In this document: positions 1 through 64,000 of the stretch, in pieces | How positions within the stretch are numbered: position 1 is the stretch's first letter | Layout: every line of letters starts with the position of its first letter | DNA from: Priestia megaterium | Lineage (GTDB): Bacteria; Bacillota; Bacilli; Bacillales; Bacillaceae_H | NCBI RefSeq assembly: GCF_009497655.1 | Contig: NZ_CP023317.1 | Coordinates: 2,509,501 to 2,573,500 of the forward strand | Direction of reading: 5' to 3' | DNA length: 64,000 bases | Notes under the pieces: model-generated | Told to the model about the DNA's origin: nothing | The model's database searches: none | What the model saw: the letters and a program-made list of their open reading frames with translations, nothing else | Translations under genes and position numbers: made by a program

Positions 1-85
1 AATCTCGAAATGTCATCAAAACATAAAAAACTTAACACTATGTCAACGCATAAAAAAAGGGCTTGTTCACGTTCTACCTATTTAC

Positions 86-1798
86 CTAATCAGCGCTGAA
101 AAGATTTGGTTCTTCCGTACAAATAGTTTTAATAAATTCTTCTACTAGCCCTTCCTCTCCCGGCAAAAAAGGCAGCGCACCCACTCCAACGCGTTCAATA
201 CTTTTATAAAAATGATGCTGCTTATAGCCTTCTGCTTTCCCTGGAAACAGCACAACCGCTGTTTGTACCGGTTTTATTCCATTTTCCTCTACAATAGCGT
301 CTCGGTAACGGTGCATGGTATTAATATCTTCTTCTCTAGGAGAGGGCGTATCGTGATTTGGTTTGATACGATACTTAGCGTCAAAAAGATATACACTTTT
401 TTTCTCCCCTTGCTTTACTTCAAGCAGCAAGTCCGGCTTTTGGATAACAGTATGAGTATGATGGTATTCTTTTTGATACCATAGCGTTACTTCTGCTTTT
501 CCCACCTGAAAACGATGGTAAGAGGCCTGCACTCTGACATTCAACCCTTGTTCTGTCGTTGTCATGATGTTTTGTTCTATTCGTTTGCCGTAAATTTGCA
601 ACTTCTTTAAAAGACTAACATACGTCCAGTATTCATAGAGAGTTGCGATATCTTTTAATGAAAGGTGGTAAAACTCTCCGTTAAGAGCCAACCCTCGCGT
701 TAAGAACATAAAGTATCTGCTTGCTTCCCGGTAGCGGGGTGCCGTACGGAGTGTAGAAGGAAGAGTTGAAACTTGTATGGTCTTCACTCTTTGCCAGAAC
801 ACATTGTTTAGCAGCCTTTTTAATTCGGTATGATTGGTTTCTAGAGCCGACACCGCTTCTTTTTTTACATATCTATCTTCTATCAATTTGTCAATTAGTG
901 TAGTTAGCTTGTGATACAGCTGCGTCATCATCCATTTAACACTTTGATTTTCCAAATTATCATAGATAGCTACATGTCTTGTGCCAATTGCTTTTGTGGG
1001 TACTACTTTTATATGCCGATTAATTTTAATTCCTCTGCTTGAAGATGCAAGATAGGTAGGGTGTGTTCGGACAAATGATATAGCCTGGCTATCTTGTTTT
1101 TTTATTTGATCTCCTCTCATGAGCTCATGTTCAACTTTTACCGATTGAAACGGCTGATTCTCAATCTGACGAACAGAATGAAGAAAGGGTTTCATATAGT
1201 GAGAGAGCACATGATAAAATTCCGTCCATGTTGCTTGTTTAGACCAAACCGATTTTGCTTCAATATACGTTTTACGGAGCATATCGTATGCCAAATCATG
1301 AATGTATCCGTTCACTTCATCAACCATGCGTACATAATCTGTCTTGTAGCTCATCTTTGACGGGAAAATTTCAAGAGTAAAAGACAGCTCTTTTTCTATT
1401 TCACTGTAGACATGAAACGTAGAATACCCTACCTCATTTTGAAAGCTTATATTTCCTGTTAAAATGTAGGGAAATCCTACGGTTTGAAAACTTTGTTCAA
1501 CTGCTTTTGAGTCGTGATTAACAAACAGACTTGTTTCATTTTTTGAAACAACTGTAATTTGATAGGTTTCATTTTCAAAAAATAAAGGCTCAAGCGGCGG
1601 TTTGGAAGTCATCATGCCTTTTGTTTGATTTAGTACTTTTACATGTGTGATTCCTTTTCCCGTACAAGAAAAAAACATCACTTCTTCTGCAGATTTTATT
1701 TTTTTCTTATTCTTTCCTTTTATAACCACCGTACACGTATCGGTTTCAATTTCAACGTACGGTATTAATCCAAAATGACGTGTATCCGTATACTTCAA
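86..1798 (-). CDS. McrC-like DUF2357/PD-(D/E)XK nuclease subunit
   Basis: A 570-residue protein that is probably the nuclease half of a two-gene restriction system of McrBC type. The long N-terminal part resembles DUF2357 proteins. The C-terminal part holds a PD-(D/E)XK signature: KPDLLLEV with Asp near residue 456, then LFDAKYRI with Asp473 and Lys475, and a downstream helix rich in Arg/Tyr. It starts with TTG inside the last 47 bases of the upstream AAA gene, so the two are probably translationally coupled; the next ATG is only at residue 41. Family knowledge says such proteins are the cleavage partner of an McrB-type motor and act on modified or foreign DNA. Target specificity cannot be read from the sequence. 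Function is inferred from domain layout and the neighbour. Confidence 0.8.
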   Translation of the reverse strand: MKYTDTRHFGLIPYVEIETDTCTVVIKGKNKKKIKSAEEVMFFSCTGKGITHVKVLNQTKGMMTSKPPLEPLFFENETYQITVVSKNETSLFVNHDSKAVEQSFQTVGFPYILTGNISFQNEVGYSTFHVYSEIEKELSFTLEIFPSKMSYKTDYVRMVDEVNGYIHDLAYDMLRKTYIEAKSVWSKQATWTEFYHVLSHYMKPFLHSVRQIENQPFQSVKVEHELMRGDQIKKQDSQAISFVRTHPTYLASSSRGIKINRHIKVVPTKAIGTRHVAIYDNLENQSVKWMMTQLYHKLTTLIDKLIEDRYVKKEAVSALETNHTELKRLLNNVFWQRVKTIQVSTLPSTLRTAPRYREASRYFMFLTRGLALNGEFYHLSLKDIATLYEYWTYVSLLKKLQIYGKRIEQNIMTTTEQGLNVRVQASYHRFQVGKAEVTLWYQKEYHHTHTVIQKPDLLLEVKQGEKKSVYLFDAKYRIKPNHDTPSPREEDINTMHRYRDAIVEENGIKPVQTAVVLFPGKAEGYKQHHFYKSIERVGVGALPFLPGEEGLVEEFIKTICTEEPNLFSAD

Positions 1799-3386
1799 AA
1801 CGTCTCATCATCTCCATTATTTTGCGTGCACTTTTAGGAAATCTCATCCCGTCTGCGTTGACAACAGCTGTCTCAAATTCATCATCGAGCAGCGTATTTG
1901 TACAGTAATAATAAAGATTTTTTAATAGGTCAAATGTGTAAGCATCGCTTCCTGAAATACGAGGCAAAACTTTTTGCAATATCTGAAAATCAAACGCCTG
2001 ATCAAATGTAAACACTCCGCTTTTCACTGCGTAAATTAGATAAAAGCATATTTCGTCGCGTACGCGGTAACCTATTTGCAAATCGACTTCTGTAAGCATC
2101 TCGTTGACGGTTAGCAGTTCATTTGTTACTTCGTGAATGAGCTCAGCATGTTCAACATACGCATCTTTTAAGTGAACGTATTGACTTTGAATTTGTACAT
2201 TTTCAATACTGTGCCGAGGTGGATCTCTCTCATCTAAAAAATCAAAAGAATCTAGCTGAATCTTATTCAGCTCAATGGTGTTGGTACGATCTAACAACTT
2301 TTGACTAAACCCATGAGTTGTTTCATCCATATTAATGGTACCGATAATGAGAAGGTTAGATGGCAAATAAATATCTCGGAACATCTTATGTCCAGGAAAT
2401 AACGGAGCTGTTTTGATTTTCCCTTTTGACCAGCTTCTGCTTTCCATCACGCTTAAAATATCGCTAAAATAATGTTCAACTCGAGCTAAGTTCATTTCAT
2501 CCAATATGGCAACATATGTGTAAGCTGGATGCTGAATGGCTTGCTGCATAATCGACAGAAACGATCCTCTGCGAAAATCTCCTCTTAAATCAATATACCC
2601 TAATAAATCTGAACTATCGTGCCAATCGGGCCGAACTGGAATAAGCACTTGTCTGCCATTTTCAATCGTGGCACCGATACTATCTGCTAAGAGCTGCGCA
2701 AGCTTTGTTTTTCCCGTCCCGCTCATTCCTGATAAAACAATAAAAGGCTTGGTCTTTAAAGCAAAGTAGGCGTTGGCTATATCTTGTCGTTCGTATGTAA
2801 ATCCAGATTTCTTAATATACTCATGAATGTGGACGATGGCGTCTTTATCGCCAATCATCTCTTTGCTCATTCCGTATGTTTTTATATACTGTTCATGCAT
2901 ACTCAGCAGTAAATGCAAATCATCTTGAAGCTGATCATTATTAGGTAAGTCTGCTATATTGTAAGGAAGGTAAAGAGCTACTCTATCCTCAAAGCTTTTC
3001 GCTTCCATGCTTGTACCAATGACAATATGATTATCTTTCAATACGCGGGCATGTTCAGGAGTAAAAAAACGAATGTCTTTCAGATCAGTTCCTTCCCCTG
3101 CATCTCCTTTCATCATGACTAAGTAAATGCGCTGACCGTCTTCACTGAATAAATATGCTACTATCACATCACTCTCTATATTCTTATTGGCAAGAGTCAC
3201 GTAAGGAAATGTTTCAGCGTGGTGGCCCGATATACGCATTTCTTCTCGATTTATATGCTCCAATCGATAAAGAGAAATCGGAAGCCGGCGTGTAAGCATA
3301 TTTTCTATTTCATGTTTTACAAGTACGTCTCCACCCATTTGTTTATAATGTTCCGCTACATAAAGCAGCCGATCGCGCAAACTCAT
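1752..3386 (-). CDS. McrB-like AAA+ NTPase, restriction motor subunit
   Basis: A 544-residue protein with an N-terminal region (about residues 1-170) resembling the MrcB N-terminal domain that recognises DNA in McrBC-like systems, followed by an AAA+ module. Walker A is GMSGTGKT at 220-227, Walker B is VAILDEMN at 292-299, and a sensor-1 type IIGTINMDE lies near 350. The DEMN form of Walker B is typical of the McrB clade. The ATG at 3386 follows a strong AAAGGAG site. It overlaps the downstream nuclease gene by 47 bases and the pair forms an isolated minus-strand operon. Likely role: NTP-driven DNA translocation that activates the nuclease. GTP or ATP preference cannot be decided from sequence. 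Confidence 0.85.
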   Translation of the reverse strand: MSLRDRLLYVAEHYKQMGGDVLVKHEIENMLTRRLPISLYRLEHINREEMRISGHHAETFPYVTLANKNIESDVIVAYLFSEDGQRIYLVMMKGDAGEGTDLKDIRFFTPEHARVLKDNHIVIGTSMEAKSFEDRVALYLPYNIADLPNNDQLQDDLHLLLSMHEQYIKTYGMSKEMIGDKDAIVHIHEYIKKSGFTYERQDIANAYFALKTKPFIVLSGMSGTGKTKLAQLLADSIGATIENGRQVLIPVRPDWHDSSDLLGYIDLRGDFRRGSFLSIMQQAIQHPAYTYVAILDEMNLARVEHYFSDILSVMESRSWSKGKIKTAPLFPGHKMFRDIYLPSNLLIIGTINMDETTHGFSQKLLDRTNTIELNKIQLDSFDFLDERDPPRHSIENVQIQSQYVHLKDAYVEHAELIHEVTNELLTVNEMLTEVDLQIGYRVRDEICFYLIYAVKSGVFTFDQAFDFQILQKVLPRISGSDAYTFDLLKNLYYYCTNTLLDDEFETAVVNADGMRFPKSARKIMEMMRRFEVYGYTSFWINTVR

Positions 3387-3681
3387 CGAATTCTCTCCTT
3401 TCTGCCTTCACTGCAGTTTGTAAAAATAAAAAGCATCGTCAGCTGACCACGCAAAAGTTTCGTTTCTTTTATTATAGACGCTTTCTTCGTATCGTAAGCT
3501 ATTTTATAACGTTAGAAAACACTACATTATTCTTTTCTCTACATATATGTTTATGTTCATTTTAATGAAACATGACCGAAAAGAAAAGCGTTAGGGGCTT
3601 AATGAATGAAGAGGTAATGATACGAACAGAAAAATAGGCAGCTTCTGTACAAAGTGATACAATCGCCATTATGCTACATGA

Positions 3682-3801
3682 TTATTTGATGTCTGATGCT
3701 TTTGGCTGAGTAAAGAAAAAAATAAAAATAATAAGCGGCAGCGCGATAAGAAAAATACTCGTCTCTGAAGGTCTTACTGTAGGTATATCCGTTAATGACA
3801 T
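3682..3801 (-). CDS. small single-pass membrane protein, 39 aa
   Basis: A 39-residue frame beginning MSLTDIPTV, with a hydrophobic stretch (about residues 16-31, rich in Ile, Leu and Phe) and a short charged tail ending SDIK. Its Shine-Dalgarno AAAGGA overlaps the last codons of the 150-residue gene just upstream, and its ATG lies five bases after that gene's stop, so they are very likely co-transcribed and coupled. I do not recognise a family. A small membrane protein next to a repeat protein in a sporeformer could be sporulation related, but that is a guess. Confidence 0.6.
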   Translation of the reverse strand: MSLTDIPTVRPSETSIFLIALPLIIFIFFFTQPKASDIK

Positions 3802-3806
3802 CTTAA

Positions 3807-4259
3807 TCAGTCCTTTGTAAATTTTTCAACTAAGTCAGGATTTACATAAAAATGTTTTGATACGGTACGATGAAAAAACTGAGAGGATTGATTTAGTTCA
3901 CTTAATGCAGGTTCTGTTTTAGGAACGCCAAAAATAGGTCCACTTACATTAATGGTAAACCTTCCAGAAGAAATAAAGGCGCCCGACACATTGATCTGGT
4001 TATTAAGCAGCAACGCCGCAAGAATCACATCAATCATATCAATAATGATATTAATTCCCGCATCTCCGTCCTTTCCTTCTATTCGGCTAGTTCCTGTAAT
4101 AGGTCCCCCTACTGAAATACGAAAAGCTCCGGGTGTCACAAATACGCCTATAATTGTTATTTGGCCAGTTAATAATAATATAGCTGTTACTACATCCAGA
4201 TTTCGTTGAATGGCAAAGATCAGTTCCCTTTCTTTGTCAAAGCCGCTTTTCCATTCCAC
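3807..4259 (-). CDS. unknown protein with two internal repeats
   Basis: About 150 residues from the GTG at 4259; upstream in-frame starts are possible because the Shine-Dalgarno (GGTGTGGAG) is not ideally spaced. Two related segments of about 50 residues follow each other. Both run from a hydrophobic AxLLL core through Q-I-x(3-4)-G-x-F-(I/V) to a glycine-rich end, SVGGPITG in the first and NVSGPIFG in the second. This suggests a duplicated beta-rich or spore-surface type fold. The tail is polar and carries no obvious motif. It is followed at once by the 39-residue membrane protein. No function is assigned. Confidence 0.6.
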   Translation of the reverse strand: MEWKSGFDKERELIFAIQRNLDVVTAILLLTGQITIIGVFVTPGAFRISVGGPITGTSRIEGKDGDAGINIIIDMIDVILAALLLNNQINVSGAFISSGRFTINVSGPIFGVPKTEPALSELNQSSQFFHRTVSKHFYVNPDLVEKFTKD

Positions 4260-4330
4260 ATTCTCCACACCCTTAGCACATACTATTCTAAACACGTGTA
4301 AATGTTATTCTATTTTTTCTTTTTCCCGTC

Positions 4331-4810
4331 TCACTCCCGCTCCGAAAAGTGTAAAACAGATTTTACTGCGTCTTCAATTTCTTTATACCCTGTACATCTG
4401 CATATATTGGAAGCAAGCCACTCCTTTATAATATCGTCACTGCCTGAAGGATGGTGTTTGGAAAGCAAATGAGCATTCATGATAAAACCCGATGTGCAAT
4501 AACCGCACTGAAAAGCAAAGTGTTCAATAAAAGCTTTTTGCATAGGTGAACTCTTCAGCCCTTCTATAGTCATTATTTCTTTCTCTTCTGTTTCTGCCGC
4601 TAACATGAGGCAAGATTTCATTGGCCGCTGATTTATCCCTACTGTACAAGCTCCGCAGTCCCCGTTTAAGCAGCCTGGTTTTGCTCCGGTAAGGCCCAGC
4701 TTTTCTCTTAATACGTAAAGCAACGTATCTGCTGTTCGGATATCAACCATTTTTTCTTCACCATTAACCTTTAGCTTAATTGTTATTCTATACCGTTCAT
4801 CTTTTAGCAT
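4331..4810 (-). CDS. pucE: xanthine dehydrogenase, 2Fe-2S subunit
   Basis: A 159-residue iron-sulfur subunit of a molybdenum hydroxylase. An N-terminal plant-type [2Fe-2S] domain carries CLNGDCGAC and a further Cys near KSCLML. The C-terminal helical domain carries the second cluster motif, CGYCTSG and CRCTGY. It passes electrons from the molybdenum site to the FAD subunit. The ATG at 4810 follows a GGGGGGAA site and starts one base after the stop of the FAD gene. Length and motif order match the B. subtilis PucE type. Last gene of the purine operon. Confidence 0.9.
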   Translation of the reverse strand: MLKDERYRITIKLKVNGEEKMVDIRTADTLLYVLREKLGLTGAKPGCLNGDCGACTVGINQRPMKSCLMLAAETEEKEIMTIEGLKSSPMQKAFIEHFAFQCGYCTSGFIMNAHLLSKHHPSGSDDIIKEWLASNICRCTGYKEIEDAVKSVLHFSERE

Positions 4811-4811
4811 G

Positions 4812-5645
4812 TTACGTTCCCCCCAGCTCTGTGAAAATATCAAACAATAAATTTTTAATCACAAATTTGCGATAGCGATTCGACCCTTCCCCATCATTTA
4901 AAATTGGAGCCGGTATATAATCAAGAGCATTTTGAATTCGAGCTTCTAATGGCGTTTCTTTATGATTTAGCATTTCTTCTATTTCTGCTGAGCGAAAAGG
5001 AAACGAACAGACTCCGCTGAAAGCTACTCGAATGGCTCCTTCTATTTTTAACGCTGCTATTGTCACTAATGGATATCCTGTATCCCACTGCTGGCGTTCT
5101 TTTATACTCATATATGGCAGGGCAGCGTACTTCTTTTCAACAAACACCTGAACAAGAAGTTCTCCGTTTTCCAGCTGCAAACGCCGGTTAAAAAGGGCGT
5201 GAATCGAATAGATATTGGTTCCAGCCGGACCTGCCACTGCAAGTTGACTATCTGTTAAAAGCAGCGGCAATACCGCTTCTCGATAAAAAATATGCCCACA
5301 AATATTTCCTCCTAGCGTTATTTTATTTCGAGCCGTGTGATCAGCCACTTCGCTAGCAGACTTACTTAATAAAGGAAACAAATTTTTATCTTCCAGTTCA
5401 GTTAACGTTACTCCTGCACCAAAAATCATCCAATCTTCATTAGCTTCGGTTTGTTGAAATTCAGGTATATTTTTTATATCAATAACAGCATGGGTAACAA
5501 ACAAACCCAATCTGCCTAATGTCAGAATTTCGGTACCGCCAGCATAATACCGCGGCTGTTTGCCTTGATTCTCTAACTCTTGAAACAAGGCAACTGCTTC
5601 TGAAACAGTTCCAGGTTTGTGATATTCAAAGTCAAATGAAATCAT
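4812..5645 (-). CDS. pucC: xanthine dehydrogenase, FAD-binding subunit
   Basis: A 277-residue FAD-binding subunit of the CO-dehydrogenase/xanthine dehydrogenase flavoprotein family. It shows RYYAGGTE near residue 37 (FAD pyrophosphate contact) and the family motif TLGGNICGH near residue 110. It transfers electrons from the Fe-S subunit to an acceptor such as NAD. The start at 5645 is chosen because its spacing from AAGGGA is better than that of the ATG two codons upstream. It overlaps the end of the molybdenum subunit gene by 14 bases. The third subunit lies immediately downstream. Confidence 0.88.
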   Translation of the reverse strand: MISFDFEYHKPGTVSEAVALFQELENQGKQPRYYAGGTEILTLGRLGLFVTHAVIDIKNIPEFQQTEANEDWMIFGAGVTLTELEDKNLFPLLSKSASEVADHTARNKITLGGNICGHIFYREAVLPLLLTDSQLAVAGPAGTNIYSIHALFNRRLQLENGELLVQVFVEKKYAALPYMSIKERQQWDTGYPLVTIAALKIEGAIRVAFSGVCSFPFRSAEIEEMLNHKETPLEARIQNALDYIPAPILNDGEGSNRYRKFVIKNLLFDIFTELGGT

Positions 5646-7962
5646 CAGCATTCCCTTCTTTCATTCTCCAAATCAATTCTGGAATAAGCGGAAGTTGGTT
5701 TAATTCTGTTTCTGCCGCCACCGTTAAGCTGTTTCCTAAAGAAGCCGGCATACCAAGCAGCCCGTGTTCTCCGACTCCTCTAGCTCCGTACGCCGCATCT
5801 AATTGAGGCGTATGAATAAAATCTACTACGTACTCCGGATGCTCTCCGTAGCGAAGAGGACGATATTTCCGAAGCTGAGGATTTAAAATACGGCCATTTG
5901 AATCAAACCAAAATGTTTCTCTGCCTGCAAACGATAGCCCCATACTCATCGCACCCATGACTTGCCCGCGTGCCATTTTCTCGTTTAGCACGGTTCCTAT
6001 ATCAATAACAGAGACAGCTTTTACAATACGATACCTATACGTTCTAGGATTATATTCCACTTCAACTCCTTCAGCTGCTACCGTCCATTCAGGCCCCGGA
6101 CGCCCAGCTCCCGTTTCTTTATCCAAGTAGGTCATCCCTCTTAAAATATAGTTGCCTCTCCCTATAATTTGCCCTCCAATTGCATTTCCGTTCGGATATT
6201 TATAGCCATATACAATTTCTTTAAAGGCCAAGGATGTTTCAGGCTCATCCCGTAAAAAAACTTTTTCATTTTTTATTTCGATATCTTCCTCAGAAGCTCG
6301 AAATATACAAGAAGCTATCTTTTTTAATTGATTAATCACATCTTCAGCGGCTTCTAAAACCGCTCTTCCTGCCATAAAAGTGCCTCTGCTAGCCACCGTT
6401 TTCCAATGTTCAGGAGTCGTTTGAGTATCTACTTCCATTCGCACATGAATGCGTTCCACGCGCATCTGCAATTTTTCAGCCAGTATTTGCGCGAGCACGG
6501 TTTTCGTTCCCGTGCCTAATTCAATAACGCCAGACATTAAATTCACGCTTCCATCCGGATTGAATGTTAGAATAACACCGGAACCTGCGTTTGTTTCAAT
6601 GGTAGAGGTTTTCCAGACGCAGCTAATCCCCTTAGCAGTAATAAGGCCGTTTTCATGCACCGTTCTCTGTCCTTCCTCCCATTTGATCAGCTGCTTCAAG
6701 CGACGAATACATTCTGGTAAGTTACCCACGCTGCTAGACGTTAAACGTACTTGCGTAGGCGTAGTATCGCCCGGCAAAATAGCATTTTTTTCTCTAAACT
6801 CCAAAGGATCTATACCTGCTTTTTTAGCAAGGATGTCCATCGTGCGCTCGAACGCAAATAATAGTTCTGAGTGGCTGAATCCTCGAAAAGGAGAAGCGTA
6901 AGGGTGATTTGTATATACACATAATGAATCACAAAAAATATGTTCAAGACGATAAGGTCCTGTACAGTCAGCTGCTGCAGCTTTACTCAGGTCCGTTCCT
7001 TTATCTGCATAAGCACCGCTGTCAAACAAATAAAGAATGTCAGCAGCCTGCAAGAGTCCCTCTTTAGAACAACCTAACTTGATTTTGGCATCTAGACCTA
7101 TGTGAGCAGGCGAAGTGAGCATATCTTCTTCTCTTGTATTTAATATTTTAACCAGTCTTCCACCAACAGCTTTTGAAGCTATATATGCAAGCAACTCCAG
7201 CTGGACAGCTGCTTTTCCTCCGTAGCCTCCTCCTACTAGCGGTGTTTCAACGATCACTTTTCCCGCTTCAATTTCAAAGTACTCACTGATTAATTTTTTC
7301 ACCATAAAAGGAGCTTGAGAAGAAGTGATAATTTTAACTAATCCATTCGGAAGAATTTCAGCAGCGGCACTTCTTGTTTCCATTGCCGCGTGATCTGAAG
7401 GAGATAGAGAAAACGTTTCTTCAACTATTAACTCACTTTTTTGCCAACCTTCTTCCATATTGCCTTTTCGTATTTTGACTCTGTTTGCTACGTTGGTGCC
7501 GGGCTCTGGATACACCGTTTCATCATGCTTGTAGATGTGCATATGTTCATGCACTAAAGGAGAATCCGGCTCAATAGCGGCGCTAGGAGAATGAACGACA
7601 GGTAACGGCTCATATTGAATATGGACAGCACTCGCCGCACGCTCAGCGAGTGCAGGAGTCTCTGCTACTATAAGGACTACGGCTTCTCCGTGATACCGCA
7701 CTTTTTCAAACGCAAGCGGTCGCCGGTCACGAACTCCCTCTCCGGTTAACGGCAAATGCTCACCCGTCACAACTGCATGAACACCGGGAGTAGCGATCGC
7801 TGCTTGAATGTCTATTGCTTGAATTCTTGCATGAGCGTAAGGACTGACTACTATTTTGGCGTGAAGGGAACCTTTAAAACTGTAATCATTCGTGTACCGA
7901 GCTGTTCCCGTCACTTTTTCTAACGCATCTTTTCGAATCACGCTTTTCCCAATAACATCCAC
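5632..7962 (-). CDS. pucD: xanthine dehydrogenase, molybdenum-binding subunit
   Basis: A catalytic subunit of about 776 residues. It has the aldehyde oxidase/xanthine dehydrogenase a/b hammerhead at the N terminus (KVTGTARYTNDY, residues about 16-27) and the molybdopterin-binding domain after it. Visible motifs are GGGYGGKA, SPFRGFSHSE (molybdenum-site loop) and GARGVGEHGL near the C terminus, which holds the expected catalytic Glu region. The GTG at 7962 (MDVIGKSV) is preferred because GGAGGTG sits seven bases upstream. It hydroxylates purines such as hypoxanthine and xanthine in the cytoplasm; the exact substrate is inferred from the operon rather than shown. Confidence 0.9.
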   Translation of the reverse strand: MDVIGKSVIRKDALEKVTGTARYTNDYSFKGSLHAKIVVSPYAHARIQAIDIQAAIATPGVHAVVTGEHLPLTGEGVRDRRPLAFEKVRYHGEAVVLIVAETPALAERAASAVHIQYEPLPVVHSPSAAIEPDSPLVHEHMHIYKHDETVYPEPGTNVANRVKIRKGNMEEGWQKSELIVEETFSLSPSDHAAMETRSAAAEILPNGLVKIITSSQAPFMVKKLISEYFEIEAGKVIVETPLVGGGYGGKAAVQLELLAYIASKAVGGRLVKILNTREEDMLTSPAHIGLDAKIKLGCSKEGLLQAADILYLFDSGAYADKGTDLSKAAAADCTGPYRLEHIFCDSLCVYTNHPYASPFRGFSHSELLFAFERTMDILAKKAGIDPLEFREKNAILPGDTTPTQVRLTSSSVGNLPECIRRLKQLIKWEEGQRTVHENGLITAKGISCVWKTSTIETNAGSGVILTFNPDGSVNLMSGVIELGTGTKTVLAQILAEKLQMRVERIHVRMEVDTQTTPEHWKTVASRGTFMAGRAVLEAAEDVINQLKKIASCIFRASEEDIEIKNEKVFLRDEPETSLAFKEIVYGYKYPNGNAIGGQIIGRGNYILRGMTYLDKETGAGRPGPEWTVAAEGVEVEYNPRTYRYRIVKAVSVIDIGTVLNEKMARGQVMGAMSMGLSFAGRETFWFDSNGRILNPQLRKYRPLRYGEHPEYVVDFIHTPQLDAAYGARGVGEHGLLGMPASLGNSLTVAAETELNQLPLIPELIWRMKEGNADDFI

Positions 7963-7980
7963 TCTTTTCACCTCCATCAA

Positions 7981-8631
7981 TCAAACCCGTCTACATTTCT
8001 CTTTATATATCTTTTTAATGCTTTCATACGCTTGTTTTGTATCAACATCCATAAAAAAGGAAGCGTCGGTACATTCATAAAACATTCCATTTCCAGGTCC
8101 GTTTTGCCTTATAATTTTTCTTGCTCCTTGATCTCCTTGGAGCTTATCCAAGCTTGAAAACATTTGTTTTGAAAATAAAACCGGCGCTCTGGCAATTCCT
8201 TGATAAAAAGATGAAATAAACGGAACGGAAAAATGTTTTTCAAACAGAGAAACAAATGTATCTATCAGAACGATACTTATAAGAGGCTGATCTGCCAGCA
8301 GCACAATAATAGCATCAGCGCTTAATTCTTTTGCTTTTTTTAATCCGCACTTTAAAGACGCAGACTGACCTTTTAAGGCGCTACTACAAGAAGTATGACT
8401 CCACTTCTGCTGATATGCTTTTGAAAAAAGAATAGGGTCAATCCACTCAAGAGAATCTCCTTTCTTTGTGACTACTATCGTATGATTTACTTTTGAACAA
8501 ACCGCTTTTCGTAAAGCTTTACTCCCTAAACATCCATTCCCTAAAGGCAGCAGCAGCTTATTGGTGCCCATCCTTTTACTAGCTCCCGCGGCAAGATAAA
8601 CAGCAACAATATTTAATCCGGATATTTTCAC
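7981..8631 (-). CDS. pucB: MobA/MocA-like molybdopterin nucleotidyltransferase
   Basis: A 216-residue protein of the NTP-transferase family. The N-terminal signature is LAAGASKRMGTNKLLL (residues 14-29), and a metal-binding LLADQP lies near residue 117. In this family the enzyme attaches CMP or GMP to molybdopterin to make the cofactor inserted into xanthine dehydrogenase. The GTG start overlaps the TGA stop of the upstream xdhC-type gene (GTGTGA). Placed between xdhC and the structural genes, it most likely makes the cofactor for this operon only. CTP versus GTP use is not decided by sequence alone. Confidence 0.82.
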   Translation of the reverse strand: MKISGLNIVAVYLAAGASKRMGTNKLLLPLGNGCLGSKALRKAVCSKVNHTIVVTKKGDSLEWIDPILFSKAYQQKWSHTSCSSALKGQSASLKCGLKKAKELSADAIIVLLADQPLISIVLIDTFVSLFEKHFSVPFISSFYQGIARAPVLFSKQMFSSLDKLQGDQGARKIIRQNGPGNGMFYECTDASFFMDVDTKQAYESIKKIYKEKCRRV

Positions 8632-9632
8632 ACCTTTTTTTCATCATACATTCGGAGGTTTTGAATTAATTCAGCAAGAATACTAACGGCAATTTCCTGC
8701 GGTCCTACCGCTCCTATAGAAAGTCCCACCGGGGAATGAATATGGGAAGGAATATCAGTATTCAATAATCGAAGCGTTCGCTTTTTAGATCCTAAAACTC
8801 CTATATACTTTACAGGTTTTGATTTTAATAGGGAGAGAATTTCTTGATCGCGATAAAAATTATGCGTCATGATCACAACAAAATTATCGCTCTGCACGGA
8901 CAATTGTTTGTCTACTTCCTCTGGGAATCCAATATGTATTTCCTCTGCTAGCGGAAAATGTTCCTTATTACATAAAGCTGGTCTCCAGTCGCATAAGGTA
9001 ACAAGAAAACCCGTATTGGCAGCAAGTGATACTAAATATTTTGCATCGGTACCTGCCCCCCATATAATTAGACGAGGCTTCGGTTTATATAGATGAGCAT
9101 ATGTGAGCAGAGAGCAATTTGAAAGTTGAATACCGCTCTTTTTCCCATTCCAATCATCTGTTGCAAAAGATGATTGGTCGCTATTTGCACCAAATGTTTC
9201 GCCCGTCTTTTCTACATAAAAAGAAGTTGTTTGAATAAAGTCTTTTTCTAATTTTTTAATATGTAAAACAGGATTTCGGTTATCTAACTGACGTTTTACC
9301 CGCAAAAGGTTTTGCTTCATCCTCGCAGTTACGGGCTCTAGGAGAATATAGAGGATTCCATTGCAGCCTGCTCCTTGTCCCCACCCTGCATCACCTTCTT
9401 CTTTTAAATTATACGTAACGGTTAATACATGTTCTGTGTGGAACAACTCTTTTACGCGCTCAGCAAGATCTGCTTCTACACAACCAGCGCTTAACATCCC
9501 AATATTCTCCCCGTTTTCTTGAAACAGCATGGACGTTCCTTCCTTTAAATAAGAGGATCCTTCTACATGAATAATCGTTGCCAACACGCTTTTTACTGTT
9601 AATCTTTCTACAGCATGTAAAATGTCATGCAT
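8628..9632 (-). CDS. pucA: XdhC-type molybdenum cofactor insertion factor
   Basis: A 334-residue XdhC/CoxI family protein. An N-terminal XdhC/CoxI domain has GSSYLKEGTSML and SAGCVEADL near residues 25-55. A C-terminal Rossmann-like XdhC domain has IWGAGTDAKYL near residue 190 and GVLGSKKR near residue 278. In the family it binds molybdenum cofactor, supports its sulfuration and delivers it to xanthine dehydrogenase. The ATG follows AAAGGAGGAG. It is the first gene of the five-gene minus-strand operon; the order here (A, B, molybdenum, FAD, Fe-S) swaps the FAD and molybdenum genes relative to B. subtilis pucABCDE. Confidence 0.85.
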   Translation of the reverse strand: MHDILHAVERLTVKSVLATIIHVEGSSYLKEGTSMLFQENGENIGMLSAGCVEADLAERVKELFHTEHVLTVTYNLKEEGDAGWGQGAGCNGILYILLEPVTARMKQNLLRVKRQLDNRNPVLHIKKLEKDFIQTTSFYVEKTGETFGANSDQSSFATDDWNGKKSGIQLSNCSLLTYAHLYKPKPRLIIWGAGTDAKYLVSLAANTGFLVTLCDWRPALCNKEHFPLAEEIHIGFPEEVDKQLSVQSDNFVVIMTHNFYRDQEILSLLKSKPVKYIGVLGSKKRTLRLLNTDIPSHIHSPVGLSIGAVGPQEIAVSILAELIQNLRMYDEKKV

Positions 9633-9816
9633 TTTTATTATCTCCTCCTTTTACTACTGATTTTTTAAAATCTTTTCACGTTTTGTGGAGAACTAAAATA
9701 CGCTACAGTAGACTACTTCTGCTCTTGGAATGAATCCATGTATTATTCATATTTTCACCGAAGTTACAATAAGCTTTTAAAGACTTAGAAGAACTGTCGT
9801 TTGAAAGGAGAATAGT

Positions 9817-10047
9817 ATGCTATTTGACTCAACAAAAATCAACCTAGGAAAATTGAACGTTCGCAGTGCTGATCAAGCAAGCAGTATTTCTATTGGAAAT
9901 ACGTTAAAAGTTACAAGGTATGTAACAGCAAAGAAAAATCAGGCCTTCGGACAGCAGCTCGCTGATCAATGTTTTTCAGCAGAATCTGCTTACAAAACTG
10001 TAGATAATGATTATGTGGATGCATTTGCAACAAAAAATGATAAATAA
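9817..10047 (+). CDS. GerPA/GerPF-family spore protein
   Basis: A 76-residue small protein of the GerPA/GerPF type. It has the family pattern of an N-terminal strand (INLGKLNV), then SSISIGNTL, and KKNQAFGQQ before an acidic variable tail. Such proteins are made in the mother cell and help germinants pass the spore coat. The start follows GAAAGGAG. It is the first of two tandem genes 12 bases apart and shares the core pattern S-x-x-x-I-G-x(2)-L and K-x-x-Q-(G/A)-F-G with the genes at 10060 and 10419. Family assignment is by motif; the precise role is unknown. Confidence 0.7.
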   Translation: MLFDSTKINLGKLNVRSADQASSISIGNTLKVTRYVTAKKNQAFGQQLADQCFSAESAYKTVDNDYVDAFATKNDK

Positions 10048-10059
10048 GGAGGAAACCAT

Positions 10060-10293
10060 ATGATTTTTTCACCTATGGTCATTAACTTACAAGCCTTCAA
10101 AGTGAACGTTCTGGATAATTCATCCGTTTTAAGCATAGGACCTAATCAGCAGCTTGACGTGTTCGTATCTTATAAACGTAATCAAGGACTAGGAGAATCA
10201 AACGGAGATTTTTCTCCAAACGTAACTCCGTTCTCATGGATTATAGATTCAGATGTAAACGATTCAAACTCAGTTAAAAACAGCGTAATTTAA
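10060..10293 (+). CDS. GerPA/GerPF-family spore protein
   Basis: A 77-residue paralogue of the preceding gene: INLQAFKVNV, then SSVLSIGPNQQL and KRNQGLGESNGD, followed by a polar tail ending DSDVNDSNS. It starts 12 bases after its neighbour behind a strong TAAGGAGG site whose sequence, through to the ATG, is repeated exactly in front of the Hsp20 gene at 10729. Likely co-transcribed with 9817-10047 and ended by the long hairpin at 10368-10413. Probable role in spore coat permeability or germination, by family. Confidence 0.7.
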   Translation: MIFSPMVINLQAFKVNVLDNSSVLSIGPNQQLDVFVSYKRNQGLGESNGDFSPNVTPFSWIIDSDVNDSNSVKNSVI

Positions 10294-10367
10294 GCTTCTA
10301 CACCGCCTCTAACGAGCATGACTAGCAGCATACCTTCATCTATTCGTCTACTAGTATTCAACCTGAT

Positions 10368-10413
10368 GCCTAATAAATATAACCTGCGTCTGAACTGGCT
10401 ATATTTATTAGGC
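10368..10413. terminator. bidirectional terminator hairpin
   Basis: A perfect 14-bp stem (GCCTAATAAATATA with its complement) enclosing an 18-base loop, flanked by pyrimidine-rich sequence. It lies between two convergent GerP-like genes and can end both. Confidence 0.8.
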
Positions 10414-10418
10414 TCTTT

Positions 10419-10658
10419 CTATGAAATGGGTACTTTTTGAAAAGACGATGGGCTATCAATTTGATCACGATCATCAACACAGCTTCTCGTTCCTATAAAC
10501 CCGCTATCATCACCGAAATTTTGCCCAAACCCCTGTGTTTTTTTATCTGAATTATTCCAGTCTGCTAGTAAATTCTGTCCGATATTTACCGCAGACGCAT
10601 TTTCAAAGGAATTTATCTTTAGCATTAAAATATTAATATTTATAGATGCACCTGACAT
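10419..10658 (-). CDS. GerPA/GerPF-family spore protein
   Basis: A 79-residue protein of the same family as the two upstream genes but on the opposite strand. It shows ININILMLKINSF, then SAVNIGQNLLADW and KKTQGFGQNFGDDSG. The Shine-Dalgarno is AAGGGGGTGG. It is convergent with 10060-10293 and divergent from the Hsp20 gene, with only 70 bases between the two start codons. Three copies in 850 bases, outside a standard gerPABCDEF array, suggest local duplication. Confidence 0.7.
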   Translation of the reverse strand: MSGASININILMLKINSFENASAVNIGQNLLADWNNSDKKTQGFGQNFGDDSGFIGTRSCVDDRDQIDSPSSFQKVPIS

Positions 10659-10728
10659 TTAAACCACCCCCTTTTCAAACTATATTCAAATTCCATCTTT
10701 TTATGATGTGTGGTAAGGAGGAAACCAT

Positions 10729-11202
10729 ATGGACTTTGATAAACTTATGCAGTGGATGGAATTCGCTAAAAAATATCAAACAAACGACTTTTGGAACGGT
10801 GTTTTTGATCAAACTGCTTTTAACGAATTTATGAAAGAAAATATGGATATGACTGCTCAGGATTCGCATCAGGCTCCTCAACCTCCTAGAAGTAATTTTC
10901 CACCTATCGACATTTATGTTACTCCTCACGAGATCATTGTTATCGCTGACCTGCCTGGTTATCTAAAAGAAAACTTGCACGTTTCTGTTTCAGGCAGCCG
11001 GCTTCTATTAAAAGGCTCGCCCCACCCTCTCATTACAGGGCAGCCTGTTGTACAAGAACGACCTTCTGGAGATTTCAACCGAATTATCGAATTGCCTGAG
11101 CCTACAGATGCGCATCATCTGCGTGCAAAATTTGAAAATGGACTGCTTATTCTTTCTTATCACAGGAAGTTTTTTCAAGAAGAGCGTATTCATATTGAAT
11201 AA
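10729..11202 (+). CDS. Hsp20/alpha-crystallin family protein, probably spore coat type
   Basis: A 157-residue small heat-shock protein. Residues about 60-157 form an alpha-crystallin domain (PPIDIYVTPHEIIVIADLPG, then LLLKGSP, RIIELPEP and FENGLLILSY). The first 55 residues are a divergent helical, Gln/Pro-rich arm. B. subtilis CotM and CotP are spore-coat members of this family, and the GerP-like neighbours on both sides suggest the same here. The usual C-terminal I-x-I anchor is present only weakly (RIHIE). The ATG follows TAAGGAGG. Confidence 0.8.
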   Translation: MDFDKLMQWMEFAKKYQTNDFWNGVFDQTAFNEFMKENMDMTAQDSHQAPQPPRSNFPPIDIYVTPHEIIVIADLPGYLKENLHVSVSGSRLLLKGSPHPLITGQPVVQERPSGDFNRIIELPEPTDAHHLRAKFENGLLILSYHRKFFQEERIHIE

Positions 11203-11349
11203 GGTTTAGTAGTTTTACGAATGAAACGTAATGCTGCACATAAGCATTTATAAATGCAAAAAATTTAATATTAACTCCCAAACTGAATCAATATGTATTT
11301 ATCTAACTGTGATTACAGAGGAAATAAGCCCAAGATGAGGAGAAGCGAA

Positions 11350-12246
11350 ATGTCTATGAAAGGATTTTTTAACCCCAAACAGACTAACCAACATCTTCAA
11401 ACTGAGCTAGCGGACTTCAAACATCAAATCAAGCGTATTAACACGCTTGAAGTTCACATGAACCGTTTTTTAAAACTCGAACCGCAAATGGGTTCTCTCA
11501 TAATGCTCAAAAAAAAGCTGGAGTCTCAGCCAGCGCTTTCCAACGATTCTTCATCTTCACAAAGAAGTGCTCACAAAAACACTGAACAATCATATACAAA
11601 AGACATGCAGGATACTGCTAGGCAGCTTCATTTTTTAAAAGAAAAAGTAGCACAATTGGAACAAATCATCTCCACGCAAAACCCTCGCGATAAAAAGAAA
11701 GAAGCTGTGCCTTATCCGGATATAGCTAGCTTAGTAGAACAATATGTAGAGAAACAAATGGCTCCTTATCTCGAAAAAATGAACGAACTAGATAACAGAG
11801 TTTCAGCATTAGAGCGAAGTATGTCGCTTTTAACTGAAGTACAGGTGGACATGCTAAAACGAACGTCTTCCCTTCAAGAAGAAGTAAAATTGATTCATCA
11901 AAAAGCGGCACTTTTAGAAAATGCTCCCCCTCCTATTCATATTGATAAATTTTTTCTTGATAAATACGAACAAAACAACAATATTGGCCAAGTGGGCATT
12001 AAGGAGCTCGGAGGTGCTTTAAACATCGGAGCTACATACGGAAGCGGAGCTATACCAAAGGATTTCACGGACCAAATCCAAAAAGATATGGAAGAGTTAA
12101 AAAACGCTAAATCAGATATTTCTTCTGGTAAACCGAAGCCTGCACAAGAGGATAAAGAGAATTCTTCTTCCGCTTTCGAAAAAGAAGAAGCGTATACAGA
12201 AGTTCCTATTTTTGATGAAGATGATCCAAAGGAAGAGTCAGTCTAA
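11350..12246 (+). CDS. GerPC-like coiled-coil protein
   Basis: A 298-residue, highly charged protein starting at the ATG at 11350 (GAGGAGAAGCGAA upstream). The middle is predicted coiled coil, with heptad-like leucines in KEKVAQLEQIIS and NELDNRVSALERSMSLL. Around residues 207-240 it has HIDKFFLDKYE, then QVGIKELGGALNIGATYG, which resembles the LKVExLxGTLNIG signature of GerPC; the tail is acidic. GerPC is a larger partner of the small GerP proteins, so this may be the scaffold for the three small paralogues upstream. The match is motif-level only. Confidence 0.6.
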   Translation: MSMKGFFNPKQTNQHLQTELADFKHQIKRINTLEVHMNRFLKLEPQMGSLIMLKKKLESQPALSNDSSSSQRSAHKNTEQSYTKDMQDTARQLHFLKEKVAQLEQIISTQNPRDKKKEAVPYPDIASLVEQYVEKQMAPYLEKMNELDNRVSALERSMSLLTEVQVDMLKRTSSLQEEVKLIHQKAALLENAPPPIHIDKFFLDKYEQNNNIGQVGIKELGGALNIGATYGSGAIPKDFTDQIQKDMEELKNAKSDISSGKPKPAQEDKENSSSAFEKEEAYTEVPIFDEDDPKEESV

Positions 12247-12338
12247 AAAAGTTATAAAATTATATTTAGTTATGACTAGAATTTTTGCAAGCTATTCTTT
12301 ACACTATAGGTAATAACTTCAAAAAAGGAGATATGCTG

Positions 12339-12470
12339 ATGCCAAAGCTTTTATGGAGAATAGGTGCTGTCATGTTGCTAATGTGTGGAGGCTTTATCTT
12401 TTTATTTATTGCTGCTTCGCAAATGATGGTTCAGCAATACAAACCTTTTTTTAGACGCGAGAGTGCATAA
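12339..12470 (+). CDS. small membrane protein, 43 aa
   Basis: A 43-residue frame starting MPKLLWRIG, with one strong transmembrane helix (about residues 7-27, including CGGFIFLFIAAS) and a basic end. GGAG lies eight bases before the ATG at 12339, which favours it over the ATG two codons upstream. A terminator begins within the last codons. No family recognised. Confidence 0.6.
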   Translation: MPKLLWRIGAVMLLMCGGFIFLFIAASQMMVQQYKPFFRRESA

Positions 12471-12485
12471 CTCTCGCGTTTTTTT
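12455..12485 (+). terminator. intrinsic terminator
   Basis: ACGCGAGAG with a seven-base loop and its exact complement, followed by seven T residues. It overlaps the stop codon of the 43-residue membrane protein gene. Confidence 0.9.
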
Positions 12486-12486
12486 A

Positions 12487-12530
12487 TTGAATAATATCCT
12501 GTTTATGGTAATATATATCAAAAAGATATA
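12487..12530 (+). promoter_or_regulatory. padR promoter with overlapping operator dyad
   Basis: TTGAAT at 12487, a 16-base spacer and TAATAT at 12509 form a sigma-A type promoter. The perfect dyad TATATC-AAAAA-GATATA at 12514-12530 starts on the last base of the -10 box and covers the expected transcription start. Dyads of ATAT...ATAT type are common PadR operators, so autorepression is inferred. Confidence 0.6.
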
Positions 12531-12544
12531 GGTGAGGAAAGTAA

Positions 12545-13099
12545 ATGAAGGAAAATCAAACAACATATGCGATTTTAGGACTGCTTACCACTGAATGCAG
12601 AACTGGTTATGAAATTAAGCGGTTAATGGATCGAAGTTTAAATCATTTTTGGAAAATTAGCTATGGTCAAATTTATCCCACTTTACAAAAGCTTGTGAAT
12701 GAAGAACTAGCAACGGTAAATTCCGTTACTCAAACTGATAAACCGGATAAAAAAGTGTACGCAATAACAACTAAAGGAAAAGAAGTTCTGCAAGATTGGC
12801 TGCGTGAACCTATTAAGCAGCTCCCCTCAGAACGAAATGAACTTTTGTTAAAACTATTTTTTAGTAGTCACCAAGAAAAGCAGCTCACAATTTCGCAGTT
12901 AAAAAACGCTCAGCAGAAACTAACTGAACGCTATCACATGTATTGCGGAATCGAAGACAGCATTTCTAAAAGCCCTTCTCCTGACAGAACGTATTGGCTT
13001 ATTACCCTAGACTACGGTAAACGAACAACTCGTGCTTCGATGGAATGGTGCAAAGATACGATTAATAAATTATATGATGAGGAGGCGCAGAATTTATGA
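12545..13099 (+). CDS. PadR-family transcriptional regulator
   Basis: A 184-residue protein with an N-terminal winged helix of PadR type (AILGLLTTECRTGYEIK, then SYGQIYPTLQKLVNEEL, residues 9-55) and a C-terminal helical Vir-like dimerisation domain (LLLKLFF to the end). Such regulators repress nearby genes and respond to phenolics, antibiotics or other small ligands. The start overlaps the downstream end of a dyad-bearing promoter. The stop overlaps the start of the DUF4188 gene by four bases (ATGA), so the two form an operon and the partner is the likely target or ligand handler. Confidence 0.88.
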   Translation: MKENQTTYAILGLLTTECRTGYEIKRLMDRSLNHFWKISYGQIYPTLQKLVNEELATVNSVTQTDKPDKKVYAITTKGKEVLQDWLREPIKQLPSERNELLLKLFFSSHQEKQLTISQLKNAQQKLTERYHMYCGIEDSISKSPSPDRTYWLITLDYGKRTTRASMEWCKDTINKLYDEEAQNL

Positions 13100-13566
13100 T
13101 TCATTCCAATCGTGTAATGGCTAAGCCCGGTCAGGATCTGGTCGTCTTTGTTATAGGAATGCGTATTAATAAATGGACAGCCGTACACAAATGGCTCCCT
13201 GTATTTAAAGCAATGCCTCCTATGATTCGCGAATTGTATGCAAACAAAAATCTTGGCTTTTTATCTTTGCAAGGATCTTTTAATTTAAGAACCATTACGC
13301 TGATTCAATATTGGGAGTCAGTTGATCAATTGACCTCCTATGCCAAAGGTCCTCAGCACTTAAAAGCTTGGAATTCTTTTTATAAACAGGCTTCAAAAAC
13401 GAATGCAGTTGGCATTTATCATGAAACGTACGTCATTCCTGCAGGAAATTATGAATCAGTATATGTGAATATGCCTTCGTTCGGCTTAGCTAAAGCGCTT
13501 GGATCTGAAACCATAACGAAGCATACTCAAACTGCTAAAAAACGTTTGAATGTTAAAAGAGGTTAA
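13096..13566 (+). CDS. DUF4188 monooxygenase-like protein
   Basis: A 156-residue protein resembling DUF4188, a dimeric alpha/beta-barrel relative of small heme or antibiotic-biosynthesis monooxygenases. Landmarks are [12 protein letters not shown] (residues about 13-24), [14 protein letters not shown] near residue 62 and [11 protein letters not shown] near residue 83. It is coupled to the PadR regulator by a four-base overlap. In family context it may oxidise a toxic compound sensed by PadR; substrate unknown. Confidence 0.75.
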
Positions 13567-13803
13567 GACATGACGAAATGAATCCAATCTAAAGACGAAC
13601 AAATGGGATGCATGAGCTGAACCGCTTGTGACGCCGCAGTTGATTTCCATGCAAGGCTTCGCTTTCCGCGGGCGGCCGCTGAGCCTCCTCGTCGCTTCCG
13701 CTCCTGCGGGGTCTCACCTGTTCCGCTTTTCCCGCAGGAGTCTTCGCCTTGCCCTCCAATCAACTGCTAAAAGGAATGACACAGATGAAACATACGTTCA
13801 CCC
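13567..13803. repeat. GC-rich interspersed repeat, copy 1
   Basis: About 235 bases, much richer in GC than the flanks, that match the reverse complement of 18680-18903 with only scattered differences. Inside is a strong stem: CTCCTGCGGG at 13701 and CCCGCAGGAG at 13731, with a 20-base loop. A CGCGGGCGGCCGC core lies nearby. There is no coding function. The element ends just before the terminator at 13815. It resembles a small non-autonomous or REP-like element; I cannot name it. Confidence 0.85.
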
Positions 13804-13814
13804 TAACAAAAGAA

Positions 13815-13859
13815 AAAAACGAACCCTTGATTAACATGTTTGATCAAGGGTTCGTTTTT
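13815..13859. terminator. bidirectional terminator next to repeat copy 1
   Basis: A perfect 17-bp stem (AAAAACGAACCCTTGAT and its complement) ending in five T residues on either strand. It serves the padR operon on the plus strand and the methyltransferase gene on the minus strand. Confidence 0.88.
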
Positions 13860-13904
13860 CACTTGGGCTAAAATACTTTTTCCTCAGCCTCTTCATTACA
13901 TTTG

Positions 13905-14600
13905 TTATACATATATTTTCAGCATTTGATTGGCACCTTTTTGAAATTCATACGGGACATCTGCTATTTCTGTTCCTTTTACTAGAGGCGCAATCTCTTC
14001 TAAAAGCTGCGGCAAATAGGTAGAAATCTTGCCGCTCAGGTCCGTTAAAGGAAACAAGCGCACTTCCTCTTTTGTAACGCGTATCAGTTCTTTTAAAGCC
14101 TCTAAATGAAACGGATAATCTAACCGGTCGCTGTACATAAATAAAAAGTTTGCACAAAGCGTTAAATCAAATTCGTTCTTTTGAAACGGCAAATTAGGAA
14201 GCGCTCCGTACTGATAGGCTTCGGGGCTCTTTTTCATATGAGCAATACAATCTTTTAATGCTCTTTTTCGATGTTCAGTTAAATTATCAATAGATGAAAA
14301 ATATTTCCACACATATTGCTCCTGTACGTGCTGCATTTGATTCATCGTATGAATTAAATCCAGGCTTCCCTTCTTTTCAAGCTCTTCTGCCGTAAATTTA
14401 TAGGCAATATCACAGCTAGTAGCCGCCGCACCTTGCTGCAAGGCATAAGCAGTAAAAGAACAGGCTCCGCTAGCACAATCTAACACTTTTTTTCCTTTTA
14501 AACGCTTGTCATTCAAATTAAACATAGCTCTATACTCTTCAAACGTTCTGCCGATAAAAACAACTCGGTCAATTCCTAACTTTTTCTCTGCTAAACTCAA
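13905..14600 (-). CDS. class I SAM-dependent methyltransferase
   Basis: A 231-residue protein with the Rossmann SAM motif KKVLDCASGACSFTAYALQQG (residues 37-57), the next acidic strand ATSCDIAYK, and the motif DLTLCANFLFMY near residue 143. The substrate is unknown; the long insert between strands 2 and 4 is helical and charged. It starts with TTG after AGGAG. It stands alone on the minus strand between a repeat element and a DUF3147/MarR pair. Confidence 0.75.
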   Translation of the reverse strand: MSLAEKKLGIDRVVFIGRTFEEYRAMFNLNDKRLKGKKVLDCASGACSFTAYALQQGAAATSCDIAYKFTAEELEKKGSLDLIHTMNQMQHVQEQYVWKYFSSIDNLTEHRKRALKDCIAHMKKSPEAYQYGALPNLPFQKNEFDLTLCANFLFMYSDRLDYPFHLEALKELIRVTKEEVRLFPLTDLSGKISTYLPQLLEEIAPLVKGTEIADVPYEFQKGANQMLKIYV

Positions 14601-14667
14601 CTCTACTCAGCTCCTATCTTTTACTCAGACCTTTATTTTACAGAAAATTGGATTAAATTCCAATAGT

Positions 14668-15009
14668 TTATGTAGTAATTAGGTTAATCACCATCTTTTG
14701 AAGCACTAAAAACAAGGCCCAACACATAACTCCTATGGATAAACTCACAAACAAATGAAGGGAGTTTTTTACACAAATATAGACGACAGCAAGTAATAAA
14801 ATAGTGCCTGGGAGTCCATAAAGAACGCCAAGTGTAAACTGACTGACCACTTCCTTTTTTTCTCCTTGCACTGACAACCATATAATACTTAGTAAGCTCA
14901 CAATTGGAAGAGCAGCCACGATTCCACCGTATGCCGGAAATCTTTTGGCCATTTCTGTTACCCCTGCAATAATAAGAGCCGACATTAAAATTTTGATGAT
15001 ACTATACAT
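14668..15009 (-). CDS. DUF3147 membrane protein
   Basis: A 113-residue protein with four hydrophobic segments (near residues 5-20, 27-46, 57-77 and 83-107), matching the DUF3147 pattern (KRFPAYGGIVAALPI). Its start overlaps the end of the marR gene; the ATG at 15009 is taken, but a GTG three codons earlier is possible. The overlap implies that the MarR protein controls it. Function of the family is unknown. Confidence 0.7.
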   Translation of the reverse strand: MYSIIKILMSALIIAGVTEMAKRFPAYGGIVAALPIVSLLSIIWLSVQGEKKEVVSQFTLGVLYGLPGTILLLAVVYICVKNSLHLFVSLSIGVMCWALFLVLQKMVINLITT

Positions 15010-15409
15010 GTTCTGCACGCTCGCTCAATAACTGAAAAGCCTGTTGAATCAGCTGTTTTTCAGATGCTGTCATTTCGCGTAAAATAGCTGATACTTTTTC
15101 TTCATCCAAGCTTGAATTCCGTTTTAAGATGTCTTTTCCTGCTTCTGTTAAATGCAGAATTACTTTTCTTTCATCCTGTATATCTCTATTTTTATACACA
15201 TATCCTTTCTCGATGCTTCTCTTTACATGTTCAGATGCCGTATTATGTGAAATAGTTAAATAATCTGCGATTTCTCTTATTCCAACCGAAGATGATTTGT
15301 CGATATGCTGCAAAAGACGTATGGTTTGGTGCGTAATTTTCTCTTGATGCGTATAGTGCAAATGATAATAAATAGACGTCCAATAGCCGTTTAACTCCTC
15401 TACTTTCAT
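15002..15409 (-). CDS. MarR-family transcriptional regulator
   Basis: A 135-residue winged-helix regulator. The HTH is GIREIADYLTISHNTASEHVK (residues about 46-66), followed by the wing DIQDERKVILHLT. The ATG at 15409 is seven bases after AAAGGAG; an ATG two codons earlier is too close. Upstream, a perfect 17-base dyad covers the -10 box of the minus-strand promoter, so autoregulation is likely. It is co-transcribed with the DUF3147 membrane protein. Ligand unknown. Confidence 0.88.
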   Translation of the reverse strand: MKVEELNGYWTSIYYHLHYTHQEKITHQTIRLLQHIDKSSSVGIREIADYLTISHNTASEHVKRSIEKGYVYKNRDIQDERKVILHLTEAGKDILKRNSSLDEEKVSAILREMTASEKQLIQQAFQLLSERAEHV

Positions 15410-15442
15410 GATCATGCTCCTTTATATCGTATTTTTAGTTAT

Positions 15443-15459
15443 TATCGTATTATACGATA
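15443..15459. promoter_or_regulatory. putative MarR operator dyad
   Basis: TATCGTATTATACGATA is a perfect dyad containing TATAAT on the minus strand, placed about 35 bases before the marR start. Further copies of the half-site ATCGTA/TACGAT occur at about 15426 and 15523, which suggests cooperative binding. Confidence 0.6.
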
Positions 15460-15573
15460 TATATTACAGAAACGACAGCCAGTTTTCAATACTACCTTCT
15501 TTTTATCTTGCATCTCACATAATAATACGATTTAACAGTTACACTAATCGTACACACTGTGAAAGGCGGTTGT

Positions 15574-16071
15574 ATGACATTGATGCTTCGACTGTTAAAA
15601 TGGGTTCCGAATCTCTTTACGATTGGAAATTTGCTAAGCGGCGTATTTTCCATAGCCTTTAATATGAACAGCTACGAACGCTTAGCTGCTCTTTTTATTT
15701 TTTTAGCCGCTTTTTTCGATTTATTTGACGGAAAAATTGCCAGAAAGCTAAAAGTTAACAGTGAGTTTGGTGTAGAGCTAGATTCTTTGGCTGATATTAT
15801 AAGCTTTGGCGTAGCGCCTGCAATGCTATTTCATACTCTTTCTCCCCACTCTTGGCTAACCGTACTCGCTTTTATGATTTATCCAAGCATGGGTGCATTA
15901 AGGTTAGCTAAATTTAGCGCAAATCCAACTGTAGGTTACTTTATAGGACTGCCTATTCCTTTTCCAGCTCTAATTATCGCACTGCTCGGCATGTTTTATT
16001 ATGTGAATCCTTATCTTATGATTATTTTAGCCATTTTGATGGTGAGTCCTATCCGGATCATGAAAATTTAG
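15574..16071 (+). CDS. pssA: CDP-diacylglycerol-serine O-phosphatidyltransferase
   Basis: A 165-residue membrane enzyme of the CDP-alcohol phosphatidyltransferase family. It joins CDP-diacylglycerol and L-serine to make phosphatidylserine. The catalytic motif D-G-x2-A-R-x8-G-x3-D-x3-D is complete: DGKIARKLKV, then GVELDSLAD (residues about 50-75). About five hydrophobic segments surround it. The ATG at 15574 follows AAAGGCGG. The length fits Bacillus PssA. The usual partner decarboxylase gene (psd) is not adjacent. A terminator follows at 16077. Confidence 0.9.
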   Translation: MTLMLRLLKWVPNLFTIGNLLSGVFSIAFNMNSYERLAALFIFLAAFFDLFDGKIARKLKVNSEFGVELDSLADIISFGVAPAMLFHTLSPHSWLTVLAFMIYPSMGALRLAKFSANPTVGYFIGLPIPFPALIIALLGMFYYVNPYLMIILAILMVSPIRIMKI

Positions 16072-16076
16072 ATGCC

Positions 16077-16107
16077 ATAAAAGACAGACAAAATGCCTGT
16101 CTTTTAT
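16077..16107. terminator. bidirectional terminator
   Basis: ATAAAAGACAG paired with CTGTCTTTTAT between the convergent pssA and 75-residue genes; it overlaps the stop of the latter. Confidence 0.8.
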
Positions 16108-16331
16108 AGCGCTGTCCATTCCTCACACAGCATTTTATGCTTAAATCTCAGCTCATGTTCTCTTTTTTCAAGCTGAGCTTGTAAAGAAAGCCACTCCTTA
16201 TTATCAGGTGCTGAGCATAATTTTTCTTCAAGAGACAGTAAGGAATCCAGTACGTCTTCAAGTTGAGCAGCAACTTCTCTTTGCTGTTTCATGTTCATTT
16301 TTTTCAACAGTAGTTTTTCATTTTTCTTCAT
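16104..16331 (-). CDS. small helical protein of unknown function
   Basis: A 75-residue protein starting MKKNEKLLLKKMN at 16331, where AGAGGTG lies seven bases upstream; longer frames lack a ribosome site. It is almost all charged and helical, with likely coiled coil (QLEDVLDSLLSLEEKL). One CSAP and one MLCEEW sequence each hold a Cys. No family recognised. Confidence 0.55.
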   Translation of the reverse strand: MKKNEKLLLKKMNMKQQREVAAQLEDVLDSLLSLEEKLCSAPDNKEWLSLQAQLEKREHELRFKHKMLCEEWTAL

Positions 16332-16486
16332 TTTTTTCACCTCTTTCTTTTCTTTACCCGATGATGAGTGTTTTAGTATGAAAAGCACGTGATTAAAAAT
16401 AGTTTTATTGTAGTAAAGACCCTTTAATAGCCTATTTTTTATCTTTGTTGATTATTTAGAACATAGTTTAATAAGATATATTTACA

Positions 16487-16501
16487 ATTAGTAATACTTT
16501 T
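16487..16501. promoter_or_regulatory. half-site resembling the 17.3 kb dyads
   Basis: ATTAGTAATACTTTT, about 50 bases before the TrmB start, matches the ATTAGTAACCTTTTT arm of the hairpin at 17308. It may be a binding site of the TrmB-like regulator; weak evidence. Confidence 0.3.
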
Positions 16502-16550
16502 ACAAACCGTGATATACTAAAAAAAAAGAAAGGATGATGAATAGAGAATT

Positions 16551-17309
16551 ATGCTGCAAAAATTTGGTTTTTCTCAGTATGAAAGTCAAGTATATGAAGC
16601 GCTGCTTGCGAATGAAGGTCCGCTGGATGCTAGTTCGATTGTCACGTATTCGCATGTTCCAAAAGCAAAGATTTATGAAGTACTTAATCGTTTAATTGAT
16701 AAAGGCATTGTAGTAAATACATTGTCCGGGAAAAAGAAACTTTATTCAGCGGTAGCCCTTCAAACCGTCATTCAAAAACTTACTGCTGATTTTGAAAATG
16801 ACATTAATGAATTAAAAACATATAAAATTAAAAGAACGTTTACAGATGATCATGTTTGGAGTTTAAAAGATAAATCCTCTATTTCTGCTCACATTGAACA
16901 ATTGATTCACGAAGCGGAATCTTCTATTATTTTATCGGCTTGGAATGATGAGTTGGAACATTACCGCTCATTGCTAGAAGAAAAAGAGAAACAAGGCGTA
17001 AACGTCGAGGTCTTAACCATAGGAAACTTGCAGACTGCCCTCAAACATTTACATACATTAAATCCAATAGATGATCATAAAAACCTTGAGCCGTCGCAGT
17101 TGATTATTGTTGACGATGCTTACCTTTTATTTGCGGGCATTGAACATGAGACATGGAAAGCAATAAAAACCATGTCGCAGCCGCTTGTAAAAGTTTTTGC
17201 TGATTTCTTTTACCATGACGTTGCACTTACCCATATTACAAAGAAATATCAAGAGCAGCTTCTTCAGGATTCTGAGATCATGGAGCTGCTTACTCGACTG
17301 CGATATTAA
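16551..17309 (+). CDS. TrmB-family transcriptional regulator
   Basis: A 252-residue protein. The N-terminal TrmB winged helix (residues 1-75: QKFGFSQYESQVYEALL, then SHVPKAKIYEVLNRL) is followed by a linker and a C-terminal regulatory domain with a phospholipase-D-like fold (SSIILSAWNDEL near residue 125, QLIIVDDAYLLFAG near residue 183). In this family the C-terminal domain senses sugars or other ligands. The MFS gene 100 bases downstream is the obvious candidate target. Confidence 0.85.
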   Translation: MLQKFGFSQYESQVYEALLANEGPLDASSIVTYSHVPKAKIYEVLNRLIDKGIVVNTLSGKKKLYSAVALQTVIQKLTADFENDINELKTYKIKRTFTDDHVWSLKDKSSISAHIEQLIHEAESSIILSAWNDELEHYRSLLEEKEKQGVNVEVLTIGNLQTALKHLHTLNPIDDHKNLEPSQLIIVDDAYLLFAGIEHETWKAIKTMSQPLVKVFADFFYHDVALTHITKKYQEQLLQDSEIMELLTRLRY

Positions 17310-17340
17310 AAAGGTTACTAATGAATTAGTAACCTTTTTA
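17308..17340 (+). terminator. terminator after TrmB gene
   Basis: Perfect 15-bp arms (AAAAAGGTTACTAAT and its complement) around a two-base centre, with a T tail. The inner GTTACTA is echoed in the dyad over the MFS promoter, so it could also be an operator. Confidence 0.75.
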
Positions 17341-17350
17341 ATATTACCTA

Positions 17351-17396
17351 TTGAAATCCACTCTAAAAAAGGTTACTATTCTAGTTGTAACTTTTT
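17351..17396 (+). promoter_or_regulatory. MFS promoter with imperfect dyad
   Basis: TTGAAA at 17351, a 17-base spacer and TACTAT at 17374. The -10 box lies inside a dyad with arms GGTTAC and GTAACT, which is close in sequence to the preceding terminator hairpin. This placement suggests repression of the pump gene by the upstream TrmB-like regulator. Confidence 0.5.
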
Positions 17397-17413
17397 AAAG
17401 AGGGGGTTTTTTG

Positions 17414-18583
17414 ATGAATAAAAAAGTTTACATACTTGCGATTGCTTCTTTTGTTGTTGGAACAGTCGAATTAATTCTAGGAGGCATCTTAGACTTAATT
17501 GCCGATGCATTTCATGTATCACTAGCAAAAGCAGGTTATTTAATCTCTATTTATTCGTTTGTTTATGCCTTGTCTGCGCCGATTTTACTAAATGTGACGG
17601 CTAAGATAGAGCGTAAAAAAGTTTATATGTGGACATTATTTATTTTCTTATTGAGCAATGTATTTTCAGCCTACAGTTCGGGCTATTATATGCTATTAAT
17701 CGGGCGTATCCTCGCTGCTGCGAGCGGCTCTTTTATTATTGTCCTATCTACCACAATGGCCTCTAGAATGGTAAAGCCTGAATATCAAGGCAGAGCAATT
17801 GGCGTTGTGTTTATGGGAATCAGCGGCTCACTTGTTTTGGGTATTCCTCTTGGTATTTTGATTGGAAATGCGCTTGGCTGGCGTCAAGTATTTGTTATGA
17901 TTGCAATCTTAACTGCTATTATTATGATTACCGTTTGGTTTACAATGGAGCGTCTAGCTCCCGCTCCAATTGTACCGTTAAAGACTCAGATAAAAGCTTT
18001 ACGCAATAAAAAAATGCTTGCTATTCACCTAGCAACATTGTTTGTACTGGCGGGCCATTTAACGCTTTATGCGTACTTCACGCCATTTTTACAAGAAACG
18101 CTAGGATTAAATACAACGATGGTAACCATTATTTATGGTATTTTCGGTCTTGCTGCAGTGGCAGGAGGAGGACTTGGAGGAGCTGTTTCTGATAGATGGA
18201 ACCCTTCTTCGTCTGTTATCACCATGATTGCTCTCTTTTTTGTTAGCATGATTGCTATGCCGTTTGGCGTTCATTTGCCATTCGTTGTGTTCTTGCTTCT
18301 TATGATTATTTGGAGTGCGCTCAGCTGGGCGGTCTCACCGGCTCAAAGCAATTTAATTATTCATAGTGCACGCGACACGTCGGACATTTTAATCAGCACC
18401 AATGCAGCGATTTCACACGTAGGAATTGCGATCGGCTCCTATGTCGGAGGAATTGTCGTTAATCAATACTCTGTTATTTATAACGGCTGGGTCGGGTCTA
18501 TTTTTGTATTGCTTGGTCTTTGCTTCTCTCTTTATGCGGTAACACGAACAGAAAGCACAGCAGATACGCTTCACAGTAAATAA
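17414..18583 (+). CDS. MFS efflux transporter
   Basis: A 389-residue major facilitator protein with 12 hydrophobic segments, similar to the drug/sugar efflux (YdhP, Cmr-type) branch. The motif-A like loop is NVTAKIERKKVYMW near residue 60, and the conserved RILAAASGSF lies near residue 100. The ATG at 17414 is seven bases after AGGGGG. It probably exports a drug or sugar under control of the TrmB-like gene upstream. The substrate cannot be read. Confidence 0.85.
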   Translation: MNKKVYILAIASFVVGTVELILGGILDLIADAFHVSLAKAGYLISIYSFVYALSAPILLNVTAKIERKKVYMWTLFIFLLSNVFSAYSSGYYMLLIGRILAAASGSFIIVLSTTMASRMVKPEYQGRAIGVVFMGISGSLVLGIPLGILIGNALGWRQVFVMIAILTAIIMITVWFTMERLAPAPIVPLKTQIKALRNKKMLAIHLATLFVLAGHLTLYAYFTPFLQETLGLNTTMVTIIYGIFGLAAVAGGGLGGAVSDRWNPSSSVITMIALFFVSMIAMPFGVHLPFVVFLLLMIIWSALSWAVSPAQSNLIIHSARDTSDILISTNAAISHVGIAIGSYVGGIVVNQYSVIYNGWVGSIFVLLGLCFSLYAVTRTESTADTLHSK

Positions 18584-18628
18584 GCTTTTACAAAAAGAGA
18601 TTGGATAAAAATAATTTCATAAAAGTGA

Positions 18629-18674
18629 AACACGAACTATCTATCAAAAATGGATAAATAGTTCGTGTTTTTTT
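18629..18674 (+). terminator. terminator next to repeat copy 2
   Basis: AACACGAACTAT and its complement around an AT-rich loop, followed by T residues. It ends the MFS gene and sits against the outer edge of repeat copy 2, as an ACGAAC hairpin does for copy 1. Confidence 0.85.
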
Positions 18675-18679
18675 ATAAT

Positions 18680-18903
18680 CATGGTGAACGCAGGTACTTA
18701 TAGCTGTTGGTTGGAGGACAAGGTGAAGACTCCTGCGGGAACAGCGAAACAGATGAGACCCCGCAGGAGCGAAGCGACGAGGAGGCTCATCGGCCGCCCG
18801 CGGAAAGCGAAGCCTTGCACGGAAATCAACAGCGGTCGAGCAAGCAGTCCAGATCATGCATCCAAATTGTTTGTCTTTGAGTTGGATTCATTTCGTTCTG
18901 TCC
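18680..18903. repeat. GC-rich interspersed repeat, copy 2 (inverted)
   Basis: The inverted counterpart of 13567-13803. It contains the same stem CTCCTGCGGG (18730) and CCCGCAGGAG (18760), and the core GGCCGCCCGCGG. The flanking AT-rich genes lack this composition. The two copies bracket about 5 kb. Confidence 0.85.
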
Positions 18904-18928
18904 CATCCTCTTGTCATTGTGATTGCTC

Positions 18929-19387
18929 TTAATACATTTTAGCTGCAAATTGAGATTCGGATATAACGATAAAACCATGCTTTCTTAACAACGCAGTCGT
19001 TACCCCTTCACCGGCTATTTTAACACCTAGAAATGCTCCGTTATATATATGTTCACTTCCGCATGAAGGACTGTTTTCTTTTAGTACAATAACAGTAGCT
19101 TTTATTTCTTTTGCGATGTTCAGTGCCTTATAGGCCCCGTCTATGTATATATCTGTCACGTCTTTTCCCGATCGTTCAATAACTCGCGCATTTCCGTTTA
19201 TTACGTCTATTCCCGTTCCTTTTATAATTTCTGCCGGTTCTCTAGGCGTGTGAAATCCACCTAACAGTTCCGGACATATCATCACCGCTTCTTTATTTTT
19301 AACGAGCGCTTCCATTTCCTTAACTAAGGCACTACTTCCATTATATCTGCAAGCTTGACCTGCTAAGCAAGAACTAACCAATATCAC
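18929..19387 (-). CDS. DUF523 family protein
   Basis: A 152-residue protein of the DUF523 family. It has the Cys motif [14 protein letters not shown] near the N terminus, [16 protein letters not shown] near residue 47, and [15 protein letters not shown] near residue 112. Conserved Cys residues suggest a metal or redox site, but the family has no settled function. The GTG at 19387 is six bases after AGGGAG. It lies downstream of the asp23 operon, separated by a terminator. Confidence 0.8.
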
Positions 19388-19403
19388 AGAATTCTCCCTC
19401 CCA

Positions 19404-19456
19404 TAAAAAAACACTTCTCATTCATCATACAAAGAATATATGACGAATGGAAGTGT
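19404..19456 (-). terminator. terminator of the asp23 operon
   Basis: Long stem built from ACACTTC-CATTC arms with mismatches, followed on the minus strand by seven T residues; it lies just past the asp23-like stop. Confidence 0.8.
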
Positions 19457-19470
19457 TTACCTTTTATATT

Positions 19471-19911
19471 TTATTCAAGATCACGCTTTGACTCCTGCTC
19501 TTTGTCTCGATCCGTTTTCGCTTCAAATTCAGATCGAGTCATTACGTCCTCTACATGCATATTTACTTCTACTACCTCTAATCCCGTCATATCGTGAACT
19601 GATTTTTTTACGTTATTAACAGTTTCAGAGAAAATGGATGGAACATTTTTTCCGTATTCGACAATTACTTTTAAATCAAGGGCCACTTGCTTTTCTCCTA
19701 CTTCAGCGTTAATCCCTTTTGTGATATCTTCCGTGCTGCGGAAGCGATCTGTTAACCCGCTCATAAATCCGCCGCTCATTGATAAAATCCCTTTAATTTC
19801 GTTAGCTGCAATTCCAGCAATTTTTTTAATGACTTGATCTTCAAATGTTAATGTATTTTGATTTGTATTTTCCTGAGATTTTACTGCTGTATTTGTTTCA
19901 TTAACTGCCAT
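19471..19911 (-). CDS. Asp23/Gls24 envelope stress protein
   Basis: A 146-residue Asp23/Gls24 protein. Landmarks are TFEDQVIKKIAGIAANEIKG (residues about 23-42), then VALDLKVIVEYGKNVPSIF and VVEVNMHVEDV. In Firmicutes Asp23 is an abundant cytoplasmic protein that is tethered to the membrane by AmaP. The ATG at 19911 follows GGGAG at good spacing. It is the third gene of the operon amaP, DUF2273, asp23, which matches the known composition. Confidence 0.88.
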   Translation of the reverse strand: MAVNETNTAVKSQENTNQNTLTFEDQVIKKIAGIAANEIKGILSMSGGFMSGLTDRFRSTEDITKGINAEVGEKQVALDLKVIVEYGKNVPSIFSETVNNVKKSVHDMTGLEVVEVNMHVEDVMTRSEFEAKTDRDKEQESKRDLE

Positions 19912-19938
19912 AACGAACATCTCCCTTAAAGTGATTTT

Positions 19939-20148
19939 CTATCTTCCTTTAGTAAAAAATCCTACCCAATTATTTAAGTCTAAATGACCATCTCGCCACT
20001 TCCCGATTACATAACCAATTCCCATAAAAGCTACAATTAGCAGCGTGGGGCCAAAACCAATTGTTAATAGTAAAATTGCCAACACTAAACCTGCCAAAAT
20101 ACCAAGTACTCGGCCACGGTATGGAATCAATTTATCTGGAGTACCCAT
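19939..20148 (-). CDS. DUF2273 small membrane protein
   Basis: A 69-residue protein with two hydrophobic segments (LGILAGLVLAILLLTIGFG and LLIVAFMGIGYVIG) and the DUF2273 ending WRDGHLDLNNW. It is a regular member of asp23/amaP operons in Firmicutes. The start follows GGAGGG. Its role is presumed to be in the envelope-stress complex. Confidence 0.85.
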   Translation of the reverse strand: MGTPDKLIPYRGRVLGILAGLVLAILLLTIGFGPTLLIVAFMGIGYVIGKWRDGHLDLNNWVGFFTKGR

Positions 20149-20163
20149 TATGTCCCTCCTTCA

Positions 20164-20706
20164 TCACACAACACGCTCTTTCTTTCGCGTTTGTGTATCT
20201 GTTAAATCGATGCGGACGGAGTGAACGGGAAGCTCAAGTAAAGCCTCTACGGCACGTTTCGTTTCAAGCTGCATCTCTTTTCCTAGTGTTGGTAGTCCAT
20301 CTCGTCCAAACAGCGAACAGTTAATATATAGACTAACTCTTTCTTTACGAGAATGAATAGATGCTTGGACTTCAGGAGAGCGTATTCCCTGAAAGCCTCT
20401 AATTGCTCGCAAAGCTGTAGATTCAATCGTGGCTTTAGAAATGGTTATTTTGCCTTCGCCTGTTACAATTGCTAAATTCTTTTTAGGCGGCCTGCTAAAT
20501 ATGCCTGTTAAAAGAAAAATAATAAAAATAACAGCTAAAAATGCGCTTATTGACAATATTGTGTAGTAAAACCACTCCTGATGCTGCCACTTTTCTACCC
20601 AGTTCGAAAGGTGAGGAACCTTATAAACCATCAGTGCTAACATACCGGAACAAATCAGTCCTGCAATTCCAATAACTGCGATTAAAAACCGATTAAAATT
20701 ATTCAA
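20164..20706 (-). CDS. amaP: AmaP, membrane anchor of Asp23
   Basis: A 180-residue protein with two N-terminal transmembrane helices (about residues 6-27 and 48-69) and a cytoplasmic Asp23-like domain (TISKATIESTALRAIRG, then VSLYINCSLFG). It anchors Asp23 at the membrane in other Firmicutes. It starts with TTG behind GAGGTGG and is the first gene of the three-gene operon. Assignment rests on topology and gene order. Confidence 0.85.
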   Translation of the reverse strand: MNNFNRFLIAVIGIAGLICSGMLALMVYKVPHLSNWVEKWQHQEWFYYTILSISAFLAVIFIIFLLTGIFSRPPKKNLAIVTGEGKITISKATIESTALRAIRGFQGIRSPEVQASIHSRKERVSLYINCSLFGRDGLPTLGKEMQLETKRAVEALLELPVHSVRIDLTDTQTRKKERVV

Positions 20707-20832
20707 TTTTCCACCTCATCTCAACGTGAACTCCTACTGTTTTTTAGTTATGTGTATAGGAAAGGCAACGAGATATTCAATAGTTACCCGCGATATTTTT
20801 TTAATAAACCTTTTAACTGTAAAACTGAATAT

Positions 20833-20863
20833 AAAAAAACGACTAGGTTTCCCTAGTCGTTTT
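20833..20863 (-). terminator. terminator of yihY-type gene
   Basis: ACGACTAGG and CCTAGTCGT with a T tail on the minus strand; the stem overlaps the TAG stop codon of the gene. Confidence 0.88.
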
Positions 20864-21683
20864 CCACGTCTCTATACGTTGTCTTGTGAGCTTTGATGAA
20901 CTTATTACCGTTTATTAAACCGCCAATTAATAAAATAGCGGCCGTTAAATAAAACCAGACCATTAAAATAATAATACTTCCAAGCTGACCATAGATTTGC
21001 GAGTAGCTTCCAAACTGGACATAGTATCCAAATCCGGTAGATACAACTTGCCATCCTAGTGTGGAGAAAACAGCTCCTGGAAGTACATCTTTCCACGTTA
21101 CTCTTGCGCTTGGCATCAGTTTGTAAAAAAGAATAAAAAAGCCTAATAAAAATAATGTCCCAATTCCCCATCTAATTGTCGTCCAGCTTTGAAACCATAT
21201 GTCAGGAACATGGACTTTTGTTAACACCAAATGTCGAATGACTTCTTCAATAATTGGCACAAACAATGAAATAGCTACCACAACCATAAAGCCAAAGGTC
21301 AAAATTAAATCATTGATTAAACCGCGCAAAAACGTTTGTTTTCTTTGAATATGATACGCATCATTTAACGAGCGAACCAAAGATTGTATAGCCATAGATG
21401 CGAGCCAAAAAGTTGCTAATAAACTAAAAGACAAAACTTTTTTCCCGCTATTGTTAACTGTTTCAATTGATCTTTCAATTACGTCGTAGGCGCTTTTAGG
21501 GGTAAATGGTTCAATAAAGACGAGCAAATTGTTTGTGTCAATTGGAAAGAAACTCAGCAGTGAAAAAAGAAAAATAATAAACGGTACAAAAGATAACAAA
21601 AAATAGTAGGCTGTTTGAGCAGCCTGATCAAAGAAACGCTCCGTAAAAAAACGAGCGGCAACGGTCTTGGATGTTTGAATCAT
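20853..21683 (-). CDS. YihY/BrkB family membrane protein
   Basis: A 276-residue protein of the YihY (formerly ribonuclease BN) family. It has six hydrophobic segments, the N-terminal FFDQAAQTAYYFLLSFVPF and the conserved late segment GSIIILMVWFYLTAAILLIGG. Family function is uncertain; older claims of nuclease activity were withdrawn. The ATG follows AAAGGAG. Monocistronic. Confidence 0.85.
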   Translation of the reverse strand: MIQTSKTVAARFFTERFFDQAAQTAYYFLLSFVPFIIFLFSLLSFFPIDTNNLLVFIEPFTPKSAYDVIERSIETVNNSGKKVLSFSLLATFWLASMAIQSLVRSLNDAYHIQRKQTFLRGLINDLILTFGFMVVVAISLFVPIIEEVIRHLVLTKVHVPDIWFQSWTTIRWGIGTLFLLGFFILFYKLMPSARVTWKDVLPGAVFSTLGWQVVSTGFGYYVQFGSYSQIYGQLGSIIILMVWFYLTAAILLIGGLINGNKFIKAHKTTYRDVEND

Positions 21684-21964
21684 ACAGCGTTCTCCTTTAC
21701 TTTCGATTCACCGTGTAGTGAAATTCATATTCAATTTTTATGTTCAACATGTATTGGATAAGTTTTGGCTTATACAGCTTTCCTTTTCCATTATCCGCGG
21801 ATAACAAAGAATTTAACCTGTAAAATCACACAGCCGGTTTGTAAAAGAAGATATTATTATCATTGCCTCTGCCATTACCACCATATTAATAGATCTTCTT
21901 TTTCTTTTATAAAACCGTAAATTCTTTGGGACTGATTCCCTTTTTTCTTATATCTTAAACTTTT

Positions 21965-22333
21965 TTACGCTATGTTAAAAAAATAAAACATAAGAGCGCC
22001 GATCAGCATCAGCATAATCATTAAAACAAAAATAACCAAAGCGTGAGATGATTGATACGTTTGGCTGTTAATTTTTTTGCGGGTTGAAAAATAATGATAA
22101 GTTGAGAAAAGAAGCAACCCTGCACTTGCAGCTAAAGAAAAGATGATAACAGCAATAATAAGAGTATCGGCTGCTTCACTTAAATTTTTCCCCGAATTAA
22201 AATGCAAACCACCTGCAACAAAACCAATGCCGAGTGTAGCAATAGACGTTCGAATCCACGCTAAATACGTTCGTTCATTTGCTAAATGCTGCTGAATATA
22301 AATAGATTCATTTTCTTTTTTAGTCATGCACAT
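21965..22333 (-). CDS. DUF202 (YidH-type) membrane protein
   Basis: A 122-residue protein with the DUF202 N-terminal motif LANERTYLAWIRTSIATLGIG (residues 18-38) and three transmembrane helices. Function unknown. The start at 22333 has AAGGA at seven bases. The 280 bases downstream of it hold only a weak hairpin (21843-21905). Confidence 0.8.
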   Translation of the reverse strand: MCMTKKENESIYIQQHLANERTYLAWIRTSIATLGIGFVAGGLHFNSGKNLSEAADTLIIAVIIFSLAASAGLLLFSTYHYFSTRKKINSQTYQSSHALVIFVLMIMLMLIGALMFYFFNIA

Positions 22334-22472
22334 ACCACCGTCCTTTTATATGTCTTCTATTATAAATAAATGCTCAAACGAAAATAAATTGAGGACGCTT
22401 CATGCCACATTATACCCAAAAAAAACGAATCATTACCATTTTCAAGCGGTCGAAAAAGCTGCTTCACAAACT

Positions 22473-22502
22473 AAAAAAAGCCAACCCCAGTTGGCTTTTT
22501 TT
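22473..22502. terminator. bidirectional terminator
   Basis: AAAAAAAGCCAAC, loop CCCA, and the complement, with T tails both ways; just past the end of the symporter remnant. Confidence 0.88.
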
Positions 22503-22505
22503 AGT

Positions 22506-22868
22506 TTATGAAACATTTTCTTTATCTTGATTATGCTGATATTCCTCGTCCCAATAATCAGCGTTTTGAATTCCTAATTTCCCAGGAAAAAAGACAGGAT
22601 CTATCCCTTGTTTTCTCTGCTCGCGATAATCTTTTAAGGTTATTAAAGCAGGCTTAGCTAAAATCAAAATTGCAATTAAATTGAACCAAACCATTATTCC
22701 AACTCCGATGTCTGCTAATGCCCATGCAGTTTCAGCTGTTCGGATAGACCCGTACAAAGTAGTGGCTAAAAGAGCTGCCTTAAGGATCATGGATACTATT
22801 TTATTTTGTTTGCCTTTCATTACGTAAGCTAAGGTCGTTTCCGCATTATGAATAATGAGAACATAGTT
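22506..22868 (-). pseudogene. C-terminal remnant of an AGCS Na+/alanine symporter
   Basis: The frame encodes only the end of an AGCS (AlsT-type) sodium:amino-acid symporter. It shows AETTLAYV, then TAETAWALADIGVGI, then ILILAKPALITLKDY and DPVFFPGKLGIQNADYW, all typical of the last two helices and tail. A full protein has about 450-500 residues. The family-like sequence continues 11-16 codons upstream of the first ATG (22820) to an in-frame stop at 22869-22871, and no ribosome site precedes that ATG. About three quarters of the gene is missing, so this is a decayed fragment that still has its terminator. Confidence 0.8.
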
Positions 22869-23168
22869 TTAATATAGAGTTAAAAAACAGAAAATTCACT
22901 CTTTTTGTCAGGTTGTTTTACACATTATTTGATAAATAGACAAAATTTGTGGATATAACGTATATTTTAGACAGATTATCTGACGCTTTTTTCAGTGAAG
23001 CATAAGTTCTTTACATATCCCCTACTGTTACAGCATAAGGTAATGAGTGAACTAAGGGTCACTTTATGTTCTAGGCGGAGTGTAACCGCAGCACATCTTT
23101 CTGTTTTCATTTCATGTTAATAGTTCACTAAGTGAATCATTTTATTTTTAAATATTTCTGATATGTGG

Positions 23169-23246
23169 TATAATTTAAGCTGATAAAAAGATGCTGCATG
23201 TATGCTAAAAGAGCAGGCCGTATGGTTTCGCTCTTTTGTTGTTTTT
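23169..23246 (+). promoter_or_regulatory. probable uORF attenuator before MFS gene
   Basis: A TATAAT box at 23169 predicts a start near 23181. Directly after it is a five-codon frame, ATG CTG CAT GTA TGC TAA (MLHVC) at 23191-23208. Its stop overlaps the 5' arm of a terminator-like hairpin: AAAAGAGC (23207-23214) with GCTCTTTT (23230-23237) and a T-rich tail to 23246. The MFS start is 34 bases further. A ribosome paused at the stop would cover the arm and let transcription continue, as in antibiotic-induced attenuators. Inference from layout. Confidence 0.55.
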
Positions 23247-23279
23247 ACGCTATGCGGCACGACGAAAGAAGGAAATAGA

Positions 23280-24479
23280 ATGGAATTATGGAAACGAAAC
23301 TTGTACATTTGCTGGTTCGGTTCTTTTTGCACCACAGCCGGGATGAGTTTAGTTATTCCGTTTTTACCGCTTTATATTGAAAAGCTGGGAGTTCACGATA
23401 CAAGCTCCATCAGCAGATGGGCTGGTATTGCGTTTGGAGCTACCTTTTTAATGGCGGCTATTGTTTCTCCTTTATGGGGGAGTTTGGCCGATAAATACGG
23501 GCGAAAGCTTATGCTCCTTCGCGCAAGCTTGGGTATGGCAATTGTTATGACTTCTATTGGTTTTGTGCAAAATGTCTATCAGCTTGTCGGGCTGCGCTTT
23601 TTAATGGGGGCCGTTTCCGGCTTCATCTCTGCAGCCATTACGTTAGTAGCGACTCAAACACCTAAAGAGCACAGCGGTAAAGCATTAGGGACGTTGTCTA
23701 CAGGGGCTGTATCAGGATCTTTATTAGGACCGCTAGTAGGCGGCTACTTAGGAGATACAATTGGATTGCGTCACGTCTTTTTCGTAACAGGCGCATTTAT
23801 GTTTTTGTCTTTTTTAATTGTAAATTTAATTCAAGAAGACAAAAAAGAGACGGCGAAAACGACGAAAGAGTCTAACATTGGGTTACTTTCTCTTAAGAAT
23901 TCAAAGGCCGTGATTGGTGTATTTGTTACAACTTTTTTACTGCAGCTTGCGGTTATGGCTATTCAGCCAATTGTTACACTGTATGTAAAACAACTGTCTA
24001 CTCATACCGACCATCTTGCCCTTATTTCAGGCTTTGTCGTAGCGGCAACAGGAATTTCAAATATTTTAGCTGCATCCAAACTTGGCAAAGTCAGCGATCG
24101 CGTGGGTCCTCAAAATGTGCTTCAAATATGCTTGCTTATCGTAGCGGTTATTTGCGGCTTGCAGGCCTTTGTGCATAGTACTTGGCAGCTATTCTTACTG
24201 CGTTTTTTACTCGGTTTTGCAATGGGAGGATTATTACCTTCTATTAATTCTTATTTAAAGAAAATTGTGCCGGACTCGATTACAGGTAAAATGTTTGGAT
24301 ATAATCAAACAGCGCAATACTTTGGGAATTTAGCCGGTCCAGTCATTGGCGGACAAATTGCCGGAGCTAAAGGAATTCCTTACGTATTCTTAACAACGAG
24401 TGTTCTTCTACTGTTGAATGCTGGGTGGGTATATTATCAGCGTCATCACGGACAACAGCTAGACGGTAAAGCCGCATAA
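23280..24479 (+). CDS. MFS multidrug efflux transporter
   Basis: A 399-residue major facilitator of the drug:H+ antiporter branch (YttB/NorA-like). It has 12 helices, motif A as GSLADKYGRKLMLL near residue 70, and the efflux motif C region GSLLGPLVGGYLGD near residue 150. The ATG at 23280 has AGAAGG ten bases upstream. An ATG at 23202 is in frame but lies inside the leader hairpin and is not favoured. The preceding attenuator suggests induction by ribosome-targeting drugs. Confidence 0.87.
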   Translation: MELWKRNLYICWFGSFCTTAGMSLVIPFLPLYIEKLGVHDTSSISRWAGIAFGATFLMAAIVSPLWGSLADKYGRKLMLLRASLGMAIVMTSIGFVQNVYQLVGLRFLMGAVSGFISAAITLVATQTPKEHSGKALGTLSTGAVSGSLLGPLVGGYLGDTIGLRHVFFVTGAFMFLSFLIVNLIQEDKKETAKTTKESNIGLLSLKNSKAVIGVFVTTFLLQLAVMAIQPIVTLYVKQLSTHTDHLALISGFVVAATGISNILAASKLGKVSDRVGPQNVLQICLLIVAVICGLQAFVHSTWQLFLLRFLLGFAMGGLLPSINSYLKKIVPDSITGKMFGYNQTAQYFGNLAGPVIGGQIAGAKGIPYVFLTTSVLLLLNAGWVYYQRHHGQQLDGKAA

Positions 24480-24511
24480 AAAAACCTTCCGTTTTAACGG
24501 AAGGTTTTTTT
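24478..24511. terminator. bidirectional terminator
   Basis: AAAAACCTTCCGTT and AACGGAAGGTTTTT between convergent genes, T tails on both strands. Confidence 0.88.
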
Positions 24512-24512
24512 A

Positions 24513-24812
24513 TTACCACAAGGGTTCTTCTTCGCTGCTTACTTCATAAGAAAGTGGCATCATAATAACCGCTGCTATGAAGAAAATAAGCTCCGCGACA
24601 ACAATGGATGGAAAGGAAAAGTCAAATAGTGAGAGAATAAGCCAAATAATAAGGGGTGCAAATGAGTAGATTGATAATCGCTTTTGGGATTTTGCAGAGA
24701 TATACTGTTGTTTGTCACAGTGTGGGCATTCTAAAACGTTTCTAAATGTTAACAGTTGTTTAAAGGTTGTCCTCCAGTTCCATTTATGATTACAATTTTG
24801 ACAGGTGGCCAT
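24513..24812 (-). CDS. small membrane protein with CxxC zinc-ribbon-like motif
   Basis: About 99 residues. The N terminus has two Cys pairs, CQNC near residue 4 and CPHC near residue 29, as in TIGR04104-type putative zinc-finger proteins. Two transmembrane helices follow (about residues 48-65 and 70-90) and the tail is acidic. The start is uncertain among 24812, 24818 and 24821; the homolog-like MATCQNC start is taken. Function unknown. Confidence 0.7.
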   Translation of the reverse strand: MATCQNCNHKWNWRTTFKQLLTFRNVLECPHCDKQQYISAKSQKRLSIYSFAPLIIWLILSLFDFSFPSIVVAELIFFIAAVIMMPLSYEVSSEEEPLW

Positions 24813-24926
24813 GGGCATCACGCTCCTAAAAAGAATTTATGTACATATAAAGTATACGTACAAGTTGGTAAAGAGTTTCATTTTTATGATTAAAAACGTT
24901 TTTACTATTATAACATAAAACAAAAT

Positions 24927-24956
24927 AAAAGGCTTTTTACAGGAAAAAGCCTTTTA
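24927..24956 (-). terminator. terminator of MFS/MerR operon
   Basis: AAAAGGCTTTTT and AAAAAGCCTTTT around five bases, nine bases beyond the MFS stop. Confidence 0.82.
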
Positions 24957-24965
24957 TTTCAACGT

Positions 24966-26138
24966 TTATTTAGAAACAGCTTCATTCGTTTGAGAAGTTG
25001 TTTTTACTTTTATAACCATAATAACAAAAGCGAGCAATCCAAGAATCGCTGCTACAAGAAAAGGAGCTTGAGGCGCTACGGCATTGCCGATAACTCCTGA
25101 TAATAAAGGAGCAAACGCTGCGCCTAACCATCTTAAGAAATTATATCCTCCAGATGTAATTCCTCGTTCATAAGGAGATACTTCCATTACATGACTCGTA
25201 AATAATGCATTATTAAGTCCTGATACAAGACCTGCTGCCATAATTAAAACAATGCGCAACCATGTTGCATCAAAGGCAAATAAACAAATTAAAATAAGTG
25301 AAAAAACAATTAAGCTAACATGTAACACTTGTTTTGGCTGATATCTTTTTTCTAACTGATGTGCTAAAACCGCTGAGCCATAAGCTAAACATAATCCCCA
25401 TCCAAAGAAAACAAAGCCAATTTGAAGAGCTCCGATCGATAGAATAAGCGGCGTATAAGCTAACACTGTAAAAAATCCGTAGTAATAAAGCATGCCTGAT
25501 ACAGCGCCTTGAGTAAATGGTTTTAATTTATAAAGTTTAACCATGTCTTTAAAACCTGCTGCTTTACGAGATTTAGTGCTTGTAGGCTGTTTAACAATCG
25601 TTAATACTAAAATAAAGGCGATAAAAATTAAAGCACTTGTACCGAAAAACGGCAATCTCCAAGAAGCATTTCCTAACACGCCTCCTACAAGCGGTCCTCC
25701 GGCCATCCCCAAACCAATTGCAGCTTCATATAATCCTACTGCTTTTTTCACTTCACCTGATAATGCAATAAGCAGCGTCATAGCTGTTGCAAAGAAAAAC
25801 GAATTACCAAGTCCCCAACCTGCTCGGAAAATGGAAAGCTGAGGAATGTTGTTAGAAAACCCGCATAGGGCTGCAAAAATCGTCACAATGATAAGTCCTG
25901 TTACCATTAAGCGCTTGTCTCCTACACGTGACGCTAGAATGCCTGCTGGAATCATCATAATAGCCATCATCAACAAATAGGAAGTAAATAACATTTCTAC
26001 TTGCCAATGAGAAGCTCCAATTTGCTTAGCAATTTCCGGTAAAATCGGATCTACTACTCCAATTCCCATAAATGCTAAAAAAGTAGCTACTACCGTAATA
26101 ATTTGACCTAATCGGTTATTTGAATGCTGTCCTTCCAC
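24966..26138 (-). CDS. MFS transporter under MerR control
   Basis: A 390-residue major facilitator with 12 helices. An early GVVDPILPEIAKQIG (residues about 22-36), ASRVGDKRLM as motif A near residue 64, and GPLVGGVLGNASWRLPF near residue 152 place it in the Bcr/CflA-like or tetracycline-type DHA group. The GTG at 26138 lies within the merR gene (overlap of 31 bases) after AAGGAGAG, so the pair is one operon. Probable efflux of the compound sensed by the MerR protein. Confidence 0.87.
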   Translation of the reverse strand: MEGQHSNNRLGQIITVVATFLAFMGIGVVDPILPEIAKQIGASHWQVEMLFTSYLLMMAIMMIPAGILASRVGDKRLMVTGLIIVTIFAALCGFSNNIPQLSIFRAGWGLGNSFFFATAMTLLIALSGEVKKAVGLYEAAIGLGMAGGPLVGGVLGNASWRLPFFGTSALIFIAFILVLTIVKQPTSTKSRKAAGFKDMVKLYKLKPFTQGAVSGMLYYYGFFTVLAYTPLILSIGALQIGFVFFGWGLCLAYGSAVLAHQLEKRYQPKQVLHVSLIVFSLILICLFAFDATWLRIVLIMAAGLVSGLNNALFTSHVMEVSPYERGITSGGYNFLRWLGAAFAPLLSGVIGNAVAPQAPFLVAAILGLLAFVIMVIKVKTTSQTNEAVSK

Positions 26139-26554
26139 TCTTTCATCTCTCCTTTTGTTTTTGTTTTTTCATGTATTGCCATAGCAGATTCTCGCATTTC
26201 TTTTAATTCTGTTTTAAATGCCTGCATTTTTACAACTTTAAAATCAATCATCTTGATTTGATTTTCTAGCAAATCTTCTATTTGCGTGATCTCTTTCACT
26301 GACAATCCTTGCCGCTCACTTCTTTCTTCAATCATTCTTTTAAGCGACATAAACTGCTGCAGCTCCTGTAGAGAAAAACCGAGAACTTCTTTTGCTTCTG
26401 CTACTTTTCTTAGTTCTTTTACCTCTTCTTCGGAATAAATTCGTGCATTTCCTTTTGTGCGCTGCGGGGGTAAAATGAGTCCAATCTCTTCATAATACCG
26501 AAGAGCTCGCTTGGTCAAACCGGTCATTTTCGTCACGTCATCGATTAAATACAT
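26108..26554 (-). CDS. MerR-family transcriptional activator
   Basis: A 148-residue MerR-type regulator. The N-terminal winged HTH is MYLIDDVTKMTGLTKRALRYYEEIG with the wing KGNARIYSEEEVKEL, in residues 1-50. A long coiled-coil helix and a short C-terminal ligand part follow. There are no paired Cys residues for metal, so an organic ligand is more likely. The ATG at 26554 follows GAGGTG. Its promoter has the long spacer and central dyad typical of MerR activation, and the co-transcribed MFS pump is the presumed target. Confidence 0.88.
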   Translation of the reverse strand: MYLIDDVTKMTGLTKRALRYYEEIGLILPPQRTKGNARIYSEEEVKELRKVAEAKEVLGFSLQELQQFMSLKRMIEERSERQGLSVKEITQIEDLLENQIKMIDFKVVKMQAFKTELKEMRESAMAIHEKTKTKGEMKEWKDSIQITD

Positions 26555-26573
26555 ATGTTTCACCTCACCTCTC

Positions 26574-26646
26574 ATTAACATTAACGTTAACGTTAACGTT
26601 AATCATTTATATACTCATTATAGATTAACGTTAACGTTAATGTCAA
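26574..26646 (-). promoter_or_regulatory. MerR-type promoter with TTAACG repeat operators
   Basis: On the minus strand TTGACA (26646-26641) and TATAAT are separated by 18 bases. The spacer is made of TTAACG hexamers that form a perfect dyad. A second run of the same hexamer at 26574-26603 lies downstream in the leader. A long spacer with an internal dyad is the hallmark of MerR-activated promoters. Confidence 0.75.
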
Positions 26647-26688
26647 CAATATTAAGGTATTTTATGTAAATCTTAAAAATATGTGCAC

Positions 26689-26718
26689 AAAAAAACCTAT
26701 TGAAAAATCAATAGGTTA
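26689..26718 (-). terminator. terminator of lipoprotein gene
   Basis: AACCTATTGA and its complement with a seven-T tail on the minus strand; it touches the stop codon of the lipoprotein gene. Confidence 0.85.
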
Positions 26719-27378
26719 CATCAATATGTCATATAGCTGCTGTGCTGTTTCTCCTGTTACTTTACCGTACACTCCTCTTTTTTTAGAAGTAAGTTCCGCA
26801 CTATCGGAGGTGAATCGTACATTGTATACAGCGCCCTCATAAGTAAGCTGTACATCTGGGTCAAGAGCGACGCTGTAATCAGCTTTTTTCCATTGAATTT
26901 GTTTCATAATTGATTCTACAGTTAAAGCATCTTCTGAACTTAACGTTTTATCTCCTGCTTTTATAGGCTTGCCCTCCCTGTTTTTATTAAATTTTAGTTC
27001 CGAATGAGAAGATGAAAATTCAAGTTGGTTTTTATCATGCGCTATGAAATCTTGGGGTAGTTCTACATAGCGGACAACCTCTCCTTCGTGTACAAACACA
27101 AGCATTTGATCAGCAGCAGATATTTTTTTCATCACTTCTTCACTAACCGGTGCGTTTACAAGTTTTTCTACGTCGGCTTTCTTGCTTTTGTTTGTGAATA
27201 AATATCCTTTTTCCCATTTAAAATCACTTAACTTCGATACATCCACTGAGCTTACACCTTTTTTTTCAAATGATTGCTGAATATTCTCTCCCATTTCTTT
27301 GTCGTTGGTGACTTGGGCATTAGAACTGCACCCTACTAAACAACAGAAAATAATGCCTATTACTATAAGAACCTTCAC
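26716..27378 (-). CDS. lipoprotein of unknown function
   Basis: About 220 residues from the GTG at 27378, which has AGGAGG at good spacing. It opens with a type II signal peptide: a basic start, a hydrophobic core VLIVIGIIFCCL, and the lipobox LVGC, so Cys at about 18 is lipidated and the protein faces outward. The mature part is hydrophilic with no recognised domain. It stands alone on the minus strand. Confidence 0.75.
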   Translation of the reverse strand: MKVLIVIGIIFCCLVGCSSNAQVTNDKEMGENIQQSFEKKGVSSVDVSKLSDFKWEKGYLFTNKSKKADVEKLVNAPVSEEVMKKISAADQMLVFVHEGEVVRYVELPQDFIAHDKNQLEFSSSHSELKFNKNREGKPIKAGDKTLSSEDALTVESIMKQIQWKKADYSVALDPDVQLTYEGAVYNVRFTSDSAELTSKKRGVYGKVTGETAQQLYDILM

Positions 27379-27626
27379 TTTTGCCTTCCTCCTCTCTACC
27401 ATTCTTTTATAAAATTCCAACTTTGTACCATTTTAACATATAATTCCTATTTTTCGCGAAAACAAACAAAGAATACGCTTACATAATTTCACGCATATAA
27501 TTTCTGTTTATTTATAAGTTTTTTCTGAATATTTTAAGAAAATTTTAATATTTTATTTAGTTCGTTTTTAAACTTTATCTTTAGACTAAAAAATAAGTTA
27601 AAAATAAATAACGCAGGAGGAAAACA

Positions 27627-28214
27627 ATGACTTGTCTATCTGAAGTTTTAAAGTTTAATGAAAAATTTGTAACCAATAATCAATTTGAGGCTTTTCAAAC
27701 ATCCAAATTTCCTAACAAAAAAATAGTCATTTTAACTTGTATGGATACACGTTTGTTAGAATTACTTCCTAAAGCTATGGGGCTAAAAAATGGAGATGCA
27801 AAAATAGTGAAAAATGCCGGAGCTGTTATCTCCCATCCCTTTGGTAGCGTCATGAGAAGTATCTTAGTTGCCGTCTACGCTTTGCAAGCTGATGAAGTAT
27901 GTGTCATCGGTCATCATGAATGTGGAATGACGGGCATGAAAGCTGAAGCTATTTTAGCCTCTGCTGAACAAAGAGGGATTAGCACGGAACAGATTCGTAA
28001 TCTAAAATATGCTGGTATTGATTTAGAATCATGGCTGACTGGGTTTGAATGTGTAGAGGATAGTGTCGAAAACAGTGTGGATATGATTCGAAATCACCCT
28101 TTATTACCAAAAGACGTGCTTGTTTCTGGAATGGTTATTCATCCTTCAACAGGAAAACTTGACGTCGTTGTAAACGGCTATTCCCAAGACCGAGCTGAAA
28201 CCGTAAGCTCATGA
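27627..28214 (+). CDS. beta-class carbonic anhydrase
   Basis: A 195-residue beta-carbonic anhydrase that interconverts CO2 and bicarbonate. The zinc-site motifs are complete: CMDTR (Cys39, Asp41, Arg43), and HHECGM near residues 98-103 with the His and Cys ligands. A helix-rich start and ILVAVYALQADEV agree. It is followed 16 bases later by a SulP anion transporter, and the pair probably supplies bicarbonate to the cell. The ATG follows GGAGGA. Confidence 0.9.
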   Translation: MTCLSEVLKFNEKFVTNNQFEAFQTSKFPNKKIVILTCMDTRLLELLPKAMGLKNGDAKIVKNAGAVISHPFGSVMRSILVAVYALQADEVCVIGHHECGMTGMKAEAILASAEQRGISTEQIRNLKYAGIDLESWLTGFECVEDSVENSVDMIRNHPLLPKDVLVSGMVIHPSTGKLDVVVNGYSQDRAETVSS

Positions 28215-28230
28215 AGGAGGGTTTTATCGA

Positions 28231-29850
28231 ATGCTAAAAGATAACCGATTTCAAGGCTATTCAGCAGGGCATTTACAAAAAGACATTATCGCCGGTTTGG
28301 TTGTTGGGGTCGTTGCTATTCCTTTAGCAATGGCCTTTGCCATCGCTTCTGGTGTAAGACCTGAATACGGAATTTATACAACCATTATCGCAGGGATTAT
28401 GGTTTCAATATTAGGCGGATCGAAATTTCAAATTGCAGGCCCAACAGGTGCATTTGTTCCGGTGCTGCTTGGAGTTGTCATGCAATATGGTTATGAGAAC
28501 CTCATTATTGCCGGCTTTATGGCTGGAATTATGATTACGCTTCTCGGAATATTTAAACTAGGGAAACTTATAAAGTTTATTCCGCGCCCTGTGACGATTG
28601 GATTTACAGCAGGAATTGCGATTATTATTTTCTCAGGTCAGATCGCTAACTTTTTAGGCCTAAAGGGAATTGCAAAACATGAGGAATTTCATTTAAATAT
28701 GATTGAAATCCTACGAAAAATTGCAACGATTAACATTTACAGCGTCATCATAGCCGCTATTTGTTTAGCTATCGTGATTATAACGCCAAAGTTTTTACCT
28801 AAAATTCCCGGTGCCCTTCTAGGTCTTCTTGTCTCCACACTTGTAGCCATTACACTGTTCCCAGGAAAAGTTGCAACGATTGGCTCTACTTACGGTGCCA
28901 TTCCGAGTAAACTACCATCTTTTAGCTTCCCAGATTTAACATGGGATAACATCGTGATGCTATTTCCTGCTGCCTGCGTAATTGCGATGCTTGGAGGTAT
29001 TGAATCTTTACTATCAGCTGTTGTTGCTGATAATATGGCCAAAACCAAGCATAATAGCAATAAAGAGCTTGTGGGTCAAGGAATTGCTAATATCGCTACC
29101 TCGCTATTTGGCGGAATTCCTGCAACTGGTGCCATTGCCAGAACAGCTACTAATATTAAAAACGGGGCGGCTTCTCCGTTATCAGGAGTTATACACGGCT
29201 TAGTTGTTTTATTGGTCCTTGTGATGCTGGCTCCTTATGCATCAAACATTCCGCTGGCAAGTATGGCACCTATTTTAATGTTTGTGGCTTGGAATATGAG
29301 TGAACGTAAAGAATTTGCACATATTTTAAAAACCAAGTCAGCTGATTCATTTGTACTTGTAGCTACGTTTTTATTAACAGTTTCAATCGATTTAACAACA
29401 GGTGTAGGCGTAGGTCTACTTTTAGCTATTGTTATGTTCGTGAAACGAATGAGCGGATCACTGAAGATTTCAAAGGTTTTAGCGGAAACATCTGAAAACG
29501 CTCACAAATCTGAGCTGATGGAATATACCATGCAAGGATCTCTTTTCTTTGGATCGGCTGAAGTACTGGAAGATTCTTTTGATAACATCGTCGAAGCGAA
29601 ACCGAAAGTTTTATTGCTTCGAATGAGCCAAGTATCCTTTATTGATACATCTGGAGAAGCTTTACTATCAAAGGTGGTCGAACGGTTGAAAGATTCGCAT
29701 AGCCAAGTCGTTATTTCTGGCTTACAGCACCAGCCGAAAGAAATGTTAAAGTCAACCGGTCTATACGATAAGATCGGTGAAAAAAATATATTTTCCTCCG
29801 AACCTCCCGTCAGTAAGATTAAAGCTCGTCATAGAATCGTTACTACGTAA
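28231..29850 (+). CDS. SulP family anion (probably bicarbonate) transporter
   Basis: A 539-residue SulP protein. The family signature near the N terminus is AIPLAMAFAIASGV (residues about 25-38), followed by QIAGPTGAFVPVL. About 12 hydrophobic segments are followed by a C-terminal STAS domain (VLLLRMSQVSFIDTSGEALL, residues about 465-484). SulP proteins carry sulfate or bicarbonate. Coupling with carbonic anhydrase in one operon favours bicarbonate, as in BicA-like systems; inference from context. Confidence 0.85.
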   Translation: MLKDNRFQGYSAGHLQKDIIAGLVVGVVAIPLAMAFAIASGVRPEYGIYTTIIAGIMVSILGGSKFQIAGPTGAFVPVLLGVVMQYGYENLIIAGFMAGIMITLLGIFKLGKLIKFIPRPVTIGFTAGIAIIIFSGQIANFLGLKGIAKHEEFHLNMIEILRKIATINIYSVIIAAICLAIVIITPKFLPKIPGALLGLLVSTLVAITLFPGKVATIGSTYGAIPSKLPSFSFPDLTWDNIVMLFPAACVIAMLGGIESLLSAVVADNMAKTKHNSNKELVGQGIANIATSLFGGIPATGAIARTATNIKNGAASPLSGVIHGLVVLLVLVMLAPYASNIPLASMAPILMFVAWNMSERKEFAHILKTKSADSFVLVATFLLTVSIDLTTGVGVGLLLAIVMFVKRMSGSLKISKVLAETSENAHKSELMEYTMQGSLFFGSAEVLEDSFDNIVEAKPKVLLLRMSQVSFIDTSGEALLSKVVERLKDSHSQVVISGLQHQPKEMLKSTGLYDKIGEKNIFSSEPPVSKIKARHRIVTT

Positions 29851-29851
29851 T

Positions 29852-29893
29852 AAAAAAGAGATCCGAACGATTAATCGTTCGGATCTCTTTTTT
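29852..29893. terminator. bidirectional terminator
   Basis: A perfect 20-bp stem (AAAAAAGAGATCCGAACGAT and complement) between convergent genes, overlapping the response regulator stop. Confidence 0.92.
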
Positions 29894-30575
29894 AAATATT
29901 AAACCGGTACCCCGCTCCCCAAACCGTTTCTAGGTACTGAGGATCTGCTGGGTTTTCTTCTAACTTTTCTCTTAGTTTTCGAATGTGAACTGTTACGGTT
30001 GAAATGTCTCCTGAAGAATCAAACCCCCAAATTTTTTCAAATAGATGTTCTTTACTTAATACTTGATTTGGATGAGAAACGATAAACTTCAGCAAATCGA
30101 ATTCCTTCGCTGTAAAAAACACTTCTTTGTCATTCACAAATACTCTTCTAGCCAGCGTGTCAATCGCTAAGCCATGAATACGAATCATACGCTTTTCCTG
30201 CTTATCAGAGAGTCTTTCATATCTCGCTAAATGCGCTTTGACTCTTGCGACCAGCTCCCCAGGGCTGAATGGCTTGGTAATATAGTCATCTGCACCTAGC
30301 CCGAGCCCTCTAATTTTATCGATTTCTTCTTTTTTAGCTGAAACTAAAATGATTGGAATATCTTTTGCAGCTCGAATTTGCTTGCACACTTCAAATCCAC
30401 TCACTTTAGGGAGCATAATATCCAAAATAACCAAATCAAAATGTTCATTTAACGCTTTTTCTAATCCCTTATCACCACTATATTGAACGTCTATTTCAAA
30501 ATCGTTAATTTCTAAATAATCTCTTTGCAATTCAGCAATACTTACTTCATCTTCAATCAACAATATCTTCTTCAT
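29892..30575 (-). CDS. OmpR-family response regulator
   Basis: A 227-residue response regulator. The receiver domain has IEDE (residues 7-10), the phospho-acceptor Asp in LVILDIMLPK near residue 51, and Lys in YITKPF near residue 103. A C-terminal winged helix follows (FTAKEFDLLKFIVSHP, then TVTVHIRKLREKL and WGAGYRF). The ATG at 30575 follows GGTGAT. The histidine kinase gene starts upstream in the same operon and overlaps it by 23 bases... the kinase stop lies inside this gene's start region. The signal and targets are unknown. Confidence 0.92.
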   Translation of the reverse strand: MKKILLIEDEVSIAELQRDYLEINDFEIDVQYSGDKGLEKALNEHFDLVILDIMLPKVSGFEVCKQIRAAKDIPIILVSAKKEEIDKIRGLGLGADDYITKPFSPGELVARVKAHLARYERLSDKQEKRMIRIHGLAIDTLARRVFVNDKEVFFTAKEFDLLKFIVSHPNQVLSKEHLFEKIWGFDSSGDISTVTVHIRKLREKLEENPADPQYLETVWGAGYRFNI

Positions 30576-32043
30576 GTGTATCACCATTTTCATTCATTTT
30601 TTGCAAAGAAAAGAAAATACTTGTTCCTTCGCCAAGCTTACTTAGTGCCCAGATGTCTCCCCCGTGGCGTTCAACAATTTGTTTTGCAATGGCTAGTCCA
30701 AGTCCACTTCCTCCAGTATTGCTATTGCGGGACTGTTCTGCTCGATAAAACCGGTCAAAAATATGCGCTAATGCTTCCGGTGAAATACCAGAGCCGTTAT
30801 CTTTCACTTCAATAATGAGTTCGCTTTCGGTAGCGGAAAGAACGATATCGATTCTTTTTCTTTCTTTATCCATAAATTTAATACTGTTGGTTGTTAAATT
30901 TATTAAAACTCTTCGCAGCTGCTCAGCATCTGCTTTTGCATACAGTGTGGTTAGAGAATTATCGGAAAATAAAACATCAATATCATGTTCGCTCATTTCA
31001 AACTGAAGCTCTTGCACATAACTTTTCATAAAAGCAGAAAGATTAAGTTTTTTAAATACAAATGGAATTTCGTGCAAATCCAATTTAGAAAATAAAAACA
31101 GCTCATCGATTAACGCATTCATGTCTTTTGCTTTCGTTGAAATCGTTAACAAATATTTAGAAAGCTTATCTGGCGTATTAGCTACGCCATCTTGAATTCC
31201 TTCTACATATCCTACAATGGAAGTAATAGGAGTTCGTAAATCGTGTGAAATACTTGAAAGTAGCTGCTTTCTGTTATCTTCATATTGAATTTGCAGTTCA
31301 ACAGAAGATTTTAGTTTTTGCCTCATTTCTTCAAAAGCTTGCGTTAATTCGCCAATTTCATCTTTTGAATTAGCAGAGATCTCAAAGTGAAGATCACCTT
31401 GTTTTATTTTTTCAGCCGCTTCTTTTAATTCACGAATGGGTTTAATAATGCTTCTTGAAACAAGATAGTTTAAAAATCCAATAATCACAATCACTAAAAT
31501 TAATAGTAGAAAGATTAAAAAAGGGAAAATTCGATTAATAATGCCTACATAAGGGCTGATTTTTCGCAAAACGTAAATGCTTCCTTTTTCTTGATTTGAG
31601 AAAGGAAAATCAAGGTTGATATATGTAAAGTACTGCTTGCCTATTCGCAGCATGTCCTGCTGATACGAATGATTTCCTTTACTTTTTTGATGCTTTGGCA
31701 AGTATTTACGAAGGTTTTCTCCTTTAATGGATTCTGAAGCATATACAACCTCTGTGTTTTTTTGAATCACAATATCAATATTTTCAAATTCATATTTTTT
31801 AACCGTCTCCGGCCGCAGCAGCTGTTCTGGTTTTTTTTCACTCAATAACTTTAAATCTAAGAATGCATTTTCTTCTTCTGGCGTTAACAATTTATACTCA
31901 TAGGAGTGACTGTACAGTTTTCTTACAAAATCGGCGTCTCCAGTAATAGAGAAGAAAATGAGAAAGCCCGATAAAAAAAGCAAAATAATAAAGACAAACA
32001 CAATACTGATATACGTTAAAACAAAACGCAGCTGAATTGACAT
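30553..32043 (-). CDS. sensor histidine kinase
   Basis: A 496-residue membrane kinase. TM1 (residues 8-32), an extracytoplasmic sensor of about 130 residues, and TM2 (about 165-190) lead to a HAMP domain (SIIKPIRELKEAAEKI). The HisKA site is SISHDLRTPITS near residue 268, and the ATPase domain has NSIKF, EVKDNGSGIS and GSGLGLAI. It autophosphorylates and passes the phosphate to the overlapping response regulator. It has an oxidised or envelope-stress type architecture with no recognisable ligand domain. Confidence 0.92.
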   Translation of the reverse strand: MSIQLRFVLTYISIVFVFIILLFLSGFLIFFSITGDADFVRKLYSHSYEYKLLTPEEENAFLDLKLLSEKKPEQLLRPETVKKYEFENIDIVIQKNTEVVYASESIKGENLRKYLPKHQKSKGNHSYQQDMLRIGKQYFTYINLDFPFSNQEKGSIYVLRKISPYVGIINRIFPFLIFLLLILVIVIIGFLNYLVSRSIIKPIRELKEAAEKIKQGDLHFEISANSKDEIGELTQAFEEMRQKLKSSVELQIQYEDNRKQLLSSISHDLRTPITSIVGYVEGIQDGVANTPDKLSKYLLTISTKAKDMNALIDELFLFSKLDLHEIPFVFKKLNLSAFMKSYVQELQFEMSEHDIDVLFSDNSLTTLYAKADAEQLRRVLINLTTNSIKFMDKERKRIDIVLSATESELIIEVKDNGSGISPEALAHIFDRFYRAEQSRNSNTGGSGLGLAIAKQIVERHGGDIWALSKLGEGTSIFFSLQKMNENGDTHEEDIVD

Positions 32044-32313
32044 GACTTACCCTATGCCCCTTTGGCTTTAACAAAACTATTTGATAGACTAGTAAAGGTG
32101 AATAACAAATAGATCGTTAGACATTATACATATAGCAAAAATTAAAACAACAAAACAAATGTATATTCTCACTTTACCGTGATAGAGTGAGAATGAACAC
32201 CACCTTTTTTACCATTTTATGAATTACTGGAAAATTATGATCTATTTTTCATAATATTCTTAGGCTGAAAGTTATACTATCTGTCTTAATATTTAAAAAA
32301 AGGAGACTTTTTA

Positions 32314-32814
32314 ATGAAGATTATCAAAGCTACTTCCTCTCACATCCCTTCTGTTGCCCGTTTATACGTAGACAGCTGGCGCATTACATACAAAGGGTTA
32401 GTACCTGATGCTTATTTAAACAGCTTGTCTTATAAACAAAGTGCAGAAAAATGGTCCTTTTTTCTTACCGATCCTTCTCATTTTATTTTGCTCGCTATCG
32501 ATGAACGAGAAAAGATTGTCGGCTTTTCAGCAGGTAAGCCTCATTTGTCCGGTGCTGAAATATACGCGCTATACGTTTGCAAGGAAGTGCAAAACCAAGG
32601 AGTTGGTCATCTTCTGTTTTTTCATTCAGTAAAAGAATTTACTGATCAGCACTATACGTCTATGATTATTTGGGCTATGAAGAAAAATAAGAAAGCCGTT
32701 CAGTTTTATAAAAAATTAGGCGGCAAAAAAATCTTGAATCGCACAAGTCAATTTGGAGAAACTAAAGTTGAAGACGAAGCATACGGTTGGGAACGTCTTC
32801 CTTCTAATAAATAA
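32314..32814 (+). CDS. GNAT family N-acetyltransferase
   Basis: A 166-residue GNAT enzyme. It has the N-terminal SVARLYVDSWRITYKG, beta4/beta5 with IYALYVCKEVQNQGVGHLLF (the acetyl-CoA loop Q-x-x-G-V-G, residues about 86-105), and the C-terminal AVQFYKKLGGK. It acetylates an unknown amine. Monocistronic; the last codons form part of a 50-base perfect palindrome. Confidence 0.88.
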   Translation: MKIIKATSSHIPSVARLYVDSWRITYKGLVPDAYLNSLSYKQSAEKWSFFLTDPSHFILLAIDEREKIVGFSAGKPHLSGAEIYALYVCKEVQNQGVGHLLFFHSVKEFTDQHYTSMIIWAMKKNKKAVQFYKKLGGKKILNRTSQFGETKVEDEAYGWERLPSNK

Positions 32815-32850
32815 ACGAGCACACTAGTGTGCTCGTTTATTTATTAGAAG
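32801..32850. terminator. 50-base perfect palindrome, bidirectional terminator
   Basis: Two exact 25-base arms with no central spacer, from CTTCTAATAAATAAACGAGC outward to its complement. It includes the last three codons and the stop of the GNAT gene. A-T rich ends and GC-rich centre fit a terminator for both convergent genes. Confidence 0.8.
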
Positions 32851-32856
32851 ATAATA

Positions 32857-33396
32857 TTATTGAGCCGTCGTCTTTTTATCCGTTGAATGAACTTTATTAC
32901 AAAGCCCATTCCAGTGCCAAAAACAATTCCCTTGACTCACTATAAAACAATCCAGCCATTTCTGAAAATTCATATGTAATACATGTGCATCTTGAAACGA
33001 TGCGTTCCGCTTTTTTACTATTATATATGCAGGATGCGCTGATTTTTTGGAGTCAATGATAATCTCTTCTTCTCCAACAGACCCAATTGTCATATAGAGA
33101 CTCTGACTTCTATAAGTTGTTTCTCTTACATCTTCTAAGCTATAAAGATTCCCTGTTATTTGTTTGTCAGCATCAATGAACAAATTACACCCATTTGTTA
33201 GCTGCAAAAACTGCTTATAGTCTTCAGGAAGTGATACATGCATTTCTTCTTCAAAAACATTCAGTTGGTTCTTGCTTACTCCATCAAAAAAAGTACAAGT
33301 GGTTCTGTATACTTCTCCTTCATTTTTACACACTTCTATAACATTATTGTTTTCCCACAGCCGCTTTCGAAGTGAATTTATTATTTTTTCAATCAT
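32857..33396 (-). CDS. SMI1/KNR4 (SUKH) family protein
   Basis: A 179-residue SUKH-type protein. The conserved core is VSLPEDYKQFLQLTNGCNLF (residues about 54-73), with an aromatic C-terminal part. Many SUKH proteins are immunity factors against contact-dependent or polymorphic toxins. No toxin gene is adjacent here, so it is either an orphan immunity gene or has another binding role. The ATG follows TTGGAGGA. Confidence 0.8.
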   Translation of the reverse strand: MIEKIINSLRKRLWENNNVIEVCKNEGEVYRTTCTFFDGVSKNQLNVFEEEMHVSLPEDYKQFLQLTNGCNLFIDADKQITGNLYSLEDVRETTYRSQSLYMTIGSVGEEEIIIDSKKSAHPAYIIVKKRNASFQDAHVLHMNFQKWLDCFIVSQGNCFWHWNGLCNKVHSTDKKTTAQ

Positions 33397-33519
33397 ACTC
33401 TTCCTCCAAGCGTTGGATTTAAAACGGTTACATTACATTAATTAAACAATAATGTGCTAATTCCTTCTTTCCTACTCAATTATACGATAAACTTTAGAAA
33501 TTCATGTTTGCATAACATA

Positions 33520-33545
33520 GAAAAAAGCAGCGAATATCGCTGCTT
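33520..33545 (-). terminator. terminator of APC permease gene
   Basis: AAAGCAGCGA and TCGCTGCTTT with a T tail on the minus strand, seven bases beyond the permease stop. Confidence 0.88.
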
Positions 33546-33551
33546 TACAGG

Positions 33552-35144
33552 TTATACAGGTGCTTTTTCTTCCTGTTCAGGATGGTGATCGTAATCAATA
33601 AGCGCTTTTGGAAGACCGGTATATTTAGCCCAATAATAAATCCCAATAGATACGACGGCTATGATAATTAAGTCTACAGGCGTATCGATTAAACCTTTCC
33701 CTCCGCCGAACGAACCGATATAAGAAATAAAGAGCATGATGATATAATAAGCAACTAGCCACCATGTTGATTTAATCTGCTGACGAAGACTTACTTCATT
33801 TTTAGGCACATATTTAGCAAAAATCAAATATATAACAAACATGACCAGTTGAGAAGTTAGTAGCCACGAAATAGTCTTCCATCCTGACCAGTACACAATA
33901 AAGGAAGCAAAAATAAAGGATAATGGACCAATTATACTCATTCCTCTTAATTTAAAAGGCTTTTCCAAATCTTTTGCGTTCACCATAAAGGCCGCTGATG
34001 AAATTGGTGCAATCGCGTAAGATAGAATAAGCGCAACAGAGCATACGTTTACGAGTGCATTCCACGAAGGAAATGGCAGTGTCCAAAAAATCGAAAGTCC
34101 TAATGAAAGCCATAAAGATGATCGTGGAATCCCTGTTTTTTTATCCACATGAGCAAACGTTTTAAATAACGTACCGTTACGGGACCAAGCATAGATAAGT
34201 CTAGATGTTGTATTCATAAAAATATTACCGTTACCACCCGGTGATAAAATAGCGTCTAAAATAACAAGTGTTGCTAGCCAGCCAAGGCCAAGAACAACAG
34301 CGATATCTTTAAACGGCAGTGAGAATTTATCTTGAATGCCGGACCAACCGCCTTTAATCATGTCAGATGGAATAGCTCCGATAAACAATACTTGTAGAGC
34401 AGTATAAATGAGAGCTGCTAGAATGATACAAATCACAAGAGCAATTGGAATATTGCGCTGAGGATTTTTCACCTCTCCAGCTACCGATACAATCGGATGA
34501 AGGCCTAAGTAAGCAAACATAACCCCGCCTGTAGCAATGGCGGCCTGGATACCATCAAATCCCCCGGGAGCAAACTCTCCCATCGTAAAGTTTCCTGACT
34601 TAAAATAAAATGCCAACGTTACAATTACCGTAAGCGGTACAAAATATTTGAAAATAGAAATGATAATATTCGATTTCGCAAATGCTTTTACACTCCAGTA
34701 ATTGAGTAAAAAGAATAAGCAAAGCAACACAAATTGTAGAATCCATCCAGATATCGTTGGTGAGTCAGATCCGGATTTTGTTAAACCTGGAAACCAGTAA
34801 GCCACATACTGTCTCACTGCTGTTACTTCGATAGCGATTAAACTAGTGTAAGCTACGATCGTAATAAACGAAATCATATAGCCTACAAGATGACCGTGTG
34901 AATAAACAGGATATCGAATAATTCCTCCTGTACGAGGCAAGGCAGCCCCTAGCTCAGCGTATACAAGGCCTATCAATAAAATAATAACTCCACCAATAAT
35001 CCAAGAAAAACTTCCTGCAGGACCGGCTTGCGTAGCGACATTACTAACGGCAAACAGCCAAGCGGAGCCAAAAATAGCCCCTAATCCAATCAATGTTAAA
35101 TCTAATAGGGATATCGTCTTTTTAAACGGACCTTTATTCTCCAT
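33552..35144 (-). CDS. APC-family amino acid permease
   Basis: A 530-residue transporter with about 12-14 hydrophobic segments. The APC hallmark sits in helix 1, LIGLGAIFGSAWLFAVSN (residues 17-34), followed by VYAELGAALPRTGGI near residue 62. It resembles YbeC-like members. The substrate is not determined. The start follows AGGAGG. A dyad with 8-base arms lies 40-80 bases upstream and could be an operator. Confidence 0.87.
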   Translation of the reverse strand: MENKGPFKKTISLLDLTLIGLGAIFGSAWLFAVSNVATQAGPAGSFSWIIGGVIILLIGLVYAELGAALPRTGGIIRYPVYSHGHLVGYMISFITIVAYTSLIAIEVTAVRQYVAYWFPGLTKSGSDSPTISGWILQFVLLCLFFLLNYWSVKAFAKSNIIISIFKYFVPLTVIVTLAFYFKSGNFTMGEFAPGGFDGIQAAIATGGVMFAYLGLHPIVSVAGEVKNPQRNIPIALVICIILAALIYTALQVLFIGAIPSDMIKGGWSGIQDKFSLPFKDIAVVLGLGWLATLVILDAILSPGGNGNIFMNTTSRLIYAWSRNGTLFKTFAHVDKKTGIPRSSLWLSLGLSIFWTLPFPSWNALVNVCSVALILSYAIAPISSAAFMVNAKDLEKPFKLRGMSIIGPLSFIFASFIVYWSGWKTISWLLTSQLVMFVIYLIFAKYVPKNEVSLRQQIKSTWWLVAYYIIMLFISYIGSFGGGKGLIDTPVDLIIIAVVSIGIYYWAKYTGLPKALIDYDHHPEQEEKAPV

Positions 35145-35184
35145 AAGCTTCCTCCTTTGGATGAATCATCACTTTTGTTGTTTT

Positions 35185-35225
35185 TTTTGACAACATTCAT
35201 ATATATTCGATAATATGTGTCAAAA
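35185..35225. promoter_or_regulatory. dyad upstream of APC permease
   Basis: TTTTGACA at 35185 and TGTCAAAA at 35218 form an inverted repeat with a 25-base AT-rich interior. On the minus strand it contains a TTGACA -35-like box. It may be an operator or a promoter pair. Confidence 0.4.
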
Positions 35226-35393
35226 TTTTTATTACTATACCCATTCAAAATTACTTTGAATCCCTTTTCTTGATTTCTACAGATTAATTAACAGAAAATT
35301 TTAAAAAATAACTCTTATATTCAAGACACACTAAAACTTTTTCTTCTCTTCTTTAATAGGTAGAATACTCAATAAATGAAAGGAGTTAGACAA

Positions 35394-36962
35394 ATGACTT
35401 TACCAGAAAATTTGCCTGTTGATTTTACAGCTTACAACCACTTAACATTCCTTCCGCTCGGACGCAAAAATAAATCGATTCGGTCCGTAGGAAGTAAACA
35501 TACTAAAGGGCTACTTGGACGTTTAAATGACTACTTTGAGCGAGCAATGAATGAGTTATCTCAAGAAGATATAGTCCTTTTTCAAACGTTCTTATATGGA
35601 AGTCATAGGGGCGGTTTTCCCGTCGCAATTGATAAAAATGAAGACGTTTATCCTCACTTTTGGAAACCAACTTCATTTCTATGGAAAGAATATAATAAGA
35701 ATCGCGGCATTCCTATTCATCATGATGAGTTTTATTCTCAAGATTTTACGGTTTTAACTAAAAACGAGTTGGAAAACTACCTCGGAAGTATTATGAAAGA
35801 TTACATGTTTTGCGCTAGGATACATGATTCTTCCAAAGAAGAATGGATTCAACATATTAATAAGTGTTTCTTCAAACATCCGCTCATTTCCCTTTATCAC
35901 CGAAATGCAGATGTGATTGAAGCAATTGAACAATCAAAAAAATCACCTTTGCTTTTTATTATGAAAAACCCTGAGCAAATTGCTTTTTGGCGCAATCGGA
36001 TTGAAATCATTATGAGACCTTTTCGATCTCTTCCTTACACCGCCTTTGAGAGAGGATTTTCAGATACGGAAGATACGGTATTAACTGTTCACGGAGAAAA
36101 CGAGATCATTCGCTTAACTTCAGAAAACAGAGGTCTCGCCGTAACATATGATGTTGCAAATGATGCTATTTCACTCGATGATGAGTATAATGTAGTGCTA
36201 GCAGCGAAACGCTTAGCTACAACTCAGCGGCAGTTCGAAGAGATTATAGATGAAAATGAAGAAGTGATTCAAAAACTTCTTGTCTTTTTTAAATGGAAAA
36301 GTCTTTTAAAGCATCATGAAGTGCACATCAAAGAAATCCAAGACAAATTGTGCAGCCTAACCACTTATCAACTTAATCAAAGACAAGTTTTACAGGTAAA
36401 CGATCCCTTTCTTTCCTTCATTCAAAAGGTATTACAAGTAAAAACACCGAATGCAAAGCTCGAAGTTGGTTCCATTCAATGGTTTTCACAATGGAATTTT
36501 CCAGATGTCACCCTGCTGCAGGAAACAAACAAATTTACATGTTGTATGGATCCAAACGAAATAGAAAAGAAACTGACAGAAATAAGCGCTAAGATAGAAA
36601 ATGAACTTCATAAGCAGCGTCAGGATCTGCTTTCGACTCCGCTAAAAATCGGTCAAATAACTTTTGATTCAAACCAAATGCTACGGTTACTAACACTTAT
36701 AGATACCTTAAAGAACACGGAAACTCAGCAGAGTTACGTACAAATTTTAGAAGGTGTTTCTACTAACAGCATTCGTCAAAAAGAGCTCGATAAAATACCC
36801 GCATTTGGATTGTTAAGTTCCGTAAAGCGCAAGCGCATCGTTACGTATTTACAAGAATTACAAAACTATCAGCTGCTAAAAAAAGAGAAAAAAGGATTCA
36901 GCCTCACTCCAAAAGGCGAAGCCATCCGACGTCTATTTGAAGAAGAATCACGGAGAATATGA
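35394..36962 (+). CDS. RQC-like DNA-binding protein
   Basis: A 522-residue protein that I recognise only in part. The last 75 residues resemble the RQC winged-helix of RecQ helicases, with the pattern ILEGVSTNSIR, then IPAFGLLSSVKRKRIV and LQELQNYQLLKKEKKGFSLT. This fits the stand-alone RQC-minor type found in Firmicutes. The rest has no helicase motif. The middle (about residues 265-400) is helical, with a CCMDP stretch. A nucleic-acid role is inferred from the C terminus. The ATG at 35394 follows AAAGGAG. The end of the gene forms a terminator stem. Confidence 0.6.
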   Translation: MTLPENLPVDFTAYNHLTFLPLGRKNKSIRSVGSKHTKGLLGRLNDYFERAMNELSQEDIVLFQTFLYGSHRGGFPVAIDKNEDVYPHFWKPTSFLWKEYNKNRGIPIHHDEFYSQDFTVLTKNELENYLGSIMKDYMFCARIHDSSKEEWIQHINKCFFKHPLISLYHRNADVIEAIEQSKKSPLLFIMKNPEQIAFWRNRIEIIMRPFRSLPYTAFERGFSDTEDTVLTVHGENEIIRLTSENRGLAVTYDVANDAISLDDEYNVVLAAKRLATTQRQFEEIIDENEEVIQKLLVFFKWKSLLKHHEVHIKEIQDKLCSLTTYQLNQRQVLQVNDPFLSFIQKVLQVKTPNAKLEVGSIQWFSQWNFPDVTLLQETNKFTCCMDPNEIEKKLTEISAKIENELHKQRQDLLSTPLKIGQITFDSNQMLRLLTLIDTLKNTETQQSYVQILEGVSTNSIRQKELDKIPAFGLLSSVKRKRIVTYLQELQNYQLLKKEKKGFSLTPKGEAIRRLFEEESRRI

Positions 36963-36990
36963 GATTATATCTCGCGTGATTCTTCTTTTT
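36940..36990 (+). terminator. terminator overlapping the end of the RQC-like gene
   Basis: AAGAAGAATCACG and its complement, with an inner GAGA/TCTC pairing, then T residues. Confidence 0.75.
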
Positions 36991-37122
36991 TGATTTTGAA
37001 GACTACTTTCTCTATTAAATGCTTATCATAATTAGAAGTCTCCATTCATATAATCATTACTAGATTAGCAAAGTCCTTCATACCTATTAGCCTGATGCTG
37101 ACATAGAGAGGAGATTTCGCCA

Positions 37123-38289
37123 TTGAAATCTAGTAATCGCGCCAATTTTGTAGTGTTAACATATAAGATGGTTCTTGTTATTTTATCCATTGTTTTAATG
37201 ACATCATCTATCATTGTTCTAGTGAGCTACTCAGCATTTAAAGAACAGTTCAATTCTTCTATTGTCTATCAAACGTTATCGAGGCATAAAGCAGAAAGCC
37301 TTTATTATTTGATGAGCCAGGAAAATCATCATTTTTCAACGGCTTTTGATAAAAATTACTCGCCTCCAGGTCTTTCTTCTACACTGCTAGAGTTATCAAC
37401 AAGTATTCGAGCAGAAGACGCGAGAAGCTTGTTTGGTTCAGAACTTCCTGGATTCAGTATTTATGACTCCAATATTATCATCGCCGGTGAAGGCACAAAT
37501 TTCACAAACTTCCCTAGAGAATCTGCACCGCCGTTAGATGAAACGCTAAAAGAAAGAAATTCTACTACAAAAGTTCAGCAACCTAAAGAAAACAATGGTA
37601 CGAATGCTCCAAATAATACAACTGGCGGAAAAAAGGTATTTTATATTTATCATACGCACAGCTGGGAATCTTACTTGCCTCTGTTAGGACTTGAAGGTGA
37701 TCCAGATGCTAATAAAGCTGTAGATAGCAAAACCAATATTAATATAGTCGCAAATATGCTAGGAAAAGATTTAGAGGCTCAGGGAATTGGAACAGAAGTA
37801 GATCAAACCAATATTGGACAGAAATTAAAAGAAAAAGGTTGGAACACCAATCAATCGTACGCCATGTCTCGTACAGTCATTGAAACGGCGATGACTGAGA
37901 ATAGAGATTTAACTTACTTTATCGATTTGCACCGAGATTCGCTTCGAAAAGATAATACAACCATTAAGATTAACAATAAATCGTATGCAAAAGTTGTGTT
38001 TGTTTTAGGGAAAGCAAATCAAAACTTTGAACAAAACTTAAAGATGGCAAAAGCGCTTCATGAAGGTCTTGAAAAGAAATATCCTGGGTTAAGCCGCGGA
38101 GTTATTGGTAAAAACAAATCCAGCGGTAACGGTGTATATAACCAAGATGTTTCTAAAAATGCGATTTTAATTGAAGTGGGCGGAGTTGATAATAACTTTG
38201 ACGAATTAACCAACACAGCAAAAGCACTGTCTGATGTCATTAGCCAATTTTACTGGCAAGCTGAAAAAGTAGATGCCCCTGCTCCATAA
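37123..38289 (+). CDS. spoIIP: stage II sporulation protein P
   Basis: A 388-residue SpoIIP protein, the amidase/endopeptidase of the SpoIIDMP engulfment machine. It has one N-terminal transmembrane segment (residues about 14-36) and the catalytic domain with YIYHTHSWESYLP near residue 177 and YFIDLHRDSLRKD near residue 265, both carrying the zinc-type His residues. It starts with TTG after GAGAGGAG. It removes septal peptidoglycan during engulfment in the mother cell. It normally follows gpr, which is absent here, so this may be a second spoIIP copy. Confidence 0.87.
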   Translation: MKSSNRANFVVLTYKMVLVILSIVLMTSSIIVLVSYSAFKEQFNSSIVYQTLSRHKAESLYYLMSQENHHFSTAFDKNYSPPGLSSTLLELSTSIRAEDARSLFGSELPGFSIYDSNIIIAGEGTNFTNFPRESAPPLDETLKERNSTTKVQQPKENNGTNAPNNTTGGKKVFYIYHTHSWESYLPLLGLEGDPDANKAVDSKTNINIVANMLGKDLEAQGIGTEVDQTNIGQKLKEKGWNTNQSYAMSRTVIETAMTENRDLTYFIDLHRDSLRKDNTTIKINNKSYAKVVFVLGKANQNFEQNLKMAKALHEGLEKKYPGLSRGVIGKNKSSGNGVYNQDVSKNAILIEVGGVDNNFDELTNTAKALSDVISQFYWQAEKVDAPAP

Positions 38290-38317
38290 AAAAAGCCCTC
38301 TTAACTGAGGGCTTTTT
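38288..38317. terminator. bidirectional terminator, end of cobI operon
   Basis: AAAAAAAGCCCTC and GAGGGCTTTTT around six bases. It ends both spoIIP (plus) and btuR (minus), the last gene of the cobalamin operon. Confidence 0.88.
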
Positions 38318-38855
38318 AAAATTCAATTCCTTTTACAGCAGGAATTCCTTCATCATAATAATGTTTATGAGGCTTCATTTCCGTCACAAGATCTGCTGCA
38401 TCCATCACTTCTTTTTTGGCAGAACGCCCCGTAATGACCAAATGCATATGCTCAGGGCGCTTTTGAATAAGGTCAATTACTTCGTGTAGCGGTAGCACAT
38501 CATCAATAGGAAATTTCTCGATAGCCAGTGCGTTATTTAACTCGTCTAAAATAACCACATCATATTCGTTTGAGAAGACTTTTTCCTTCGTTAGCGCCCA
38601 GGCTTTTTGCAAAGCTTCACGATGTTCAGGCGGTGTTTTTGTCCACGTAAAGCCGACTCCTGTTTGAATCATTTCAATTCCTATTCTGTCAAACATCAGC
38701 TTTTCGCCATATGTACGCTGAGGAGATTTAATAAATTGAATCATTAATACTTTTTGTCCGCGTCCCGTAGCGCGCAGAGCGAGACCTAAAGCAGCGGTTG
38801 TTTTTCCTTTACCGTCTCCGGTATAAATTAACGTAAGACCCCGTTTGTCTTTCAA
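38316..38855 (-). CDS. btuR: cob(I)alamin adenosyltransferase
   Basis: A 179-residue CobA/BtuR type adenosyltransferase. The P-loop is TGDGKGKTTAALGLALR (residues 12-28), with VVILDELNNAL near residue 95 and LVITGRSA near residue 138. It adds the adenosyl group from ATP to the reduced cobalt of cob(I)yrinate or cob(I)alamin. Last gene of the cobI operon, 31 bases after cbiY. Confidence 0.92.
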   Translation of the reverse strand: MKDKRGLTLIYTGDGKGKTTAALGLALRATGRGQKVLMIQFIKSPQRTYGEKLMFDRIGIEMIQTGVGFTWTKTPPEHREALQKAWALTKEKVFSNEYDVVILDELNNALAIEKFPIDDVLPLHEVIDLIQKRPEHMHLVITGRSAKKEVMDAADLVTEMKPHKHYYDEGIPAVKGIEF

Positions 38856-38886
38856 TCTAAAAACCTCTTTTTCTTCGAATTTCAGT

Positions 38887-39456
38887 TTACAGCCATGTTG
38901 TTTTTTCTGTAAACGATGTTCTAGCAGGCTCTTTCATTTTTGTAAGAGACTCTTCATTTGGGTAGCCTAAAAATACGTTTCCTACCACGACTTTACCTGC
39001 AGGCTTTCCGATAAACTCATACAGTCGCTCGTCTCGAACAAGACCAACTCCTCTTGTTCTCCAAACGAATCCAAGCCCTAATTCTTTAGCTGCTAGCCAC
39101 ATGGAATGAATCGCGCACGAAACCGCATATTTGTTATCTTCCGTGGCTTCTTCGTCTCCTTCAACTGTATCAGCTGTTACAACAATATGTACAGGTGTAT
39201 TTTTCACTGCTTTTAACGAACTTTCTACTAAATGAGGCTTTGTCGGAAAGCGCTCCTTTAGATACGCTTCAGCCAGTTCTTCATACTTCTTTTTTGCTTC
39301 TCCTTGAATCACATAAAAGCTCCAGGGCTCTCTCATTCTGTCATTTGGAGCCCACGTCGCTGCTTCAAGCAGCTGTTCGATTTTCTCTTGTTCGACTTCA
39401 CGCGGTTCATGATCTCGTACCGCTCTTCGTTCTTTTAGCTGTGAAATAATCGTCAT
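38887..39456 (-). CDS. cbiY: CbiY, nitroreductase-family flavoprotein
   Basis: A 189-residue nitroreductase-fold protein: an N-terminal RRAVRDHEPREV, then AATWAPNDRMREPW (FMN contact), and GLGFVWRT. It corresponds by position to cbiY in the B. megaterium cobI operon. Its role is not settled. Next to btuR, it could reduce cob(II) to cob(I) before adenosylation, or be a distant relative of BluB, though it is short for BluB. Its start follows AAGGAGGA. Confidence 0.85.
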   Translation of the reverse strand: MTIISQLKERRAVRDHEPREVEQEKIEQLLEAATWAPNDRMREPWSFYVIQGEAKKKYEELAEAYLKERFPTKPHLVESSLKAVKNTPVHIVVTADTVEGDEEATEDNKYAVSCAIHSMWLAAKELGLGFVWRTRGVGLVRDERLYEFIGKPAGKVVVGNVFLGYPNEESLTKMKEPARTSFTEKTTWL

Positions 39457-39476
39457 ATTGTCTCCTCCTTTTAACG

Positions 39477-40247
39477 TTAAAGCAGAATATTTTCCGCTCT
39501 TTCTTCAAACCATTTTATTTTTTCTCTAATTGTCACTACTTCACCTACAAGCACGATGGCAGGATGAGCAATTTCTGCTTTTTTTGCTATTTCTTCGATT
39601 GTGGCAAGCGTTCCCGTTACGGTGCGCTGATACTTCGTCGTTCCCCATTGAACAAGCGCTACTGGCGTATGTTTATCTCGTCCATGGTCCATCAACTGCT
39701 TGCATATATGAGGTAAATTTCCAACGCCCATATAAAACGCAATTGTATCTATTCCTTGAGCAAGCGCTGACCAGTTTAAATAATCTTTTCCTTTTTCTTC
39801 TCTTCCATGCCCCGTTACAATCGCAAAAGAAGTGGCATGATCTCTGTGGGTAACAGGAATTCCTGCATAAGCTGGAGCTGCAATTCCTGACGTGATACCA
39901 GGCACGACTTCGTAAGGAATTCCTTGAGTAGCAAGTACTTCAGCTTCCTCTGCTCCGCGGCCAAACACAAAAGGATCGCCTCCTTTTAAGCGCGTCACTA
40001 CTTTTCCTTGAAGTGCTTTTTCAACAAGCAGTTCGTGAATACGATCTTGGATGACTCCGTGCTTGCCCGGTAATTTCCCGCAAAAAATAAGCTCCGCGTC
40101 TTTTTTAGCATAGTTTAATAACTGTTCATTAGCTAAGCGATCATATAAAATGACATCCGCCTCTTGAATACACTCCATTCCATATACGGTTATTAGCTTC
40201 GGATCTCCTGGTCCGGCTCCTACTAAATATACTTTTCCAACTGTCAC
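39477..40247 (-). CDS. cysG(A): uroporphyrinogen-III C-methyltransferase
   Basis: A 256-residue SAM-dependent tetrapyrrole methylase (SUMT). It shows VYLVGAGPGDPKLITV (residues 6-21), then VTRLKGGDPFVFGRG near residue 83 and VVPGITSGIAAPAYAGIPVTHR near residue 110. It methylates uroporphyrinogen III at C2 and C7 to give precorrin-2. It is the CysG-A half only; the dehydrogenase/chelatase part is not in this window. The start overlaps cbiA by four bases. Confidence 0.93.
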   Translation of the reverse strand: MTVGKVYLVGAGPGDPKLITVYGMECIQEADVILYDRLANEQLLNYAKKDAELIFCGKLPGKHGVIQDRIHELLVEKALQGKVVTRLKGGDPFVFGRGAEEAEVLATQGIPYEVVPGITSGIAAPAYAGIPVTHRDHATSFAIVTGHGREEKGKDYLNWSALAQGIDTIAFYMGVGNLPHICKQLMDHGRDKHTPVALVQWGTTKYQRTVTGTLATIEEIAKKAEIAHPAIVLVGEVVTIREKIKWFEERAENILL

Positions 40248-41626
40248 ACGGCATCTCTTCTTTCTTTTTTTACCGCTTTACACTGTTCCACCCAGTTTTC
40301 TACCATCTTCGTAGAAGAGCCGAAATGAAAGTGCGTATAGCCGGCAATTAAATTATTGTTCATATAGCCTTCTTCTTTCATTCCTCGCATCCCTTTTGTA
40401 TCATAGGCAGGCGAAAACTCTTTCTCTGAATGAAAGGTTGAATAATGAAATTCATGGCCTTTAGCTTGTATATCGCCTTTAAATAAAAAATTCCCTGGCT
40501 TTCCCGTCACTTCTCGGTACCCTAAAGCAGCCAATTTTGTCTGCATTCTTACTTGTCCGGGAATAAGCCCCACCATTTCATGGCATGTATCATCTGTTGT
40601 GACAATAGCATCTGTTAAAAACATAAAGCCTCCGCACTCAGCAAGTGTAGGAATCCCTTTTTCGATGGCTGCTCGAACAGAATTTTTAACGTCAATTTGC
40701 TGAGCCAGCGTTTCAGCAAATTCTTCTGGAAATCCGCCTCCTATGTAAAGGCCATCAGCATCTTGCGGAACCGTCTCTCCTTTTAAAGGCGAAAATTCTA
40801 CAAGCTCTGCTCCGTAAGCTTTTAACAATTCGAAATTTTCTTCATAATAAAAGTTAAAAGCGGCATCTCTTGCCACAGCAATTTTCACTTGAGGTACGGA
40901 CGGCTTTGTAAAGATAGGATCATTAATTTCTATTTTAGGAGCTAAAGCCAGTTCATATACTTTTTCAATATCAATTGTATCATGAACAAGCTGCCCTAAC
41001 TGTTCAAAAAACGGTGTTAATTCTCCTCGTTCAATCGACGGGATCAGCCCGAGGTGACGTTCAGGAATCGTAAGATCATCGTTTCTTTTCAAGTAGCCTA
41101 CTACAGGGATATGACATTCCTGCTCAATCGCTGCCTTAACAAGTTTATAATGCCCTTCACTTCCAACTCGGTTAGCAATTACACCGACAATGTTCGCTTC
41201 CGGTAAAAATTGCTGAAACCCTTTTACAATTGCCGCTGCACTTCTAGCCATACTAGCACAATTGACAACTAAAAGGACAGGACTATTGGTGATTAAGCTG
41301 ATTTCTGCTGTTGTCCCTTCGTTCGTTAACGGATTTTTCCCATCAAAAAATCCCATAACTCCTTCCATGATGGAAATATCAGCGTCTTCACTAGCTCGAG
41401 CTACAATTTCCCTAACCATATCGTGTTCAAGCATCCAGCTGTCTATATTACGAGACGCTCGTTCTGTAACAGCCGTATGATACGTTGGATCAATATAATC
41501 GGGTCCGCATTTAAACCCTTGAACTCTATAACCAGCTTGTTTTAATGCCGCCATCAGCCCAATTGTAAGTGTTGTTTTCCCTACGCCACTTCCGGTACCG
41601 GCAATGACGAGTCTTCTGTTTGACAT
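40244..41626 (-). CDS. cbiA: cobyrinic acid a,c-diamide synthase
   Basis: A 460-residue ATP- and glutamine-dependent amidase. The N-terminal P-loop is GTGSGVGKTTLTIGL (residues 8-22). The C-terminal class I-like glutaminase domain has LYIGGGFPEEFAE near residue 316, LAECGGFMFL with the catalytic Cys near residue 348, and AGYTHFHFG. It amidates the a and c carboxylates of cobyrinate. The ATG at 41626 follows AAAGGAG; longer frames have no ribosome site. Its start is 13 bases after cbiG ends. Confidence 0.93.
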   Translation of the reverse strand: MSNRRLVIAGTGSGVGKTTLTIGLMAALKQAGYRVQGFKCGPDYIDPTYHTAVTERASRNIDSWMLEHDMVREIVARASEDADISIMEGVMGFFDGKNPLTNEGTTAEISLITNSPVLLVVNCASMARSAAAIVKGFQQFLPEANIVGVIANRVGSEGHYKLVKAAIEQECHIPVVGYLKRNDDLTIPERHLGLIPSIERGELTPFFEQLGQLVHDTIDIEKVYELALAPKIEINDPIFTKPSVPQVKIAVARDAAFNFYYEENFELLKAYGAELVEFSPLKGETVPQDADGLYIGGGFPEEFAETLAQQIDVKNSVRAAIEKGIPTLAECGGFMFLTDAIVTTDDTCHEMVGLIPGQVRMQTKLAALGYREVTGKPGNFLFKGDIQAKGHEFHYSTFHSEKEFSPAYDTKGMRGMKEEGYMNNNLIAGYTHFHFGSSTKMVENWVEQCKAVKKERRDAV

Positions 41627-41639
41627 GTTGTTCTCTCCT

Positions 41640-42764
41640 TTAGTCATATGGAATAAGCGCCACTGAAATGGTGACATTCCCTGACTTTTTCTTCACAAGT
41701 TCAAGCGTATCAGCACCGCTGTATAACATAGCAGCAGGTTCACTGACGCCATATGCACCTGTATATTTAAAGACTGTATCGGAAGGCTGTTCTATACTTA
41801 TGCTGTTTAGCTCTTGGGGCGAATAATAGACAAACTCCCAGCCGTACTTAAACGCCACTTCTAGCAGCCCTTCTTCATCTTTCTTTAACTCTATTGTACA
41901 TAATGCTTTTACACTTTTCATTGAAAACTGAAGTTCAGCAAGCGTTTTTTCAATAACGGTTTCAATTTCCGCTGCGCTTGTTCCTCTGTTGCACCCCATC
42001 CCAATCGCCAGTACTTTTGGACGGTAAAGAACACCGTTTTCTAAGATCGCTTCTTCTTCTTTTTTTAAATTGCGATGCGTTACGACCAAGGCTGCATGTG
42101 GCGATGCTTCGAGAGCTGTCTGAATCGATGAGTACGTTTTAATGTTAGCTGGAACAGGATGATCATAGTGCCACCAGCCCTTTTCACCTGATTCTTGAAC
42201 CACTGCTATTTCTTCTTCATTTACCACAGAAGCGCTGACAGGCGTTAGCTTTTCTGCGGATTCCCATACCCAGCCAAAACGCTTTCCAAATAAATCAACG
42301 GGAATCGTTTTTTGAACATCAGATGCTGTTGTAATAACAGGATGGGCCTCAAGAGCTGCCGCAACTTCACGCGTAAGCTCATTTGCTCCTCCGATATGAC
42401 CTGAAAGCACGCTGATCACATTTTCGCCTTTATCATCAATCACAACAACCGCAGGATCCGTTTTCTTATCTTTTAAAATAGGGGCAATCATACGTACAAC
42501 TGCTCCCAGTGAAATAATAATAATAAGTCCTTTATACGATTCAAAAAGAGAAGGCAAGAGCATCCGCACGCTTCCTGAAAACAGCTGAATGTTCTGTTCT
42601 CTTTCGTCTCCTTTTTCAAACTTGCTCATGTAATACACATCGGACTGCTGAAAAGTGCGGCCTAGATTTCTTGCAATTTCTACGCCATGCTTCGTGATGG
42701 CCACGACAGCATAATCCCCGCGCTGTGTAATGAGAGCTTTTTTTCCTTCTTGGAGTTGAATCAT
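41640..42764 (-). CDS. cbiG: cobalt-precorrin-5A hydrolase
   Basis: A 374-residue CbiG that opens the delta-lactone of cobalt-precorrin-5A and releases acetaldehyde. It shows the N-terminal AVVAITKHGVEIAR, the central SLGAVVRMIAP and SVLSGHIGGANELT (residues about 100-135), and the C-terminal ligand domain with LAIGMGCNRGTS near residue 270. Its start overlaps the stop of cbiF by four bases, so the two consecutive pathway enzymes are coupled. Confidence 0.93.
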   Translation of the reverse strand: MIQLQEGKKALITQRGDYAVVAITKHGVEIARNLGRTFQQSDVYYMSKFEKGDEREQNIQLFSGSVRMLLPSLFESYKGLIIIISLGAVVRMIAPILKDKKTDPAVVVIDDKGENVISVLSGHIGGANELTREVAAALEAHPVITTASDVQKTIPVDLFGKRFGWVWESAEKLTPVSASVVNEEEIAVVQESGEKGWWHYDHPVPANIKTYSSIQTALEASPHAALVVTHRNLKKEEEAILENGVLYRPKVLAIGMGCNRGTSAAEIETVIEKTLAELQFSMKSVKALCTIELKKDEEGLLEVAFKYGWEFVYYSPQELNSISIEQPSDTVFKYTGAYGVSEPAAMLYSGADTLELVKKKSGNVTISVALIPYD

Positions 42765-43537
42765 TCCGACTTCACTCCTCTTCGAAAGCCATGGGTAAAT
42801 GTTTTATCATAAAGTTTTGATCGATAATCTTTGTCATGAATGTGGGGGTCAAGGGCCCAGCCTGCCAAAATCATCGCCTGCTTACGAATGCCGTTTGTTC
42901 GCATAGCATCATCCAGGTCTTTTACCGTCGTGCGAACAATTTTTTCATCTGGCCACGTTGCTTTATAGACTACTACAACCGGCGTGTCCTCACTCCAACC
43001 GGCGCTTATAAATTCTTTCATTACTTTTTTTGTGAGCGTCGCACTTAAAAATAAAGCAATGGTACATTTATGTTTTGCTAAATCAGTTAATTTTTCAAAC
43101 TCAGGTACAGGCGTTCTTCCTTCAGCACGAGTTAAAATAACCGTTTGAGTCAAATCTGGAATGGTTAATTCTGCTTCAGCCGCTGCTGCTGCAGCAAATA
43201 CGGAGCTGACTCCCGGAACAATTTCAATATCAACGCCTTCTCTTTTTAAAAGCACCATTTGTTCCATAATGGCTCCGTACATAGCCGGATCTCCGGTATG
43301 AACTCTTACAACCATTTTTCCTTCACGCATGCGATCAAGCATCGTACTGACCATTTCTTCTAAATGCATACCAGCTGTTTTTAACACTTCAGCTCCTGGT
43401 TTAGACTTAGCAACTAGCTCTTCACTTACTAGTGAGTCAGCGTATAAAACAACATCTGCCTGCTGAAGTAATTTTAAGCCTTTTACGGTAATTAAATCTG
43501 GATCTCCGGGTCCAGCTCCGATTATGTATAACTTCAT
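42761..43537 (-). CDS. cbiF: cobalt-precorrin-4 C11-methyltransferase
   Basis: A 258-residue methylase with the family landmarks LYIIGAGPGDPDLITVKG (residues 3-20), VVRVHTGDPAMYGAI near residue 80 and VPGVSSVFAAAAAAEAELT near residue 107. It transfers a methyl from SAM to C11. The ATG at 43537 overlaps the TGA of cbiL (ATGA) and follows GGTGGTG. B. megaterium CbiF is the structurally known member of this family. Confidence 0.93.
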   Translation of the reverse strand: MKLYIIGAGPGDPDLITVKGLKLLQQADVVLYADSLVSEELVAKSKPGAEVLKTAGMHLEEMVSTMLDRMREGKMVVRVHTGDPAMYGAIMEQMVLLKREGVDIEIVPGVSSVFAAAAAAEAELTIPDLTQTVILTRAEGRTPVPEFEKLTDLAKHKCTIALFLSATLTKKVMKEFISAGWSEDTPVVVVYKATWPDEKIVRTTVKDLDDAMRTNGIRKQAMILAGWALDPHIHDKDYRSKLYDKTFTHGFRRGVKSE

Positions 43538-44235
43538 TTTCGCACCACCATTAGCGTTAAGTATTGTAAATCGGCTCCTTCTAGTTCTGAAGCTTTCCAA
43601 ATAATTTCTTCATCTGACGTTACTTTTGTTACCACCGATGCTTTTTCAAGCAGATCAAGCTCTTTTAAAAGACCGACCATAAAATCGATGACTTTAGCCA
43701 CTTTAATAAAAATAACGCAGTCGTTTTCCACCAATACTTTTTTCATTGTTTCATAATCTTCACGAGCAGGAACAATGGCCACATGTTCATCACCGTCTGC
43801 TAATGGAATGCCTAAGCGAGACGCAGCCCCGTTAATAGATGAAATACCAGGAATTACTTGAATAGGAGCTTGAGGGTGACGTTCTTGCATCAGGCGCATC
43901 ATGTGAATAAACGTGCTATAAAGCATAGGATCTCCCTCTGTCACAAATGCTACATCTTTTCCCTCCTGGAGCTTTTCCCATACTCGTTCCACTGTTTCGG
44001 TCCATTTTTTCTCTAAAATAGCAGGATCTTTTGTCATTGGAAACACAAGGCCCAGCATATCTTTTTCATTTGCACTGAAATAGACATCAATAATTTTTTG
44101 GGCATAGCTTTTGCTTCCTTTTTGCTTTTTTGGGTACGCAATAACGGGTGATTCTTTTAATTTACGAAATGCTTTTACTGTAATCAATTCTGGATCTCCT
44201 GGTCCAACTCCAAGTCCGTACAATGTTCCAATCAT
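43534..44235 (-). CDS. cbiL: cobalt-precorrin-2 C20-methyltransferase
   Basis: A 233-residue methylase: LYGLGVGPGDPELITVKA (residues 4-21), FVTEGDPMLYSTFIH near residue 100 and VIPGISSINGAASRLGIPL near residue 127. It adds the C20 methyl that is later lost with the ring contraction. The ATG at 44235 is eight bases from GAGGAG, better than the ATG two codons upstream. It lies two bases after cbiET ends. Confidence 0.93.
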   Translation of the reverse strand: MIGTLYGLGVGPGDPELITVKAFRKLKESPVIAYPKKQKGSKSYAQKIIDVYFSANEKDMLGLVFPMTKDPAILEKKWTETVERVWEKLQEGKDVAFVTEGDPMLYSTFIHMMRLMQERHPQAPIQVIPGISSINGAASRLGIPLADGDEHVAIVPAREDYETMKKVLVENDCVIFIKVAKVIDFMVGLLKELDLLEKASVVTKVTSDEEIIWKASELEGADLQYLTLMVVRK

Positions 44236-44237
44236 GT

Positions 44238-45434
44238 TCATTCTCCTCTTTTGGCTGTAATAATATAAATGGGGTTTAAAGCGTCAAATCGTGTTAAGTG
44301 TAAAATGGGCTTGCTTCTTGAAACTTGTGCAAGGGTAACAGCAGTCTCAAATCCTCGCTCTTTAAAAGCTTTCATCGCTTCTGCCAAATTTTCAATCGTT
44401 ACGGCATTTAATACGATGCGCCCTCCTGAATTTAATCGGCTGCAGCACACGTCTAAAATGGTTTCCATGCCTCCTGCTGTCCCTCCAATAAACACCGCAT
44501 CAGGATCAGCAAACTCACCTAACCCTTCCGGTGCTTTTCCGTGCACAGTATGGGCATCTACTCGAAATTTCGCTAGATTTCCCCTGCAGTTTTCCAAGTC
44601 TGCTTCGTTTTTTTCCACAGCAAAAATTTGTCCTTCACGCGCAATTTTAGCTGCTTCAATCGCGACTGAACCTGTACATGTTCCGATATCCCATACGACG
44701 CTGTCTCTCTTTAGCTGCAGGGCACTAATACTAAGTGTACGAACTTCTTTTTTAGTAATAAGTCCCTTGTCCGGCTTGCGTTGAATAAATTCATCGTCCT
44801 CTATTCCGAGAGGCCAGACTGGACTTTTTTCTACCTGTTTTAATATCACGACATTAAGCGGAGAAAAGAGTTGATTCGCCGCCTCTTCCAGCGAAAGCAG
44901 CTGACAGCGCTCCGCCTCTCCACCTAGATTCTCTGCCACAAACATCTTGTATTCTGTCATGCCGAATGATAACAAGTAGTTTGCCAGAGCACTAGGAGAA
45001 TTTTGCTCATCGGTTAAAATCGCCACTTTTTTATAACCGTCAATGCGCTGAGCCAGCCCTTTTATACTTCTGCCGTGCACGCTTGTAAAATAAGCGTCTT
45101 GCCATCGCTCTTTTAGACGTGAGAATGCAAGCTGAATAGAACTTAAATAAGGATATATTTCAACGTCTAGCTTCGCAGAAAGATAGCTTCCAATTCCGTA
45201 AAATAACGGATCGCCTGAGGCTAACACAACCGCATTTCCTTCTTCGTTTTTTAAACGTTCAACAAGGGAAGAAAGACCTCCTTCAATGGCTACTTTTTCT
45301 CCTTCGAAATCTTGAAAAAAGTCAAGGTGACGCTTTCCTCCAATTAGCACATCACTTTCATACACCCACTGTTCATACATAGGAAGTAGACTTAACTTCC
45401 CGTCGTCACCAATTCCAATAATTTTAATTGCCAT
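44238..45434 (-). CDS. cbiET: fused cobalt-precorrin-6/7 methyltransferase-decarboxylase CbiET
   Basis: A 398-residue fusion. The N-terminal half (about 1-200) is CbiE, a C5-methyltransferase ([13 protein letters not shown], then [17 protein letters not shown]). The C-terminal half is CbiT with a Rossmann SAM motif [18 protein letters not shown] near residue 238 and [11 protein letters not shown] near residue 310; it methylates C15 and decarboxylates the C12 acetate. The fusion matches CobL-type enzymes of the aerobic route. Overlaps cbiD by 11 bases. Confidence 0.93.
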
Positions 45435-46527
45435 GTTGCACCGCCTGTCCTAAAAAATCTCCTTTTAATGTGTAAAGAGACGTATCGACATCGATTCCGT
45501 CCCCTACTTCCTTTAATGCTGATAAACAGCAGTACTCGCACAGTTTTTCGAAAAACTGATGATGACCGCTTTGCGTCATTAAATCTCCCACTTGAGAAGC
45601 TGTGTTTGCGCCTTTTATTTCCTCTACCAGTTCAGCAGAAGCGCCTGACTCAGAAGCTGCTTTTGCTAAAAAATTAAAATCAATAGGTGCACTTTTTGAA
45701 TGAACCATCATAACGCCTTGCGCGACTTTTGAAAACTTTCCCATCATGCCTACGAGCGACACTTTTTTCATTCCTTGCTTTTTACATTGTTTTAACGTAA
45801 ATCCAACAAAATCTCCCATTTCGATAAATGCTTCTTCCGGAAGTTCTGGGAACTGTTTCATTCCATATTTTTCGCTTCGTCCCCCTGTCGTAATGACAAC
45901 GTGCTCACAATTACTCGCTTTAGCAACGCTAATGGCCTGCACGATACTTGCTTTATAAGCAGCTGTTGAGAACGGAACAACAATTCCCCGCGTCCCCAGT
46001 ATCGAAATGCCTCCTAAAATACCTAGACGCGCATTTAATGTCTTTTTCGCCATTTCTTCTCCTTCAGGAACCGAGATGACAATCTTAACGCCTTTTTGTA
46101 TGTTGTATTGGGCTAGAAGCTGTTCAGCCGTTTCTTTCAGCATCTTTCTTGGCACAGGGTTAATGGCTGCTTCACCGACAGGAACTGGGAGACCGGGCTT
46201 TGTCACACGCCCTACTCCCACTCCTCCATCAATGATAATGTCTGCACCATTACACCACGAAACTTCAGAAATAATCAGCGCTCCGTGCGTGGCATCGGGA
46301 TCATCTCCAGCATCTTTAATGATGCTGGCTACAGCGCTGCTTGTGCGATACTCGCATTCTTCAAGATGAAACGTAGCAAAGCGACCAACAGGTAAGTAAA
46401 TCGTTGACTCCTCTTGCACTTCTCCTGAAATTAGCGTAAGCAGAGCTGCTCTCGTAGCTGCCGTTGCACAAGCGCCCGTCGTATAGCCTTCTCTGAGTTT
46501 CTTAGGTTCTTTTGGTACTTCCTTCAT
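45424..46527 (-). CDS. cbiD: cobalt-precorrin-5B C1-methyltransferase
   Basis: A 367-residue CbiD, which installs the C1 methyl in the anaerobic pathway. It shows [19 protein letters not shown] (residues 11-29), then [14 protein letters not shown] near residue 70 and [15 protein letters not shown] near residue 100. It is unrelated to the other methylases and marks the oxygen-independent route. Its start is four bases after the cbiC stop. Confidence 0.93.
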
Positions 46528-46530
46528 GCG

Positions 46531-47178
46531 TTACACCTGATCTGCAAGAATTGAAATTGCATTTAATGCAGCAACCGTTACCGTACTGCCGCCTTTTCGC
46601 CCGATGTTTGTAATAAACGGCACGTCAAGTTTGGCAAGTTCTTCTTTCGATTCAGCCGCTGAAACAAACCCTACCGGCAGACCAATAACAAGTCCAGGCT
46701 TCGCTTCTCCTTCTTTAATCAAACGAATTAACTCAAGTAACGCTGTCGGTGCGTTCCCAATTGCAAAAATCCCGCCGTCTGCTTCTTTAATTGCTTTTCG
46801 CATAGAAATAATTGCACGCGTTGTATTTAAGCGCTTTGCTTCTTCCATTACGTCCGGATCTGAAATATAAACTTTGATTTCACCGCCGTGTTTTTCAATT
46901 CGCTGCTTGTTTGTTCCTACTTGCACCATTTGTACATCTGCAACCACTTGCTTGCCGCTGCGAATGGCTTTAATTCCTGCTTGAATCGCATCTGGATGAA
47001 ACAGCATGCTGCGTCCAAGCTCAAAGTCTGCAGACGCGTGAATTACCCGCTGAACAATTGGGTACTGTTCATCTGTAAACGGATGAGGTCCAAGCTCTTC
47101 TGTAATCATTTCAAAACTTTTTCCTTCAATTTGCTGAGGCTGAACAGTTAACGGTTTAAATTCTGTACGAAAATCCAT
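46531..47178 (-). CDS. cbiC: cobalt-precorrin-8 methylmutase
   Basis: A 215-residue CbiC that moves the C11 methyl to C12 to form cobyrinate. It shows RVIHASADFELG with the catalytic His (near residue 45), TTRAIISMRKA near residue 120, and GLPVGFVSAAESKE near residue 168. The ATG at 47178 follows AGGAG; an in-frame TTG three codons upstream is too close. It starts five bases after the cbiJ stop. Confidence 0.93.
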   Translation of the reverse strand: MDFRTEFKPLTVQPQQIEGKSFEMITEELGPHPFTDEQYPIVQRVIHASADFELGRSMLFHPDAIQAGIKAIRSGKQVVADVQMVQVGTNKQRIEKHGGEIKVYISDPDVMEEAKRLNTTRAIISMRKAIKEADGGIFAIGNAPTALLELIRLIKEGEAKPGLVIGLPVGFVSAAESKEELAKLDVPFITNIGRKGGSTVTVAALNAISILADQV

Positions 47179-47183
47179 CTCAA

Positions 47184-47951
47184 TCAACTCCTAGTTTGGT
47201 TTACTAAAGCATGAACCACTTCTTCAAACGTGGAATACACGGTCCCATACTCAATTTTCGGTCGCCCAATCATAATGATATCTAAGCCTAACTCTTTAGC
47301 TGCTTCCACTTTTTCATCCACAGATCCAACTTTTCCGCTTTCTTTTGTGACCATGACCGTCACTCCGTATTGCTTATACAGTGCTTGATCAAACTCTTTT
47401 GTAAACGGACCTTGAATAGCAATAATATTTTTTTGCGGCAATCCTAACTGCTGACACTTTTCCATATTATCCAGCCTTGGAAGCATACGAGCAACAAGCC
47501 GTACATCTGAAAGAGGAAGGAGCTTTTCTGTAAAAACCTGCAGCGTCTTGCTGCCTGTTGTCAGCATAATAACTCCTTTTTTCTCAGCTGCTACTTCAGC
47601 TGCTTCTTCATACGTAGAAACCATCGTCATATTGTCGTAGGTAAAAGCCTGCGAAGCCCGCTCATAGCGTATGTAAGGAATCGATGTTTCAGCAGCCGCA
47701 CCGATGGCGTTTTTAGATGCTTCTTCGGCAAAGGGGTGACTTGCATCCACAATAGCTTTTACACCATGTTCGTTTATAAAAGTCATCATATCTTCTTGTG
47801 TGAGACGTCCAATTTTCACTTTCACTTCTGCTCGCTGTAATTCGATTGCTGCATTGTCGGTTACAACCGTCGCCGTAACGTCGTAACCTTCTTTTTTCAC
47901 TTGAACAGCTAATGCACGTGCATCGCTAGTTCCCGCTAACAATAAAATCAT
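47184..47951 (-). CDS. cbiJ: cobalt-precorrin-6A reductase
   Basis: A 255-residue CbiJ/CobK reductase. It shows LLLAGTSDARALAVQ (residues 3-17), VDASHPFAEEASKNA near residue 68, and IAIQGPFTKEF near residue 153. It uses NAD(P)H to reduce the corrin ring. It overlaps cbiX by four bases. Confidence 0.92.
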   Translation of the reverse strand: MILLLAGTSDARALAVQVKKEGYDVTATVVTDNAAIELQRAEVKVKIGRLTQEDMMTFINEHGVKAIVDASHPFAEEASKNAIGAAAETSIPYIRYERASQAFTYDNMTMVSTYEEAAEVAAEKKGVIMLTTGSKTLQVFTEKLLPLSDVRLVARMLPRLDNMEKCQQLGLPQKNIIAIQGPFTKEFDQALYKQYGVTVMVTKESGKVGSVDEKVEAAKELGLDIIMIGRPKIEYGTVYSTFEEVVHALVNQTRS

Positions 47952-48868
47952 TTTAACTCGCCGACCTTATCTTCATGGTGGTGATGGTCATGATGGTGAT
48001 CGTGGTGATGGTGATCGTGGTGATGGTGCCCGTGATCATGATCGTGATGATGATGGTGATCAATATGCTCCATAATGCCGAGGCGATATTGACATGTATC
48101 GCAGTTCATTTTCACTTCGCCTTCTAATCCTTCTTCAGCACGTTCTTTTAAAATTGTCTGCAGTTTTGGATGAAAACCGAAATAGCCGGCTAGCTTAAAC
48201 TCAATGTTTTCATGCTGCATTTTATACTGCTTCACCATTTCTTCCAAACGCTTAATTAGTACTCCTGTAAATAAGAAATACGGGAGAATAACCACTTTTT
48301 TAGCGCCCAGTTTTAAACATCGTTCCACTCCTTCATCAATCAATGGAGCGGTCACGCCCATAAAAGAAGTTTCGACGATTTTGTAGTTTGTTTTTTCCCA
48401 AAGAAGGCGCGTAATTTTATATAAATCACTGTTTGCATCAGGATCGCTTCCTCCTCGCCCTAAGACAATAACAGCCGTGTCTTCAGCTGGAGTTTCTAAA
48501 TTTTCTCCTGATTCTTGTAATCTCGTTTTTAAAATTTCAAGGGCTTCTTCATGAACGCCAATGGGACGTCCGTACACGAAGTTTACGTGTGGATATTTTT
48601 CCTTAGCTTCATCTATAGCCGCCGGAATATGTATTTTTGAGTGGCCAGCTGGCAAGAGCATAATTGGAACTACAACTACATCTGTCGCTCCTTTTGCCAC
48701 ACATGTATCAATGCCTTGACTTACATTCGGACGTTCAAACTCTAGAAAACACGTTTCTACTAAAATAGATGGGTCCCAATCATGCTTCATAGTCGAGATA
48801 AACTCGCGAATTTGATCGTTCCCTTCAGGATCTCTACTTCCATGACCGACAAATAAAACTGATTTCAT
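47948..48868 (-). CDS. cbiX: sirohydrochlorin cobaltochelatase CbiX, long form
   Basis: A 306-residue chelatase that inserts cobalt into sirohydrochlorin early in the anaerobic pathway. It has two chelatase-like halves: VLFVGHGSRDPEGND with the catalytic His near residue 9, and AVIVLGRGGSDPDANS near residue 133. After the body comes an MNCDTC motif that fits the M-x-C-x-x-C [4Fe-4S] site described for the B. megaterium enzyme. The last 40 residues are almost only His and Asp, probably a metal store. The ATG at 48868 follows GGGAGG. Confidence 0.94.
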   Translation of the reverse strand: MKSVLFVGHGSRDPEGNDQIREFISTMKHDWDPSILVETCFLEFERPNVSQGIDTCVAKGATDVVVVPIMLLPAGHSKIHIPAAIDEAKEKYPHVNFVYGRPIGVHEEALEILKTRLQESGENLETPAEDTAVIVLGRGGSDPDANSDLYKITRLLWEKTNYKIVETSFMGVTAPLIDEGVERCLKLGAKKVVILPYFLFTGVLIKRLEEMVKQYKMQHENIEFKLAGYFGFHPKLQTILKERAEEGLEGEVKMNCDTCQYRLGIMEHIDHHHHHDHDHGHHHHDHHHHDHHHDHHHHEDKVGELK

Positions 48869-48885
48869 ATAATGCCCTCCCATTT

Positions 48886-50508
48886 TTAATCTCCACACGG
48901 AGCTGGTTCTACTTTTATTTTTGGTGTTATATCTTGATAGTCGAATCCATAAACATTCTTCACACGCTTAAAGAATTTATGAAACCGCTCATTTGGATGA
49001 CCTTTTTCTTTATATTCATGGACAATGTTCTCCACTATTTCAACAATGTCATCGGGCGCTATGCCTTCCGCCACAATTTGACCTGAATGGGCGTTTCGTC
49101 CAACCGTTTTAGCCCCTAAAAATAAGTCAAACGCACCTTTTCTGTAGACAATGCCGATATCTTCTTGAACAGCACCGTAACAGGCCATACCGCATCCATT
49201 AATACCAAGCTTCAGCTCTTTTGGCATGTCCATTCCACCGAGACGCTTTTGTAATTGTTCCGTATGCGGGATGGCGTCACTTTTTTCTCCATCACAAAAA
49301 TCACACGCTTTAATTGTAAACACGTCTCCGACTGGAGATAGTAAAAAGGAAGCTGATTGGAGCTTTTTAATAATCACATCTGGCTGAGCCGTTGGAATTT
49401 GCAGTTTGATTTGATGGTCAGGCGTATACTCCATCGTACCTTTTTCACCAACAACTTCTGCTAGTGTTGTCATTTGAACGGGCGTAAACTTCTTATTTGC
49501 AAGCCCTGGACTAACTGCCACTTCAAAAATAGACTCAATTGGCTGGTGTACGACCGGTGAAGTAGTTTCACCTAAAATTGCTTGAAGCGCTTCTTCTGCC
49601 AGAGCTCGTGAAGCTGCTTTTTCTTCTTTTGTGTTCTGAACATCTTCAATAGCTGAAGCCGTTTGCTTTACAGTCTCCTCTTGATCAAGAGCCCATGGTT
49701 CTGCTTCTTTTCGAAGTCGCTGATGCGGTCTTAGCGGCTGCTCTGTTTGGTTGAGGGTATATTTACGCTGATACCCGCGCGGTGTAATCATTAAGTCATC
49801 GTAAAAGAACGTAGATGAATTTCCGACAACAACGGTAGTCAGCATGCCTATTTCATGATTTAACATGTCTTTTAAATTGGTCATTACCACTTCTTCACGG
49901 TCACGATAAGCGCTTTTCACAAGACCAACAGGCGTATCGGGGGAACGGTATTTTAATAAAATCCTTTGCGCTTCCACAATTTGTCTTGTGCGTCTTCCGC
50001 TTTTCGGATTATAAAAAGCTACTACAAAATCTGCTTGTGCAGCTGCTTCGATTCGTTTTTCGATTAACTCCCAAGGCGTAAGGTGGTCACTTAAACTAAT
50101 CGTACAGGCATCATGCATCACGGGCGCCCCAAGGAGGGATGCGCATGAATTAATAGCCGAAATGCCAGGAATCACTTCCAGCTCTACGCCCGTTTCTTTT
50201 TTCCATCCTTTTTCAATCAACACTTCATACACAAGGCCGGCCATTCCGTATACTCCTGCATCTCCGCTTGAAATGACCGCCACGGTTTTTCCCGCTTCAG
50301 CTTGCTTTACGGCTTCTTGTGCACGGCTTACTTCTTCGGTCATTCCTGTACTAATAATTTGCTGATTCGTTAATAGTCCTTGAATTAATTCCACATAGGT
50401 TTTATAACCAATGATCATATCACTTTCTTGAATGGCTTCTCTTGCTCGCTGTGTAATATGTTCAAAGCTTCCTGGGCCGAATCCAATAACTAACAGTTTA
50501 CCTTTCAT
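48886..50508 (-). CDS. cbiH60: fused cobalt-factor III methyltransferase CbiH60
   Basis: A 540-residue ring-contraction enzyme. Residues 1-240 are CbiH (LLVIGFGPGSFEHIT, then VISSGDAGVYGMAG and EVIPGISAINSCASLLGAP), which methylates C17 and contracts the ring. The C-terminal part after a linker resembles nitrite/sulfite reductase Fe-S domains: CDFCDGE near residue 407 and INGCGMACYGA near residue 438 supply four Cys residues for a [4Fe-4S] cluster. This fusion is characteristic of B. megaterium. It follows cbiW by 13 bases. Confidence 0.94.
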   Translation of the reverse strand: MKGKLLVIGFGPGSFEHITQRAREAIQESDMIIGYKTYVELIQGLLTNQQIISTGMTEEVSRAQEAVKQAEAGKTVAVISSGDAGVYGMAGLVYEVLIEKGWKKETGVELEVIPGISAINSCASLLGAPVMHDACTISLSDHLTPWELIEKRIEAAAQADFVVAFYNPKSGRRTRQIVEAQRILLKYRSPDTPVGLVKSAYRDREEVVMTNLKDMLNHEIGMLTTVVVGNSSTFFYDDLMITPRGYQRKYTLNQTEQPLRPHQRLRKEAEPWALDQEETVKQTASAIEDVQNTKEEKAASRALAEEALQAILGETTSPVVHQPIESIFEVAVSPGLANKKFTPVQMTTLAEVVGEKGTMEYTPDHQIKLQIPTAQPDVIIKKLQSASFLLSPVGDVFTIKACDFCDGEKSDAIPHTEQLQKRLGGMDMPKELKLGINGCGMACYGAVQEDIGIVYRKGAFDLFLGAKTVGRNAHSGQIVAEGIAPDDIVEIVENIVHEYKEKGHPNERFHKFFKRVKNVYGFDYQDITPKIKVEPAPCGD

Positions 50509-50521
50509 GCTAGCTCCTCCT

Positions 50522-50902
50522 TTATGCGTTACTTTTTACTTTGTCAATTCCTTCTATGGAGTCACTCTTTTCCGGAGAAACAAAACCGTTTTGATCATAT
50601 TCATAAATAAGTGATTCCTTTATACTGCAGCCTCCTGCTAAATGTTCTTCAACAATTCGATGAGCTACGTTTTCAGTGACCTGCTTGTACCAATCTCCTG
50701 AAGGGTACACGATAGCTACAGGAGCATCTTTGCATCTTCCGTTACAGCGCGTACGGGTTGTGTGAACCGCTTCATCTAGATTCAGTTCAGTCACTTTATT
50801 TCGAATAGCTTGAGTGGCTTCTTCTCCACCTTTTCTCATACAGCTGCTTCCATTACAAATCAATACGTGATGTTTTGTTCCATTTAAGTTCCACGTCGTC
50901 AC
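50522..50902 (-). CDS. cbiW: CbiW, thioredoxin-like [2Fe-2S] ferredoxin
   Basis: A 126-residue protein with a thioredoxin-like ferredoxin core. It shows HVLICNGSSCMRKGGEE (residues 12-28) and TRTRCNGRCKDAPVAIVYP near residue 50, giving the four cluster Cys residues (two per motif). It is probably an electron donor for the Fe-S enzymes CbiX, CbiH60 or the reductive steps. It starts with GTG after AAAGGAG and is the first gene after the riboswitch leader. Confidence 0.9.
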   Translation of the reverse strand: MTTWNLNGTKHHVLICNGSSCMRKGGEEATQAIRNKVTELNLDEAVHTTRTRCNGRCKDAPVAIVYPSGDWYKQVTENVAHRIVEEHLAGGCSIKESLIYEYDQNGFVSPEKSDSIEGIDKVKSNA

Positions 50903-50928
50903 ACTTATTCGCTCCTTTACTAAAAAAA

Positions 50929-50951
50929 CGCCTCTATCAATGATAGAGGCG
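50929..50951 (-). terminator. intrinsic terminator of cobalamin riboswitch 2
   Basis: CGCCTCTATCA with its complement, followed on the minus strand by seven T residues at 50928-50922. It lies 20 bases before the cbiW start. It is the expression platform of the second riboswitch. Confidence 0.9.
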
Positions 50952-51009
50952 CAGAAAAATTCAAACTAAGTTTTTGCACTTCCACCTATATCCCGTAGGG
51001 TAAGCTTCG

Positions 51010-51165
51010 CATTAGAAAAAGGCTGGTTTCCTGACTTCGATTCATCACTTGATTGCGCCTTCCCGAATACAGTGGCATATGCAATCAGCTCCTCTTCACA
51101 GTGGCGGGTACCGCGCTGGCTTCACACCAGACTTCCCATTTAACGCAATGTGAACATTGCGCACC
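51010..51165 (-). ncRNA. cobalamin riboswitch 2 (proximal)
   Basis: On the minus strand the conserved elements appear in order: ATGGGAAGTCTGGTG, then GTACCCGCCACTGTGA, then GCCACTG, TTCGGGAAGGCGC and the B12-box-like AGTCAGGAAACCAGCC. Spacing and order fit a cobalamin aptamer. The central motif reads CCCGCCACTG rather than the commoner CCCGCAACTG. It ends about 60 bases before the terminator at 50929, so it most likely stops transcription when B12 is bound. Confidence 0.9.
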
Positions 51166-51202
51166 TTTTTTGCACGATATGTAGTTTTGTGCTACGAGAA
51201 AA

Positions 51203-51229
51203 ACCCGCTTCGCTAATATGCGAGCGGGT
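51203..51229 (-). terminator. intrinsic terminator of cobalamin riboswitch 1
   Basis: On the minus strand ACCCGCTCGC and GCGAAGCGGGT form a stem followed by TTTTTC. The 5' arm can instead pair with GAGCGGG at 51284-51290, just after aptamer 1, giving an antiterminator. Both alternatives are visible in the sequence. Confidence 0.85.
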
Positions 51230-51309
51230 AAAACGTCAGAATAAAAGTGTACACGAATGCCACTTTAAGCCAACGTTTCCCTTCCCGCTCCCCGGAGAAA
51301 TAGAAACTT

Positions 51310-51480
51310 CACAATAAAGACAGGTCTCCTGACTTGTGTATCATTCTACTTGAGAACCTTCCCGTGATTTTTCCACAGTGGTTATACTCGTTCGTCCACA
51401 CTTACAGTTGCGGGGGCAGTACTGGTCTTTCACCAGTTTCCCTATTAAGCCTTCTTGGCATCTTTACTGTTGCTGTTTGA
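51310..51480 (-). ncRNA. cobalamin riboswitch 1 (distal)
   Basis: On the minus strand: GGCTTAATAGGGAAACTGG, then CTGCCCCCGCAACTGTAAG, CCACTGTGG, CACGGGAAGG and the exact B12 box AGTCAGGAGACCTGTC. This is a full consensus cobalamin aptamer. It begins about 40 bases after the expected transcription start and is followed by its own terminator at 51203. Confidence 0.93.
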
Positions 51481-51527
51481 TATATATGAACCTTTTAAAC
51501 TATCAGAATAATAGAAGTAACTACCAT

Positions 51528-51556
51528 ATCATAGCGTACATTTTTTTTTATTTCAA
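51528..51556 (-). promoter_or_regulatory. cobI operon promoter
   Basis: On the minus strand TTGAAA (51556-51551), a 17-base spacer and TATGAT (51533-51528). It predicts a transcript start near 51521, ahead of both riboswitches. Fits sigma-A. Confidence 0.7.
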
Positions 51557-51586
51557 CTCTATTCTTTTCGTAAGATACAAGAAGCT

Positions 51587-51627
51587 ATGAAAAAACAAGA
51601 GCATAAAGTCAGCTCTTGTTTTTTCAT
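51587..51627 (-). terminator. terminator of 52-residue gene
   Basis: Perfect 16-bp arms (ATGAAAAAACAAGAGC and complement) around nine bases. It insulates the cobI promoter from the gene upstream. Confidence 0.88.
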
Positions 51628-51785
51628 TATATAGCTACTAATGTTAAATGAGGATCATTATAATACACGACTTCTGAAAGAACTTTACAGCCATTTGTTT
51701 TTGCAAAAGCTTCTCTCGCCTGCGTTTCAGTTTCAAATTCAAACATTTTCATTTCTTTTCCAGCATATACCGTCAGTACCCACAT
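51627..51785 (-). CDS. small conserved-type protein, 52 aa
   Basis: A 52-residue frame MWVLTVYAGKEMKMFEFETE and onward, ending HLTLVAI. It is a compact alternation of strand-helix-strand (AREAFAKTNGC is the helix). GGAGG lies 11 bases before the ATG, and a strong terminator overlaps the stop, both of which support it as a real gene. I do not recognise a named family. It lies just upstream of the cobalamin promoter but is separated by the terminator. Confidence 0.65.
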   Translation of the reverse strand: MWVLTVYAGKEMKMFEFETETQAREAFAKTNGCKVLSEVVYYNDPHLTLVAI

Positions 51786-52025
51786 GAAAAGATTCGCCTC
51801 CGATTATTGTAGTGATCGCTATATCCACATTATGACGAAACCATATCCTTTTGAAAACCCATTCTACAAAACTTGTCACAAGAAACTTTTAAAAATTTAA
51901 AAACATTTTAACTTCTGTAAATGAACAAAATGTACAAAAGGTTTAAGCCGTATTATACCTCTTTAAAAAAGGTGCTTTTTTTACCAACTGTTGCTTCACC
52001 AGTAAAAAAATATATAGTATTTATT

Positions 52026-52058
52026 AAAAAAAGAAGCCGGACAGCCGGCTTCTTTTTT
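52026..52058. terminator. terminator of M42 peptidase gene
   Basis: AAAAAAAGAAGCCGG, loop ACAG, and complement with T tails on both strands. The rest of 51786-52137 shows no gene. Confidence 0.85.
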
Positions 52059-52137
52059 AGGAAAGGAAAGTACAGACATCACAGTCCCGTACTGCTCTTT
52101 GTTTTGCATAAAAATACACTAATTAAATATTCCTTTC

Positions 52138-53175
52138 TTAAAGCAGAACCATGTTCGATTGCACATAGTGGTAAAGAAGCTTGTACGTATGGTTTAATGA
52201 ATCTTGATGCGTTCTCTCAAACGCATGAGAAGAATCAATTCCTGGACCAATTAAGCCGTGTACGATGTCATGCCCGGCACGAATAGCAGCAGAAGCATCT
52301 GATCCGTAAAACGGATAAATATCTAATTTGTACTGAATATCATGCTGCTTAGCTAGCTCCACCAAATGCTTTCTCAAACCGTAATGATATGGGCCGCTTG
52401 AATCTTTTACACAAATAGACACGGTGTATTCATCAGTAGATTGTCCATCTCCCATGGCACCCATATCAACCGCTAAGTATTCTACCGTTTGAGGCGTAAT
52501 ATTAGAATTTCCTCCGTATCCAATTTCTTCATTATTTGAAATAAGAAAGTGCGTAGTGTATGGCAGTTCGATCTGCTCTTCTTGAATTGTTTTCATGAGC
52601 TGAAGCAATAAAGCTACGCTTGCTTTATCATCGAGATGACGAGATTTAATAAAACCGCTTTTTGTTATTTCTACACGAGGATCAAACGAAACAAAGTCGC
52701 CGACTTCAATTCCAAGACTGCGAACATCTTCTGCGCTATGTACTTTTTCATCCAATCGAATTTCTATATTATCTTGATTTCGCTCAGCTTTACCTGCATC
52801 TTTATACACATGAACAGATGTTTGATGCATAAGGATGGTCCCTGTAAATACTTCTCCTGCTGACGTTTCGATTTCACAATATTCTCCTTCAATGGAATTG
52901 TAGCGGAACCCTCCAATCAAGTCGATTTTCAGACGTCCACTCGGTTTGATTTCTTTTACCATAGCACCTAATGTATCGACATGAGCCGTCAGCATGCGGT
53001 GATGATCCGTATCTTTACCGGGAATAGTAGCGACTAAGCCTCCTTTTCGATTGCGATACGTTTGAATATTTAGCTCTTTTACATAGTCTTCGACAAATGA
53101 AATCACCTTTTCTGTATTTCCAGAAGGACTGGGAATCGAAACAAGCTTTTTAATTAACTGAACAGTTTCCGTCAT
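52138..53175 (-). CDS. M42 family metallopeptidase
   Basis: A 345-residue aminopeptidase of the M42 (glutamyl aminopeptidase/endoglucanase-like) family. Metal-binding motifs are TAHVDTLGAMV near residue 65, RHLDDKASVALLL near residue 178, and SNNEEIGYGGNSN with the catalytic Glu near residue 215. It is usually a large cytosolic homo-oligomer that trims peptides. The ATG at 53175 follows AAAGGAAG. Confidence 0.87.
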   Translation of the reverse strand: MTETVQLIKKLVSIPSPSGNTEKVISFVEDYVKELNIQTYRNRKGGLVATIPGKDTDHHRMLTAHVDTLGAMVKEIKPSGRLKIDLIGGFRYNSIEGEYCEIETSAGEVFTGTILMHQTSVHVYKDAGKAERNQDNIEIRLDEKVHSAEDVRSLGIEVGDFVSFDPRVEITKSGFIKSRHLDDKASVALLLQLMKTIQEEQIELPYTTHFLISNNEEIGYGGNSNITPQTVEYLAVDMGAMGDGQSTDEYTVSICVKDSSGPYHYGLRKHLVELAKQHDIQYKLDIYPFYGSDASAAIRAGHDIVHGLIGPGIDSSHAFERTHQDSLNHTYKLLYHYVQSNMVLL

Positions 53176-53249
53176 TATGACACTTCCTTTGTCTCTCATT
53201 TCTTTTATTTTACCATATGTTTCAAAAAAGATAACAGGCAGCTCCAAAC

Positions 53250-53279
53250 AAAAAAGCCAGGCAGCTGCCCGGCTTTTTT
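53250..53279. terminator. terminator between symporter and peptidase
   Basis: AAAAAAGCC..GGCAGCTGCC..GGCTTTTTT with one mismatch, T tails both ways. Confidence 0.8.
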
Positions 53280-53282
53280 GTT

Positions 53283-54554
53283 TTAAGCTATGTTTGATTT
53301 CTTTAATTCATTTGTGTAATTTAATGATTTTTGCTTATCAAACTCGCCTTCAGACTTGGACATTACAATTGCAGCTAAAGCATTTCCTACTACGTTAACT
53401 GTGGTACGCATCATATCAAGAATGCGGTCAATTCCTGCAATAAATGCCATGCCTTCAAGAGGGAAGCCCATAGATTCAAGCGTAGCAAGTACAACTACAA
53501 ACGATGCCCCTGGTACACCAGCCATCCCTTTTGAGGTTAACATTAGCACAAGAAGGAGCTGAATTTGATCCATAATGGAAAGGTCAATGCCGTACATTTG
53601 AGCAATAAACAGCGATGCCAGCGCCTGATAAATGGTTGAACCATCTAAATTAAACGTGTAGCCTGTTGGAATAACAAACGATGTAACCGATTTAGAACAA
53701 CCGAAGTCTTCCATCTTTTTGATAAGAGATGGTAAAACGGCTTCTGAACTTGCTGTTGTAAAAGCAAGAAGCAGCTCGTCTTTTAACACTTTTATGAGCG
53801 TAAACATGCTTGTTCCAGCCATTTTAGCAATAATTCCAAGAACCACAAGCACAAAGAAAATCATGGTGAAGTAAACGGCGAACACTAATTTCCCTAATGG
53901 AATAAGTGATCCGACACCAAACTTTATAATATTAACACCAATAAGTGCAAATACACCTACTGGAGCAAATTTCATCACCAAATTAGTTACCCAAAACATT
54001 GCATCCAAGACGCCTTCAAAAAAGGCTAAAACAGGTTTTCCTCTCTGTCCAATCGAAGCTACGCCTACACCAAACAGTACGGAAAATAAAATGATTGGTA
54101 AAAGATCGCCTTCTGCTACCGACTGAAAGACGTTTGTCGGAACAATATGAAGAAGCTCCTGAGCAATCCCTGTACTTTCAGACGTTTTTGCCGTTGCCTC
54201 ATATTGAGAAATATCGCTTTTTTCAATATGTCCCATATCAACCCCTGCACCAGGGTGGAATAAGTTCGCGGCAATAATCCCCACTACAATCGCAATGGTT
54301 GTAACAATTTCAAAATAAAGAATTGTTTTTCCGCCAAGCTTACCTAATTTTTTGATATCGCCTACTCCTGCGACCGCTACGATTAATGCTGAAATCACGA
54401 TCGGTACGACAATCATCTTAATTAAATGAATAAATATGTCTCCAATTGGCTGTAAAATAGAAATGGCCGTATCGCTTCCGTAAAAGATAGCACCTACAGC
54501 TACGCCTAAGATCAGTCCAATTAGAATCTGAGTTGCTAGACCTAACCTTTTCAC
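53283..54554 (-). CDS. dicarboxylate/glutamate:cation symporter
   Basis: A 423-residue member of the DAACS (GltP/GltT) family. It has eight hydrophobic segments, an early IFIHLIKMIVVPIVISALI (residues about 40-58), the serine-rich hairpin FTTASSEAVLPSLI near residue 261, and the NLDGSTIYQ and MAGVPGASFVV motifs that form the Na+/substrate site. It carries glutamate, aspartate or C4-dicarboxylates. The GTG at 54554 follows AAAGGAG. Confidence 0.9.
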   Translation of the reverse strand: MKRLGLATQILIGLILGVAVGAIFYGSDTAISILQPIGDIFIHLIKMIVVPIVISALIVAVAGVGDIKKLGKLGGKTILYFEIVTTIAIVVGIIAANLFHPGAGVDMGHIEKSDISQYEATAKTSESTGIAQELLHIVPTNVFQSVAEGDLLPIILFSVLFGVGVASIGQRGKPVLAFFEGVLDAMFWVTNLVMKFAPVGVFALIGVNIIKFGVGSLIPLGKLVFAVYFTMIFFVLVVLGIIAKMAGTSMFTLIKVLKDELLLAFTTASSEAVLPSLIKKMEDFGCSKSVTSFVIPTGYTFNLDGSTIYQALASLFIAQMYGIDLSIMDQIQLLLVLMLTSKGMAGVPGASFVVVLATLESMGFPLEGMAFIAGIDRILDMMRTTVNVVGNALAAIVMSKSEGEFDKQKSLNYTNELKKSNIA

Positions 54555-54627
54555 TTTCTTGCTCCTTTCGCACAGTTGACTTTCACCCATCGAGCATATG
54601 CGGTTCAACGAACCGTGTATAAATATA

Positions 54628-54676
54628 CATCCTTACAGCACCTTATGTAAACAGTTCTTTACTAATAAGGATGTAA
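54628..54676. repeat. inverted repeat upstream of symporter
   Basis: ACATCCTTA near 54628 and TAAGGATGT near 54668 with a 29-base interior. No T tract, so it is a possible operator or RNA stem rather than a terminator. Confidence 0.4.
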
Positions 54677-54874
54677 GGCCGCACATGCAAATTTTTAAAA
54701 GCCACGGTTCTGTTTTATCATATCAAATAATTGTTGTACACTGAGATTTTTTTGCTAAGTATTTTTCTATTTTTGCTATTTCAGCGAATAAATAAAAAAA
54801 ATAAAATTTTATATTGAAATATGCATTTTAGGTTAGTATAATACGATACATGTTTATTTTTATTATTCGAATAT

Positions 54875-54889
54875 AAAATTCTGAAAATT
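54875..54889 (+). promoter_or_regulatory. CodY-box-like site before brnQ
   Basis: AAAATTCTGAAAATT matches the CodY consensus AATTTTCWGAAAATT at 13 of 15 positions, 53 bases upstream of the brnQ start. CodY represses branched-chain amino acid uptake in Bacillus, which makes the site plausible. Confidence 0.6.
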
Positions 54890-54941
54890 TTAATTATTCA
54901 ACACGATAATAAAAAGCATTTATAATTTTGGAGGTTTTAAT

Positions 54942-56297
54942 GTGTCAAACAAAGTTCCTTTTTCATTTATAGTGGTTATTGGCTTTATGCTTTTTGCCCT
55001 ATTCTTCGGCGCAGGTAATTTAATTTTCCCTGCAATGTTAGGTCAGTCTGCTGGAAGCAATATTTGGTCAGCAAATGCTGGATTTTTAGTAACGGGTGTA
55101 GGTCTGCCTCTGCTAGGCGTTCTCGCATTTGGTTTTTCCGGAAAAGAGGATCTGCAGTCTTTAGCTAGTCGCGTACACCCAGCTTTCGGTATTATCTTTA
55201 CTACGATTTTATACTTGGCAATCGGACCGCTTTTTGCAATGCCAAGAACGGGAAGTGTTTCGTTTGAAATTGGCGTTAAGCCTTTTTTATCAGAAAATTC
55301 AGGTCACCTTCCCCTTATCATTTTCACGGTAATTTTCTTTACGATTACGTGCTTTTTTTCGCTAAATCCTGCGAAAATTGTCGATTTAGTAGGAAAAGTT
55401 TTAACACCTATTAAATTAACGTTTATTGGAATATTGGTAGTTGTAGCCGTTGTGAACCCAATTGGAAAGTTCGAAGCACCAAGCGAAGCTTATACAACAC
55501 ACTCATTTTTCAAAGGCTTCCAAGAAGGCTACTTAACAATGGATACATTAGCATCATTTGTTTTTGGAATTATTATTATTAATGCAATTAAAGAAAAAGG
55601 GGCAAAAACCAACCGACAAATTATTACAATTTGTGCAAAAGCTACGGCTATCGCTGCCGTTATTTTAGCTCTTATTTATAGCGCATTGTCCTATATGGGT
55701 GCTTCAAGCGTATCAGAGCTTGGACGTCTTGATAACGGAGGTACGGTTTTGGCTGAAGTATCAAATTACTACTTTGGCTCTTACGGAGGAATTCTTTTAG
55801 GTCTGATGATTACCGTTGCTTGTTTAACAACAAGTGTAGGTCTTGTAACATCTTGTTCATCTTTTTTCCATAAGCTGTTTCCAAAGGTCTCTTATAAGTT
55901 GATTGCTGTCATTTTATCAGCTTTCAGTGCCGTTGTAGCAAATTTTGGCCTAACGGAATTAATCGCTATTTCGGTTCCAGTCTTAACAGCTATTTATCCG
56001 TTAGCTATTGTGTTAATTGCTTTAACATTCTTACATCCTTTATTTAAAGGACGTTCTGAAGTTTACCAAGTAAGCCTTCTGTTCACGTTTATCGTTAGTT
56101 TATTTGATGGCTTAAATGCTGCTGGATTCAAAATTGCCGCAGTAAACGATCTGTTTACATCGATTCTACCTATGTATGGAGTGGGTCTCGGCTGGGTAGT
56201 TCCTGCTATTGTAGGAGGATTAATCGGTCTTGGCATTACCTTCCTTCGTACAAATGATAATACGAACAGAAACACTTCAAGAAAATTGATTAAATAA
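54942..56297 (+). CDS. brnQ: branched-chain amino acid transporter BrnQ
   Basis: A 451-residue LIVCS family Na+-coupled importer of Leu, Ile and Val. It has about 12 hydrophobic segments and the N-terminal signature FALFFGAGNLIFPAMLG (residues about 18-34), which is conserved in BrnQ. It starts with GTG after GGAGG. A CodY-like box lies upstream and a terminator follows. Confidence 0.92.
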   Translation: MSNKVPFSFIVVIGFMLFALFFGAGNLIFPAMLGQSAGSNIWSANAGFLVTGVGLPLLGVLAFGFSGKEDLQSLASRVHPAFGIIFTTILYLAIGPLFAMPRTGSVSFEIGVKPFLSENSGHLPLIIFTVIFFTITCFFSLNPAKIVDLVGKVLTPIKLTFIGILVVVAVVNPIGKFEAPSEAYTTHSFFKGFQEGYLTMDTLASFVFGIIIINAIKEKGAKTNRQIITICAKATAIAAVILALIYSALSYMGASSVSELGRLDNGGTVLAEVSNYYFGSYGGILLGLMITVACLTTSVGLVTSCSSFFHKLFPKVSYKLIAVILSAFSAVVANFGLTELIAISVPVLTAIYPLAIVLIALTFLHPLFKGRSEVYQVSLLFTFIVSLFDGLNAAGFKIAAVNDLFTSILPMYGVGLGWVVPAIVGGLIGLGITFLRTNDNTNRNTSRKLIK

Positions 56298-56326
56298 AAA
56301 GAGGATGCGAGTGCATCCTCTTTTTA
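56296..56326. terminator. bidirectional terminator
   Basis: AAAAAGAGGATGC and GCATCCTCTTTTT around four bases, between convergent genes. Confidence 0.88.
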
Positions 56327-56336
56327 TTTTGGCGTC

Positions 56337-56714
56337 TTATGAATAAGGAGTTTTTTTCTCCGTTAACTTCACTTCTTCCTTTAACACACGTTTTTCATAT
56401 AGATATTTATCCGTTCGTTGAAAATGATATTTATCAGCTTTTTCTTTTTCAGATGTGGTCAAAAGCACTTGACCATCAGAAGCAGCTGACACACCAAACG
56501 TTTCATTTTGATAAGTAGCATACGGAGCTACAAAAAACACTTCTTCAACAGCATCACGAGGAACTTCTTTTGTAAAAGTCGTGTCATTGTATGGAATGAA
56601 TCCATTTGCTACATCGCCTTTATCATAGCTAATCAGCTTTACACACCCGTTTTCCGTTTCATAACATTCGTAGTCTCGTTCATTATATGCTGCATACAAA
56701 CCTTTTCGAATCAT
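56337..56714 (-). CDS. small unknown protein, 125 aa
   Basis: A 125-residue hydrophilic protein starting MIRKGLYAAYNERDYEC. The ATG at 56714 is chosen because AAAGGA is nine bases away; an earlier ATG directly follows that site. It is rich in Asp, Glu, Lys and Tyr, with no membrane segment or recognised domain. It lies 13 bases downstream of an orphan C-terminal reading frame, so they were probably one operon. It could be an immunity protein, a guess from context only. Confidence 0.6.
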   Translation of the reverse strand: MIRKGLYAAYNERDYECYETENGCVKLISYDKGDVANGFIPYNDTTFTKEVPRDAVEEVFFVAPYATYQNETFGVSAASDGQVLLTTSEKEKADKYHFQRTDKYLYEKRVLKEEVKLTEKKTPYS

Positions 56715-56727
56715 AAAAAACATTCCT

Positions 56728-56946
56728 TTACATTGGTTTAGCAACCGCTGGTACAAATCGTTTTTCTTCTGCCACGTAGGTAGCTAAAAGTACTTCTTCC
56801 TCATTTACCACTTGATATAGTTCCGCTCCGTTTGCTGGTGGATAATAGTTATCAAATTTGAACTCTGGAACGGTTTCCCCGTTTCGAGATCCTGTAAACC
56901 CATTAAGCGTACATGGAAGTCCATAATTATTACTAATTAATCCCTT
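56728..56946 (-). pseudogene. orphan C-terminal gene fragment
   Basis: An open frame of 72 codons with no start codon, bounded upstream by an in-frame TAA (56947-56949) and ending YVAEEKRFVPAVAKPM. It reads like a real protein C terminus (GLPCTLNGFTGSRNG, then YYPPANGAELYQVV and EEEVLLATY). The terminator of the IDEAL gene sits directly upstream, so it has lost promoter and 5' end. I could not name the family. Confidence 0.55.
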
Positions 56947-56957
56947 TTAGTAGGTCT

Positions 56958-56994
56958 CAAAAATAAAACACACCATCTAAAATAGATGGTGTGT
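56958..56994 (-). terminator. terminator of IDEAL-protein gene
   Basis: ACACACCATCT and AGATGGTGTGT around five bases, T-rich tail on the minus strand only. Confidence 0.85.
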
Positions 56995-57010
56995 GAAGTA
57001 TAGTAAGTAA

Positions 57011-57208
57011 TTAAGAAATTTGTTTAAGTTCTGATGAGAGTTTTAAAAACTCTTCTTTATTTTTCATCAATAGCGTGCGGTCGATTTCTTCTTTTAGCTG
57101 TGCTTTACGAAATTCTGCAATCGCCTTGTCTAAAATCATCTCAGCGAATAATGCATCAAGCACCTTTCCGTTGGATTTTTGCGGTGAATTAAGTAAATTC
57201 TTTTTCAT
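57011..57208 (-). CDS. IDEAL-domain protein
   Basis: A 65-residue protein made mostly of an IDEAL domain (AEMILDKAIAEFRKAQLKEE, residues about 22-41, then FLKLSSELKQI). This short helical domain occurs in Firmicutes, often in small regulatory proteins. The Shine-Dalgarno is AAGGAG. Function unknown. Single gene with its own terminator. Confidence 0.75.
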   Translation of the reverse strand: MKKNLLNSPQKSNGKVLDALFAEMILDKAIAEFRKAQLKEEIDRTLLMKNKEEFLKLSSELKQIS

Positions 57209-57304
57209 AAGAAATCAACTCCTTGGCTTTTTTATAATATAACACAAATATTCTGACTTTTCAATCATTTAAACCAAGTATTTTACATCTATTTTTTTCC
57301 ACAT

Positions 57305-57341
57305 AAAAAGGCCGCCCTTTTGTTATAAGGCGCGGCCTTTT
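57305..57341 (-). terminator. terminator of ammonium transporter operon
   Basis: AAAAAGGCCGC and GCGGCCTTTT with a mostly AT loop; T tail on the minus strand, just past the amt stop. Confidence 0.82.
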
Positions 57342-57342
57342 A

Positions 57343-58626
57343 TTACGAATCTGCGGCTTTTTCTTTTACTTCCGCATAGTAGTTTTCATATTCAATAAAT
57401 TCAGGAGCTTGATGAGCTGCCATGATACCGTGGTAACTGATGTCTAAGCCCACTTCTTCTTCTTCTTCCGTAGATCGAAGCGGAACCACCAAGGAAATAA
57501 CCTTTAACCCTATCCACGTCGTAACAAATCCCCAAGCGCATAGAGCAATTAATCCGAGAAGTTGAACACCTAATAACGTCCAGCCCCCTCCTGTAAACAC
57601 ACCGCCGTCTGTAGAAAACAAGCCCACAGCCAACGTGCCCCATATTCCCGAAGCAGCGTGTACAGGAAAAGCTCCTACAGGATCGTCGATTTGACGTGCT
57701 TCGAGCCAGTTTGTAGCTGCCATCATTAATAAGCCAGATACAGCTCCAATAAAAATAGCAGATGGTGTGTTAACAAAAGCGCACCCGGCCGTAATGCCAA
57801 CCAGTCCGGCAAGCGATCCATTTATTACAGAAGGTGCATCTGAACGGTTGTAGCGAAATAAAGTATAAAATAAAGTAGCTGCTCCGCCTGCTGCTGCTGA
57901 TAACATTGTGACAATAGCAATGTGACCAATTCTAACGTCAGTGGCACTTAGCGTACTTCCTGCATTAAACCCGAACCATCCAAACCATAATAAAAAAGCA
58001 CCAACTGATGCAAGCGGCAAATTGCTTGGAAGAGAAACAGAACTAATTCCATTTTTCGTGAACTTCCCTTTTCTCGGTCCAATCATTATTGCAGCTGCTA
58101 AAGCTGAAAAACCGCCAAGAGCATGGATAACTGCCGAACCGGCAAAATCAAGCATTCCTAGCTTACTAATCCATCCGCCTCCCCAAATCCAGTGGCCGGC
58201 TATAGGATAAATAAATGTAGTCATTAAAATCGCATATAAAAGGTATGCGCGGAAATTAATTCGTTCTGCCACCGCTCCAGAAACGATAGAAATGACCGCA
58301 ATAACAAACGCACATTGAAACAGCCAAAATGTTTCAAGCCCAATTGGAATGTCAAGGTGCGATAAATTACCTGAGAGCGCAAAACCGCTTTTACCGACGA
58401 TTCCGCCTAAATCATCTCCGTACATTAATCCAAACCCAATTAAATAGAAACAAAGCGTTCCTATTGTAATATCAGCGAATACTTTCATAATAATATTGAC
58501 GCTATTTTTATATCGGACAAAACCTGCCTCTAGCAAGGCAAAGCCGCCTTCCATTAGCAAAATCATCGCCGCTGTTAATACAACCCACGTCGTATTTATA
58601 CCTAAACTTAGTTCATTAACACTCAT
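57343..58626 (-). CDS. amt: ammonium transporter Amt
   Basis: A 427-residue Amt/Mep/Rh protein with 11 transmembrane helices. The twin pore His pair is present: IHALGGFSALAAAI near residue 165 and FPVHAASGIWGTLAVG near residue 314. An early MILLMEGGFALLEAGFVR fits bacterial AmtB. It conducts ammonium into the cell. The C-terminal tail ends in a charged segment. The usual glnK partner is absent; instead a coiled-coil protein overlaps its start by four bases (ATGA). Confidence 0.93.
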   Translation of the reverse strand: MSVNELSLGINTTWVVLTAAMILLMEGGFALLEAGFVRYKNSVNIIMKVFADITIGTLCFYLIGFGLMYGDDLGGIVGKSGFALSGNLSHLDIPIGLETFWLFQCAFVIAVISIVSGAVAERINFRAYLLYAILMTTFIYPIAGHWIWGGGWISKLGMLDFAGSAVIHALGGFSALAAAIMIGPRKGKFTKNGISSVSLPSNLPLASVGAFLLWFGWFGFNAGSTLSATDVRIGHIAIVTMLSAAAGGAATLFYTLFRYNRSDAPSVINGSLAGLVGITAGCAFVNTPSAIFIGAVSGLLMMAATNWLEARQIDDPVGAFPVHAASGIWGTLAVGLFSTDGGVFTGGGWTLLGVQLLGLIALCAWGFVTTWIGLKVISLVVPLRSTEEEEEVGLDISYHGIMAAHQAPEFIEYENYYAEVKEKAADS

Positions 58627-59039
58627 ATCCCAACGCCTCCACTGCTTTTTAGTCGTTTTATTTCTTGTACAATAGCAGGCGAAAGCGTAATTTCACTTGT
58701 TTCTTCATTTTCCGCTTTTATTAATTCAAGAACTTCATGAAGTTCTCGCATTTGTGCTTTAAGGTGATCAATTTTTTTAAAGCGTTCCTTTACGTATACC
58801 ATATACTCGACCGCTTGATGCTGACTTAAAGGACGCCCGGTAAAAAATTTACGAAACGGTGATAGTGATTGGTACCAAGCTTCTTCAGCACGTTTCTTCT
58901 CTTCGTATTTACTAATTTTCGCTTTTATATCTTCTATTTCTTGTGCTTTAGCTTCTTTTAACTTCATTATAAATTCAATTAATTTTAATTGAGGCAATGT
59001 AATGACCACATTATGATAAAGTTCATCCACTATAACCAT
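58623..59039 (-). CDS. coiled-coil protein coupled to Amt
   Basis: A 138-residue, very charged protein with two helical stretches (KEAKAQEIEDIKAKISKYEE, residues about 28-47, and KKIDHLKAQMRELHEVLEL, residues about 88-106). It carries a middle FRKFFTGRPLS segment. The ATG follows AGGAGATA. Its stop overlaps the amt start (ATGA), so the two are co-translated. It is not a PII protein. No family recognised; it may assist or regulate the transporter. Confidence 0.7.
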   Translation of the reverse strand: MVIVDELYHNVVITLPQLKLIEFIMKLKEAKAQEIEDIKAKISKYEEKKRAEEAWYQSLSPFRKFFTGRPLSQHQAVEYMVYVKERFKKIDHLKAQMRELHEVLELIKAENEETSEITLSPAIVQEIKRLKSSGGVGI

Positions 59040-59468
59040 GTTATATCTCCTTACATAAGATGTTATATTTAGATTATATGTAGAACACTATAGTAAGTCA
59101 ATGTAATTTTTTGAAAACTCTTTAAATAGTAAATGCGCCCTATCTTTTTACTACTTATAGAATATTAAGTTCGTATGTGTTGAAATATGACGTTATTTGT
59201 TTTATCGTAGGAAGAGGAATTATGTTAGTTCCCTATTTTAATTTTATTTACCTAGGCAATTATTCGCTTTATTTTTTATAAACTTTTATTAAACAAAGGG
59301 TTACGAGGTTCTTCACTTATTTTTTCAACGAAATGAGTTGATTTTATCTCGTATTAAAATTAAAATAGAATTATGTGCAAGATTTCACAACTTCACAATG
59401 TAGTTTGAAAGTCTAGCAGATAACTAGGAACTACATATGCAACAGTATCCAGCAAAGGAGGACTTTTC

Positions 59469-59921
59469 ATGTCTCAATCAACTATTCAAAAATCAGCTGC
59501 AGAGGAAAATGCTGCTGTACAAACAGAAGCGGCGGTTAACAAAGGTCAAGCGGATGTGTTAGATCAATTGTTAAAGCCTGAAGTACAAGAAGCTCTTACT
59601 GTTCTTGTAGATAATTTACCAAAATTATCTGAAATGGTAACGGTGCTTACAAAAACTTACGACGTTGCGCAATCATTATTAACTGACGACGTATTAAAAG
59701 AAGATCTACTTGGTGGAGTAAAAGAATTTATCGAGCCAGTAGAAGGAACAGTAAAAGGTCTTGCAGCTACTGCAATCGAAGCAAACGATCGTGCAGAAGC
59801 AAATGCTTCTAATTCAATCGGTTTATTCGGTTTATTACGCATGCTTAAAGATCCACAAGCTCAAAAACTATTCCGCTTTGCACAAGCGTATTTAGACATT
59901 ACAAACGAAAAACAAAAATAA
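59469..59921 (+). CDS. DUF1641 protein
   Basis: A 150-residue protein with the DUF1641 pattern (YrhD-like): QEALTVLVDNLPKLSEMVTVL (residues about 41-61) and GLFGLLRMLKDPQAQKLFRFA near residue 118. It is paired with an NDH-2-like oxidoreductase 33 bases downstream, and in Bacillus such proteins occur beside dehydrogenases. The ATG follows AAAGGAGG. Its codons favour GAA, AAA and TTA strongly, suggesting high expression. Confidence 0.8.
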   Translation: MSQSTIQKSAAEENAAVQTEAAVNKGQADVLDQLLKPEVQEALTVLVDNLPKLSEMVTVLTKTYDVAQSLLTDDVLKEDLLGGVKEFIEPVEGTVKGLAATAIEANDRAEANASNSIGLFGLLRMLKDPQAQKLFRFAQAYLDITNEKQK

Positions 59922-59954
59922 TTTTCATTAAAAAGTGTGGACGGAGGATCGACT

Positions 59955-61133
59955 ATGTCAAAACATATTTTAATTTTAGGCGGCGGTTACGGTGGTTTAT
60001 TAACTGCAATGACAGCTCGCCAACACCTAAGTGCGGATGAAGCAAAAATTACAGTAGTGAACCGTTTTGCTACTCACCAAATCATTACAGAATTACACCG
60101 TCTAGCTGTAGGCGGCGTTTCTGAACAAGCGGTAGCTTTACCACTTGATAAATTACTTAAAAACTACAACGTTGATTTAAAAATTGCAACGGTAAAAGAA
60201 ATTTCACCAGATCAACGTGAAGTATCTCTTGAAGATGGTACAAAATTAAGCTACGACTACCTTGTTACAGCTTTAGGTAGTGAAACTGCTTACTTCGGTA
60301 TCCCTGGTTTAGAAGAGCACAGCTTCGTTCTTAAATCAGTAAATGATGCAAACCGTTTACGTGCACACGTAGAAGCTTGTATCGCTGAATACAGCAAAAC
60401 AAAAAATAAAGCTGACGGTACAATCGTAGTTGGCGGTGGCGGATTAACAGGTATCGAACTTGTTGGTGAATACGCTGACTTAATGCCAAGCCTATGCCTA
60501 AAACACGGTGTGGATCCAAAAGAAATTTCTCTATACTGTGTAGAAGCAGCTCCTACAGTTCTTCCAGGCTTCCCTGCTGAATTAGTAGAGCGTGCTCAAT
60601 CAAGCTTAACAAAACGTGGCGTTACATTTGTTACTGGTACACCTGTAACAAAAATGGATGCTACAACTGTTGAACTTAAAGACGGCAGCAAAATTGAAAC
60701 AAAAACAATGGTATGGACTGGCGGAGTTCAAGGTAACTCTGTAGTTGCTAACTCAGGTATCGAAGTAAACCGCGGTCGTGCACTTGTAAATGAATTCTTA
60801 CAATCTACATCTCATAAAGATGTATTCCTTGCTGGTGACTCAGCGGTTGTAATGGGTCCAGAAGGTCGCCCTTACCCACCTACTGCTCAATTAGCTTGGC
60901 AAATGGGTGAAGTTGTAGGCGTGAACTTAGCAGTAGCTATTCGCGGCGGAGCAATGGAATCATTCGTTCCTGTCTTCTCTGGTACACTAGGAAGTCTTGG
61001 ACGCAAAGATGCAATTGGTACAATCGGCGGAAACAAAACGCAATTAAAAGGTTTACCAGCATCACTTATGAAAGAAGCAAGTAACGTTCGTTACTTATCT
61101 CATATCAAAGGATTATTCGCATTAGCTTATTAA
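59955..61133 (+). CDS. NADH dehydrogenase type II-like oxidoreductase
   Basis: A 392-residue NDH-2-like flavoprotein. It shows the N-terminal FAD Rossmann motif HILILGGGYGGLLTAM (residues 4-19), the NAD(P)H Rossmann TIVVGGGGLTGIELVGEYA near residue 155, and the FAD-binding DVFLAGDSAV near residue 290. It likely oxidises NADH and reduces quinone or another acceptor at the membrane. The ATG at 59955 follows GGAGG. It forms an operon with the DUF1641 gene and uses the same strongly biased codons. Confidence 0.87.
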   Translation: MSKHILILGGGYGGLLTAMTARQHLSADEAKITVVNRFATHQIITELHRLAVGGVSEQAVALPLDKLLKNYNVDLKIATVKEISPDQREVSLEDGTKLSYDYLVTALGSETAYFGIPGLEEHSFVLKSVNDANRLRAHVEACIAEYSKTKNKADGTIVVGGGGLTGIELVGEYADLMPSLCLKHGVDPKEISLYCVEAAPTVLPGFPAELVERAQSSLTKRGVTFVTGTPVTKMDATTVELKDGSKIETKTMVWTGGVQGNSVVANSGIEVNRGRALVNEFLQSTSHKDVFLAGDSAVVMGPEGRPYPPTAQLAWQMGEVVGVNLAVAIRGGAMESFVPVFSGTLGSLGRKDAIGTIGGNKTQLKGLPASLMKEASNVRYLSHIKGLFALAY

Positions 61134-61140
61134 TCCGTCT

Positions 61141-61178
61141 TAAAACGAAAGAGGGAAATTCCTCTTTCGTTTTTTTTT
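61141..61178. terminator. bidirectional terminator
   Basis: AAAACGAAAGAGG and CCTCTTTCGTTTT around six bases, then T residues, between convergent genes. Confidence 0.9.
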
Positions 61179-61180
61179 AT

Positions 61181-62137
61181 TTACATAAGCCAAGAAATAA
61201 GAAGCGGCAGCGTAACCAGCGATAAAATAGCACTAATAACAAAAGCAGAGGCCGTTTCGTTTTCCATGCTTTCAAACCGCAAAGCAATCATCGCAGCTAC
61301 AGCAGATCCAGGAAAAGCTACCAGTAAAATAGCTTTTGTCACTTCATCTGAAGACAACCCTATCCATACTGCAATTCCAAGCATAACGATCGGTTGAACT
61401 GCTACTTTTAAGACAGCGATCCCGAGCGCGCCTTTACTGAAGTTAATTTTTCCAATTCCAATCGTTACTCCTACCGCAAACAAAGCTGCTCCGGATGTGA
61501 TACTTCCAATTTGATCAAGCATATCCTGTAACAGTTTAGGTGACTGAAAGCCGCAAAGCGTTAAAATCACTCCAATTAACGGGACGCATGCCAAAGGCTC
61601 AGATAGACCATGCAAAATAGAATGAACCGTTACTTTGAATAAACTTGTTTTCTCTTCCCCTTCTTTTCGTCCCCTTTGGCCAACGGTTCCCAAAATCGTT
61701 GCCAACGGATCTAAAATCGCGTTCACCACGATTCCTGTGATGGCAATTGGAATCGCTACTGCACCTGCACCAAACAAGCCTCCAAGTACCGGAATGCCCA
61801 TAAAAGCAAACGTTGGCTGAGCTGAGTTTAGAGCAAACATAGAAGAAGAAGTTAGCGTATGCTTCCCTGCATACTTCACGATGAGCAATATAATGAGATA
61901 AAACCCGACGATGCCTAAAATCAGCGCAACTAAAAACGGCCATTCATCTATGAGTGTTTTTCTTGGCGTTGTCGTCACACCTACAAATAAGTGTGCAGGA
62001 AGCGCAAACTTCGTTACTAATGTGTTAAGCCCCTTAGACGTTTGCTTGTCAAATTTTTTAAAATGCCCTGCTAAATAACCAAGCAAAATGGCAAAAAAGA
62101 TAGGCGCGAGAATGAGAAAAATTTGACCTATGCTCAT
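61181..62137 (-). CDS. AEC family transporter
   Basis: A 318-residue auxin-efflux-carrier family protein with ten hydrophobic segments. Landmarks are [14 protein letters not shown] near the N terminus, PAHLFVG near residue 47, and [17 protein letters not shown] near residue 106. Bacterial members often carry malate or malonate. It lies 12 bases downstream of the NAD-malic enzyme gene, so malate import to feed that enzyme is a reasonable inference. Confidence 0.85.
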
Positions 62138-62149
62138 TTATCATTCACC

Positions 62150-63853
62150 TCATTCATTTCTTGCCTTAACAGGTTTATAAACAGGCTGCCATACCGCTTC
62201 TTCTACAAGTTCAGCTACATTTTTTTCGGTAACAGTTGCTACGTTATCTTTTACAGCAGCATCGGCAACTGCCACAGCAACCGCCTTTGATACTTTTTGA
62301 AGATCTTTAATATTTGGAAGAAGCGTATCTCCTTTTGTATCTGTTTCTGCTATACGCGCTACTGCATTGGCTGCTTCTGCAAACATAGATTCAGTAAACT
62401 TTTGAGCGCGAACCACAATTGCACCTAAACCAAGACCTGGAAACACAAATGCATTATTAGCCTGTCCGATTTCGTAAGTGTGCCCGTTATATTCAACGGG
62501 TTCAAATGGACTTCCCGTTGCAATAAGGGCTTTTCCTTCCGTCCATTTTATAATATTTTCTGGAACAGCTTCAGCAAGTTTAGTTGGGTTTGAAAGCGGC
62601 ATAATCACCGGGCGCTCTACATGCTTTGCCATTTCTTTAATAATTTCTTCGGTAAAAGCATCCGTGACGCCTGATGTTCCAATTAAAATCGTTGGCTTCA
62701 CTTGCTTGACAAGCTCCAACAGTGAAATTTTATTTTCATCGCCCTTTTCCCATTCTTTAATCTCTTCATTTTGGCGAACATATGGCTGTTGAAAAGGAGC
62801 TAAATCTTCCATATCTTCCGTTAACAGACCTCTGTAATCATATGCCCAAAAACGATCATATGCTTCTTCTTCAGATAACCCTTCAAGCATCATCGCACTA
62901 TGAATACGATCAGCATTCCCAATTCCAGCAGATCCCGGTCCAAATACAACAACCCGCTGATCTTTTAAAGGCGTACCTGTAATACGGACGGCTGTTAAAA
63001 CGGCTGCAAGAGTAATTACTCCCGTTCCTTGAATATCATCATTAAATGTTAAAATTTTATCTCCGTATTCTTTCATAATGTGACGCGCATTAATATTCCC
63101 AAGATCCTCCCAATGAAGAAGCGCTTTAGGAAACTTGGCCGTTATTTCTTTTACAAATTGAGCGATAAAACGATTATAGTCTTCTCCTTTTACTCGTTCA
63201 TGACGATTTCCTAAATACAAAGGATCTTCAAGAAGCTTTTTATTATTGGTCCCCATGTCAAGAACAACAGGCAGTACGCGGCTTGGGTCAATTCCTGCTG
63301 CAGCTGTGTAGACCGCTAACTTTCCAACTGCGATATTGATCCCTCCTACTCCCCAGTCCCCAATTCCTAAAATACTTTCTGAATCCGTGACTACAAGCAA
63401 ATCAATATCTTCGCTGTCGAGCCCTAAGTTTTCAATCGCCTCACTTAATCTGTCCGCTTCATTTACGGATAAATATAAGCCGTCAGGACGATGGTATTCA
63501 TGGCTGTATTCTTGAATAGATTGACCTACAGTAGGCGTGTAAATAATGGGAAGCATTTCACTTAAATGATCGGTTAATAAACGATAAAACAACACAACGT
63601 TCCGGTTATGCAGATCATTTAACGAATTATTTTTTTGAAGATCATTCGGTGCTTTTTTGAACTGCTCATATGCTCTTTTTGCCTGCTCTTCTAACGTTAA
63701 GACCGTTGGAGGAAGAAGTCCCTGCAGATGAAGCTCTTTTCTTTCTTCTTCAGTAAAAGCAGAACCTTTATTTAAATAAGAAGTGGATAAAACTGATTTT
63801 CCTTTTAGTGAAGTTGAAATTGACCCATCTCTTTCTACTTTATACGCTCTCAT
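62150..63853 (-). CDS. NAD-dependent malic enzyme
   Basis: A 567-residue malic enzyme (MaeA type, the long bacterial/eukaryotic form), which oxidatively decarboxylates malate to pyruvate. It shows the N-terminal [13 protein letters not shown] near residue 105, the catalytic and metal-binding [11 protein letters not shown] region near residue 208, and the Rossmann [13 protein letters not shown] near residue 303. The ATG at 63853 follows AGAGGT. It is co-transcribed with an AEC transporter that probably carries malate. Confidence 0.92.
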
Positions 63854-63964
63854 GTTTTTACCTCTTTTCTTGAACAATTAGATAGGGTTAGGTTCAGCAA
63901 AGAGATATATTTTTAACCATTTATTTTTAATGAAAACAAAAAAGAGATTGAGCCATAACTACAT

Positions 63965-64000
63965 CAATCCAATCTAAAGACGACCAAACGGTATAAATGA
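63965..64000. repeat. start of interspersed repeat, copy 3 (cut by window)
   Basis: AATCCAATCTAAAGACGA and the following bases match the first 35 bases of repeat copy 1 at 13579-13614 with a few changes, in the same orientation. The window ends inside it, so the rest of the element cannot be seen. Confidence 0.6.

Follow-up and report, generated by a model that had tools for sequence, protein, structure and literature searches.

The cobI operon and its leader

The DNA investigated here, a stretch of 64,000 nucleotides of Priestia megaterium to which we refer as the window, carries on its minus strand a run of ten genes located downstream of a pair of cobalamin riboswitches. By their Pfam content these encode, in this order, a 2Fe-2S ferredoxin, a fusion of TP_methylase and NIR_SIR domains, CbiX with a histidine-rich tail, CbiJ, CbiC, CbiD, three methylases and CbiG. 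We take this run to be the cobI operon of Priestia (Bacillus) megaterium and have assigned gene names by order, with Pfam names covering CbiX, CbiJ, CbiC, CbiD and CbiG and order providing those of the three methylase genes, presumably cbiET, cbiL and cbiF (Table 1). CbiX (47948-48898, minus strand) carries a long histidine-rich tail, a feature known from cbiX of P. megaterium. Just upstream of the promoter-like site of the operon, a 52-codon open frame (51785-51627, minus strand) resembles a separate small gene when inspected by eye, as does a hairpin with T tract at its end (about 51625-51589) a terminator.

Table 1. Position of operon genes and leader elements in the window
Feature	Position	Strand	Basis and details
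First operon gene, thioredoxin-like 2Fe-2S ferredoxin (presumably cbiW)	50522..50902	-	Pfam, PF01257
TP_methylase + NIR_SIR fusion gene (presumably CbiH60)	48886..50508	-	Pfam
Eight further operon genes: cbiX, cbiJ, cbiC, cbiD, cbiET, cbiL, cbiF, cbiG	41640..48898	-	Pfam and order
Promoter-like site upstream of first aptamer	51528..51556	-	TTGAAA-17-TATGAT, 10/12 consensus match
Aptamer A1 (distal, type 1), RF00174	51302..51480	-	121.8 bits, E 4.9e-30, model 1-189; L5 CCCCCG 51416-51411
P13-L13 hairpin, switch 1	51275..51307	-	L13 CGGGG 51294-51290, 5 bases complementary to L5 of A1
Antiterminator strand, switch 1	51284..51290	-	GAGCGGG; partner 51228-51222
Intrinsic terminator T1 with T tract	51196..51229	-	Stem 51229-51203
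Aptamer A2 (proximal, type 2), RF00174	51004..51183	-	108.6 bits, E 2.9e-26, model 1-189; L5 UACCCG 51110-51105
P13-L13 hairpin, switch 2	50985..50999	-	CCUA/UAGG; L13 CGGG 50995-50992, 4 bases complementary to L5 of A2
Candidate antiterminator strand, switch 2	50976..50986	-	GGUGGA-A-GUGC; partner T2 5' arm 50952-50942
Intrinsic terminator T2	50928..50952	-	Terminator scan

Two complete cobalamin aptamers

A search of the whole window with cmscan at Rfam gathering scores (31.5 bits in case of RF00174) yielded two matches only, both to RF00174, both on the minus strand and each covering the model from end to end. The original prediction of two complete cobalamin aptamers in series is thus borne out by the covariance model, with both scores (121.8 and 108.6 bits) being well above the cut-off. 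The two aptamers are separated by 118 bases. The proximal core had been described as slightly off consensus, which is true in terms of its 6 misses among the 66 upper-case positions printed by cmscan but hardly distinguishes it from the distal core with its 4. Both alignments cover the P6 extension, a feature that is described as marking the AdoCbl class of cobalamin riboswitches (PMC8123684), and by this feature A1 and A2 would both be assigned to this class (Cbl-I).

Elsewhere in the same genome, we have observed a 133-base cobalamin riboswitch (L008:1501-1633, G000:C1:1927080-1927212; 93.1 bits) without most of the P6 extension, where 6 bases stand in for 62 consensus positions. From their reading frames, we take the genes behind it to resemble btuF/cobII. 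Five of the ten genomes of the genus contain matches of the same length and similar score (92.4-93.1).

Expression platforms of both switches

The two aptamers are followed by the same parts in the same order, namely a complement of the kissing loop, P13, an antiterminator strand and an intrinsic terminator, and in the predicted pairings of both switches the antiterminator is provided by the 3' strand of P13. That each aptamer has a terminator of its own, as proposed initially, has held for T1 (51229-51203) and for T2, which had been placed at 50929-50951, where a terminator does reside although its true span of 50952-50928 is wider by one base on each side. The arms of the T1 stem (ACCCGCTCGC/GCGAAGCGGGT) precede a T tract, and its absence from the list of a simple terminator scan is probably a consequence of a bulge in the stem.

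In switch 1, the antiterminator is visible as previously claimed, with GAGCGGG at 51290-51284 being fully complementary to CCCGCUC at 51228-51222 in the 5' arm of T1, and an inner helix can be formed between GAAACGU at 51279-51273 and its complement at 51236-51230. When dinucleotides of the spacer were shuffled, a Watson-Crick run as long as that of GAGCGGG arose in 45 of 2000 cases, or in 335 of 2000 if G-U pairs are admitted. When truncated ahead of the T1 3' arm, the RNA is predicted to adopt the antiterminator fold (-33.0 kcal/mol), and inclusion of this arm leads to the terminator at -39.0 kcal/mol, compared to -34.3 kcal/mol with the antiterminator forced. When considering the window alone, an antiterminator that engages as many bases of the T1 arm is obtained with 11 of 60 shuffled spacers.

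The antiterminator candidate of switch 2 was absent from the original description. Its run length is not significant in the window alone, being equalled in 1310 of 2000 spacer shuffles (746 of 2000 with G-U pairs), and none of 60 shuffles folds as many bases of the T2 arm away, so that run-length and fold-based tests point in opposite directions for the two switches. T2 is located upstream of AAAGGAG and a GTG start at 50902. Two other architectures do not match this arrangement: a tandem of two mechanisms with the second switch acting on translation probably does not apply since T2 is an intrinsic terminator, and a shared platform as in the glycine riboswitch, which holds two like aptamers per leader, is ruled out by the location of T1 between the aptamers, which in cobI provides a terminator for each.

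Distribution of the doublet

Within the genus, CbiH60 was found in six of ten genomes and the doublet in five of these six. In a sample of 397 genomes at the level of the order, 85 contain CbiH60 (E <=1e-60), which is preceded by two co-directed RF00174 matches in 13, a single match in 44, one match combined with a divergent one on the opposite strand in 9, and no match within about 1.5-1.7 kb in the remaining 19, some of whose operons may start with a different gene. The divergent pairs are back-to-back cobalamin riboswitches sharing one short region (L112, L113, L114, L115, L118, L120, L121, L135 and L138). Doublet carriers include Priestia aryabhattai, P. koreensis, Ectobacillus panaciterrae, Bacillus sp. 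EB600 and Neobacillus pocheonensis, the latter three of which, together with the 13 genomes, provide the 16 tandem leaders used for comparison. The gaps between aptamers in doublets span 114-239 bases. A blastn search of PLSDB did not reveal plasmid copies of the leader.

Of the 16 tandem leaders, 15 have a promoter-like site matching at least 9 of 12 consensus positions ahead of their first aptamer, and the gap between the aptamers is devoid of such a site in 15 of 16, with L085 containing one that scores 9. In the window, the best score is 8 in the gap and 10 upstream, which are predictions by sequence, and the two promoter-like sites found on both strands of its leader region compare to 2.0 in shuffles. 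A second promoter between the aptamers is disfavoured by the 15 of 16 gaps that lack a 9/12 site and, as judged by such sites, both switches probably reside in one transcript.

Conservation of the platforms

For type 2, we have compared 23 platforms, 15 from tandem leaders and eight from chosen singles. Its P13 and T2 are paired in 97.5% of cells, compared to 26-52% when the partner is slid, and both sides have changed in 5 of 14 pairs, which was matched by 1 of 500 shuffles. The covariation score was reached by none of 500 shuffles and the number of further pair types by 53 of 500. The antiterminator in the same 23 rows is paired in 92.7% of cells (20-68% when slid) and its covariation score was reached by 1 of 500 shuffles, but both-side changes are found in only 1 of 9 pairs and were equalled by 259 of 500. 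In two of the 23 rows (L177 and L179, from one family), a change in the P13 column that is shared with the antiterminator is accompanied by changes in both of its partners. At this column, P13 is intact and the antiterminator disrupted in L088, L105 shows the reverse, and five rows including the window carry a C-U mismatch in P13.

Since the registers of T1 and the outer antiterminator differ between the P. megaterium group and other leaders, type-1 platforms were assessed by a count per row instead of column-wise counting of pairs. The outer antiterminator forms 7/7 pairs in all five P. megaterium-group rows and 5-6/6 pairs in 10 of the 11 other rows, where the register is offset by 4, a count that is not specific as each set partly fits the other register (with 5/6, or 5/7 in 10/11 rows). 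Of the 16 rows, L088 and L124 were misaligned and have been excluded from the count of the inner helix. The type-1 platform of L129 shows no clear terminator and that of L126 no kissing-loop complement.

Among distinct platforms, 13 of 17 of type 1 and 17 of 23 of type 2 have at least five bases of the terminator 5' arm engaged in the antiterminator in predicted folds of the nascent RNA, the remaining 4/17 and 6/23 having fewer than five such pairs. These sets comprise 19 given platforms for type 1 (the 16 tandem leaders and 3 of 32 singles from the type-1 side of the aptamer tree) and 24 for type 2 (the 16 tandem leaders and 8 of 24 type-2-side singles), and shuffled spacers reach the observed fold count in 232/1020 (23%) and 305/1380 (22%) cases, respectively. 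As the rows are related and partly hand-picked, none of these conservation figures are clean probabilities.

Origin of the pair

The relationship between the aptamers was investigated in a full tree of 104 aptamers, 103 of them different, and in a reduced tree of 88, from which six paralogues of the same genome, nine divergent copies and L093 were dropped. In both trees, a branch with a support of 100/100 in the reduced and 97/70 in the full tree separates all 16 distal aptamers from all 16 proximal ones, and the order of a distal type 1 followed by a proximal type 2 is constant in all 16 tandem leaders. The 56 singles of the reduced tree are distributed between the distal (32) and the proximal side (24), and a clade of 25 rows holds all 16 proximal aptamers together with 9 singles. 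With about 190 columns from an alignment that is not structure-aware, these trees serve as guides; both carry long-branch warnings, which in the reduced tree also concern the junction of the two sides, and the bootstrap of the reduced tree is unsettled. For the full tree, a grouping of all 16 A1 in a single clade was rejected (p-AU 8e-5), L126 and L129 being placed apart from the others, albeit on their side. In their absence, a clade of the remaining 14 A1 was not rejected (p-AU 0.13), and neither was one of all 16 A2 (0.08).

These relationships bear on the view that the pair would be the product of a recent local duplication without a function of its own. The presence of one family twice at a distance of 118 bases would be consistent with such an event, and a joint clade of the ten copies of the P. 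megaterium group was not rejected in the reduced tree (p-AU 0.094). The same clade was, however, rejected in the full tree (p-AU 0.003), as was, in the reduced tree, a joint A1 and A2 clade for seven leaders of other genera (p-AU 3e-29). Moreover, A1 of the window is closer to most foreign A1s, with 82-88% identity in 9 of 11 tandem leaders outside of the P. megaterium group and 72 and 74% in the other two, than to its own A2 (78% over 160 aligned bases). A recent duplication is thus disfavoured and in our judgement highly improbable.

A decayed second switch

An arrangement of different kind was found in L084/L104, deposited as P. megaterium CH447_14T, which has retained a type-1 switch (L084:1648-1824) and T1. 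At the place expected for the second switch, cmscan did not detect a cobalamin match at E up to 10, but the region L084:1930-2200 matches the profile of the type-2 unit (nhmmer, E 2.6e-11) and aligns to the A2 unit of the window with a score of 81, compared to at most 57 in 1000 shuffles. P13-like and terminator-like parts are still readable in its sequence. When searching for remnants of a partner near single aptamers (within 600 bases or to the end of the locus; nhmmer E <=1), L104 was the only hit. The remnant of switch 2 in a relative implies that the second switch can be lost and that the doublet is probably older than the species of L084/L104, as far as sequence comparison can tell.

The same leader could be taken to illustrate that the distal switch acts as main B12 gate and that its proximal counterpart is vestigial or active only under other conditions, as it copes without a second switch beyond the remnant. 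The proximal aptamer of the window also scores lower (108.6 vs 121.8 bits), and there is a precedent in the tandem TPP riboswitches of tenA in Bacillus anthracis, which as in cobI are two independent switches of the same class in series, albeit for another ligand, and where RNA-seq is reported to detect activity in the upstream switch only (PMC12121620). Yet, the proximal aptamer of the window is complete and equipped with a kissing-loop complement, P13 and a terminator, P13 and T2 of type 2 covary across the 23 platforms, and the 24 of 56 singles on its side of the tree show that an aptamer of the proximal type can be the sole co-directed one found before cobI. We thus consider a proximal relic to be improbable.

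Probable series gating of the operon

What we have computed for the cobI leader are its aptamers, terminators and alternative pairings and their conservation, from which we infer AdoCbl as ligand, termination in the cell, the independence of the gates and the product rule described below. We consider it likely that the leader is transcribed as one RNA in which two cobalamin OFF switches follow each other, function independently and both control transcription termination. Binding of B12 to the aptamer of either switch would bring L5 into a kissing interaction with L13 that keeps P13 closed. The 3' strand of the closed P13 would then be withheld as antiterminator, thus allowing the terminator to form and RNA polymerase to stop; without B12, this strand would instead pair with the terminator 5' arm, and transcription would continue. 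Both gates would have to be passed before cbiW, and the overall readthrough would approximate the product of the two individual ones, resulting in a multiplied leak, repression from lower B12 concentrations and only slight steepening.

In a model of such a series, a leak of 5% decreases to 0.25%, which is in line with the tighter response initially ascribed to tandem gating, and for equal affinities the half-repression point shifts to 0.41-0.47 of its single value. The claim that the response would also be more digital applies at most marginally: two equal independent switches do steepen it, but with a modelled Hill coefficient of 1.13-1.19, which decreases to 1.09-1.16 for threefold different affinities and to 0.82-1.10 for 10- to 100-fold differences. 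The term digital is used for tandem riboswitches in the literature (PMC9481103, PMC2258182).

Compatible with two OFF switches in series is a scenario where both are specialised for different thresholds or corrinoids, and where the response would be staggered instead of sharpened. It would account for the strongly supported split of distal and proximal aptamers and their invariable order, and it is consistent with differences between their sequences. A complement of L5 in L13 of at least four bases is found in 30 of the 32 aptamers of tandem leaders, except for L126_A1, which has none, and L129_A1, which was left unscored since no terminator was found there. This complement is longer in distal aptamers (5 or 6 bases in 14/16) than in proximal ones (4 bases in 16/16). 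L5 reads YCCCCG in 16/16 distal aptamers and UACCCG (14/16) or GUCCCG (2/16) in proximal ones, and 14 distal aptamers (L126 and L129 left out) are further distinguished from the 16 proximal ones by near-fixed differences in 18 columns, of which 6 are gaps. In the model, affinities that are 100-fold apart combined with a leak of 5-10% lower the Hill coefficient to values below 1. On the other hand, affinity cannot be read from sequence, both aptamers share the P6 extension that marks AdoCbl riboswitches, and in a published reporter test of 38 functional riboswitches those of Bacilli are described as exclusively semiselective (PMC9600662). A specialisation for threshold or corrinoid is thus possible but in our view rather unlikely. 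With similar reserve, we tentatively propose that the cobI leader of Bacillaceae could be a two-module device, composed of anciently distinct lineages in a fixed order, whose modules, specialised in kissing-loop strength, threshold or corrinoid form, might be lost singly and thereby retune B12 synthesis.

Relation to known tandem riboswitches

Tandem riboswitches of the pseudo-cooperative kind were reportedly described by Sudarsan in 2006, and control of the cobI operon of P. megaterium DSM319 by a cobalamin riboswitch is said to have been described by Moore in 2014. With one class present twice and a predicted platform for each aptamer, the pair investigated here would belong to this pseudo-cooperative kind. 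As a phenomenon, tandem AdoCbl riboswitches are already known, and what the cobI pair adds is a conserved two-type design. In 2007, tandems were described in less than 1% of the leaders of this class (PMC2258182), and 26 AdoCbl doublets were reported in 2022 (Sherlock et al. 2022, PMC9481103). These resemble the cobI leader in containing the same class twice with own platforms before one operon. Their organisms and operons are not named in the text consulted, so that the cobI pair may be included among them, and, unlike for the cobI pair, an origin from two lineages or a fixed order is not mentioned in the same text. In the main text of a survey of contiguous riboswitches from 2025, no match was obtained for a cobalamin-cobalamin pair, cbi or cobI (PMC12452182). 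Among the literature matches listed for doublet cobalamin switches, there was no cobI doublet, and phrase matches concerned, by their titles, Oleidesulfovibrio and Leptospira. Within the matches listed, we have thus not found in print a doublet before cobI in 13/85 genomes, its composition from two lineages in fixed order, or its decayed remnant.

The closest mechanistic counterpart is the cobalamin switch of metE in P. megaterium, where mutations are reported to support that kissing between L5 and L13 stabilises P13, whose 3' side is the antiterminator strand (PMC10653944), a scheme into which both cobI switches fit. The metE leader differs in that its cobalamin switch is combined with one for SAM (PMC9600662), where cobI has two cobalamin switches in succession. 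For P. megaterium DSM319, a review counts eight cobalamin riboswitches and names seven loci (PMC8390425). It describes cobI as sensitive to nM cobalamin and as carrying 'a' cobalamin riboswitch and terminator, with no mention of a tandem in the text consulted, in contrast to the two in the window (PMC8390425). The genome of the window likewise contains eight cobalamin riboswitches, and seven named loci would fit this number if cobI counts twice, with the caveat that the list of the review may be partial. Nine functional riboswitches of P. megaterium have been tested in reporters, with loci unnamed in the text consulted (PMC9600662), and the two cobI switches may be among them.

Our study has thus identified natural leaders with type 1 alone, type 2 alone, both, or a decayed second switch in front of the same operon of related bacteria, which makes the question of why two switches would serve one ligand amenable to testing. 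For the engineering of strains for B12 production, it implies that the deletion of one cobI riboswitch would leave the other in place.
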